Below the pieces are notes generated by a model, which saw only the letters and a list, made by a program, of their open reading frames with translations, made no database searches and had not been told where the DNA came from. From an uncultured Eubacterium sp. (GTDB taxonomy: Bacteria; Bacillota; Clostridia; Lachnospirales; Lachnospiraceae), in assembly GCA_947384955.1 (NCBI GenBank), contig CANDJC010000036.1:1-37796 (forward strand): DNA of 37,796 nt, in the 5' to 3' direction. Shown here one piece after another: positions 1-37,796 of the stretch (position 1 is the first letter of the stretch; every line of letters starts with the position of its first letter). A program made the translations under genes and the position numbers.

Positions 1-220
1 TTTCTGCGGCGGGGCTTGTGGCTGCGGACGGACCGGCGCCTGATGCCCTGGCGTTTCTGGCTGCTGAAAACAGTGGCACTGGCAGGCGCCTTTTGGGGAC
101 TTTAAAGTTTTATCGGGCTATAAGCAGTGTGTCCCCAAATCCTGTGTATTGAGCAGAAAACTAAGAACTTCCAGCTTTTTTCCAGAGTCACATCCCAGGG
201 AAAACCTTTCTCCATCCGGC
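1..220 (+). repeat. Hairpin repeat element E1, cut by the window start
   Basis: Right part of a non-coding element also present at 450-730, 25028-25308 and 26087-26365. By comparison with the 281-bp copies, about 60 bp are missing on the left. Visible are the internal stem GGCGCCTG/CAGGCGCC, the stem around GGGGAC/GTCCCC, the inner arm beginning GCAGAAAACTAAGAACTT, and the right end 190-220. That end differs from the other copies (it ends CCATCCGGC) and its partner lies outside the window. The sequence just after the element (TGACAGTGGC) recurs after E3 and, slightly changed, after E4. No open frame is conserved across the copies. Confidence 0.85.
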
Positions 221-449
221 TGACAGTGGCTGTTTTTACGTTTTAAATCCGTTTTTCAGCTTTTGGTCTGATTTTTGCAGTTTTGGAAGTTCCCAGCCTG
301 TCAGCAGTTCATTTTTCCTGCATTAAATCGCCAGTCACCATATTTCTCATTTTCCTCCCGGCATATACCCCTTTACATCCTATAAACTGCCAAATTACAT
401 CCTGCATCCAGACCGTAACCCCCTTCAAACCTGAATTCCGTCAAAAACA
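221..449. other. Spacer between convergent repeats E1 and E2; no gene seen
   Basis: These 229 bp separate two inverted copies of the repeat. The start (TGACAGTGGC, then GTTTTTACG) resembles the sequence after the inward end of E3, so the element family may carry a short conserved tail outside the paired ends. A 64-codon open frame crosses the spacer but has no ribosome binding site and runs into E2. I see no gene or promoter here. Confidence 0.5.
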
Positions 450-730
450 GCTGGATGGAGAAATTTTTTCCTTCTGATGTGACTCTGGAAAAAAGCTGAA
501 AGTTCTTAGTTTTCTGCTCAGTACCCAGGATTTGGGGACACACTGCTTCCAGCCCGATAAAACTTTAAAGTCCCCAAAAGGCGCCTGCCAGTGCCACTGC
601 TTACAACAGCCAGTAACGCCAGGGCATCAGGCGCCGGTCCGTCCGCAGCCACAAGCCCCGCCGCAGAAAACTTAGAACTTTCAGCTTTTTGGAAGCGGAA
701 CATCAGAAGGAAAAAATTTCTCCATCCAGC
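450..730 (-). repeat. Hairpin repeat element E2, complete (281 bp)
   Basis: Complete element in reverse orientation. Its ends, 450-480 and 700-730, are perfect 31-nt inverted repeats (GCTGGATGGAG at the outer edge, CTGATGT at the inner edge). They are followed inward by 37-nt imperfect arms that include matching GAAAGTTCT blocks on both sides. The centre holds the GGCGCCTG/CAGGCGCC stem and the TTTGGGGAC/GTCCCCAAA stem. Compared with E3 and E4, the ends carry substitutions that occur on both arms at once (GGATGG against GGAGGG, CTG against CGG). It lies downstream of the C-glycosidase-type operon and its terminator. It has no coding capacity. Confidence 0.9.
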
Positions 731-802
731 GTCCCACCGCCAATACCCCCCCCCAAAAAAAAGAAAAACCATCTCCCCCCAGCATCCACCGCCAATAACC
801 CT

Positions 803-838
803 CAAAAGGAGAAGTCTTTCATCCCGAAAAACTTCTCC
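803..838 (-). terminator. Rho-independent terminator of the C-glycosidase-type operon
   Basis: Read on the minus strand, GGAGAAGT pairs with ACTTCTCC across a loop that can extend the stem by three more pairs, followed by TTTT. It lies about 80 bp after the stop of the last operon gene (920). The 731-802 stretch next to it holds poly-C and poly-A runs and two copies of CCACCGCCAATA (about 50 bp apart) but no gene. Confidence 0.6.
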
Positions 839-919
839 CCCTGACCCTGGCTGAATCTTCCTAATATTTGAAAAAATTGTAAAAACAACAATAAAGAATC
901 CGAAATCCCCCGTCTCCGC

Positions 920-1975
920 CTAAGCATCAATCGCCCTTCTCAAAGCCTCCTGATGCCTGCGAACCTGTTCGATACTGTCAACACCCACATCCCGCAGATG
1001 CTCTCCGCCTTCATACTCAGAGCTTAAAAATCCCTGATACCCGGCCTTTTTAAACGCCTCCACAACCTCAGGAATCGCTACGGCTGTTTCTGTATAATCT
1101 TCATGCACATTATAAAATTTCGCATGCGTATGGAAAATATAATCAATATTATCAATAATATCCTGCGGCTCCGACCACGAATAAGTAAACGAAGCTCCCG
1201 CATAAGCCTTGTCCGCCGGGCCTGCGCCTGCTTTTTCTACCGCTTCCATCATCTCTTTCATTCCGTTCGCCATGCGGTATTCCATATTTGCCTTGCCAAG
1301 ATTTAAATCATATTTAATCTTAACAAATCCCTTTGCCAGCCTCTGCGCATAAGCATCATCCACGATTTTAATGCATTCTTCCGATGCGCCCTGTCTTCTT
1401 GCCTTATCCCTTAATACATCCGGGATATTTTTGCAAAAGATTCCCATATCCGGGATAAATCCAAAATGCTTTGTGCCGGTTTTATGAATCATTTCCATAT
1501 AACCGTCAGCCCAGCCGGAATTTAACGAAAACGGAGCATGTACCTCAAGCCCGATTTTTACATCCATTTGCGCTGCATAGTCCAGACTTCCTTCAATCAC
1601 ATCCATCGGTGTCGAAACAAGCGTGCGCAGATTTTTAAATCCAAGCATCGAAGCCAGCCGGATATCGCGTTTCATCATATTAATCTGCTCGCCTAATGAC
1701 AGCGTGCGGTTATCATAAATTTTATTTTCCAAAAACGCATCATAGCACGACGGCTCTAAATGATATTCATTTAACCAGCCAAACCACTGATCCCTGAATT
1801 CCTGCGTTTCAATCGGAAGCGGGAATCTGCGTATCATCTGTTCTGCCAAAAGCTCTACGCCTGTCGCTCCTGTCTTTGCCGTTTCCTCAAGACATCCTTT
1901 AAGGTCCAGCTTTCCGTCATAATACTCATCCTGATAGCTGTAAAGGGAAACGCTTCTTTTAATATCGTAACTCAT
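920..1975 (-). CDS. Sugar phosphate isomerase/epimerase-family TIM barrel, C-glycoside deglycosidase alpha-subunit type
   Basis: 351 aa. An AP-endonuclease-2-like TIM barrel with the metal-site pattern of the family. Numbered from the chosen start, the likely ligands are Glu144 (GLEVHAP), Asp176 (FIPDMG), His283 or His285 (FHTHAKF) and Glu320 (SSEYEGG), with His146 as a candidate general base. The gene directly upstream encodes a DUF6379 protein, the small subunit of C-glycoside deglycosidases. This pair, together with an oxidoreductase, is the arrangement of the puerarin-cleaving DgpB/DgpC and DfgA/DfgB systems, where the complex cleaves the C-C bond of 3-oxo-C-glucosides. The ATG at 1975 is chosen: AAGGAGG lies 7 nt upstream, whereas an in-frame TTG at 1981 touches that site. 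The DUF6379 stop codon overlaps the ribosome binding site, suggesting translational coupling. The exact substrate cannot be read from sequence. Confidence 0.8.
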   Translation of the reverse strand: MSYDIKRSVSLYSYQDEYYDGKLDLKGCLEETAKTGATGVELLAEQMIRRFPLPIETQEFRDQWFGWLNEYHLEPSCYDAFLENKIYDNRTLSLGEQINMMKRDIRLASMLGFKNLRTLVSTPMDVIEGSLDYAAQMDVKIGLEVHAPFSLNSGWADGYMEMIHKTGTKHFGFIPDMGIFCKNIPDVLRDKARRQGASEECIKIVDDAYAQRLAKGFVKIKYDLNLGKANMEYRMANGMKEMMEAVEKAGAGPADKAYAGASFTYSWSEPQDIIDNIDYIFHTHAKFYNVHEDYTETAVAIPEVVEAFKKAGYQGFLSSEYEGGEHLRDVGVDSIEQVRRHQEALRRAIDA

Positions 1976-1987
1976 GTCCAAACCTCC

Positions 1988-2383
1988 TTAAACGATTTCG
2001 AAATCTGCTTCACATAAAGCTTCTGTCTGGAACGGCATATAAGACGGTGCGATAATCTGCATAGCCTTAATATGGTGTTTTCCCTTTGCCAGTCCGCCTT
2101 CTTTCATGACAGAGACTGCTGCATAATCTCCAAACTCCCAGCGGTAATCGGAATCTACCACTGTGCGCATCTCTTCGAGCGTAAATGTCTCGCCGTTTAC
2201 CGTAAAGCGGATATCTTCTCTCGCTGCATCCTCGCCGTCTACATTCACCTGGATATCACGCACAATTGATAACGTAAAGCCGCGGTAATACTGCGCTTTA
2301 AACTGGAATTCATATCCGATTACTTTCCCGTCTTTTTCAATATTGCGAAAACCGTCCGGGTTATAAATCTGTCTTGCACCCAT
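1988..2383 (-). CDS. DUF6379 protein, C-glycoside deglycosidase beta-subunit type
   Basis: 131 aa, the usual size of the family, with no signal peptide or membrane segment. The sequence is beta-rich (for example RGFTLSIVRDIQVNVDG and EEMRTVVDSDYRWEFGDYA) and matches what I know of DUF6379 proteins, the small beta subunit packed against the TIM-barrel subunit in gut C-glycoside deglycosidases. Start ATG has TAAGGAGG 6-7 nt upstream. The gene directly precedes the alpha-subunit-type gene, so the two are probably made in equal amounts. The 165-bp gap upstream holds a 12-bp palindrome (2420-2431) and a GACAG/CTGTC dyad but no clear promoter. In the known enzymes this subunit is needed for activity or stability of the complex; that role is inferred here. 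Confidence 0.8.
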   Translation of the reverse strand: MGARQIYNPDGFRNIEKDGKVIGYEFQFKAQYYRGFTLSIVRDIQVNVDGEDAAREDIRFTVNGETFTLEEMRTVVDSDYRWEFGDYAAVSVMKEGGLAKGKHHIKAMQIIAPSYMPFQTEALCEADFEIV

Positions 2384-2548
2384 CTTTTCCTCCTTAACAG
2401 CGTGAAAAGATATCCAAAAGGCACTGGTGCCCGTATGTATGACAGTCTGTCAGTCTCTCCCCGCCTTTTGCATATCTTTCCTGCTTCCCATATCTTTTAT
2501 CTGTTTTCTGACGATAAATATTCTAAAAAATTTCCTGATTTAATCTGA

Positions 2549-3661
2549 TTAATCAAAGAAAACTTCCTTGCCGGTTTCTGCTGATTTATAAATAGCTTCC
2601 AGAATCTGTGTTACAACAAATGCCTGTTCCGGTTTTACAAGCGGGTCGGTATCGTTAATAATCGCGTTCAGCCACTGTTCCTGTTCGCGTACTGCTTCTG
2701 CTGCTGCGCCGCCTTCAAAGAAATCTACCACGCCTGCAGGAGAGATGGTCTTTTCCATCAGCTGATTGTGCTCTACGGTATTGTAAATCAGTTCATCCTG
2801 CGGATAGCTGCCGCCATGGTGAATTTCTGCGCCTGCTTTTGTACCGCACAGTGTTGTAGATGCTTCCATGGATTTTAATACATTTAATGCCCAGGATGCT
2901 TCCAGGAAAATCGTTGCGCCGTTTTTCATTTTTACAAGGCCGAATGCGGAATCTTCTACTTCAAAGGTCTTAGGGTCCCAAGGTCCGAATACATTTCCTT
3001 CCGGCCCGTTTTCCTGACGTCCGAGCTTATAAAATACCTGGCCGGATACGGAAGCCGGTTCGTAGTTGTTCATCATCCACAGTGTAATATCCAGCGCATG
3101 TGTTCCGATATCGATTAACGGACCGCCGCCCTGCAGTGCTTTGTTCGGGAATACGCCCCAGGTCGGAACCGCTCTTCTGCGCAGCGCGTGTGCTTTTGCA
3201 AAATAAATCTCGCCAAGCTCGCCTGCTTCACAGGAAGCGTGCAGGGTCTGTGTATCGTCACGCAGACGGTTCTGGTATCCGATGGTAAATTTCTTGCCGG
3301 ATTTTTTCCATGCATCCAGCATCTTGTTTGCATCTTCCGTATTATGTGCCATTGGCTTTTCGCACATAACATGCTTGCCGGCTTCAAATGCTGCAACTGT
3401 AATCGGGCAGTGTGCTACGTTTGGCGTGCATACATGAACAACGTCGATTTCGATGCCCGTATCTGCTAACATTTCTTTGTAATCCGTATAAACCTTTGCA
3501 TTTTCTGCGCCGTACTCTCTGGCTGCCTTTTCGGCACGTTCCGGAATAATATCGCAGAATGCGACCATTTCAGCTTTGTCTGCCTGTGTCTTAATCGAAG
3601 GCATATGTTTCTGGTTTGCAATACCGCCGCATCCTACAATTGCGATTTTTAATTTTCCCAT
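2549..3661 (-). CDS. Gfo/Idh/MocA-family oxidoreductase, probable sugar C3 oxidase of the cluster
   Basis: 370 aa. The N-terminal Rossmann fold shows GCGGIA at residues 10-15 for NAD(P) binding. The family motif EKPMAHN places the catalytic Lys at 102. The C-terminal substrate domain has GGGPLIDIGTHALD, with Asp184 and His188 as the usual catalytic or substrate contacts. In puerarin metabolism the related DgpA oxidises the glucose C3 hydroxyl to a ketone, the step that makes the C-C bond cleavable. The same role is likely here because the deglycosidase-type subunit pair lies immediately downstream. Start ATG has AAAAGGAG upstream. A role on another sugar or inositol is possible. Confidence 0.85.
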   Translation of the reverse strand: MGKLKIAIVGCGGIANQKHMPSIKTQADKAEMVAFCDIIPERAEKAAREYGAENAKVYTDYKEMLADTGIEIDVVHVCTPNVAHCPITVAAFEAGKHVMCEKPMAHNTEDANKMLDAWKKSGKKFTIGYQNRLRDDTQTLHASCEAGELGEIYFAKAHALRRRAVPTWGVFPNKALQGGGPLIDIGTHALDITLWMMNNYEPASVSGQVFYKLGRQENGPEGNVFGPWDPKTFEVEDSAFGLVKMKNGATIFLEASWALNVLKSMEASTTLCGTKAGAEIHHGGSYPQDELIYNTVEHNQLMEKTISPAGVVDFFEGGAAAEAVREQEQWLNAIINDTDPLVKPEQAFVVTQILEAIYKSAETGKEVFFD

Positions 3662-3720
3662 GATTTTTTCTCCTTTTATCTAACTTTTAACTATTTAAAT
3701 TATTGCTCAAAATCCGTCTG

Positions 3721-4641
3721 CTAAATAACAAACTGACGCAGATATTTCTGGCTTAATACAAGAGACGCTTCGACTCTTTCCTTCGAGCCTTCAAACGCTT
3801 TGTCTTCGATTTCAATACAGGTGCATCCCTCATAGCCGATATCCGTCAGCGCCGATACATATTTTCCCCAGTCCACATCGCCAAGGCCCGGCAGCTTCGG
3901 CGACATAAAATCAAGCGGATATGCCATAATGCCGCAGTCATTCAGACGGTCCGGATATACCTTGATGTCTTTGTAGTGCACATGGAAAATCCTGTCTTTA
4001 AACTCATAAATCGGGCGGATATAGTCAATCATCTGCCATACAAAATGGGACGGGTCGTAATTAATTCCCAGACTGTCGCTGCCGACGATTTCAAATACTT
4101 TTCTCCAGATTTTCGGCGTTGTCATCAGGTTCTGCCCGCCCGGCCACTGGTCAGGGCCAAATAACATCGGGCAGTTTTCGATTGCCACTTTTACATCCTG
4201 TTCCTCGGCCAGTTTCATAATCGGAGGCCAGATTTCCTTTACCAGCTCCAGGTTTTCTTCTACTGTTTTGGTCTGGTCTCTGCCGATAAACGTGGTAACC
4301 ATGCCGATGCCCAGCTTATGGCTTGCCTTAATCAGATTTTTTAAATGTGTGACAGCTGCTTCGCGTTTTTCCAAATCGCCGTCCATTGTGTTTGGATAAT
4401 AAGCAAGCGAAGAAATCTGTACGCCTTTTTCTTTGCTGTAATCCAGAATATGCTTTGCATAGGTATCGTCTTCCAATACCCGTTCCGCGTCAATATGGCT
4501 GACCCCTGCATATCTGCGCTCTGCCTTTCCCTTCGGCCAGCAGGCTGCCTCTACGCATTCAAACCCATGCTCTGACGCAAAATCCATCATTTCTTCGTAA
4601 GTCCATGTGTCCAGAATGGCGCTTACAAATCCTAACTTCAT
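3721..4641 (-). CDS. Second sugar phosphate isomerase/epimerase-family TIM barrel
   Basis: 306 aa, AP-endonuclease-2-like TIM barrel. The divalent metal site of this family is visible as Glu155 (VAIENCP), Asp196 (NYDPSHF), His222 (FHVHYKD) and Glu277 (CIEIED). It differs from the 351-aa paralogue in length and loops and is not directly beside the DUF6379 gene. It may act on the oxidised sugar released by C-C cleavage or interconvert 3-keto sugars. This is inference from position; the family also includes tagatose/psicose epimerases and inosose-metabolising enzymes. Start ATG has GAAGGAGG upstream. The next upstream gene is the transporter, 110 bp away. Confidence 0.75.
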   Translation of the reverse strand: MKLGFVSAILDTWTYEEMMDFASEHGFECVEAACWPKGKAERRYAGVSHIDAERVLEDDTYAKHILDYSKEKGVQISSLAYYPNTMDGDLEKREAAVTHLKNLIKASHKLGIGMVTTFIGRDQTKTVEENLELVKEIWPPIMKLAEEQDVKVAIENCPMLFGPDQWPGGQNLMTTPKIWRKVFEIVGSDSLGINYDPSHFVWQMIDYIRPIYEFKDRIFHVHYKDIKVYPDRLNDCGIMAYPLDFMSPKLPGLGDVDWGKYVSALTDIGYEGCTCIEIEDKAFEGSKERVEASLVLSQKYLRQFVI

Positions 4642-4751
4642 ATACAGTAACCTCCTTCGTATCTTTTTTTAAATGTGGTTCTGATTCTCCTATACTTTTT
4701 TCGGCAGAAATCCGGTTTTCAGCCAGCTGTTTTAAAACTGCTTTTCTTTTA

Positions 4752-6116
4752 TTATTTTTTCTGACTGCGTATTCTGAGACGTTCTCTTACGCCTTCCATA
4801 TAGCCAGGCTCATCCAGCTTATAAAGCCACAGCGGAATGATACCGATAAAGAATACAATGCCCGGCAGAAGGTTTGCTGCTAAATTAATTCCGGTCTGGA
4901 CAGTCGGTGTAATTTCTCCGCCTCCGACATATCCGAATGCGCCCATAACTAATAAAAATGCAGAGTTTGCAACCGCGGTAGCGATTTTAATCGCCGTGCC
5001 CTGGAAAGAGAATGCCATGCCGTCATTACGGATGCCGTGTTTATCATCAAAATCATCAATGGCATCTACCATCATGCCGGCACCGCACGGACCTGCAATA
5101 TAGCCGCTGCCGTAAATAATCATGCACAGGAAGTTAAACGGTATGCTTGTCGTCGGCCCGAAATACATTAAAACAAGAGCCCCGCCCTGAATAATCATGG
5201 ATATAATGGCGGTTTTTCGTTTTCCTAACTTGTCAACAACCATTGGCGCAAACGGCATTACAAGTGTTCCGACCGCCATCTGCATCATCATAAATACCGA
5301 TATCAGTTCATAGTTTCCTACACAGTGCATATAGAAAAATACCGCCACGGAAATACGTCCGAGAATGCCAAACATATTAAAAAATGAATAACCCATCGCG
5401 CAAATCAGGTTTCTGTTGCGAAATACCAGCTTCAGCCCTTCGCTGACCTTGCCCTGGTCTTTCTTTTCTACCGTAATCTGCTCCTTGGACATAATTGCAA
5501 CCGCCCAGAACATCGGCAGTGCAGCGACTGCCAGAATAAACGCCGTTCCCTGGTAGCCTGCTGCTTCATCGCCTTTTCCAACCCACTTTACAAGGTTCAT
5601 TACGGAAAGATTTAAAATAATCTGCCCGATTGTCATTCCCATCATCTGAGCTGCATTCAGCTTGTTGATTTCCTTCGGGTCACGCGTCATAACAGCCGGA
5701 AGCGCCAGATACGGTACATTCGTCACCGTATATGCCATTCCAAGTCCGATATATGTAACATAAGCATAAACCAGCTTTCCGGTACTGCTAAATCCCGGCA
5801 CCGTAAACGTCAGGATTGTAAAGATAACAAGGAAAACAGCACCGACAAAAATATACGGCCGGAAGCGTCCCCATCTGGTATGCGTACGTTCCATCAGCGT
5901 TCCCATCATCGGATCATTGATACCGTCCCATACTTTAGCGACAAGCATCAGCAGCGCAACAGCCCCGACTCCAAGTCCGAATACATCCGTATAGAAAATC
6001 GAAAGATATGTACCAACCATGGTCCAGGACAGCTGCGAAGCAAAATTTCCCATGCCATACACGACATAATTCGCAAATGTCAGCGGCTTTGTTCCATATT
6101 TATTTAATTCACTCAT
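4752..6116 (-). CDS. GPH-family glycoside:cation symporter (MFS)
   Basis: 454 aa, about twelve hydrophobic segments. The N-terminal part has the hallmarks of the MelB-like GPH family: FYTDVFGL in helix 2 with a membrane Asp, and WDGINDPMMGTLMERT followed by RWGRFRPYI in the first cytoplasmic loop. Family members import glycosides, pentosides or hexuronides with Na+ or H+. Its place among the C-glycosidase-type genes suggests uptake of the intact C-glycoside, which would then be oxidised and cleaved inside the cell; none of the cluster enzymes has a signal peptide. Start ATG has TTGGAGGAG upstream, and the flavoprotein gene ends 52 bp before it. Confidence 0.85.
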   Translation of the reverse strand: MSELNKYGTKPLTFANYVVYGMGNFASQLSWTMVGTYLSIFYTDVFGLGVGAVALLMLVAKVWDGINDPMMGTLMERTHTRWGRFRPYIFVGAVFLVIFTILTFTVPGFSSTGKLVYAYVTYIGLGMAYTVTNVPYLALPAVMTRDPKEINKLNAAQMMGMTIGQIILNLSVMNLVKWVGKGDEAAGYQGTAFILAVAALPMFWAVAIMSKEQITVEKKDQGKVSEGLKLVFRNRNLICAMGYSFFNMFGILGRISVAVFFYMHCVGNYELISVFMMMQMAVGTLVMPFAPMVVDKLGKRKTAIISMIIQGGALVLMYFGPTTSIPFNFLCMIIYGSGYIAGPCGAGMMVDAIDDFDDKHGIRNDGMAFSFQGTAIKIATAVANSAFLLVMGAFGYVGGGEITPTVQTGINLAANLLPGIVFFIGIIPLWLYKLDEPGYMEGVRERLRIRSQKK

Positions 6117-6168
6117 AACTCCTCCAAATTTTTATAACTGCCAGCTGCCTTAGATATGCAAAAACCTG

Positions 6169-7131
6169 TTACATGCCGGCAATGGTATCTTCAAACTTCT
6201 CGTATTTTTCCATCATCTTTGGCAGTGTATCTTTGGCTGCGGTAAGCTTCGGCACACAGACAGTAATCATATTCTGGATTTCATTGTAATGCTCGTAAAT
6301 GCCGATATTTGTATTTCTTGCGCGTGCAATTTCTTTTTCGGACCAGTTCACTTTTACCTTGTCGCCTTCTATCGACATATCGCCCCAGATACCGCAGATC
6401 GGGCATTCTACTTTTGTCGTGCCGTTCATGCTCAGCAGGGAATTATGGCATACCGGACATACGCCGTCGTCTCCGCTCCATGCAGTTACTTCCTCATACG
6501 GCTTGCCGAGCGCCTGTGCGACTGTGCGTCCGAGGTCTGCGCATTTATCCATCAAAGCCTGGTCAAATAATGGATGCCCGGTACGTCCCTGGTCGTATGC
6601 GTCCACATGGCCTACGCATTTCATGCAGAAAGAAAAGCTGAATAAATCCAGCATCGGCAGTCCTAACGATACCCAGTTATGTGTCTGCGCCCCTCCTACT
6701 GAAATATAGCCTGTATAACGGTCTTTAAAATATCTTGGGTCTAATTCCGGTTTGCCTGCTTCTTTACGTTTCTTATTCTCTTCGATTAAAGCTGCCCTGT
6801 CATGCGAAGGGCCGAAACGGTCTACAAAATTTTTAAACTGCCCAACGATGCCTACCGCATAAACCGGAGCCGCAATAATAATGCCGTCCGCATCCAGGCA
6901 GGCTTCTTCCAGAATATGGTAATCATCCTTCATACAGCAGTGAATCTCTGTCTCTCCCTTATCCCGCAGGCGGCTGCAGTAATCACATGCCCGGCAGTGC
7001 CCGATATTCATGCGTACCGTATTAATAAACTCCACATCAGCCCCTGCCGCTTTTGCTGCAAACAGCGCTTCCTTCACCAAAACATCACTGCGCTGATTCC
7101 TTCTCCCGAAAGAAATTCCTAAAACTTTCAT
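6169..7131 (-). CDS. Flavodoxin-fold NAD(P)H:FMN reductase-like protein with Cys cluster and zinc ribbon
   Basis: 320 aa. The N-terminus (MKVLGISFGRRNQRSD) is the flavodoxin/FMN-reductase phosphate loop. Residues 46-66 carry C-x2-C-x2-C-x12-C-C followed by MKDD. This resembles the compact cysteine motif of iron-sulfur flavoproteins (CX2CX2CX4-7C), although the last gap is longer, so a [4Fe-4S] cluster is possible but uncertain. Residues 225-246 form a zinc ribbon (CPVC and CPIC). It is the first gene of the operon, with AAAAAGGAGGA before the ATG. A role in electron transfer, such as reoxidising the dehydrogenase cofactor or reducing the aglycone or keto-sugar, is inference. The flavodoxin fold itself is clear. 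Confidence 0.75.
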   Translation of the reverse strand: MKVLGISFGRRNQRSDVLVKEALFAAKAAGADVEFINTVRMNIGHCRACDYCSRLRDKGETEIHCCMKDDYHILEEACLDADGIIIAAPVYAVGIVGQFKNFVDRFGPSHDRAALIEENKKRKEAGKPELDPRYFKDRYTGYISVGGAQTHNWVSLGLPMLDLFSFSFCMKCVGHVDAYDQGRTGHPLFDQALMDKCADLGRTVAQALGKPYEEVTAWSGDDGVCPVCHNSLLSMNGTTKVECPICGIWGDMSIEGDKVKVNWSEKEIARARNTNIGIYEHYNEIQNMITVCVPKLTAAKDTLPKMMEKYEKFEDTIAGM

Positions 7132-7290
7132 GTTGTTCCTCCTTTTTCCTTTGCTATCACAGCAAGCTTGCCTGTCTGAATGCCTGCTGAACGCGCTCTT
7201 TCTTTGTATCTCTAATTTACACCATCCCGCGTGTTCTGGCTTTCGTTTCTATTGCCACTTACACATCCATTATTTGCCTTGTTTTTCGTC
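7132..7290 (-). promoter_or_regulatory. Leader region of the C-glycosidase-type operon with a 10-bp palindrome
   Basis: The first operon gene must be transcribed from this 159-bp stretch unless BlaR1 transcripts read through the terminator at 7291-7341. It holds GCAAGCTTGC (7162-7171), a perfect palindrome about 30 bp before the start codon and a candidate operator. I found no convincing -35/-10 pair, which would fit an activator-dependent promoter. No regulator gene lies in the cluster itself. Confidence 0.3.
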
Positions 7291-7341
7291 AAAAAAACAA
7301 AGAAAGCAAAAATTATAGGATAATTTTTGCTTTCTTTGTTT
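7291..7341 (-). terminator. AT-rich rho-independent terminator after the blaR1-like gene
   Basis: A perfect 22-bp inverted repeat (7295-7316 and 7320-7341) with a 3-nt loop, beginning AAACAAAGAAAGC. On the minus strand it is followed directly by a T run, about 50 bp after the stop at 7390. The stem has few G/C pairs, so its strength comes from length. On the plus strand there is no T tail. Confidence 0.7.
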
Positions 7342-7389
7342 CAAATGGCATCCTTAAATCACTGCCGCTTTCCATATCTGTTTCCTTTT

Positions 7390-10300
7390 TCACCATACCT
7401 TCACTGTCTCAAGCACCTTTTCATCCTGGTCCTGTGCGATAAAATCCACTGTCCCGTCCTCCCGCACCGGCCCAAAGCGGCGCACGCCTGCACTGTAGAT
7501 TTCCTCCCCGCTGTCCGGGCTTTCGTTTGCATACTTTTTCGAAGGCTTTAATATAAATTCCCCTTTCCGGTCAATAATGCCCCACATTCCTCCTTTTCCG
7601 TAAAACATCTTCACCGTGCCCCCGTCCTCTGTATACGTCACCACTTCGGCGTCTGTCAGCACGGAAGCAAACCCGTTGGAAAAATAAGTGGCCGCCGCAT
7701 ATCTGCACGGAATGACAAGTTCTCCTTTCTGATTGATATATCCGATGTAACCAGTATTCATATCCCGCACTTCCATCAGGCCGTTTTCATAATAAAGCCC
7801 GCTCTCCGCGGCGCGCATGCCCGTTATCACTTTCGTTTCCCGAAACTGCTCATCATAAAAACGGATTTCATAAGCCCTGCTGTCCGCGACCATATATCCC
7901 TGCGGCACTTTTGTGATAACGCTGTAAGTCCCTCCGCAGTCATAGCTGAGTACCGGGTGATACAAATCCGTGCTCCTGGAAACATGCATCGTGCCGTTGT
8001 ATTCAAACACCAGATATTCTCCCGCGGAATAACGCAGATTATCCCACCTTCGCACCGGCAGCGACTGTGTCCCGTCCAGCTTTTCAAAATACCGCTGCCT
8101 CTGGCTGTCATTGACAGGCTTATCCGTATGGCTGATTTTTCCCAGCTTTCGCAGCTTTTCCTGTTCATCCTGTTTTTCCCGCTCACTCCTGCTTCCGATT
8201 TCGACCGCGCTTGCCCACACATATCTGCCGGACACAAGGTCTGGCACCAGCTCATACTGCCTGCCGTCCTTTTCATAAAAACGTTCCTGCGTCTCTGTTT
8301 CGTTCCGCGTCTCTTTCTCCGTTTCATGAAAAGGCTGCATCTGCCTGTATATGTTTTCCTCTGTAAACCTGTACCATGCAGCGTCCGGCTTCTGTTTGTG
8401 GCGTTCTAACACTTCCTGATACTGTTCTTCTGAAATCTGTATTCCGTCTTCTTTATAAGTTACGGTCTGGAAATCCTCAGAGGTTTCGCTTCTGGCAGGC
8501 AGTTCAATCCTGCAGCTGTTATCCTGAAAGCGGACCGTTCCAATTCCCGTATCCGGTCTTGCAAGCGCCATGTAAATAAACGTCCCGTCGGTTTTAAGGC
8601 TGGAAATAGATTTATAATGCTCCTGATAACCCCGGACTCTGCCATCTGCCCGCTTCAGTATCATAAATCCGCCCATATCTCCCGCCACATCCGTAATATG
8701 CAATATGACCTCCGCTTCTTTATCGCCGTCTAAATCCAAAGCGGCAAATTCATAAATCTGCACAAAACTGCTGTCCGGGCTGAATAAATCCAGAATTTCT
8801 GTAAGATTTACAGGTTCTGCCCTGCTGCTGTCCTGCGCATAATAATCAATCTGCTTTCTGTCAGTCATCACTGCCCGGTAATCATCGGCCGCTTCTTCTG
8901 TCAGATACCGGCACGGCATATCTGCATCATTTACCTGCGCATCTGCCCCGTCTGTCTGTGCCCCCTGTGTACCGGCTGCTTCATCCGGCTGTCCCTGTGC
9001 ACCGTCTGTTTCATCCGGCTGTGCACCGTCTGTCCTGCCGAATTGTCCTCTGGCTGTTCCATCCGGCTGCGCGCCGTTTCTGTGCACCTGCGTGCCGTTT
9101 CCGTCTGAATCTGCACCCGCTGAGTCAGCGGATGACACTGCATCTTCTGACTGAGTCCGACCGCCTGCCGCCCCGGTTCCCGGCTTCGCACTGTAAATCA
9201 AAGCGCATCCGCTGACAGCCAGCACAGGCAGTATCGAAAGCAGCAGCGCGGGAATTCTTTTTCTGCGGTATTTTGCAATGGTTACAAGCCTTTCTTTTAA
9301 TACCCCCTTCTCTCCCGCCAGAGAAGCCGCCGGCGTAATACTGGCGGATGACGGCGCGCCTGCCACCGCTAACAGCGTCTCCCCGTAACGGCGGCGCTGC
9401 ACAGCGCTCATGCCCCGGATAACCGCCTCATCGCAGGACAGCTCACAGCTGCGGCTGATTTCCCGGCGTATCAGAATAAACAGCGGATGAAACCAGTACA
9501 GGCTGCTTACCGCTGTCACAAGCCATTTATAAAGCAGGTCAAAACGCCTTGCATGTACAAGCTCATGTGCCAGAATCCCCCTGAGCATATCTTCTTTGCC
9601 CGTACCTTCCCATCCGCTGCCCGTGGCCGTTTCCGTCTTTTTCGCAGGCACAGCCGGAAGCACAATGACCGGATGTATCACGCCAGTCAGCATAGGCGTA
9701 TCCGCAAGAGCCGATTCCGCAAGACCGATACGTCCAGCGGGTTCCAGTTCTTTCAGGATTTCTTCCGCCCGGCCCGGCGCCCTGGACAAAGACTTTTTCA
9801 CCCTGCCGGTAAAATGCAGCGCTGCAAAGACATGCCAGCCAAAATATGCCAGTGCCCCGGCTGACCATAAAAAGAACCAAAAAGAAGGCCGGCAAAACCG
9901 CCCCGCAGATCCCGGCCCGGACAGCCGCCCTGTCCGGCCGTCACTGCCATCCGGCAAAGATATATCCGCCAGAGCGGAAAAAACGGACTCTTCTGCCCCG
10001 CTGCCAGTCTGGCTGGAAGATTCTGAGGTATCCAGCCTGCTTTCCGTCCGGCCGGAAGATTTCCATGCTTTCCGTCCGCTTTCCGCCCGGCTGAAAAATT
10101 CTGATATATCCGGCCCGGGCGCTGTCTCACCCGAAAATTTAAATATATCCAGTCCGAATTTCGTTTTTCCTGGAGACGGATATGTTTCCAGTCCCGCTTC
10201 TGCTTTTCCTAAAGACGGATACGCTTCCTGTCCGCCTTCTGCTTTTCCTGGAGACGGATACGCCTCCTGTCCGGCTGCCTGGCCGTTTTCTGCTGTTTCC

Positions 10301-10578
10301 TGAGAAGCTTTCAAGAATGCCGCGGCGTTTTGTTTTGAAAGGCTGTCAGCTGCCGGTTCTAACCCGTCTGCACGGATATCGGAGATATGAAAAACAGCCG
10401 GAAGCGTCACCGTAACCCCTGTCGGCACACAAAATCGCAGAAGCACCAAAAGCCACAGGTAATAGACTACATTCCATCCTGCCAGCCTGCAAATCACAGG
10501 CCGCAAAAGCAGCAGCAGCAAAGCGGCAAGCGAGCCAAAGAAACCCATGCGTAAAATTACTGACAAAAATTCCTGCAT
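7390..10578 (-). CDS. blaR1: BlaR1/MecR1-like M56 membrane metallopeptidase with unusual extracellular part
   Basis: 1062 aa. Membrane segments lie near residues 5-30, 38-60, 232-255 and 443-462. The M56 zinc site is HELVH at 338-342, followed by the conserved SCELSCDEA (377-385) containing the third-ligand Glu. In BlaR1 proteins ligand sensing activates this protease, which leads to loss of the BlaI repressor. Between the second and third segments sits a run of seven 13-residue repeats (103-193). After the last segment come a Ser/Gly/Asp/Gln-rich linker (about 465-560), a domain containing LDLDGDKEAEV, and WG/KWG-like repeats near the C-terminus (GYIGYINQKGELVIP, MWGIIDRKGEF). I see no penicillin-binding STxK-type domain, so the signal is probably not a beta-lactam. 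The start ATG directly follows the blaI stop (TAAATG). Confidence 0.85.
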   Translation of the reverse strand: MQEFLSVILRMGFFGSLAALLLLLLRPVICRLAGWNVVYYLWLLVLLRFCVPTGVTVTLPAVFHISDIRADGLEPAADSLSKQNAAAFLKASQETAENGQAAGQEAYPSPGKAEGGQEAYPSLGKAEAGLETYPSPGKTKFGLDIFKFSGETAPGPDISEFFSRAESGRKAWKSSGRTESRLDTSESSSQTGSGAEESVFSALADISLPDGSDGRTGRLSGPGSAGRFCRPSFWFFLWSAGALAYFGWHVFAALHFTGRVKKSLSRAPGRAEEILKELEPAGRIGLAESALADTPMLTGVIHPVIVLPAVPAKKTETATGSGWEGTGKEDMLRGILAHELVHARRFDLLYKWLVTAVSSLYWFHPLFILIRREISRSCELSCDEAVIRGMSAVQRRRYGETLLAVAGAPSSASITPAASLAGEKGVLKERLVTIAKYRRKRIPALLLSILPVLAVSGCALIYSAKPGTGAAGGRTQSEDAVSSADSAGADSDGNGTQVHRNGAQPDGTARGQFGRTDGAQPDETDGAQGQPDEAAGTQGAQTDGADAQVNDADMPCRYLTEEAADDYRAVMTDRKQIDYYAQDSSRAEPVNLTEILDLFSPDSSFVQIYEFAALDLDGDKEAEVILHITDVAGDMGGFMILKRADGRVRGYQEHYKSISSLKTDGTFIYMALARPDTGIGTVRFQDNSCRIELPARSETSEDFQTVTYKEDGIQISEEQYQEVLERHKQKPDAAWYRFTEENIYRQMQPFHETEKETRNETETQERFYEKDGRQYELVPDLVSGRYVWASAVEIGSRSEREKQDEQEKLRKLGKISHTDKPVNDSQRQRYFEKLDGTQSLPVRRWDNLRYSAGEYLVFEYNGTMHVSRSTDLYHPVLSYDCGGTYSVITKVPQGYMVADSRAYEIRFYDEQFRETKVITGMRAAESGLYYENGLMEVRDMNTGYIGYINQKGELVIPCRYAAATYFSNGFASVLTDAEVVTYTEDGGTVKMFYGKGGMWGIIDRKGEFILKPSKKYANESPDSGEEIYSAGVRRFGPVREDGTVDFIAQDQDEKVLETVKVW
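10000..10272 (-). repeat. 39-bp minisatellite inside the blaR1-like gene (7 units)
   Basis: Seven in-frame units of 13 codons encode residues 103-193. The first three are nearly alike (GQEAYPSPGKAEG, GQEAYPSLGKAEA, GLETYPSPGKTKF); the last four are diverged but keep the register, for example GPDISEFFSRAES. 273 bp equals 7 x 39 exactly. The graded divergence suggests recent duplication at the N-terminal side of the array. It falls in the loop between two membrane segments of the sensor. Confidence 0.85.
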
Positions 10579-10956
10579 TTACTTCTCCTCCTCCCACAGC
10601 CCCGAAAACATCTCCTGCAGCTCCTCCAAATCCTCCCGCTGCAGCTGCTCATGCCGCACGAGTGCCGCCGCCATCGCTTTCGCACTCCCTTCATATAATT
10701 TGTCAATTAGTTTTTTTACCCGGTAACAGCTTAATTCCTCCTGTCCGACAAGCGGATAGTAATACCAGACCTCCCTTTTTTCCTGTGCCACCGCCTCCTT
10801 CTGGCACAGCCGGCGCAGCAGCGTCTTGGTAGTATCCTTGTTGCGGCCGCAAAGCGCGGCTTTTATCTGCGCCAGCGTCAGCGGCTGCTTTGCACTCCAT
10901 AACACCTTCATAATCTCCAGCTCGGCATCGGTAATTTTTTCTTTTGCTTCTGACAT
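10579..10956 (-). CDS. blaI: BlaI/MecI/CopY-family transcriptional repressor
   Basis: 125 aa. A winged helix-turn-helix fills the N-terminal two thirds (ELEIMKVLWSAKQPLTLAQI, then TKTLLRRLCQKEAV). The C-terminal helices (AMAAALVRHEQLQREDLEEL) are the dimerisation region. These repressors bind TACA/TGTA dyads and are inactivated through a BlaR1-type protease, encoded directly downstream with stop and start abutting. The ATG at 10956 is preferred: AAGGAGG lies 6 nt upstream, while the ATG at 10962 touches it. Two matching dyads lie in the promoter region, so autoregulation is very likely. The target regulon beyond this pair is not visible. Confidence 0.9.
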   Translation of the reverse strand: MSEAKEKITDAELEIMKVLWSAKQPLTLAQIKAALCGRNKDTTKTLLRRLCQKEAVAQEKREVWYYYPLVGQEELSCYRVKKLIDKLYEGSAKAMAAALVRHEQLQREDLEELQEMFSGLWEEEK

Positions 10957-10984
10957 TGGCATCCTCCTTCCAGTCGGTGCAGGT

Positions 10985-10994
10985 TACAATTGTT
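10985..10994. promoter_or_regulatory. Second BlaI-type operator in the leader
   Basis: TACAATTGTT contains the perfect 8-bp palindrome ACAATTGT and resembles the operator overlapping the promoter. It lies about 15 bp downstream of the -10 on the transcribed side. Paired operators are usual for this family. Confidence 0.5.
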
Positions 10995-11004
10995 CCTTAC
11001 ATAG

Positions 11005-11033
11005 AGTATACAGCTGTAACCCGCGCATGTCAA
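11005..11033 (-). promoter_or_regulatory. Promoter of the blaI-blaR1 operon
   Basis: On the minus strand TTGACA (11028-11033), a 17-bp spacer, then TATACT (11005-11010): a near-consensus sigma-A promoter. The -10 and the adjoining spacer are covered by the operator dyad at 11006-11020. Confidence 0.8.
11006..11020. promoter_or_regulatory. BlaI-type operator overlapping the -10 element
   Basis: TACAGCTGTA (11009-11018) is a perfect dyad of the TACA/TGTA type bound by BlaI/MecI proteins, within the partly symmetrical GTATACAGCTGTAAC. Repressor bound here would block RNA polymerase. Confidence 0.7.
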
Positions 11034-11057
11034 CTGCATATTACCGCTCCCTTAACG

Positions 11058-12146
11058 CTACACATCCGAAAGCTTTCGAATAATCCCGCAGCATTTATAA
11101 CGCCGCAGCGGATAAACTTCCACCGGAACTCCTTTCTCCTCTGCCAGCCGCAGAATATGCATAAGCCCCCTGTCTGACTGGCCCTGCTCAGCTATCAGCA
11201 CCTTCCACGGAATCCGCCTCAGCAAAACCCTGGTCGTTTCCCCAATACCAGGCTTGATAAAATGAATATCCGAAACGCCAAATGTCTCTGCAATCTGTCT
11301 GACCTCATCCATTCCGCATCCTACAGTATTTTTTTGCACCTCTCCCTCCCGGCTAAATTCCTGCTCTGCCTTCACCTGTTTTGTAAAATGCTTTTCCACT
11401 GCTTCTATAAAAGCATACGACAAATCTGCCTGTTCGTATTCCCCGTAATAAACAGCCCCATGAAAATCATCCTCCCCGATAATATCGCTCCTTAAAAACG
11501 TCCTGCTAATCAGTCCTGAAACGGTACAGTTCAAACAGGAGCTCGGAATCAGAATATCCTCATGCGTTCCGCAAAGCTGCGTGACTCCTGCCGGATCTGC
11601 GAGCACGGCTAACTGCGAAGACACACCCGGATAAGCAGCCATGCTCTTTTGAAGCTCCTTTAATATCGCGCCCTTTCCAGTCCATCCGTCCACAAATAAA
11701 AGCTGCTGCGGTTCATATTTTTCCAGCAGATATTTCATGGCATTGCGGTCAATTCCGCGGCCGCGTATAATCGACACCGCATAATGCGGCACTTCTATCC
11801 CGTCACTCTGTTTGAAATACCGCTTTAACAGAATGCCTGCCGCAATCCCGGCTCTTGCAAGGGAAACAAGCACCGTCTGCCTCCCCCTTTTTTCGATAAT
11901 TTTCCCAGCCAGATTTGCCACCGCCTGCGCCGTAGGAGCTGCAAAATGTTCCAGTGCATCCTCATATGCCCGCATATATTTTTCCGTCGGGACATATTCC
12001 TCCGGAAGCATCTCGCAGTAATGCCTCCCGGACTGTATCAGCCGCTCCCGCTCACAGGCCGGCTGCGGCTTTACCAGCCCTGTAATATCCTTTAATAAAA
12101 TCGTTACATCTTCTTCCTTATAAGAACTCCTCACGAAAGACACCAC
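11058..12146 (-). CDS. PRTase_1/StiP-type phosphoribosyltransferase-like protein with C-terminal PELOTA-like domain
   Basis: 362 aa. The start SSYKEEDVTILLKDITG is typical of the StiP/PRTase_1 family found in tellurite-resistance and stress (ter) loci. VLVSLARAGIAAGILLKRYF and LLFVDGWTGKGAI match the nucleotide-binding and PRPP-loop regions of a phosphoribosyltransferase. The end (VLIAEQGQSDRGLMHILRL, then PVEVYPLRRYKCCGII) fits the L7Ae/PELOTA-like RNA-binding domain described for this family. In ter loci these proteins are proposed to help build a nucleoside-like metabolite. The GTG start at 12146 overlaps the end of the upstream PRTase gene by 16 bp, indicating coupling; no ATG is available nearby. 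No TerD, ATP-grasp or HAD partner is seen in the window. Confidence 0.75.
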   Translation of the reverse strand: MVSFVRSSYKEEDVTILLKDITGLVKPQPACERERLIQSGRHYCEMLPEEYVPTEKYMRAYEDALEHFAAPTAQAVANLAGKIIEKRGRQTVLVSLARAGIAAGILLKRYFKQSDGIEVPHYAVSIIRGRGIDRNAMKYLLEKYEPQQLLFVDGWTGKGAILKELQKSMAAYPGVSSQLAVLADPAGVTQLCGTHEDILIPSSCLNCTVSGLISRTFLRSDIIGEDDFHGAVYYGEYEQADLSYAFIEAVEKHFTKQVKAEQEFSREGEVQKNTVGCGMDEVRQIAETFGVSDIHFIKPGIGETTRVLLRRIPWKVLIAEQGQSDRGLMHILRLAEEKGVPVEVYPLRRYKCCGIIRKLSDV

Positions 12147-13417
12147 CTGACTACATAAATTTTATGATTTTTAAGCCCCACAGCCCGTACCAGCGCCTGT
12201 ATCCCTTCCTGCTCCCTGCTGTGCGAATCCGTCATAATCACCACTGCATCATAAGAAGCCAGCTCATAAACAAACGTCCTCCTGTCCTTATCATAGCATC
12301 CAGGCAGTTCATATCTTACATGCAGCGGATACTGCTCTTCTTTAAATACCGCAATCGGGCTTCTTGTCGTCGCATGAAACCAGACCTGCGCCCCGGCCTT
12401 TTCCAGATGCTCCGCCATAAGCAGTGCCGGATACATAAACTCCTCCGTTCCAAGCACGAGAATACTGCCTGATAATCCGCCATGCAGAAACTCTTTTGTC
12501 TGTTTCACCAGATATCTGCAAGCCTTTTCATAATCTGCGGCAGAAACCAGCTGCCTTGCATCCACCCAGCCGCCAGCCGAAAATTCCTGCACCGTATACG
12601 CTCTCTGATTTCCCTTCCCATGCTCCGCCTTCTTTTCTCCTGAATCCCGGGCTGTCCTGCATCTGCCGGTTTCTTCCATTTCCTTTCTCTCCAAACCCTG
12701 ACTTCCTGCTGACTGACAGACAGTATTTCTTTCAGTTTTATTTCTTTCTGCTTCCCGGCTGCTGTATCTGCCGCCATTTTCCTGCTGCATAAAAGAAATA
12801 TATTCTCCTTTTTGCGTATACTGCCGAAGCATCTGCGAATAAGCCGCATGGTCCGTTTTCACAAGATAAAAAAGCCGGATATTCCTCCTTTCGTATACAG
12901 CCAGTGCATCTTTATCCATTCCATTTAAAATCGACGCCGCCGCATATTCTCTCTCCCCTGGATATTCTTTTTTCATAACATCTATAAGATTAAGAATCGT
13001 ATTCCCAGTCGTCACCTCATCCTCTGCAAAAATAACCAGCTCCGTACGGGCCATTACCCGGTCCAGGTGATTCTTCACAAGCCTCTGCTGCACCGCATGG
13101 CTGTGTTCTTCTGAAAAATTTAAATACTGCGCCCCTTCGACTTCCTCCCTGGTCGTCTGCAGATAAAAAGCGCCCAGACTGACCGCAGTCTGGGCTCCAA
13201 TCGCCGTAGCAGTTTCTGCAAATCCAATCACTAATACATGTTTCCCCTCACAGAATGCTTTTACGGTATCAGCAAGCGCCCGAAACAGAGCGAGCACCTT
13301 TCCAGGCTCTGCCGGAATATGCTTGCCCTGAAGCGGGTTTACGAGAAGATAGTCTCTTTTTTTATTGTTTTCCCTTTTTGCGACTCTTACAAGGTCTGAT
13401 TCCTGATATAACTGCAT
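12131..13417 (-). CDS. PRTase_2-TRSP protein (ter-type phosphoribosyltransferase)
   Basis: 428 aa. The N-terminal phosphoribosyltransferase domain has the canonical PRPP motif VIFAEDEVTTGNTILNLI and the upstream loop VLVIGFAETATAIG. A charged, low-complexity linker (about residues 200-265) leads to the C-terminal TRSP domain, which shows the family signature TTRSPI and AVVIMTDSHSREQEG. Family members pair with PRTase_1/StiP proteins in ter stress loci, and that partner follows here with a 16-bp overlap. The ATG at 13417 is chosen because GGAGG lies 6 nt upstream; the reading frame extends a further 11 codons without a ribosome site. A perfect palindrome CAATATATATTG lies at 13432-13443, just upstream of the ribosome binding site. 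Confidence 0.8.
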   Translation of the reverse strand: MQLYQESDLVRVAKRENNKKRDYLLVNPLQGKHIPAEPGKVLALFRALADTVKAFCEGKHVLVIGFAETATAIGAQTAVSLGAFYLQTTREEVEGAQYLNFSEEHSHAVQQRLVKNHLDRVMARTELVIFAEDEVTTGNTILNLIDVMKKEYPGEREYAAASILNGMDKDALAVYERRNIRLFYLVKTDHAAYSQMLRQYTQKGEYISFMQQENGGRYSSREAERNKTERNTVCQSAGSQGLERKEMEETGRCRTARDSGEKKAEHGKGNQRAYTVQEFSAGGWVDARQLVSAADYEKACRYLVKQTKEFLHGGLSGSILVLGTEEFMYPALLMAEHLEKAGAQVWFHATTRSPIAVFKEEQYPLHVRYELPGCYDKDRRTFVYELASYDAVVIMTDSHSREQEGIQALVRAVGLKNHKIYVVRWCLS

Positions 13418-13522
13418 AATTCCTCCATTTTCAATATATATTGCAAGCATAGCACAAAAACATAAATATATCTAGTTATTTACTTTACATAACCGCATAA
13501 CCCGCTGAGGAGCTTCCTGTAT

Positions 13523-14539
13523 CTATCCCCTCTCCACCCGGCGCACATACTCCTCATATTCCCTCAAAACATCCGCTATCCTCAGACTCTCCTCCTCACC
13601 AGCAAAATCATCCGCCCCCTGTTCCAGCCGGAAATAAAAACTCACCGTCACCTTCGCATCCCGCACCCTCCCGGCCTGTATGTTCCTCACCGTCAGCTTC
13701 ACCCTTGCCAGCTGTTTTTTCAGCAGCGGAACCACGCTGAAATACAGCCGGTCGTCTTCCAGTGACAGATGCCCGAGTGACTCTCCCTGCTTATTTACAG
13801 TCAGAATCCTGTTCTCTTCAAAAGAATGCGGATATACCGTCTCTCCCTCCTTCAGCTGCCGCATTGCCTGAAACATCCGGCTGTTTCCCTTTGTACCCAG
13901 AAACGCTTTCAAATGATAAATTTCCCTGCCCCGTTCATCTGTCGTCTGAGGCTTTGCAATGCTTCGCAGCGTTTTCACCGGATGAACGTACTGCAGGGCC
14001 AGACTTTGAAAAAGCCTGGCCTGAAAGCGGAAAAACACTTCCTGCGCATGAATTTCCTGTGTATGAATCTGTTTACGGAAATCCTTCCCGGATTCTGCCG
14101 CCGTCTCGAGCAGCTCTCTGGATGCATGGCGGATACTTGTCAGAAATAATGCAAAATCTTCCTCATCCGGGTCCCACATGTATTTCCCGCGTGCCGCCCT
14201 GTAATACAGCTGTTCATCCGACACTTCCATGCTGTAGTAAAGATAAATATTTCTGTCACAAAAGGCTTTTTCATTTATCCCGGCCTTCCAGGGTATGTCC
14301 TGTTCCTTCCGGGACGCGCCCTGCATCCCTTCCTCCTTCGATGTGCCAGCGCAGCCGGATTTTTTCAGCAGTTCATATGCTTCATTAATCTCCTGCGTCC
14401 GCCTGACATGCTCCGGGCTGTCCGCTCCTGCCGTATCCGGGTGGCAGCTGCCAATCATACGGCGGTATTTTCGTTTCACTGCCGCGCTGTCATCCTGGTC
14501 AGAAATACCAAGTATCCGTTTCGCCTGTTCAAAATTCAT
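13523..14539 (-). CDS. J-domain (DnaJ-like) protein of unknown partner
   Basis: 338 aa. Residues 1-65 are a J domain with the HPD motif at 33-35, which stimulates the ATPase of DnaK-type chaperones. The remaining ~250 residues lack the Gly/Phe region, zinc fingers and client-binding repeats of classical DnaJ, and I recognise no domain in them. Such J proteins usually recruit Hsp70 to a specific target. The ter-type PRTase pair begins about 105 bp downstream on the same strand, so co-transcription is possible. The ribosome binding site before the ATG at 14539 is weak (CCGGATGTTACA), and a GTCAGA/TCTGAC dyad lies just upstream. Confidence 0.7.
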   Translation of the reverse strand: MNFEQAKRILGISDQDDSAAVKRKYRRMIGSCHPDTAGADSPEHVRRTQEINEAYELLKKSGCAGTSKEEGMQGASRKEQDIPWKAGINEKAFCDRNIYLYYSMEVSDEQLYYRAARGKYMWDPDEEDFALFLTSIRHASRELLETAAESGKDFRKQIHTQEIHAQEVFFRFQARLFQSLALQYVHPVKTLRSIAKPQTTDERGREIYHLKAFLGTKGNSRMFQAMRQLKEGETVYPHSFEENRILTVNKQGESLGHLSLEDDRLYFSVVPLLKKQLARVKLTVRNIQAGRVRDAKVTVSFYFRLEQGADDFAGEEESLRIADVLREYEEYVRRVERG

Positions 14540-14550
14540 TGTAACATCCG

Positions 14551-14563
14551 GTCAGATTCTGAC
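14551..14563. promoter_or_regulatory. 13-bp perfect dyad upstream of the J-domain gene
   Basis: GTCAGATTCTGAC is a 6+1+6 perfect inverted repeat, 12 bp before the start codon of the J-domain gene and 34 bp after the end of the DUF4179 gene. It may be an operator or a small hairpin masking the ribosome site. It is too short and lacks the T run for a terminator. Confidence 0.35.
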
Positions 14564-14597
14564 TTTCCTTTCTGTATTCTGCCATGCATTTTCTATT

Positions 14598-15926
14598 TTA
14601 CTCAGCCGGGTTCTGTCCTTCGCCGCCTGCCGGTTTATCCGCAGATTCTTTCGGAATATAAACTGCAAACGTGACCGTTCCGTCTTCGTTTAAAGTAAAC
14701 GTCTCGATTCTCAGGCTGTCCAGCCCTTTTTCGGAATAACTGATGTCAAAGCAGTCAGACATGCCGGGCTCTGCATCCTTAAAAAACCAGGATACCCGCA
14801 TTTTGCCGGAAGAAGAGCCGCGTTCTCCCATATCATACGCATATTCCACATATCCGTCCTCGTCTGGCACAAGCACCTGAACCGTACTTTCTGCCCGGTC
14901 CGCATACTGGTCAATATTTTCCGGTGTCAGACGGTCTGTCCATGCCCGGACCTTTTGTTCTGCTTCTATTTCTTCGGCGCTCCTGAAAACGGTTTCTGTT
15001 TCCTTATCTGTCTCAGCTTTTCCCGAAGCCCCCTCATTTTCTGACTTTCCTGTGTTCTCCGGCTCTTCCGCGTTTTCTGATTTTTCTGATTTATCTGATT
15101 TATCTTTATCCTCATCTTCCTGCATGCTGGTTTTATATGCAGCCGCCGCTTCCGGGTCTGCCTTTGCAGGGTCAATCGGGAGGGAAAACAGCGCATTTAA
15201 TCCTTCATATGCTTCGTTTCTTGAAATCTCCCCGGTTGATTCATCATAATCATACGCTTGCTGGTTATAAAACGGCCCGTCGCTGACGCACAGGTACAGG
15301 TCATGGTCTGCAAATATTTCCACATTGTCACATTCCGTGAGCCTGTATAAAACGCCGTTTTCCCCAAATTCCGAATAAGCGCCGTGCATCGAAGCCATAT
15401 TATACCAGTTCGGGTCATATCCTTTGATAAGCGGCGAGATAAAAAACGAAAGGTCTGCATATGCGTCTTGTGAAGTATCCGGCATCGGTGTTCCGTCTTC
15501 GTATTCAATCGCTGTCACCGCGTAAGTCCTGTCCTTTCTGACTGTACCGTCTGCTGTCAGCTCAAAGTCCGTAATATCCCTGCCGGAAACTATGCCAAGA
15601 AGCGTTACTTTATAGCCGTTTAAAACCTGGCTTTCCTGAATCCGCACCGCGTCGGTTCCCTGAAACGCCGCTGTCAGCCTGTCATCCTGCAGATTCTGCG
15701 ACACCTTTTCCGGCGTCAGGTATTTCCATGCCGCATATGCGGTCACAGAGCCTGCTCCTAGTATAAGCGCTGCTGTTAATACTGCTGCCTGAATTTTTCC
15801 TGCATGTCTTGCTGCCATATTGTCTGTCTCCTTTGCCTGATTTAAAATTCTCTGATTTAGCCAGAAATCCGGTTCATCCATAGGAGTAAGGGCTTGTTTT
15901 AACATTTCATCTAAATTCTTTTTCAT
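14598..15926 (-). CDS. DUF4179-type membrane protein, probable anti-sigma factor
   Basis: 442 aa. Cytoplasmic N-terminus (MKKNLDEMLKQALTPMDEPD), one membrane segment near residues 46-66 (IQAAVLTAALILGAGSVTAY), then a large extracellular part with the DUF4179-like fold and an acidic low-complexity stretch of Lys/Glu/Ser (about 270-315) before a final beta-rich domain. It overlaps the ECF sigma gene by 20 bp, and its GGAGG ribosome site lies inside that gene: the usual layout of a sigma/anti-sigma pair. It is expected to hold the sigma factor at the membrane until a signal arrives. The signal is unknown. Confidence 0.75.
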   Translation of the reverse strand: MKKNLDEMLKQALTPMDEPDFWLNQRILNQAKETDNMAARHAGKIQAAVLTAALILGAGSVTAYAAWKYLTPEKVSQNLQDDRLTAAFQGTDAVRIQESQVLNGYKVTLLGIVSGRDITDFELTADGTVRKDRTYAVTAIEYEDGTPMPDTSQDAYADLSFFISPLIKGYDPNWYNMASMHGAYSEFGENGVLYRLTECDNVEIFADHDLYLCVSDGPFYNQQAYDYDESTGEISRNEAYEGLNALFSLPIDPAKADPEAAAAYKTSMQEDEDKDKSDKSEKSENAEEPENTGKSENEGASGKAETDKETETVFRSAEEIEAEQKVRAWTDRLTPENIDQYADRAESTVQVLVPDEDGYVEYAYDMGERGSSSGKMRVSWFFKDAEPGMSDCFDISYSEKGLDSLRIETFTLNEDGTVTFAVYIPKESADKPAGGEGQNPAE

Positions 15927-16446
15927 TTAAAACAACCTCCAATTCTTTGGCTAATGCTTTTCTTGCCTGATACAGCCTGCTTTTCACGGTTCCCTGGGGA
16001 ATCTTTGCTATGCTGGAAATCCGGGCCACGGACAGTCCTTCCATATAATATAAAAGCACCGCCACCCGGAGCCGCTCCGGCAGCCCTGCCACCGCGCTTC
16101 TTACAGCCTCTTTCTCTTCTTCCTGTAAAAGCTGCTGTTCCGGTGAAAGCTGCACTTCTTTTTCCTTCTGCCTTTCCTGCTCCCCTGGCAGGACCTTCGT
16201 GTCTGCAATCCGCTTTCTCCATGCATATCTGCGCTTTTTATTTTTCCATATGCGCACCGCTACGGCAAGCAGATAGCTTTTCGGACTGCTGTCCATGTTC
16301 ATTTTTTCATTTAATTCCATGGCCTTTAAAAAAGTATCCTGGTATAAATCTTCCGCTTCCTGCACACTGCCGGCAAGATATCTGCAGAATGAATAAATGT
16401 CTTTTCCATATGCCTGAATACATATTTCCAATTCTGCTTTTGTCAT
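15907..16446 (-). CDS. ECF (sigma-70 family) RNA polymerase sigma factor
   Basis: 179 aa. Region 2 is at residues 10-80 (DIYSFCRYLAGSVQEAEDLYQDTFLKAM) and region 4 at 120-170 (LPERLRVAVLLYYMEGLSVARISSIAKIPQGTVKSRLYQARKAL). Regions 1.1 and 3 are absent, as expected for extracytoplasmic-function sigma factors. The linked DUF4179 gene overlaps its 3' end. Start ATG has a GTGGAG site upstream. The upstream region contains a short AAGGG/CCCTT hairpin around 16477-16497 and no sigma-A promoter that I can see, compatible with autoregulation. Confidence 0.9.
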   Translation of the reverse strand: MTKAELEICIQAYGKDIYSFCRYLAGSVQEAEDLYQDTFLKAMELNEKMNMDSSPKSYLLAVAVRIWKNKKRRYAWRKRIADTKVLPGEQERQKEKEVQLSPEQQLLQEEEKEAVRSAVAGLPERLRVAVLLYYMEGLSVARISSIAKIPQGTVKSRLYQARKALAKELEVVLNEKEFR

Positions 16447-16539
16447 CGCTCATCTCCACTTTTAAGACGTCTTTGAAAAGGGTGATTTTTTTGCCCTTCA
16501 CTCATATATTGTAACATCTTTGGAAATGGTTCACGGATT

Positions 16540-17022
16540 TTAGAATTTTTGTATCATATCCTTTCCGTTCAGATACGCCTCTGTCAGCGTACCGCCTTCA
16601 TATTTCAGCTTCAGCGAAAAAAAAGGCTCTCCCTGTTCCAGCAGGCGGAAAAATATTTTATCCCCTTCCCATACTGGCAGGCTTGAAACCTTTGATTTTT
16701 CAATCCATTCCAGATTTCCTTCCGGACATTCGCCAATCTGCCCGCTGTAATCATCCGCTGTGTATAAAAACATATATTCCGTCTGATATCCGTCACACAG
16801 AAACGTTATAATCCCGCGCAGCTGCCACTTCAGCAATATCAGCCCGGTTTCTTCCTTCGTCTCGCGCAGCAGGCATTCCTCCGGTGATTCGTCCGCTTCA
16901 AAATGCCCGCCGATGCCGACCCATTTGTCTTTATTAATATCATGTTCTTTTTTTACTCTGTGCATCATAAGGTATTTTCCGTCCTTTTCGATGTAACAGA
17001 GTGTAGTCAGACTGCTTTTCAT
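16540..17022 (-). CDS. Nudix hydrolase (MutT-like)
   Basis: 160 aa. The complete Nudix box G-x5-E-x7-RE-x2-EE-x-G lies at residues 39-61, including GHFEADESPEE and RETKEETG. The chain is typical of bacterial 8-oxo-dGTP diphosphatase-like proteins, which hydrolyse nucleoside diphosphates linked to another group. The ATG at 17022 is preceded by AGAGGAAAATAAA and begins right before the conserved first strand; the frame continues upstream for 37 codons without support. A TATAAT (17065-17070) lies upstream without a good -35. The substrate cannot be read from sequence. Confidence 0.85.
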   Translation of the reverse strand: MKSSLTTLCYIEKDGKYLMMHRVKKEHDINKDKWVGIGGHFEADESPEECLLRETKEETGLILLKWQLRGIITFLCDGYQTEYMFLYTADDYSGQIGECPEGNLEWIEKSKVSSLPVWEGDKIFFRLLEQGEPFFSLKLKYEGGTLTEAYLNGKDMIQKF

Positions 17023-17133
17023 TTTATTTTCCTCTTTCAAATTTTTCACCTGTTTCATCATCCTATTATACCTGTTATCCGTCCGCTTCGCTACCCTGTT
17101 TTTCTTTCCGCATATCAAAATCCAAAAAAACAA

Positions 17134-17162
17134 TTGACATAAATCATTTATTCTGCTAAAGT
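17134..17162 (+). promoter_or_regulatory. Candidate promoter of the Rpn-family gene
   Basis: TTGACA (17134-17139), a 17-bp spacer, then TAAAGT (17157-17162). It would give a leader of about 125 nt that includes the direct repeat ATTCAATGA. A second TTGTAA-N17-TATAAT pair (ending at 17283) lies too close to the ribosome binding site to be useful. Confidence 0.4.
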
Positions 17163-17295
17163 ATTTTAATAATATACCATTTCATGCAAAATCTTTGAAA
17201 TTCAATGAATTCAATGAAAACCTCTGGTATCTTCGACTGATTCCTATTTATTTGTTGTAATCATGTAAAATTTCTATTATAATGGAGGAAAGCCT

Positions 17296-18207
17296 ATGGC
17301 AAAAAAACCGAAAGTTCACATTACACGCTGGTGGAGAAACATTTTTGTAAAGCGAAAGTACAAAGACGAGCTGTTTCGAAAGATTTTCCGGAACAAAAAG
17401 GATTTGCTGGAGCTTTACAATGCGCTGAATCATACAGATTACAAAGACCCTGATGCCCTGGAAATTACCACGATTGACAATGCGGTTTACCTTTCTATGA
17501 AAAACGACCTGTCGTTTATCATCGGCTTTGTGCTGAATCTGTATGAACACCAGTCCACTTTCAGTCCGAACCTGCCGCTGCGCGGCCTTTCTTATTTCGC
17601 GAGGCTGTATGAAACATATGTATCCAGATACAGATTAAATATTTACGGCTCGAAGCCGGTACCGCTGCCGCAGCCCCGTTACATCGTTTTTTACAACGGA
17701 CGCGACAGCCAGCCGGACGTACAGGAGATAAGACTCTCAGATTTATTCGTACCGCCGCCAGAACCAGGCTGCAGCCCTGTACTGGAATGCAGCGTGCAGA
17801 TGCTGAATATCAATTTAGGCTGCAGCAGGCAGCTTATGAAAAACTGCAGGAGGCTTTGGGAATATGCAACATTCATAGCAGAAGTGAACCAGAATCTGGA
17901 CCGCGGAATTCCCATGGAACGCGCTGTCAATACCGCTATTGACACCTGTATCCGGCGGGATATCCTCAAAGATGTTCTGGTTCAGTGCAAAAGCGAGGTG
18001 CTGGATATGTTTTTAACTGAATATGACGAAAAACTGCATTTAAAAAATTCTTTTAATGAAGGTCTTGAACAAGGCCTGGAACAGGGACAGAACCGTATTC
18101 TGTGTCTGAACCAGAGGCTGCTTTCCAGCAGCCGGCTGGACGACCTGATTCTGGCTTCCAAAGACGAACAGTACCGGGAGAAACTGTTGAAGGAATTTGA
18201 TATTTAA
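17296..18207 (+). CDS. Rpn/PD-(D/E)XK nuclease-family protein (transposase_31-like)
   Basis: 303 aa. The PD-(D/E)XK core is visible as Asp71 (NDLSFIIGF) and Glu84-x-Gln86 (LYEHQST), the form found in the recombination-promoting nuclease (Rpn)/PDDEXK transposase-like family common in Lachnospiraceae. The N-terminus shows the family's KYKDELFRKIFRNKKDLLELYNAL. The C-terminus carries the GLEQGLEQGQ repeat also typical of the family. ATG has GGAGG 7 nt upstream. It stands alone, facing the PTS operon tail to tail. These genes are often multicopy and have been linked to RecA-independent recombination; activity here is not proven. Confidence 0.8.
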   Translation: MAKKPKVHITRWWRNIFVKRKYKDELFRKIFRNKKDLLELYNALNHTDYKDPDALEITTIDNAVYLSMKNDLSFIIGFVLNLYEHQSTFSPNLPLRGLSYFARLYETYVSRYRLNIYGSKPVPLPQPRYIVFYNGRDSQPDVQEIRLSDLFVPPPEPGCSPVLECSVQMLNINLGCSRQLMKNCRRLWEYATFIAEVNQNLDRGIPMERAVNTAIDTCIRRDILKDVLVQCKSEVLDMFLTEYDEKLHLKNSFNEGLEQGLEQGQNRILCLNQRLLSSSRLDDLILASKDEQYREKLLKEFDI

Positions 18208-18220
18208 TCTGAAACTGCAA

Positions 18221-18267
18221 AAAGGATGCAGCGCACACCTCTTTCAAAGACATGCCCTGCATCCTTT
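18221..18267 (-). terminator. Terminator between the convergent Rpn and sorE-like genes
   Basis: AAAGGATGCAG and CTGCATCCTTT form an 11-bp perfect stem around a 25-nt loop. On the minus strand the stem is followed by TTTTT, which suits the end of the PTS operon; on the plus strand the T run is weak. Confidence 0.6.
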
Positions 18268-18304
18268 ACTCCCAAATATTCTATCCCTTTTGTTTCCAGC
18301 CAGT

Positions 18305-19570
18305 TTACACTTCTACGCCAAAGTGCTCAAACAAAATCCGCTCAGCCTCTGCGCTCCAGAGCCCTCTGTTTTTCTTGCAGGCTTCATCCAGCTTTTTATA
18401 CAGCGGGTCGGTTTTTCCTTTTTCTGCAAAATCTTCAATCGCCGTCAGCGGCATATCAAACTGTGTATAAGTCAGCTTCTTTCCGCCAGGAATCTTCGGC
18501 AGATTCAGTGTTGCCTGCGCGATGCTGTCAATTCCGCCGACATGCGTTACCATAACAGCCGGTTCGATTCTGCCCTTTGCAGCCAGGTCATTTGCTTCAA
18601 TCAGGTCGTCATTATTGCCGCCTGTCGTTCCTACGATATGCTGGCTTGTATAATGCACGTCGTACAGATTAATCTCTGCCTTAAACTGATTGTCTGTCGG
18701 CCCTGCGAAGAAATTCATGCAGCCGTCGAATGCAAGAATTTTATCGCCAAGCTCTGCCACGGCACGGTTTGGAATATATACAAAGACATCATCATAGCCT
18801 TTGCCGCCCGTAAGGTCTACAAGCTCTTTGACCGGGTCTGCCATCTTTGCGGTATTGACATATAAAAGCTCCACACCGTTTTTCTCTGCATAAGATTCCG
18901 GAATGACTTCCCTTGCGCGTGCCAGCTTTGCATCGTCAATATCGGTAACAACAATCCTCTTCGGCTTGTTTTCAAACTGAATGCCGTAGCTGACTGCGCC
19001 AAGACCCATCGGACCGCATCCGCCGAGAATAATAATATCGCCGCCTTCCTTTGTGCCGCCTGCCAGGTCATGGTTTCTCTTGTTTGTATGGTAATTGCCA
19101 TGATAACCGCCGATAATACAGCTCATCGGCTCGCCTAAGGATGCTTCAAAAAAGCTCTCGCCCTCATACGGCATCAGGCATCCCAATTCCATGACTTCAT
19201 GAGGAATGACACAGTATGTACATGCGCCGCCGAAAAATTCATAGGAATATCCCGGAGAAGCAAGGCTTCCTTTGTAATTTAACGCTGGCTGCTGTGCAAA
19301 TTTCATGCCCGGCTTGAACTGGTCTTTCCATTTCTCGCCGACTTCTACAATCACGCCCGCAAACTCATGTCCGATAATAATCGGATTGGTATCAATATTC
19401 TGCGGCGCGCGTTTATGCTTCTTTCCCTGTTCCACCAGCTTATAGGTAGACATGCAGATACTGTCGCTGATTACCTTTACTAAAATCTCATCTTCCTTAA
19501 TTGGCGGAAGCTCAAACTCTTCTAATCTTAAATCCCTTGTTCCATACATTCTGACTGCTTTTGTTTTCAT
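18305..19570 (-). CDS. sorE: SorE-like zinc-dependent (MDR) dehydrogenase, L-sorbose-1-phosphate reductase type
   Basis: 421 aa, longer than ordinary zinc alcohol dehydrogenases and near the size of L-sorbose-1-phosphate reductase. The catalytic zinc ligands are Cys39, His68-Glu69 (GHEFAG) and Glu147 (GEPMSC). The four-cysteine structural zinc lobe is absent. The cofactor loop GGCGPMG lies at 183-189. SorE interconverts a ketose-1-phosphate with the hexitol phosphate by acting on the carbon next to the phosphate-bearing one. Here it lies at the end of a PTS operon with a 1-phosphofructokinase-like gene, suggesting it oxidises hexitol phosphate to fructose-1-phosphate. ATG at 19570 is chosen (AAGGAG 8 nt upstream) over the adjacent GTG. 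Confidence 0.7.
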   Translation of the reverse strand: MKTKAVRMYGTRDLRLEEFELPPIKEDEILVKVISDSICMSTYKLVEQGKKHKRAPQNIDTNPIIIGHEFAGVIVEVGEKWKDQFKPGMKFAQQPALNYKGSLASPGYSYEFFGGACTYCVIPHEVMELGCLMPYEGESFFEASLGEPMSCIIGGYHGNYHTNKRNHDLAGGTKEGGDIIILGGCGPMGLGAVSYGIQFENKPKRIVVTDIDDAKLARAREVIPESYAEKNGVELLYVNTAKMADPVKELVDLTGGKGYDDVFVYIPNRAVAELGDKILAFDGCMNFFAGPTDNQFKAEINLYDVHYTSQHIVGTTGGNNDDLIEANDLAAKGRIEPAVMVTHVGGIDSIAQATLNLPKIPGGKKLTYTQFDMPLTAIEDFAEKGKTDPLYKKLDEACKKNRGLWSAEAERILFEHFGVEV

Positions 19571-19601
19571 CACATATTCTCCTTGCTTTTTTATTATAAT
19601 T

Positions 19602-20531
19602 TTAGATATTCTCTATCACGGTCTGCTTCATCAGCTCATCCACAAGCTCCCTGGAAGGCGGCTTGGTTCCGATTGTGGTAACTGCTCCTGCGGAAGCTGC
19701 CATGCAAAGGCGCACGGTCTGCTCATCGTCCAGGCCAAAATCCCACGCATACGCCAGAGCCGCTACCATCGCATCCCCTGCCCCGACGGTAGAATGTGCT
19801 TTGACAGACAGTGCCGGACATTTTACTTTGTAATCTCCGCGTACAAACATCGCTCCGCCTTTGCCCATGGACACCGCTATGGTTCCGATTCCTTTTCCTT
19901 TTAAGCCCTCTGCCGTCTGAAGCAGTTCTTCTATCGAAGCCCGGTAATCAAACTGTGCATATTCCTCAAGCTCGGCGCGGTTTGGCTTAATGATATCCGG
20001 CCCTGCCTTTAAGGCATTGCGAAACTGCTCGCCGTCCGCATCCAAAAGCACTTTTGCTCCGCGCGCATGCACCCTTTGAATGATTTCTTCATAAATGCCT
20101 TTATCCACACTGTTCGGTATGCTGCCTGCCAGGATAAATAATGTCTTTTCATCCGCATAGCCTTCCAGCTTCTTTAACAGCTGCTCTGCCGCTTCTTTGG
20201 AAATCTGCGGCCCCGGCTCGTTTAACTCTGTCACCTCGCCGTTTTTTTCAAATACTTTTGTATTGGTACGCGTTTCGCCGTCCACCCAGATAAAATCATT
20301 CTGGATGCCCTTTTCATTTAATACGCTTTCAATCGTCTTTCCGGCGCTGCCGCCTAAAAATCCCACTGCCGTGCTGATGCCGCCTAATTCCCGGATGGTC
20401 TTTGATACATTAATGCCTTTGCCGCCCGCATCGTACTCTACTTTCTGAATCCGGTTTAAGCCGCCCGGCACCAGCTCCTCGATTTCTACCGTCTTATCAA
20501 TTGCCGGGTTCATCGTTACCGTAACAATCAT
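19602..20531 (-). CDS. fruK: 1-phosphofructokinase-type PfkB-family sugar kinase
   Basis: 309 aa. The N-terminus TVTMNPAIDKTVEIEELVPG and the DAGGKGINVSKTI motif (residues 34-46) are typical of the 1-phosphofructokinase/tagatose-6-phosphate kinase branch. The second PfkB signature GAGDAMVAAL places the catalytic Asp at 253. The product would be fructose-1,6-bisphosphate from fructose-1-phosphate. Tagatose-6-phosphate is an alternative substrate, but no tagatose-bisphosphate aldolase gene is nearby. The ATG at 20531 is used because AAGGAG lies 9 nt upstream; the GTG at 20540 touches that site. The EIIA stop codon lies 5 nt before the start, so translation is likely coupled. Confidence 0.8.
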   Translation of the reverse strand: MIVTVTMNPAIDKTVEIEELVPGGLNRIQKVEYDAGGKGINVSKTIRELGGISTAVGFLGGSAGKTIESVLNEKGIQNDFIWVDGETRTNTKVFEKNGEVTELNEPGPQISKEAAEQLLKKLEGYADEKTLFILAGSIPNSVDKGIYEEIIQRVHARGAKVLLDADGEQFRNALKAGPDIIKPNRAELEEYAQFDYRASIEELLQTAEGLKGKGIGTIAVSMGKGGAMFVRGDYKVKCPALSVKAHSTVGAGDAMVAALAYAWDFGLDDEQTVRLCMAASAGAVTTIGTKPPSRELVDELMKQTVIENI

Positions 20532-20536
20532 CCGAA

Positions 20537-21004
20537 TCACTCCTTTCCTGACAGAATATTGTACACTGTATCCACATCTCCGGATGCCAGCCGCTCTGCC
20601 GCGGTATCGTCTAACATCTTTTCCGCAATATTCGAAAGAATATCCAGATGTTCATCTCCGACGCCCGCAATGCCGATGACCACATGCACTTCATTGCCGT
20701 CCCAGTCCACGCCCTTTGGAAATGTCATAACGGCAATGCCGGAAGCCTTTACCTCTTTCTTTGCAGACTCCACGCCATGCGGCAGCGCTAAGCCGCTTCC
20801 CATAAATGTAGAAAATGTCTTTTCCCTTTCAATCATGGCCTCTACATACGGCTGGTCTACGTATCCGCTGTCTGCAAGCATCTGTCCGACACTGCGGATG
20901 ACATCGTTCTTCGGTGCCGGTTCACAGTTTACACGGATATTTTCGCGGTAAAGCAGTTCCTTTTTCGGTGCCGCAGCTTCTTCTTTTTTCTTTTTAAAAA
21001 ACAT
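20537..21004 (-). CDS. mtlF: PTS mannitol/fructose-type EIIA component
   Basis: 155 aa. A Lys-rich N-terminus (MFFKKKKEE) precedes the EIIA-2 domain, with the phosphorylated His at 76 in GLALPHGVE. It carries phosphate from HPr to the EIIB domain of the EIICB encoded upstream. It begins a second transcription unit: a TATAAT promoter and a regulatory dyad lie in the 151-bp gap before it. Start ATG has GGGAGGGAAG upstream. The length and separate gene fit MtlF-type EIIA. Confidence 0.85.
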   Translation of the reverse strand: MFFKKKKEEAAAPKKELLYRENIRVNCEPAPKNDVIRSVGQMLADSGYVDQPYVEAMIEREKTFSTFMGSGLALPHGVESAKKEVKASGIAVMTFPKGVDWDGNEVHVVIGIAGVGDEHLDILSNIAEKMLDDTAAERLASGDVDTVYNILSGKE

Positions 21005-21079
21005 AATCTTCCCTCCCGTTTTTAACTGATTTGATATTTATTTTTCTGACAATTTCTTCCTGTCTGTCTTTCTGTATTT

Positions 21080-21109
21080 ATTATAGGTCTGCCTTCCCCT
21101 CTTTTTCAA
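21080..21109 (-). promoter_or_regulatory. Promoter of the EIIA-kinase-dehydrogenase unit
   Basis: On the minus strand TTGAAA (21104-21109), 18-bp spacer, TATAAT (21080-21085). The long spacer is shared with the EIICB promoter and is consistent with dependence on an activator. Confidence 0.7.
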
Positions 21110-21121
21110 TGAAAAGAAACT

Positions 21122-21151
21122 GAGATTTGGCATTATCAGATAGTGCCAGAG
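21122..21151. promoter_or_regulatory. MtlR-type operator upstream of the EIIA promoter
   Basis: TTGGCA-N11-TGCCAG within a longer imperfect dyad (GAGATTTGGCA on one side). It ends 12 bp before the -35, exactly as at the EIICB promoter, and reaches to the last codons of the regulator gene. It resembles known MtlR sites (TTGNCACA-N4-TGTGNCAA) in its half-sites but has a wider gap. Confidence 0.65.
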
Positions 21152-21155
21152 TTTT

Positions 21156-23249
21156 TTAAAGTCCCGAAATATATTTGTTAAAATATTTCTTCAGATTCTT
21201 AGACAGTAAATCCCGAATCTCCTCTTTCTCTCCCTTTTGCACGACATCCATAAATTCATAATCTTCAATCAGCATACTGCTGATATACCCCATAATGTCA
21301 TTTCCCGCCTTTGAACTGTCTTCCGCCGGCGCTAACATAATAAACACAATCCGAATCCCTTTCATATACGGATTCTCAAACGGCCCTAAATCCTTCGTCA
21401 TGCAGATGGAAAATTCCGGCCGCACAACGCCTTTCGTGCGCGCATGCAGCAGTGCAAAGCCGAATTCCGCAAAAATCTGGCTGGCAATCTGCTCCCGCCT
21501 TAAAATATCTTCCCGAATCATCTCCTGGCGGTCCGAATACGGGGACATTTTCTCGCCGACCGCAATTAAAAGCTCCCCAAAGCTGATGCGGGCATCGACA
21601 CGGAAAAAGTCCATGTATTTAATCAGCGCATTAATCTGCGCTGCGGCCAGGTTGATTTCTTCTAACTGCCTGGAAAATTCATCCGATTCTTTCTGCTTTT
21701 GCGGCATCCGCTCGTATTTGCCGACCATATGCCGGATATTTTCTACATCTTCATCGCTCAAAAGCGGATTTACAAATACAATCGGAATATCGGTCTGCTC
21801 CATTGGAATACTGGATATGAAAAAATCGGTCCGGCTCATAATATAAGGCGTAATATCATGCTTGCCGTATGCCGTCAGCTGCATTCTGCCATGAAACAGC
21901 TTTTCCAGCTTCGAAGACATCAGGCGGGAAATGCCGATGCCGCTCGAACAGATAACGCCGGCCTGCACTCTGCGTATTTTATCCTGGCGCCCTTCTAACC
22001 TTACCATGGCGGCTCCGAAATGCACCGTCAGAAAACCGATTTCCTGCGGCGGCACTTTCCTGCCTGTATATGCCTCTAAAACCTCCGCCACCTTTTCACA
22101 CTGCCTGTATATATCCGGATAGCTGATTTTAATATCCTCCAGCACCGGATTTTGAATCTGCATGCCGTAAACAAGCCTGATCAGTGTCGGCTGCAGATGT
22201 GCTAACAGGCCATGAATAAATCCGTCGTCCTGTTTCATTAAATACGCCTGCTTCGAATCGTAAGCGTCAATCATTTCGTTAACCAGCTGCTGAAGCTCTT
22301 TGTTTTCAATTTCCAGCTGCTTTTCATCATTCCACTGGATTTTTTCGTGCTTCGCTCCCTTCAGGTGCAGGCAAATATAAGAAATCTCCACTTCCGGTAT
22401 GACAATCTGAAATTCCTCTTCCAGCTTTTCCACAATCACCTGTGCCAGCCGGTAATCATCGTCCTTTGCAATTTTCTGCTTCCAGTTTTCATCGTAATCA
22501 ATCACTTCATCTTTCATAATGCGGTTAATTGCAATCGAAATATGAATAATCAGGCCCACATAGGAATTTTCCGTCAGCGACAGTACCCTGTCATTTCCCA
22601 TCCGTGTGATGCAGTCCATGACCCGTTTTACAATATCATTATTTAAAATCTGCCCGAGATTTGTCTTTTTCAGCGCTTCATACGGCAAAGCTTCATCCTG
22701 AATTTCCCCGTAAATCTCACGTATCAGTTCCGTATCCATGTTTTCACTGATAAATCCGCGGATGGCCCTGCGGTAATTATCCTCGCTGCCCTCGACAGAA
22801 ATGCCGCTGCCCGGCTTGCGGTTTACAAGCAGCCCGTACTGCGCGAGCCACCCTTCCACCGCATCTAAATCGGAACTGACCGTTGCTTCGCTGACACCGG
22901 ACTGACTGCTGTAATAATAGAGCTTTCGAAGCCCTTTTTCTTTTAAAATCTGCAGAATCAGACGTTTTCTGCGCTCCTCGCGGTTGCCGGCATCATAATC
23001 CTTTAATGTGCTGCAGCAGGAAAGCAGTCTCTTCTTTTCTTCCTCACTGCCCGCAATCCAGATGCCGACGCCCGTTTTGGATTCAAATGTCAGCCCGTAT
23101 GATTTCAAATATACATGAACCGATTCCAGCTCCCTTTGCACCGTCCGCCTGCTGACCCCTATCTGTTCTGCAAGATACTTTACGGAAACAGCAGCGGGCT
23201 CGCGCAGCAATACCTGAAAAATCTGTTTCATCCTCGGTGTCATTTCCAT
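21156..23249 (-). CDS. mtlR: MtlR-like PTS-controlled transcriptional activator (HTH-PRD-EIIB-EIIA)
   Basis: 697 aa. Domain order: two N-terminal helix-turn-helix regions (about 5-60 and 95-150, including VSVKYLAEQIGVSRRTVQRE), PRD1 (about 195-300; His236, His295), PRD2 (about 320-420; His346/His351, His410), an EIIB-like domain with Cys434 (VICSSGIGI) and an EIIA-2-like domain with His602 (FALLHARTKG). This is the architecture of mannitol activators, whose activity is set by phosphorylation through HPr, EIIA and EIIB. Two identical promoter/dyad arrangements in the locus are its probable targets. It is co-transcribed with the EIICB gene, whose stop lies 47 bp upstream. ATG at 23249 has an AAAGGATAC site. 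Confidence 0.85.
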   Translation of the reverse strand: MEMTPRMKQIFQVLLREPAAVSVKYLAEQIGVSRRTVQRELESVHVYLKSYGLTFESKTGVGIWIAGSEEEKKRLLSCCSTLKDYDAGNREERRKRLILQILKEKGLRKLYYYSSQSGVSEATVSSDLDAVEGWLAQYGLLVNRKPGSGISVEGSEDNYRRAIRGFISENMDTELIREIYGEIQDEALPYEALKKTNLGQILNNDIVKRVMDCITRMGNDRVLSLTENSYVGLIIHISIAINRIMKDEVIDYDENWKQKIAKDDDYRLAQVIVEKLEEEFQIVIPEVEISYICLHLKGAKHEKIQWNDEKQLEIENKELQQLVNEMIDAYDSKQAYLMKQDDGFIHGLLAHLQPTLIRLVYGMQIQNPVLEDIKISYPDIYRQCEKVAEVLEAYTGRKVPPQEIGFLTVHFGAAMVRLEGRQDKIRRVQAGVICSSGIGISRLMSSKLEKLFHGRMQLTAYGKHDITPYIMSRTDFFISSIPMEQTDIPIVFVNPLLSDEDVENIRHMVGKYERMPQKQKESDEFSRQLEEINLAAAQINALIKYMDFFRVDARISFGELLIAVGEKMSPYSDRQEMIREDILRREQIASQIFAEFGFALLHARTKGVVRPEFSICMTKDLGPFENPYMKGIRIVFIMLAPAEDSSKAGNDIMGYISSMLIEDYEFMDVVQKGEKEEIRDLLSKNLKKYFNKYISGL

Positions 23250-23296
23250 AAATCTGTATCCTTTCTTTTTATTTCAGTCTTCCTGCGGCTCTGCCA

Positions 23297-24691
23297 TTAT
23301 AAATTCCGCTTTTTCAAATCTTCTACTAAAGTTTCATACTCCGGCGCCGCTAAGAAATTCGTAATCAGTACAAGCTCCGCATTCGGATTGCTGTGTGCGG
23401 CGCGTTCGCCCAGCTCCTGATGCGTAACAACCAGCTGGACATCCGCAGGTATGGAAGAAACTGGCGTATGAATGACCTCAATGCCTTCAATGCCTGCTGC
23501 CGTAATTTTTTTCTTTAATACCGTAGCGCCCATAGCACTTGAGCCCATGCCCGCGTCACAGGCAAATGCAATCTTTCTGATTTTTCCGCCTGCCTGTGCG
23601 GATGCTGCCGCAGGTGCCGGTGCCATGCCTTTTGACTGACGCTTCATGGCATCTTTTTTCGCCTGTGCTTCTTCTAAAGAAGTATCCTTGCCCAGAAATT
23701 TCAGCAGAGGCATCGCTACCGCAAAGGATACTGCTGCCGATATCAGCACTCCGGCAAACAGCCCGATATAACAGTGCCGCTCTGCCATCATCGTAAGCGC
23801 GATAATGCTTCCCGGCGAAGCGGTAGAAACAAGGCCCACGTCAAACAGGCTGAAAGATAAAACGCCTGTCGCGCCGCCTGCGATAACTGCCAGTAACAGG
23901 AACGGATTCATCAGTATGTACGGAAAATAAATCTCGTGAATTCCGCCGAAAAAGTGAATGATAACCGCACCCGGCGCCGAGCTTTTCGCACTCCCTTTTC
24001 CTGCCAGGCAGTAAGCCAGCAAAATACCAAGCCCCGGCCCCGGATTTGCCTCTAACAGGAAGAAAATGGACTTGCCCGCTTCCTGTGCCTGCTGGATGCC
24101 GAGCGGTGAGAAAATACCCTGGTTTAACGCATTATTTAAGAACAATACTTTTGCCGGCTCGATGAAAATACTTGTCAGCGGAAGCAGGTTATGCTCTACC
24201 AAAGCTCCGACGCCCGCGCTCATCATTCCAGTCAGCCCGTTTACAAGCGGCGTAATTCCAAGCATTGCTAAAATCGCAAGAATCATGCCGATAATGCCGA
24301 CCGAGAAGTTATTGATTAACATCTCAAATCCAGGCGGTATATGCCCTTCCATTGCCTTGTCAAACTTCTTAATCACCCATGCCGACAGCGGCCCGACAAT
24401 CATAGCACCTAAAAACATCGGTGCCTCAGAAGCTACAATTACACCCATAACCGTAATCCCGCCAATCAGCGCACCCCGGTCGCCGCCTACGACTTTGCCG
24501 CCCGTATACGCGATTAAAATCGGCAGAAGCATATGAGACATCGGGTCGACTAGTCTTGCAATCGCAGCATTCGGCAGCCAGCCTTTTTCAATAAATAAAG
24601 CCGCAATAAACCCCCATGCAATAAATGCCCCGATATTCGGCATTACCATGCCGCTTAAAAATCTTCCAAAAGTCTGTACTTTTTCTTTCAT
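23297..24691 (-). CDS. mtlA: PTS mannitol-type EIICB transporter
   Basis: 464 aa. The EIIC membrane domain covers residues 1-335, with the MtlA signatures INNFSVGIIG, NQGIFSPLG and GGIHEIYFPYILMNP (Glu253 matches the critical Glu of the GIHE motif). After a linker rich in Ala, Lys and Pro comes EIIB (about 370-464) with the phosphorylated Cys378 in FACDAGMGSSAMG. The EIIA domain of E. coli MtlA is missing and is supplied by the separate gene at 20537. It takes up and phosphorylates a hexitol, probably mannitol, at the membrane. The ATG at 24691 with AGAGGTG upstream is chosen over an extension of 15 codons. Confidence 0.85.
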   Translation of the reverse strand: MKEKVQTFGRFLSGMVMPNIGAFIAWGFIAALFIEKGWLPNAAIARLVDPMSHMLLPILIAYTGGKVVGGDRGALIGGITVMGVIVASEAPMFLGAMIVGPLSAWVIKKFDKAMEGHIPPGFEMLINNFSVGIIGMILAILAMLGITPLVNGLTGMMSAGVGALVEHNLLPLTSIFIEPAKVLFLNNALNQGIFSPLGIQQAQEAGKSIFFLLEANPGPGLGILLAYCLAGKGSAKSSAPGAVIIHFFGGIHEIYFPYILMNPFLLLAVIAGGATGVLSFSLFDVGLVSTASPGSIIALTMMAERHCYIGLFAGVLISAAVSFAVAMPLLKFLGKDTSLEEAQAKKDAMKRQSKGMAPAPAAASAQAGGKIRKIAFACDAGMGSSAMGATVLKKKITAAGIEGIEVIHTPVSSIPADVQLVVTHQELGERAAHSNPNAELVLITNFLAAPEYETLVEDLKKRNL

Positions 24692-24702
24692 AATCACACC
24701 TC

Positions 24703-24717
24703 TTTTTTCGTTTTCAA
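24703..24717 (-). promoter_or_regulatory. Candidate CcpA (cre) site before the EIICB gene
   Basis: On the minus strand TTGAAAACGAAAAAA matches the cre consensus WTGNAANCGNWNNCW at all but one fixed position. It lies downstream of the promoter and about 12 bp before the start codon, a position where CcpA can block transcription. The right half is A-rich, so chance is possible. Confidence 0.4.
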
Positions 24718-24781
24718 AGCACGACCGGCCAGTCATATCTGCTTTTTTGCCATCGAATCCTTTTGGATGGCTGCTAAGTGT

Positions 24782-24811
24782 ATTATATGTTAAAACTGCT
24801 GCATTTTACAA
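24782..24811 (-). promoter_or_regulatory. Promoter of the EIICB-regulator unit
   Basis: On the minus strand TTGTAA (24806-24811), 18-bp spacer, perfect TATAAT (24782-24787). The weak -35 and long spacer fit activation from the adjacent dyad. Confidence 0.7.
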
Positions 24812-24823
24812 GAAATAGAAAAA

Positions 24824-24856
24824 GAGATTTGGCACTATGACTTAATGCCAAATCTC
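24824..24856. promoter_or_regulatory. MtlR-type operator upstream of the EIICB promoter
   Basis: A perfect 11-bp inverted repeat, GAGATTTGGCA and TGCCAAATCTC, with an 11-nt centre. It ends 12 bp before the -35, as at the EIIA promoter. The half-site next to the -35 (TGCCAAATCTC) is identical at both promoters. Confidence 0.7.
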
Positions 24857-24912
24857 CTGTAAATAAATTTTGACAGATTCTTCATATCTGAATGCTTTTG
24901 ACTGCTTATTTT

Positions 24913-24953
24913 TGCGATTTTTGTGCTGCGATTTTTATGCTGTGATTTTTTTC
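24913..24953. repeat. Three 14-nt tandem repeats
   Basis: Units TGCGATTTTTGTGC, TGCGATTTTTATGC and TGTGATTTTTTTC follow one another without gaps between the mtl-type operator and repeat E3. No function is apparent. Confidence 0.6.
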
Positions 24954-25027
24954 ATGTCGTTTGCTTCCTGCTGGAGGGTTCCTCCCTGGTTTGTTGGGTG
25001 ATAATTGTACGTTATTGGGGAAGGGAC

Positions 25028-25308
25028 GCTGGAGGGAGAAAATTTTTCCTTCGGATGTTCCGCTTCCAAAAAGCAGGAAGTTCTAAGTTTTCTGCATCAA
25101 GGCTGTGGCAGCGGACGGACCGGCGCCTGATGCCCTGGCGTTACTGGATGAATTTAGGCAGTGGCTCTGGCAGGCGCCTTTTGGGGACTTGTAAGCTGTA
25201 TCAGACGTCAGGCAGTGCGTCCCCAAATCCTGGGTATTGAGCAGAAAACTAAGAACTTCCAGCTTTTTTCCAGAGTCACATCCGAAGGAAAAATTTTCTC
25301 CCTCCAGC
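25028..25308 (+). repeat. Hairpin repeat element E3, complete (281 bp)
   Basis: Perfect 31-nt inverted ends lie at 25028-25058 and 25278-25308 (outer edge GCTGGAGGGAG, inner edge CGGATGT). They continue into 37-nt imperfect arms at 25059-25095 and 25241-25277, both with AGTTTTCTGC-type inner edges. The 145-nt centre contains GGCGCCTG (25122-25129) paired with CAGGCGCC (25171-25178), and TTTGGGGAC (25180-25188) paired with GTCCCCAAA (25219-25227). The whole can fold as one long stem capped by two hairpins. Asymmetric blocks in the arms (TCCGCTTCC on one side, CCAGAGTC on the other) are kept in all copies that show them and give the element a direction. No coding capacity is conserved. Confidence 0.9.
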
Positions 25309-26086
25309 TGACAGTGGCAGTATTTCACGTTACAAATCTGGCTGAAGTCATTTATTTTCAGGCAGACTGTTGAAAATTAAAAGAACGTTATCAAATGGAT
25401 TATGAAAAAATCGCCCCCTTTCCCTGACTAAGGCCAATTGTATTTTACTTATGGAAACCCAGTCAAAGCTGAATTTAAGTGCCCTTCAGCCCGGCACTGA
25501 CTGCACTGACTGGGTTCCCGACGTAAAATCGGGGACGCCTAAGCCAGTGAAGAGGATGTAAAGGCTTATTAACTTCTGAAACATTTGAATTTACTGGGGC
25601 TGGGCCGATTTTGGATATAGAAAACTGACACTGCCAGGTAAAACCAGAGAGATGAAATTATGATATCATTAATATCTCTCTATGATCAGCCTTTTCAAGA
25701 TAACAGCTATTAATGAGCAAATTTGAAAAATGCACAAAAATGCTTTGATTTATTCATGTCAAAATACAAGATACAAAGAACAAAAATATTTCATCTTGCT
25801 CATATTGTATATTTTAACTATACTACTCCAGTTTACAGCTTTTCTGATTTTAATGTTCATTTATGTTAATATATACTATATATTGTATTTAGTTATATTT
25901 AAACAATATATATATGGTATGAAATCAAAAACTTGTAAACTAGTGTTAAATTTGCTCATTTATAGATTACAACTGTAAAAGTCTGAATTGAAACTTTAAG
26001 CAAAGATACATAAACCCGAACCAGCAGTATGAACCATAATTCACTAACGTACAGCCAGGTCTGAAACGTAAATTCAGCCACTATCA
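25309..26086. other. 778-bp AT-rich island between convergent repeats E3 and E4; no clear gene
   Basis: Both borders start with a related tail (TGACAGTGGC and, on the other side, TGATAGTGGC), followed by TTTACGTT-like sequence. Inside are a large stem-loop at 25442-25529 (ATTTTAC/GTAAAAT outside GGAAACCCAGTCA/TGACTGGGTTCC) and an AGAGAGAT/ATCTCTCT dyad at 25646-25681 around an ATGATATCAT palindrome. The 25680-25980 part is far more AT-rich than the rest of the window. An 82-codon frame (25730-25978) there could encode a hydrophobic peptide but has no ribosome binding site. The island may be the decayed cargo of a mobile element or host a structured RNA; neither can be shown here. Confidence 0.5.
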
Positions 26087-26365
26087 GCTGGAGGGAGCAA
26101 TTTTTTCTTCGGATGTGACTCTGGAAAAAAGCTGGAAGTTCTTAGCTTTCTGCTCAATACCCAGGATTTGGGGACACACCGTCTGACGTCTGATACAGCT
26201 TACAAGTCCCCAAAAGGCGCCTGCCAGATCCACTGCCTAAATCCATCCAATAACGCCAGGGCATCAGGCGCCGGTCCGTCCGCTGCCACAATCCCGGCGC
26301 AGAAAGCTTAGAACTTCCTGCTTTTTGGAAGCGGAACATCCGAAGAAAAAATTGCTCCCTCCAGC
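26087..26365 (-). repeat. Hairpin repeat element E4, complete (279 bp)
   Basis: Perfect 30-nt inverted ends at 26087-26116 and 26336-26365. Compared with E3 each end has the same base changes and the same one-base deletion (GGGAGCAATTTTTTC), so the arms changed together. The inner arms also share AGCTTTCTGC where E3 has AGTTTTCTGC on both sides. Internal stems are as in E3. Its flank (TTGGGTGAT and TGGGGAAGGGAC on the minus strand) matches that of E3, so the homology continues past the paired ends and reaches the stop codon of the next gene at 26401. Confidence 0.9.
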
Positions 26366-26400
26366 GTCCCTTCCCCAGCCCCCATTCATCTATCCACACA

Positions 26401-27492
26401 TCACCCAATCTCCCCCTCCCTCTCAGGAAAAGTTTCATACCCCTTAAACACCTCCGCCTCAATCTCTTTCGTATATTCTGTCACCGGCATCTGAATCACA
26501 TCCGCCCTCAGCTTTAATCCATGCACTCCCTCAGGCACATCCGGCTTTGACAAAAATGTGATACTGGACGCATGCCCCGCCGGCACCTTTGGCATGGAAT
26601 TCAGATAATCGCTGGCATAAAACTCCAGGCTCACATCCAGAGTACATTCATATTCCACACAGACAAAATACATGCCGCGCGGACAGCTCTGTTCTAAAGT
26701 GTTCCACGTATCCTGCTTCATCCTTTCAAATTCAGAAGCCGTCATATGTATCAATGCGTTTCTTTTATATTCCGGGTTTTCAAATACCTTCTTCTGCTCC
26801 TCCCATACATCGGCACGTTTTACGCGGTTAATATAGCAGATGCCGTCCCGCGTTACTCCGTGTTCATCGGTAATAGAAAATGGTATCTGCGCCTGTTCCC
26901 TCAGCCCTGCCCGCTCATCCTCTATCCGGAGCCGGACTGGTTTTTCAATATAATATTCTTTCGTTTCCGGCTGCCAGACAGCGCGTGCATGATTCCACCG
27001 CGGCAGCTTTTGGGAAGGAACCTCAAACTGATACTGCTGGCATTGAATCCGCTCCCAGTTTTCACTGAAAAAAACGCTGTCCTCCGGCAGCTTCCAGCCC
27101 GCATCCATCAGCTTTGCAAAAAGCAGTGTCCGCTCGAAATCATCCTGGCTCACAGGCTCTAAGCTGCCGCTCTGGGCAGAAGTAAAATTCAGTTCGCCGC
27201 AGTCCGTTTTCAGTTTTGAGAGAAAAGAAAAGCTGACACCGCATAACTGCTTCATCCGCTGGCGCATCGTCCGTTCCTGGCAGTAGCTGCTGTGCAGCCC
27301 CGAAGGCAGTCCTTCCTTTGAAGCCCTGTCCCGGCTGGACGGTCCTAAAACGAACAGCTGTGCCTGCTCCGCTTTGCGCACCATTGCCGCAAAATGATAT
27401 GGTTTTCCCTGACAGCAGACATCTCTGCCAATGATTTTAATTTCATCGTACTGATGCATAGCTGTAATATCAGATAAAATCTCAAAATTCAT
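26401..27492 (-). CDS. Uncharacterised 363-aa protein
   Basis: 363 aa, no signal peptide or membrane segment, and no domain that I recognise. It is rich in charged residues, with stretches such as EIKIIGRDVCCQGKPYHFAA and RGMYFVCVEYECTLDVSLEF that suggest a soluble alpha/beta protein. ATG at 27492 has AAGGGG 8 nt upstream and is preferred over the start 14 codons earlier. It lies 51 bp downstream of an AAA-ATPase/PD-(D/E)XK gene on the same strand, so the two may be co-transcribed. Its stop codon abuts the flank of repeat E4. Confidence 0.65.
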   Translation of the reverse strand: MNFEILSDITAMHQYDEIKIIGRDVCCQGKPYHFAAMVRKAEQAQLFVLGPSSRDRASKEGLPSGLHSSYCQERTMRQRMKQLCGVSFSFLSKLKTDCGELNFTSAQSGSLEPVSQDDFERTLLFAKLMDAGWKLPEDSVFFSENWERIQCQQYQFEVPSQKLPRWNHARAVWQPETKEYYIEKPVRLRIEDERAGLREQAQIPFSITDEHGVTRDGICYINRVKRADVWEEQKKVFENPEYKRNALIHMTASEFERMKQDTWNTLEQSCPRGMYFVCVEYECTLDVSLEFYASDYLNSMPKVPAGHASSITFLSKPDVPEGVHGLKLRADVIQMPVTEYTKEIEAEVFKGYETFPEREGEIG

Positions 27493-27543
27493 GCTTCTTT
27501 CCCCTTTCAAATGACCATATAAATGCTTTTCCATAGCCAGACA

Positions 27544-29139
27544 CTATACAACTGCCTCCACCAGCATCTTTTCTCCGATCTGCACCCGCTTTACCCCGGC
27601 TGTCTTATTCTTATTAAAATTAAAACTTAAAAGGTATCCTTTCTTCAAATGATAATGACTCAGATATTCAGCAAGCTGTCTTTCCCCTTTTTCATGATAT
27701 GCACTGCCTCTCCAGATTTTCAGTTCAATGATAAACTGCTCCCCGCGGTAATCCACAATCACATCCGTCCGTTCCAGGTTCCTTGTTCTGGATTCTATAT
27801 AATAATTTCCCGTACCATTGATGACCGGACGCAGAAACAGCAGAAAAAACCGGCGTCCGTCTTCTTCATAAAATTTCTCCCCCTCAGAGCCATAAAGTTC
27901 ATCAAAAACTTCCACAAACCGCTCAAGCACCTTTTCCATATTTAAACGTCCGTTTTCCAGAAACTGATTTTTATCCTGCAGCGCTGTTTTGTAAATAACG
28001 CTGCTTTGCATTTCACTCTCAGCAAGGAATCTGTTGTAAAGACGCGTTTCAAAAATCCGGTTCGAAGTTACAAGATGACCGCCGGATACCTTTACAAATC
28101 CAAACATCAGCGCCATATCCGCTGCTTCGTCGTCTGGATTATACACAATGCTTTTTCCTGAAAACAGCAGTGACCGCAGCATTTCTTCCAGCTGCGGATA
28201 TTCACTCAGCTTTCCTGTCATAGAATCAAACAGCGGATTTTTTTCTGCCAGCAATAATCGGACTGCATCCTGGAAGCCAGCCGGTGTCCATGCTTCTTTT
28301 TTTGAAAGATAAGGCTCCATCCGGCTGATTTTTTCATCCATCAGCCTGCAAAGCCTGGATACCAGTACCGGATATCCTGATGTATAATCATACAAAAGCG
28401 CTGACATCTGATATACATCCATCCCTGTATGATAATCCGACTCATAATCCAAAAGCATCCCAAAAATCCCGTCTTTTGACAGACTCATATCCGTTTCAAA
28501 ATCAGCCGCTATGTTCCACGGGCTGTTTACTTTATGTTCTTCATCTAAGCGGATTTTCCTTTTGACATTCCTGACATCATAAAGACCGGCTAAAATCACA
28601 GACTGAAAAGATGCCCTGTTTTTCAGCTCCCTGTCCAGGTAACAGCTGCGAAGCTGTGCCAGGAAATCAAGAAATACCTGATTGTTCGAAGCACTGTCTG
28701 CCTCATCCGCAATCAGAACCACCTGTCTTATGCTTTGTTCACAAAACTGCCTCAGGCCCTGAAATAAACTATGAAGATTCAGCCCGTCATCTTCTTTCAG
28801 AGCATCGAGTATCTGCAGAGCATCCTCCTGTATTACATGCAAAGGCAGCCTGTCCGCCTCTTCGCAGATTTCCTGTGCAAAGGCTCTGCAGAAACTTCTT
28901 TCATCCGCAAAGCAGTCCTGGCTGAATTTTTGAAAATCAAGGCTGATTACACAGTATTTTTCAGACAGTTCTTTTGCAAGCGCGGCCAGCATGGTTGTTT
29001 TGCCATACTGCCTGGCACGGCAGATTGTGAAATAACATCCTTCTGCAATCATAGCATAAATTTCTTTCAGCTGCCTTGTAATATCTGCCATATAATGTCT
29101 GCCCGCAATACACGGCCCGGCTGTATTAAATTTTTTCAT
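27544..29139 (-). CDS. AAA-ATPase-like protein with C-terminal PD-(D/E)XK domain
   Basis: 531 aa. The P-loop variant RARQYGKTTM (residues 41-50) and the Walker B-like VVLIADEAD mark an AAA-ATPase_like N-terminal domain. The C-terminus (DVIVDYRGEQFIIELKIW, then GERQLAEYL) fits the PDDEXK_9 nuclease-like fold. This architecture is abundant in Bacteroidetes and Clostridia and its role is unknown; a function in DNA processing or defence has been suspected for such fusions, but nothing here proves it. ATG at 29139 has AGAAAGGA upstream. An 8-bp inverted repeat (GGCTGTAA/TTACAGCC, 29171-29220) lies in the region before it. Confidence 0.8.
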   Translation of the reverse strand: MKKFNTAGPCIAGRHYMADITRQLKEIYAMIAEGCYFTICRARQYGKTTMLAALAKELSEKYCVISLDFQKFSQDCFADERSFCRAFAQEICEEADRLPLHVIQEDALQILDALKEDDGLNLHSLFQGLRQFCEQSIRQVVLIADEADSASNNQVFLDFLAQLRSCYLDRELKNRASFQSVILAGLYDVRNVKRKIRLDEEHKVNSPWNIAADFETDMSLSKDGIFGMLLDYESDYHTGMDVYQMSALLYDYTSGYPVLVSRLCRLMDEKISRMEPYLSKKEAWTPAGFQDAVRLLLAEKNPLFDSMTGKLSEYPQLEEMLRSLLFSGKSIVYNPDDEAADMALMFGFVKVSGGHLVTSNRIFETRLYNRFLAESEMQSSVIYKTALQDKNQFLENGRLNMEKVLERFVEVFDELYGSEGEKFYEEDGRRFFLLFLRPVINGTGNYYIESRTRNLERTDVIVDYRGEQFIIELKIWRGSAYHEKGERQLAEYLSHYHLKKGYLLSFNFNKNKTAGVKRVQIGEKMLVEAVV

Positions 29140-29240
29140 GCGTAAATCCTTTCTTAAGCATAGGCTCTCTGGCTGTAAACGCGTTGTTTTTTCTGTATTC
29201 ACACCATACCACTTACAGCCCGAAAAGGCAATTCCTGAAA

Positions 29241-30629
29241 CTACTTTTCCACAATATTATGCAGCCAGATACCCTTTTTCACCAGAATAAACCCAATCAC
29301 GCACTTTATGATATCCCCAAGCTGCACTATAACATACACCGCAGTCACAGGAAGGCTTGTAAACCTGCTGAGCGTATATGCAGTCACCACGCTGACACAC
29401 CAGATAAACACGCTGTCAAACAAAAACGTAATCAGTGTTTTCCCGCCGGAGCGAAGCGTAAAGTACGCTGCATTCAAAAACGCATTCTGCGGCATAAAAA
29501 CAGCCGCCGCCATAATAAAATATTTTGCCAGCTCCTTTGCCTGTTCATTGATATGATACAGCTTCGGAAAATACGGCGCCGCAAAAAACATAACCGCCGC
29601 AATGACACTGCAGCACATAACGGCAAATGCAATCATCTTATTATCCGTATCCCTTGCTTCCTTCATTTTCCCGGCTCCCAAAAGCTGTCCGACAATAATT
29701 GCCACAGACTCTCCCATCGCCAGAAATACAATATTAAACACATTGCTGATGGTATTTGCCACATTCAGCCCTGCCACCACATTCAGCCCGCGCACAGAAT
29801 AGCACTGTGTCAGCATCGCCATGCCGGCAGCCCATAATGTTTCGTTAAATAAAAGCGGACTCCCTTTTATCATAATCTGAAAAACCAGCTCCTTCGGAAT
29901 CCGCAGCGTTCGGTAAAGGCCCTTGATAAAGGAATACGTTTCCTCCTCCCTGTGCACCCGGACGACTATAGCCAGCATTTCCACATACCGGGAAATCACC
30001 GTAGCCGCAGCAGCGCCGCGCACGCCTAATGCCGGAAATCCCAGCTTCCCGTAAATAAGCAGATAATTAAACACCAGATTCACAAATACCGCCGTAATCC
30101 CGGCCTTCATCGGCAGCACCGTCTGCCCGCATTCCCGCAGCGTGCTCGAATAGGCCTGTACAACAGCAAACGCCGGAAGTCCGAGCAGCATAATCCTCAG
30201 ATACTGCTTTCCATATGCAAGCGTCGCTGCGATATCTTCACTGCTTCCCTCTCCCTTTAAATAGGCACGAATCAAAAAAGTCCCTCCGGCAAGAAAAATC
30301 ACCACGGTAAGAAGCGTCGCCGCAGTTACCATCCACAGCTTAAACCGCATCGTCTGGCGCACGCCTTCCTTATTTCCCTGCCCGTAAAACTGCGCCGTAA
30401 AAATTCCGGCACCCGATACCCCGCCGAACAGACACAGATTATATACAAAAATCAGCTGATTCACAATCGCAGCCCCCGACATCTGCTCCGTGCCTGTCTG
30501 CCCGATCATAATATTATCCAAAAGACTTACAAAATTAGTGATTCCGTTTTGAATCATAATCGGAACCGCAGTCAGAAGCACCCTTTTATAAAAATCCCTG
30601 TCTCCTATGAATTTTGACAGCCTGCGCAT
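29241..30629 (-). CDS. MATE-family multidrug/Na+ efflux transporter
   Basis: 462 aa with about twelve hydrophobic segments in two similar halves. MIQNGITNFVSLLDNIMIGQTGTEQMSGAAI in the first helices is the classical start of MATE transporters. They expel organic cations or toxins using Na+ or H+ gradients. ATG has AAAGGAGGGG upstream, and a strong TTGATA-N17-TATAAT promoter lies at 30758-30786 with a leader of about 120 nt. It is divergent from a LytTR/GHKL two-component pair, which could control it; no shared operator was identified. The substrate is unknown. Confidence 0.85.
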   Translation of the reverse strand: MRRLSKFIGDRDFYKRVLLTAVPIMIQNGITNFVSLLDNIMIGQTGTEQMSGAAIVNQLIFVYNLCLFGGVSGAGIFTAQFYGQGNKEGVRQTMRFKLWMVTAATLLTVVIFLAGGTFLIRAYLKGEGSSEDIAATLAYGKQYLRIMLLGLPAFAVVQAYSSTLRECGQTVLPMKAGITAVFVNLVFNYLLIYGKLGFPALGVRGAAAATVISRYVEMLAIVVRVHREEETYSFIKGLYRTLRIPKELVFQIMIKGSPLLFNETLWAAGMAMLTQCYSVRGLNVVAGLNVANTISNVFNIVFLAMGESVAIIVGQLLGAGKMKEARDTDNKMIAFAVMCCSVIAAVMFFAAPYFPKLYHINEQAKELAKYFIMAAAVFMPQNAFLNAAYFTLRSGGKTLITFLFDSVFIWCVSVVTAYTLSRFTSLPVTAVYVIVQLGDIIKCVIGFILVKKGIWLHNIVEK

Positions 30630-30757
30630 GTTCCCCTCCTTTGTTTTATCAGTGCGTGAAAAACAGCACCCGGATATCCTGTTCCAGATGCTGCATGTTC
30701 TTAATATCGTTCCAAAAATTCCGCCCGCCTGGTTTTCTTTACTTTCTTTCCACCTTT

Positions 30758-30786
30758 ATTATACGTAATCATGCAGATAATATCAA
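30758..30786 (-). promoter_or_regulatory. Promoter of the MATE transporter gene
   Basis: On the minus strand TTGATA (30781-30786), 17-bp spacer, TATAAT (30758-30763). Confidence 0.7.
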
Positions 30787-30825
30787 CCAGTAAACTTACT
30801 TACAGCTGATAAACATATTTCCGGT

Positions 30826-30853
30826 TTGAAATTCCCCATTTTTATGTTATAAT
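30826..30853 (+). promoter_or_regulatory. Promoter of the two-component operon
   Basis: TTGAAA (30826-30831), 16-bp spacer, TATAAT (30848-30853), about 37 bp before the start codon of the response regulator. Confidence 0.65.
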
Positions 30854-30890
30854 CTGACTTGACCGATACACGAATAGAGGTGACTCACTT

Positions 30891-31634
30891 ATGAAGATAG
30901 CCATCGTAGATGACGAACCAGACTGCCTGAATCATATGAAAAAAATCTGTGATGACTTCGGCTCGCGCTTCCTGTGCCCCATAGAAACCGTCGCTTTCCG
31001 AAACGGCGAATCCTTTCTTACCGCATTCAGGGCCGAAACCTTTTCCATTGTCTTCATGGATATTTACCTGGAAGGCATTGACGGGATTGCCGCCGCGCTG
31101 AAAATGCGAAACACAGACAGCAGCTGCCTTCTGATATTTTTAACTTCCAGCATGGAATTCATGCCGGAGGCGTTTTCCTGCCATGCGTTTGAATACATTG
31201 TCAAGCCGGTCTCCAGACAGCGCATATTTGACGTGCTTTCAGACGCGCGGAAGGTGCTGCCGCAGACACAAAAATACATAGAGCTGGTCAATGACCGCAA
31301 AACTGTCCGGGTGCCCCTCGACGGCATTGTCTCTGTCGTTACGGACGCTCATTATCTGGATATCACGCTGACTGACCAGACGAAGCTGCGGTGCCGCATG
31401 ACGATGCCGGAATTTGTGAATAAAACAGAGTCCGATGCCCGCTTCATTCCGATTAACAAAGGAATTGCCGTAAACGCCGGACATATCCGCGCATTTGAAA
31501 ACTGCTGCTGTATTATGGAAAGCGGCGCCCGTTTTCCGGTCCGGATACGGGATAAAATAAAAATCGAACAGGCAGCCTGGGAGTATAATTTCAATAAAAT
31601 AAGAAGCCGCCAGAGGCGCAGAAAGGATGACTGA
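30891..31634 (+). CDS. LytTR-family response regulator (AgrA/VirR type)
   Basis: 247 aa. The receiver domain (1-120) begins MKIAIVDDEPDCL, with the phosphorylated Asp57 in IVFMDIYLEG and the conserved Lys in EYIVKPVSRQRIF. The LytTR DNA-binding domain (about 135-240) has VRVPLDGIVSVVTDAHYLDI and FIPINKGIAVNAGHIRAF. It is translated just ahead of the kinase gene, with 2 nt between stop and start. Ribosome binding site AGAGGTG. LytTR regulators often control peptide production, transport or competence; the target here is unknown, and the divergent MATE gene is a candidate. Confidence 0.9.
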   Translation: MKIAIVDDEPDCLNHMKKICDDFGSRFLCPIETVAFRNGESFLTAFRAETFSIVFMDIYLEGIDGIAAALKMRNTDSSCLLIFLTSSMEFMPEAFSCHAFEYIVKPVSRQRIFDVLSDARKVLPQTQKYIELVNDRKTVRVPLDGIVSVVTDAHYLDITLTDQTKLRCRMTMPEFVNKTESDARFIPINKGIAVNAGHIRAFENCCCIMESGARFPVRIRDKIKIEQAAWEYNFNKIRSRQRRRKDD

Positions 31635-31636
31635 AT

Positions 31637-32962
31637 ATGGATATATCAAAATGGATGTCCGCACTGCTGCAGCTTCTGATTCTGATACCTGCAGCCGTAT
31701 CGTTCTACCTGCCCGCGGTAAATCAGATGAAATATCCCCCGGCAAAGACTGCTTTTTTATGTCTGCCTGTACTGCTGCTTTTTACGCCTGCCGCCGCTTT
31801 CCTCCATGCCGTGCTGCTGATTCGTACAAATATCCTGCTGCTTTTATTCCTGGTGCCGTTTTTTTTCCTGTACCGGCGCACAGTAAACCTGGACATGCCG
31901 CGCTGCCTTGCCATTTATATCGGAGTCTGTGCCATAGAGACATTTCCCATGCAGCTCGGCTATGCTTTTGATTCCGCCCTTCATCCGGCATCCGGCGCGG
32001 CTGACCTGTCCTTCGAGGCAGCGCTTTTTCGTCTCGGACTTTCCTGCCTTTTGCTGGCGGCTTTTATCCGCCCCGCTGTCCGGTATTTTTCATGGGCTGT
32101 CGACAGCCTGGATTTTCCTAAAATATGGTATTCAGCGGTTGCTTTGTCCGTTATATTTCTTGTATTTAATGTACTGGCTGTCCCCCAAAAATATGCCACT
32201 CTCCATGCAGGAAGAATGCACTGGCTGTTTCCTGTATTTGAACTTTTCGCACTGGCAGTTCTGACAGCTGTTTATGCACTGTTTTATCAAAACGCATCCG
32301 TGATACTGAAACATACGAAACTAAAAGAACGCTCAAGACTTCTGGAAATGCAGTCGCACCAGTACCATAAGCTGCAGGAACATATCCAAAAAACCGCAAA
32401 GCTGCGCCACGATTTCCGCCACTCCATCCGCCTGCTTGCTTCCCTTGCCCAGAAAGGCGACATCGGCAGCATCCAGGCTCATTTAAAAGAATATGAAGCC
32501 GGCTTTCCTAATAACAGCATGGCGGACTACTGTAAAAATGCAGCGCTCAATGCCCTGTTCGGCTACTATCATGAAATGGCCGTTTCCGCCGGCATCCGTA
32601 CCGACTGGAACATTGAGCTTCCGGAGCCGCTTGTTTTTTCGGAAACAGACATGGCAGCGCTGTTTGGAAATCTGATGGAAAACGCCATCGCCGGATGCCA
32701 GACGCTGCCACAGGCTTCCCGCTATTTCTGTCTGACCGCGGAAATACAGCATACAGACAGCCTGTATATCGTTTCCACAAACAGCTTCGACGGAGTCACC
32801 CGAAAAAGAAAAGAAAGATACCTCTCCACCAGACACAAAGGGACGGGACTCGGACTGGCCTCGATTGCTGCTGTTGCAGAAAAATACGGCGGCTCAGCTA
32901 AGATTTCTAACAGCGATACGGAGTTTTTTGCAGATATCCTTCTTAAAATTCATAAAACTTAA
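31637..32962 (+). CDS. GHKL-type sensor histidine kinase (AgrC-like)
   Basis: 441 aa. About six membrane segments fill residues 1-220, followed by a coiled stretch and the H box LRHDFRHSI with the likely phosphorylated His258. The GHKL ATPase domain shows the N box LFGNLMENAIAGC and the G box GTGLGLASIAAVAEKYGG. Kinases of this type sense peptides or envelope state through the membrane domain and phosphorylate the LytTR regulator encoded directly upstream. No peptide precursor or AgrB-like protease gene was seen near it, so it is unlikely to be a complete quorum-sensing locus. Ribosome binding site AAAGGATG lies within the regulator's last codons. Confidence 0.88.
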   Translation: MDISKWMSALLQLLILIPAAVSFYLPAVNQMKYPPAKTAFLCLPVLLLFTPAAAFLHAVLLIRTNILLLLFLVPFFFLYRRTVNLDMPRCLAIYIGVCAIETFPMQLGYAFDSALHPASGAADLSFEAALFRLGLSCLLLAAFIRPAVRYFSWAVDSLDFPKIWYSAVALSVIFLVFNVLAVPQKYATLHAGRMHWLFPVFELFALAVLTAVYALFYQNASVILKHTKLKERSRLLEMQSHQYHKLQEHIQKTAKLRHDFRHSIRLLASLAQKGDIGSIQAHLKEYEAGFPNNSMADYCKNAALNALFGYYHEMAVSAGIRTDWNIELPEPLVFSETDMAALFGNLMENAIAGCQTLPQASRYFCLTAEIQHTDSLYIVSTNSFDGVTRKRKERYLSTRHKGTGLGLASIAAVAEKYGGSAKISNSDTEFFADILLKIHKT

Positions 32963-32972
32963 CACCGTTTTT

Positions 32973-33009
32973 CAGGGGCAGATTATGCTTCCGCTGCCCC
33001 CTGTTCTTT
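32973..33009 (+). terminator. Terminator after the two-component operon
   Basis: AGGGGCAG pairs with CTGCCCC(C)T around a 12-nt loop, followed by GTTCTTTT on the plus strand. It overlaps the last codons of the convergent GH43 gene. Confidence 0.6.
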
Positions 33010-34665
33010 TACAGTACCGATGCCCGTCTTGATTTCAAACCAGTCAAACTGCGCCTCGTTATCACTGTCCGTTCCATTCCCGGAAGCAAACATGCCGAGC
33101 ATCGTGCCAGCCATGCATCCGACCTTCTCTGGATTCATCTCTGCACCGTCTGCAGTGCACAGTTCTCTCAGGCAGGATTTGTGCGCGCCGTAACGGACAC
33201 TGAACTGCTCGCCTTCTATCTGAATCTGCAGAATAATATCTGCTTCTTCCCACTCAGCCTGTGCCACAACTGTTCTTATTGTGATGCTCTGAAATCCCGG
33301 CATATGCGGCGGCACATCATATTCTGAGGTGTATTTTACAAATCTGACTATCTGCTTTCCGTTTTCACAGGCCCTTTCCAGGTGGTACTGATGATTCATC
33401 GCCCCAACGGCTGCCATCCCCGCGCTCTGTGTACCATCGGGCATAAATGTCATCTGACAGGTAATCACCGTATTTTTATCACGCTGTCTCCTTGCCACAA
33501 AAGCCGCAAAACGGTCTTTCCGATACCGCGGTACAAAACTGACCGGTTCTATCTCCTGCGCCAGCCGCTGGCTGATGCATTTTAATATAAGCCGCGAATT
33601 CTGTACTTTGTAAAACGGCTCATACGGAGTTCCCCAGAAATTCCAGCATAACTGCAGCTTATTGATTTCAGAATTTTTTGATACAGCCGTAAAGTCATCA
33701 AACTCCGGTTCCGGCGGGTATTCTGTATACGGAAGGCTTGCAGGCATGTCATATTCCATTTCCAGCTTTCCCGTCTCCGGGCTGAGCAGCGGCCAGTCCC
33801 GTTCCCACACAGCCGGGCAGAGAAACGTTTCGCGCCCGAGATTTTTGTATTTTCCTTCAATCAGCCTGGATGCCAGCATTACCGCATACCAGCTCCCGTC
33901 CGCAAGCTCGATAAAATCCGCATGCCCGACATTGGTTACCGGACAGGAAAACCCCATGTGCCGGTGCGTCATAACCGGATTGGCCGGATTTCCTTCATAA
34001 AATCCAAAAATATCCCTGCTTCTGGCAGTCATCACCGCATGATAATGCTCCGTGCCGCCTTCTGCGATAACCAGATGATAATAATCCCCCACATGATACA
34101 AATGCGGAGATTCCGGAGAGGTGCCGACACGGAGCGCGCTGTTAAAAATGGTCACAGGCTCCCCGGCCATTTTAAAATTCTCAATATCATACTCTGCCAG
34201 CCAGATACCCCGCTCTTTTACTCCCGTTCCGTTATCCCAGACATTTCCCGTGCCTAAAATATAGCACTTTCCGTCATCATCAAAAAAAATCGATGCGTCA
34301 ATCCCCGGCACATCATCCAGCCAGTGCGGCTGCGACCACGGCCCCGCCGGATTACGTGCCGTAACGATATAATTTCCCCTGTCACAGAAATTGGCATTTA
34401 TCATATAAAACGTCCCGTCATGGTACCGCAGCGTAGGCGCCATCAGACCGCCGGTCATGCTGTTTTTTTCTACATGAAAGCCGTTTTCTTCTGTAAGCGC
34501 ATAGCCTGACAGCTCCCAGTGAGCCAGGTCCCTGCTGTGAAATACCGGGATTCCCGGAAATAATTCAAAACTCGAACAGGCCAGATAAAAGTCATCCCCT
34601 GCCCTGCAAATCGACGGGTCCGGATAAAAGCCTGGAATAACCGGGTTTTTTATCTTATGATTCAT
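32983..34665 (-). CDS. Glycoside hydrolase family 43 enzyme (beta-xylosidase/arabinofuranosidase type)
   Basis: 560 aa, no signal peptide, so cytoplasmic. A five-blade propeller occupies about residues 1-310, with the three catalytic acids of GH43: Asp16 (GFYPDPSIC, base), Asp123 (GIDASIFFDDDG, pKa modulator) and Glu185 (GTSPESPHLY, acid). The C-terminal ~220 residues are a beta-sandwich of the type attached to GH43 beta-xylosidases. It probably removes xylose or arabinose from imported oligosaccharides. ATG has AAAAAGGAGG upstream. The 180-bp gap before it has an AT-rich promoter-like region but no convincing -35/-10 pair. A HAD phosphatase and an AraC regulator follow upstream, so shared control is possible. 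Confidence 0.88.
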   Translation of the reverse strand: MNHKIKNPVIPGFYPDPSICRAGDDFYLACSSFELFPGIPVFHSRDLAHWELSGYALTEENGFHVEKNSMTGGLMAPTLRYHDGTFYMINANFCDRGNYIVTARNPAGPWSQPHWLDDVPGIDASIFFDDDGKCYILGTGNVWDNGTGVKERGIWLAEYDIENFKMAGEPVTIFNSALRVGTSPESPHLYHVGDYYHLVIAEGGTEHYHAVMTARSRDIFGFYEGNPANPVMTHRHMGFSCPVTNVGHADFIELADGSWYAVMLASRLIEGKYKNLGRETFLCPAVWERDWPLLSPETGKLEMEYDMPASLPYTEYPPEPEFDDFTAVSKNSEINKLQLCWNFWGTPYEPFYKVQNSRLILKCISQRLAQEIEPVSFVPRYRKDRFAAFVARRQRDKNTVITCQMTFMPDGTQSAGMAAVGAMNHQYHLERACENGKQIVRFVKYTSEYDVPPHMPGFQSITIRTVVAQAEWEEADIILQIQIEGEQFSVRYGAHKSCLRELCTADGAEMNPEKVGCMAGTMLGMFASGNGTDSDNEAQFDWFEIKTGIGTVKEQGAAEA

Positions 34666-34845
34666 TTTGTACCTCCTTTTTGTACATCCTTTTTCCTGAA
34701 TTGCTTTCGCGCAAAACGGACTGCTGCACTCTGATATTTTTATTTTACCAGGTGTGATTCAAATGCGCTTTTAGATTTCAAACCTGATGCACATTCTATT
34801 CTGACTTTTTTCTCCAGAGGTATTTTTTGCTGTCAGGATGATGTA

Positions 34846-35523
34846 TTACTTTTCTGACCTTTTTGCAATATGCTGCTGTTCCAGCCAGGAAATCACATTT
34901 TCCAAAGAAGGCAGCACCGCCGCTGTCATTTCACGGAATTTCCCGCCCGGTTCCTTCATATCAGGAATACAGACCACATCTATCCCAGCCGCCAAAGCCG
35001 CCTGTATCCCCGCCTCGCTGTCTTCAAGCACCAGGCAGTTTTCCAGCGGTTCATTTACGCACTCACATGCTTTCAGGAAAATATCAGGATAAGGCTTCCC
35101 CCTTTTTACTTCTGTACCAAATACCATATCGTCAAAAAAGGCCCCGATTCCCTTCCGGCTCAGCACACCTATCGCCCGTTCCCTGTCACTCGAAGAAGCC
35201 AGCAGTATTTTATACTGTTTTCTTTTCAGATAAGATAATAATTCCGCCGCTCCCCGTTTCAGCTCCACTCCCTGTTCAAAATACTCCTTTTCCTTTTGCT
35301 CTGTAAATGCAGTCCCTTCCTCCATGGAAATCGGAAGCCTGTATTGGGCAAGCAGCGTCTGCATATTGCGGACGGATGTTTTTCCGCTGTAATCATGAAT
35401 ATAGGTTTCGATGGACATATGCTCCCCGTACATCTCTGTCAAATCCCGGTACACCCTGTAAGAAATCACTTCGCTGTCAATCAGCAGACCGTCTAAATCA
35501 AATATAACTGTATTTTTCATCAT
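34846..35523 (-). CDS. HAD-family phosphatase, beta-phosphoglucomutase-like
   Basis: 225 aa. Motif I DLDGLLIDSE holds the nucleophilic Asp and the general acid. The cap domain follows, then motif II LASSSDRE, the Lys in VFGTEVKRGKPYPD and motif IV VLEDSEAGIQAA. This matches the subfamily of sugar-phosphate phosphatases and beta-phosphoglucomutases. The first of two consecutive ATG codons is chosen (35523); AGGGG lies 5 nt upstream. It lies between the GH43 gene and the divergent AraC regulator, suggesting a role in handling sugar phosphates. The substrate is unknown. Confidence 0.8.
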   Translation of the reverse strand: MMKNTVIFDLDGLLIDSEVISYRVYRDLTEMYGEHMSIETYIHDYSGKTSVRNMQTLLAQYRLPISMEEGTAFTEQKEKEYFEQGVELKRGAAELLSYLKRKQYKILLASSSDRERAIGVLSRKGIGAFFDDMVFGTEVKRGKPYPDIFLKACECVNEPLENCLVLEDSEAGIQAALAAGIDVVCIPDMKEPGGKFREMTAAVLPSLENVISWLEQQHIAKRSEK

Positions 35524-35606
35524 ATTCACCCCTGAAACTATCATTTTTAGGACATTTCATCCTCTTTATTTCATTACTTAATCAGATTTTATCATAAAAT
35601 AAGCTC

Positions 35607-35635
35607 TTGCGGCTTTCGATAAAACGACCTATAAT
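35607..35635 (+). promoter_or_regulatory. Promoter of the AraC-family gene
   Basis: TTGCGG (35607-35612), 17-bp spacer, TATAAT (35630-35635), with a second TATAAT directly behind. The region is shared with the divergent HAD gene. Confidence 0.55.
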
Positions 35636-35661
35636 ATAATAAAAGCGACAGGAGCGATGCT

Positions 35662-36582
35662 ATGATACGAACCCCGGATACAATTTTTACAGACACCCAT
35701 GGAAAAGAGTTTCAGGAAAAGGAGCATTTATTCGCTCTGACGGTGAACGACGGCGATATCCACCAGTTTGCGGCCGGTCATATTTCCTCCCACTGGCATA
35801 AAGAGCTGGAGATTTTTCTATTACTGGAAGGATGTGTCCGGGCCGGCATCGCAGACCGCATCTGCAGACTGAACGCGGGAGAGGGATGTTTTATCAATAC
35901 AGAAGTGATTCATTCTTTTACAGCAGAAACCGCCCACGCATGCCGTTACCGCTCTTTTGTATTCAGTTCCGACATCATCGCGGGCACGCCTGGAAGTATT
36001 TTCGATACAGCCTACGTCCGCCCTGTGCTTGAAAACGGGATTCCGTATTATCAGTTTCAGAAAGAAAACGGAGACGATTATTATTTTGAACAGTTTGAGC
36101 ATGCGTTTACGGCATGTACCGCTGAACCGTACGGATATGAATTTCAGGTAAGAAATGCGTTATCCAATATCTTATTATATGTCAAATCAAAAAAACCGGA
36201 CACCGGGGAGCGCCGCATTCCGCCGGTCCAGGAAGCCCGTTTAAAAGAAATGCTTCTGTGGATTGACCGTCATTTAGACAGCCATATCACAGTCTCGGAA
36301 ATCGCGGCTTCTGCAAATATCTGCACCAGAGAATGCCAGCGTATTTTTCATCATTATCTGCATTACAGCCCGATGGAATACCTGCAGAGAAAAAGAATCT
36401 TTTATGCTGCCAGGCTGCTGTCTGATACCGCCAGGCCTGTTACCGATATTGCGCTGCAGTGCGGATTTTCGAATCCCGGCTATTTTTCCATGCAGTTTCG
36501 AAGGCTTATGGATGCCGCGCCCAGCGAATACCGGGCCGCAGTCAGAAAATCCTTCCAAAAATCCGGCCCGGCTGAAACCTGA
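35662..36582 (+). CDS. AraC-family transcriptional regulator with cupin sensor domain
   Basis: 306 aa. The N-terminal cupin-like domain (about 30-115) contains FAAGHISSHWHKELEIFLLL and ends near HSFTAETAHACRYRSFVFSS. The C-terminal pair of helix-turn-helix motifs (about 205-300) has ITVSEIAASANICTRECQRI and the family signature ITDIALQCGFSNPGYFSMQF in the VTDIALQ form. Such proteins usually bind a sugar and activate adjacent catabolic genes; the divergent HAD and GH43 genes are likely targets. ATG has a CAGGAGCG site upstream. Confidence 0.88.
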   Translation: MIRTPDTIFTDTHGKEFQEKEHLFALTVNDGDIHQFAAGHISSHWHKELEIFLLLEGCVRAGIADRICRLNAGEGCFINTEVIHSFTAETAHACRYRSFVFSSDIIAGTPGSIFDTAYVRPVLENGIPYYQFQKENGDDYYFEQFEHAFTACTAEPYGYEFQVRNALSNILLYVKSKKPDTGERRIPPVQEARLKEMLLWIDRHLDSHITVSEIAASANICTRECQRIFHHYLHYSPMEYLQRKRIFYAARLLSDTARPVTDIALQCGFSNPGYFSMQFRRLMDAAPSEYRAAVRKSFQKSGPAET

Positions 36583-36634
36583 CCTGCCAGACGGCCCCCC
36601 CCCTTTCAGCGCCAGTACAAATCACCCGTCCATC

Positions 36635-37477
36635 CTACAAAGCAGGATAAGATGAAATTCCAAGCGCCATGCTTATCAGATACAGCAGCAGCAGATGAAC
36701 CGGATAAAACAGATAAAAGAAATACTTCATCTTCCATCCCCGCTTTCCATTGTACATCGCAATGGACAAAAATGCATACGGCGCTGCTGTTTCCTGTAAA
36801 AAGAACAGAAACGAACAGGCCCCCGCCGCAATCTGCAGCTCTCTGGCATTTCGAAGCACGCACATAATCACAATGCACAGCACGCCTCTTGCCCCGTAGT
36901 CCGTGCGCATTGCATCGGCCGCCGCCATACAGATTCCCGCAGCCGCACAGCATAAAACAGCTTTGGCAATCACAGCCAGGTTCTCCTTTCTGCAAATCCA
37001 GTCTATGCAGGCCGCTGCCGTTACGCCTAAAAACAGCGTAAAAAATACATTCTGATAACTAAATTCCATGATGCTGCCCCGAAACAGCAAATCAAACGGT
37101 ATTTCAGAAATAAACGCAAACAAAAGCAGCCGTCCGGCATATTTTTTAAGATTTCTCGTATGTATCAGCCCTTCTGCCAAAAGAAAGCAGTATATCGGAA
37201 AAGCCGCACGGCCGATATCGCGCATCAGATTATATGCCTGAAACAGCGTCCCGTTCTGCTCCATCCACTGCTCATAAGCATCCATCTCTCTCCAGTCCAG
37301 GTCATTCCAGCCGCGCATATACAAAAACCTTCCCAAGATGCCTGCTGCAAAATGGTCCGTCAGCATTGTAATAACAGCAATCAGCTTTAGTGTGCTGCCG
37401 CTTATGATGTGCCAGTCCGGCATTTTAAAAGCTGCCTTCGAAGCGGGTGGCAAAACGGCTGTTTTTTCATGTTCCAT
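36635..37477 (-). CDS. TraX-family membrane protein
   Basis: 280 aa, about seven or eight hydrophobic segments. SGSTLKLIAVITMLTDHFA near the N-terminus, DIGRAAFPIYCFLLAEGL and FAFISEIPFDLLF are hallmarks of the TraX/acyltransferase_3-related family. TraX of the F plasmid acetylates pilin. Chromosomal TraX homologues in Firmicutes have no known conjugation partners and probably acetylate a surface or secreted component. No conjugation genes are visible here. ATG has AGGAGGAATG upstream and a consensus promoter lies at 37518-37546. It converges on the AraC gene with 52 bp between the stops and no clear terminator. Confidence 0.8.
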   Translation of the reverse strand: MEHEKTAVLPPASKAAFKMPDWHIISGSTLKLIAVITMLTDHFAAGILGRFLYMRGWNDLDWREMDAYEQWMEQNGTLFQAYNLMRDIGRAAFPIYCFLLAEGLIHTRNLKKYAGRLLLFAFISEIPFDLLFRGSIMEFSYQNVFFTLFLGVTAAACIDWICRKENLAVIAKAVLCCAAAGICMAAADAMRTDYGARGVLCIVIMCVLRNARELQIAAGACSFLFFLQETAAPYAFLSIAMYNGKRGWKMKYFFYLFYPVHLLLLYLISMALGISSYPAL

Positions 37478-37517
37478 GTGTCATTCCTCCTGTCGTGTTC
37501 ATTATTTGTCGGATAGT

Positions 37518-37546
37518 ATTATATTCTATATAATATTATTTGTCAA
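37518..37546 (-). promoter_or_regulatory. Perfect consensus promoter of the traX-like gene
   Basis: On the minus strand TTGACA (37541-37546), exactly 17 bp, TATAAT (37518-37523). Both hexamers are perfect; the spacer is pure A/T apart from one G and is partly palindromic. Confidence 0.85.
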
Positions 37547-37623
37547 CAGATATTTGAGGGGGAATTACTGGCGGCGCGGACGCCGGGTGACGGAAAGATG
37601 CACCGGCTTCCGGCTCCGGTTCC

Positions 37624-37780
37624 GGAATGTTAAGAATCCCTAAGCATTCTGCATTTACGCTGTGGCCGCGGACGGGACGCGGCACCTATTCGCCCTGGCT
37701 GAATGCCAGCAGCTACCGGTGCCGCTGCGGCTTCGCCGCCTGGTTATCGCGGCAGAAAGCTAAGGGATTCTAAACATTCC
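37624..37780 (+). repeat. E5, distant member of the hairpin repeat family
   Basis: Arms at 37624-37652 and 37752-37780 (29 nt, three mismatches) have the outer edge GGAATGTT and the inner edge TTCTGC. The centre contains GCTGTGGCCGCGGACGG, almost the same as GCTGTGGCAGCGGACGG in E3, and GCCCTGGC. Its second stem is GCGGCACC/GGTGCCGC (37679-37725) where E1-E4 have GGCGCCTG/CAGGCGCC, and its third is GCGGC/GCCGC (37727-37739). Order and spacing of the parts match E3. The outer ends seen in E2-E4 are not recognisable and may continue past the window. The stretch 37547-37623 before it is GC-rich and without a gene. Confidence 0.7.
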
Positions 37781-37796
37781 TCCAATGTCGCTGGAA

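Follow-up and report, generated by a model that had tools for sequence, protein, structure and literature searches.

TwoAYGGAY-type hairpins of a Lachnospiraceae genome occur as convergent pairs and are carried by dispersed, probably mobile units

The window, a stretch of 37,796 nucleotides from an uncultured Eubacterium sp. (Lachnospiraceae), contains an intergenic composite unit built from two hairpins of the TwoAYGGAY type (Rfam RF01731). The repeating unit in this genome is the convergent hairpin pair, which a previous sequence-only reading of the region had overlooked. We conclude that TwoAYGGAY-type hairpins in Lachnospiraceae are carried by dispersed, probably mobile units. The way their stems evolve would fit a constraint on a folded strand of DNA rather than on an RNA.

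A composite unit of two convergent hairpins

Two composite units are found in the window. The complete one (25023-26370, no strand assigned) is composed of a GGGAC foot, a hairpin, an AT-rich spacer, an inverted hairpin and a GTCCC foot. The left hairpin H (281 nt, 25028-25308, plus strand) has its outer-stem arms at 25028-25058 and 25278-25308. The right one (279 nt, 26087-26365, minus strand), with outer-stem arms at 26087-26116 and 26336-26365, is in the opposite orientation and 93% alike. The other unit, at 1-730, is cut by the contig start. Its left hairpin is truncated (1-220, plus strand) and its right hairpin (450-730, minus strand) is 88% identical to 25028-25308. The complete unit is intergenic, as are the other units of the genome, and no preference in the orientation of the genes around the units of the genome was detected. 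An outer foot (C)GGAC, mostly GGGAC, stands ahead of nearly every listed copy of this genome; beyond this foot, the outer limit of the units is not sharp. In the outer flanks of L034, L026 and L055, the foot is tandemly duplicated just outside the hairpin.

The AT-rich spacer that separates the two hairpins (778 bp, 25309-26086, no strand assigned) is conserved between copies only in the ca 22 nt adjoining each hairpin (TGGTTTTGGCTGAATTTACGTT). It contains no ORF longer than 82 aa and no transposase gene of its own. Part of another, shorter AT-rich repeat is present within it (25828-25891, minus strand, 79% identity). This second repeat, ca 102 bp long with ends CACCAGTTTACA, has 40 matches in this genome and sits in several spacers and elsewhere (L048:905-1030 in addition to the window copy). 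Some spacers also harbor tandem arrays of half-hairpin derivatives (L021:142-720, L048:474-875 and L030), the period being 119 or 168 bp in two of them. The longest spacer seen (L049) contains an 83-aa DUF3781 ORF alone, located between two hairpins (L049:1817-2068). This is the only recognizable spacer protein seen.

The hairpin measures ca 280 bp. Its outer stem of 30-31 bp is followed by a constant asymmetric internal loop, TTCCGCTTCC vs CCAGAGTCA. The second stem, of 28 positions, bears two A-A mismatches, present in 41 of 45 and in 45 of 45 copies. The tip is made of two constant hairpins with variable loops. All aligned tips share one orientation, which argues against a flip-flop, and rolling-hairpin replication was therefore discarded. 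Two arm subtypes are observed, and seven units (L029, L031, L036, L040, L041, L043 and L050) combine one hairpin of each subtype. Judged by eye, several of these mixed units have similar variable tip loops in their two hairpins, as though one had been converted by the other.

The hairpins are a derived variant of the TwoAYGGAY family

The TwoAYGGAY motif was described by Weinberg et al. 2010. The sequence-only reading had taken the hairpins for an undescribed family, knew of no described family with such a layout, and had named two results that would speak against it, a match to an Rfam family and an alignment without covariation above expectation. The first was obtained. With permissive filters, RF01731 matches 25062-25274 on the minus strand (68.7 bits) and 26120-26332 on the plus strand (66.7 bits), for a gathering threshold of 43. 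The claim of an undescribed family is thereby overturned. The remainder of that interpretation stands: a folded single strand is under constraint, the two ends of each copy change together, and mobile elements are good candidates. Both matches lie on the strand opposite to the one used in that reading. Thus, on the Rfam strand, the unit consists of two TwoAYGGAY-type sequences placed back to back.

A default scan of the whole window at the Rfam gathering thresholds reported nothing and is misleading, probably owing to speed filters. The same filters probably explain why RF01731 was reported at only 2 of the 7 loci of this genome tried under permissive settings; under these settings, cmscan did not report the copy at 450-730. 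Among homologues from other genera, 13 of 13 loci scanned (20 were fetched) match RF01731, with 62-124 bits.

The loops that give the motif its name are absent from 49 of the 50 copies of this genome, and the remaining copy has one. Because of this loss, we consider the hairpins of this genome as a derived variant and not as plain RF01731 members; the minus-strand match at 25062-25274 is itself without AYGGAY loops. In congeners, at least one loop is found in 15 of 19 copies and two in 6 of 19. In other genera, the corresponding figures are 10 and 6 of 20 loci.

Copy number and distribution

A 27-nt core of the hairpin has 133 matches in the genome with at most 3 mismatches (69 forward and 64 reverse), vs none for the reversed control. 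The 100 core places among the matches listed are all exact. Among these listed matches, neighboring cores less than 2 kb apart on one contig are in the order plus then minus in 24 cases out of 24. An inverted hairpin doublet as the repeating unit, the arrangement expected of REPIN-type elements, is therefore found in all 24 listed pairs. Many of the unpaired copies are near contig ends, where the assembly breaks.

A covariance model of the hairpin was constructed, for which eight genomes supplied 25 sequences. Of the 13 genomes of the genus searched with this model, 11 have the hairpin, three of them with at least 150 matches, whereas G011 and G012 gave no match. In the family, 20 of 299 sampled genomes have it, the present one included. 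Convergent pairs are also found in the congener G006, which argues for a mobile unit. On the other hand, the listed hairpins of G211, from another genus, and of G303 are mostly single, which argues against it. Distant blastn searches of plasmid and phage collections with the hairpin gave no match. A pattern search identified 19 stretches in genome contigs, of which 11 were confirmed by profile, the remainder being spurious, and 3 stretches in viral contigs, none of which was confirmed.

Both arms of the stems change together

Fifty full-length copies from this genome were aligned and 45 of them were counted formally for covariation. Pairing is observed in 99.3% of 3283 cells, whereas only 42-55% of cells pair when the structure is slid along the alignment. 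As many as 30 of 74 pairs are altered on both sides, compared with 14.5 in shuffles, which bears out the view that the two ends change together from copy to copy. Double, compensatory changes occupy 214 cells (shuffled mean 46.7) and one-sided changes only 4. The covariation score is 0.195 vs 0.065 after shuffling. For each of these three measures, none of 500 shuffles was as high. A weaker measure, the number of further pair types, gave 47 vs 41.9, with 9 of 500 shuffles as high. The second result named against the sequence-only reading, an absence of covariation above expectation, is thus not observed. Its descriptions of the window copies were also confirmed: the outer arms of the three complete copies (30-31 nt) are perfectly complementary, differences between inner arms are matched on the opposite arm, and the asymmetric arm blocks are constant, the asymmetric loop holding across the aligned copies.

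The outer stem has 31 pairs, of which 21 are altered on both sides. Its 1355 cells in 45 copies contain 1334 Watson-Crick pairs, 5 G-T, 14 A-C and 2 others. The 50 copies of this genome have 6 G-T and 18 A-C, and 17 congener copies (5 rows were skipped) have about 15 G-T and 13 A-C. Hence the outer stems of this genome and its congeners have no G-U preference. Read on the Rfam strand, the counts of the 45 copies become 14 G-U and 5 A-C, but this slight bias no longer shows once congeners are added. Two observations go against a folded DNA: four copies of G303 have 5 G-T and no A-C, mostly at one shared position, and several G-U pairs are seen between species on the H strand of tip stem P4. A comparison with tRNAs gave 5 G-T and no A-C from merely 4 tRNAs, too small a sample for G-U frequency.

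Possible alternatives: a structured RNA or mutational copying

The hairpins could belong to a genuine structured RNA, the proposed CsrA-binding small RNA, that mobile elements have picked up and multiplied along with themselves. The two RNAs of each unit would then be read outwards from the spacer. We regard this explanation as possible but rather doubtful. It is in line with the curation of RF01731 as an RNA by Rfam and, in the available parts of these sources, with its first description as “probably” an RNA, not of the cis-regulatory kind (PMC2864571) and with the proposal that CsrA binds the TwoAYGGAY loops (PMC4333381). The retention of at least one loop by most congener copies also agrees with it. 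However, the loops are gone from nearly all copies here although this genome has CsrA, whereas in G006 and G008 the copies keep loops and no CsrA match was found (these genomes are 88-89% complete). Of 13 congeners, 11 have a CsrA match, this genome included, the other two being G006 and G008. The CsrA idea is therefore unsupported here, since the presence of CsrA does not track loop retention. The near absence of G-U from the outer stems also argues against an RNA. Outward promoter-like sites show no enrichment (7 of the 69 inner flanks vs 10.2 in shuffles), which would at most speak weakly against transcription. Besides the usual short CsrA, this genome (C9 and C146) and several congeners carry additional ORFs of 106-163 aa that contain a CsrA domain.

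Alternatively, the arms may be kept identical by mutation and not by selection, through template switching during replication (quasipalindrome correction). The large excess of double over one-sided changes and the rarity of both G-T and A-C would fit this mechanism. However, template switching would be expected to remove both the asymmetric loop and the A-A mismatches, yet these are constant, and it leaves the constant core and the copy number unexplained. We consider it improbable.

Evidence for mobility

An empty site was found for one unit. The unit at C10:30933-31844 of this genome (G000) has no counterpart in the corresponding intergenic region on contig C15 in G006. The flanks are 67-75% identical on both sides, with short anchors in addition, and the spacing of the anchors is about 92 bp in G006 vs 1022 bp in G000. 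The search compared 39 flank sets with 1.52 Mb of G006, and just this one was informative. L050 likewise had matches to G006 at both flanks, but these were too unclear to be retained.

In G211, the hairpin lies within a ca 310-bp element between terminal inverted repeats GATTCRGGTGTCAAAAGGT. The end pattern occurs at 104 places vs 14 for the control. We inspected 24 two-ended elements, some of them shorter deletion forms, for target-site duplications. Perfect 7-bp direct repeats lie outside 10 of 24 elements (mispaired control, 5.6%), and repeats matching at 6 or 7 positions outside 15 of 24 (control, 12.1%). The seven hairpin-bearing loci comprise five perfect repeats, one matching at 6 of 7 positions and one at 3 of 7. 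These elements are not all independent, since several share a CTATAAG-type target and a similar flank. Among the matches listed in G211, inverted ends pair at most ca 310 bp apart, and no parent transposon was found. No target-site duplication was detected for 12 units of the present genome, where the best direct repeats measure 0-6 bp, compared with up to 8 in the mispaired control.

Against mobility, certain unit positions may be common to more than one species. G000 and G006 both have units close to lexA and to a penicillin-binding-protein gene, and in G010 a hairpin-like stretch stands beside a homologue of the right-hand gene of the window. No convincing common neighbor gene was found across species, the yabP/yabQ neighbors being on different sides.

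No helper gene for the mobile units was found. This genome has one intact Y1 transposase, at a locus without the hairpin, and G006 has just a fragment. A true REP/REPIN system with its RAYT transposase, which the inverted doublet, high copy number and intergenic position would recall (as in REPINs, according to the available parts of the sources), is mostly refuted already and very improbable, since the hairpins are ten times the length of a REP, lack the GTAG tag and have no RAYT adjoining them. An association with RAYT/Y1 was not supported, only 1 of 20 Y1 loci (L124, in G003) having a weak hairpin match of 17 bits.

A model for a non-autonomous mobile unit

In the model that we propose, the region represents a single copy of a REPIN-like, non-autonomous mobile unit whose helper, encoded elsewhere, recognizes a folded strand. 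We see the case for this proposal as evenly balanced. The unit would consist of two convergent hairpins descended from TwoAYGGAY with the AT-rich spacer between them, and the pair would spread as one whole among intergenic sites. What the putative helper enzyme would recognize is the folded single strand of each hairpin, DNA being more likely here than RNA. Its recognition features would be the tip hairpins together with the A-A mismatches and the constant asymmetric loop. As the outer stem would need only self-complementarity, its sequence could drift freely, with the arms changing together.

More tentatively, and with less confidence than in the local model, TwoAYGGAY may be the recognition hairpin of miniature mobile DNA elements across Lachnospiraceae and not primarily a regulatory RNA. 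These elements would move via a folded single strand and their outer-stem arms would be rewritten together on copying. No function has been assigned to the motif since 2010. Carriage by mobile units, if real, would call for an explanation other than RNA regulation for the motif's abundance, covariation and patchy spread, and would make its function testable. It would also caution that strong covariation is not by itself proof of an RNA. In the available parts of the literature searched, we found no mention of TwoAYGGAY mobility. There, TwoAYGGAY is termed relatively unexplored in PMC11661157, and its helices were extended in PMC11701678 and PMC7657543.

Comparison with known systems

The units resemble MITEs: they are short and non-coding, have inverted ends and a target-site duplication in G211, and an empty site is observed. 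They differ from MITEs in that no sharp inverted end or target-site duplication is seen in this genome, no parent transposon was found and the interior is strongly structured.

As in REPINs and BIMEs, as far as the available descriptions go, the dispersed, species-specific intergenic unit is made of a pair of inverted hairpins. However, the hairpin here has 280 nt and not 20-40, without GTAG tag, and no RAYT was found. The CGTC-type tag at the foot of the hairpins (GACG/CGTC) is a mere resemblance.

The closest likeness is to TwoAYGGAY itself. The covariance-model match here spans the whole model, and the two share the stem, the internal loop, the two tip hairpins and, in the available part of the published description, an occurrence in gut Clostridiales. 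Unlike RF01731, the copies of this genome have lost the AYGGAY loops and carry a variable loop of ca 30 nt in the place of one tip loop. Their perfect 30-bp outer stem extends beyond the model, and they always occur in convergent units, with more than 130 core copies per genome.
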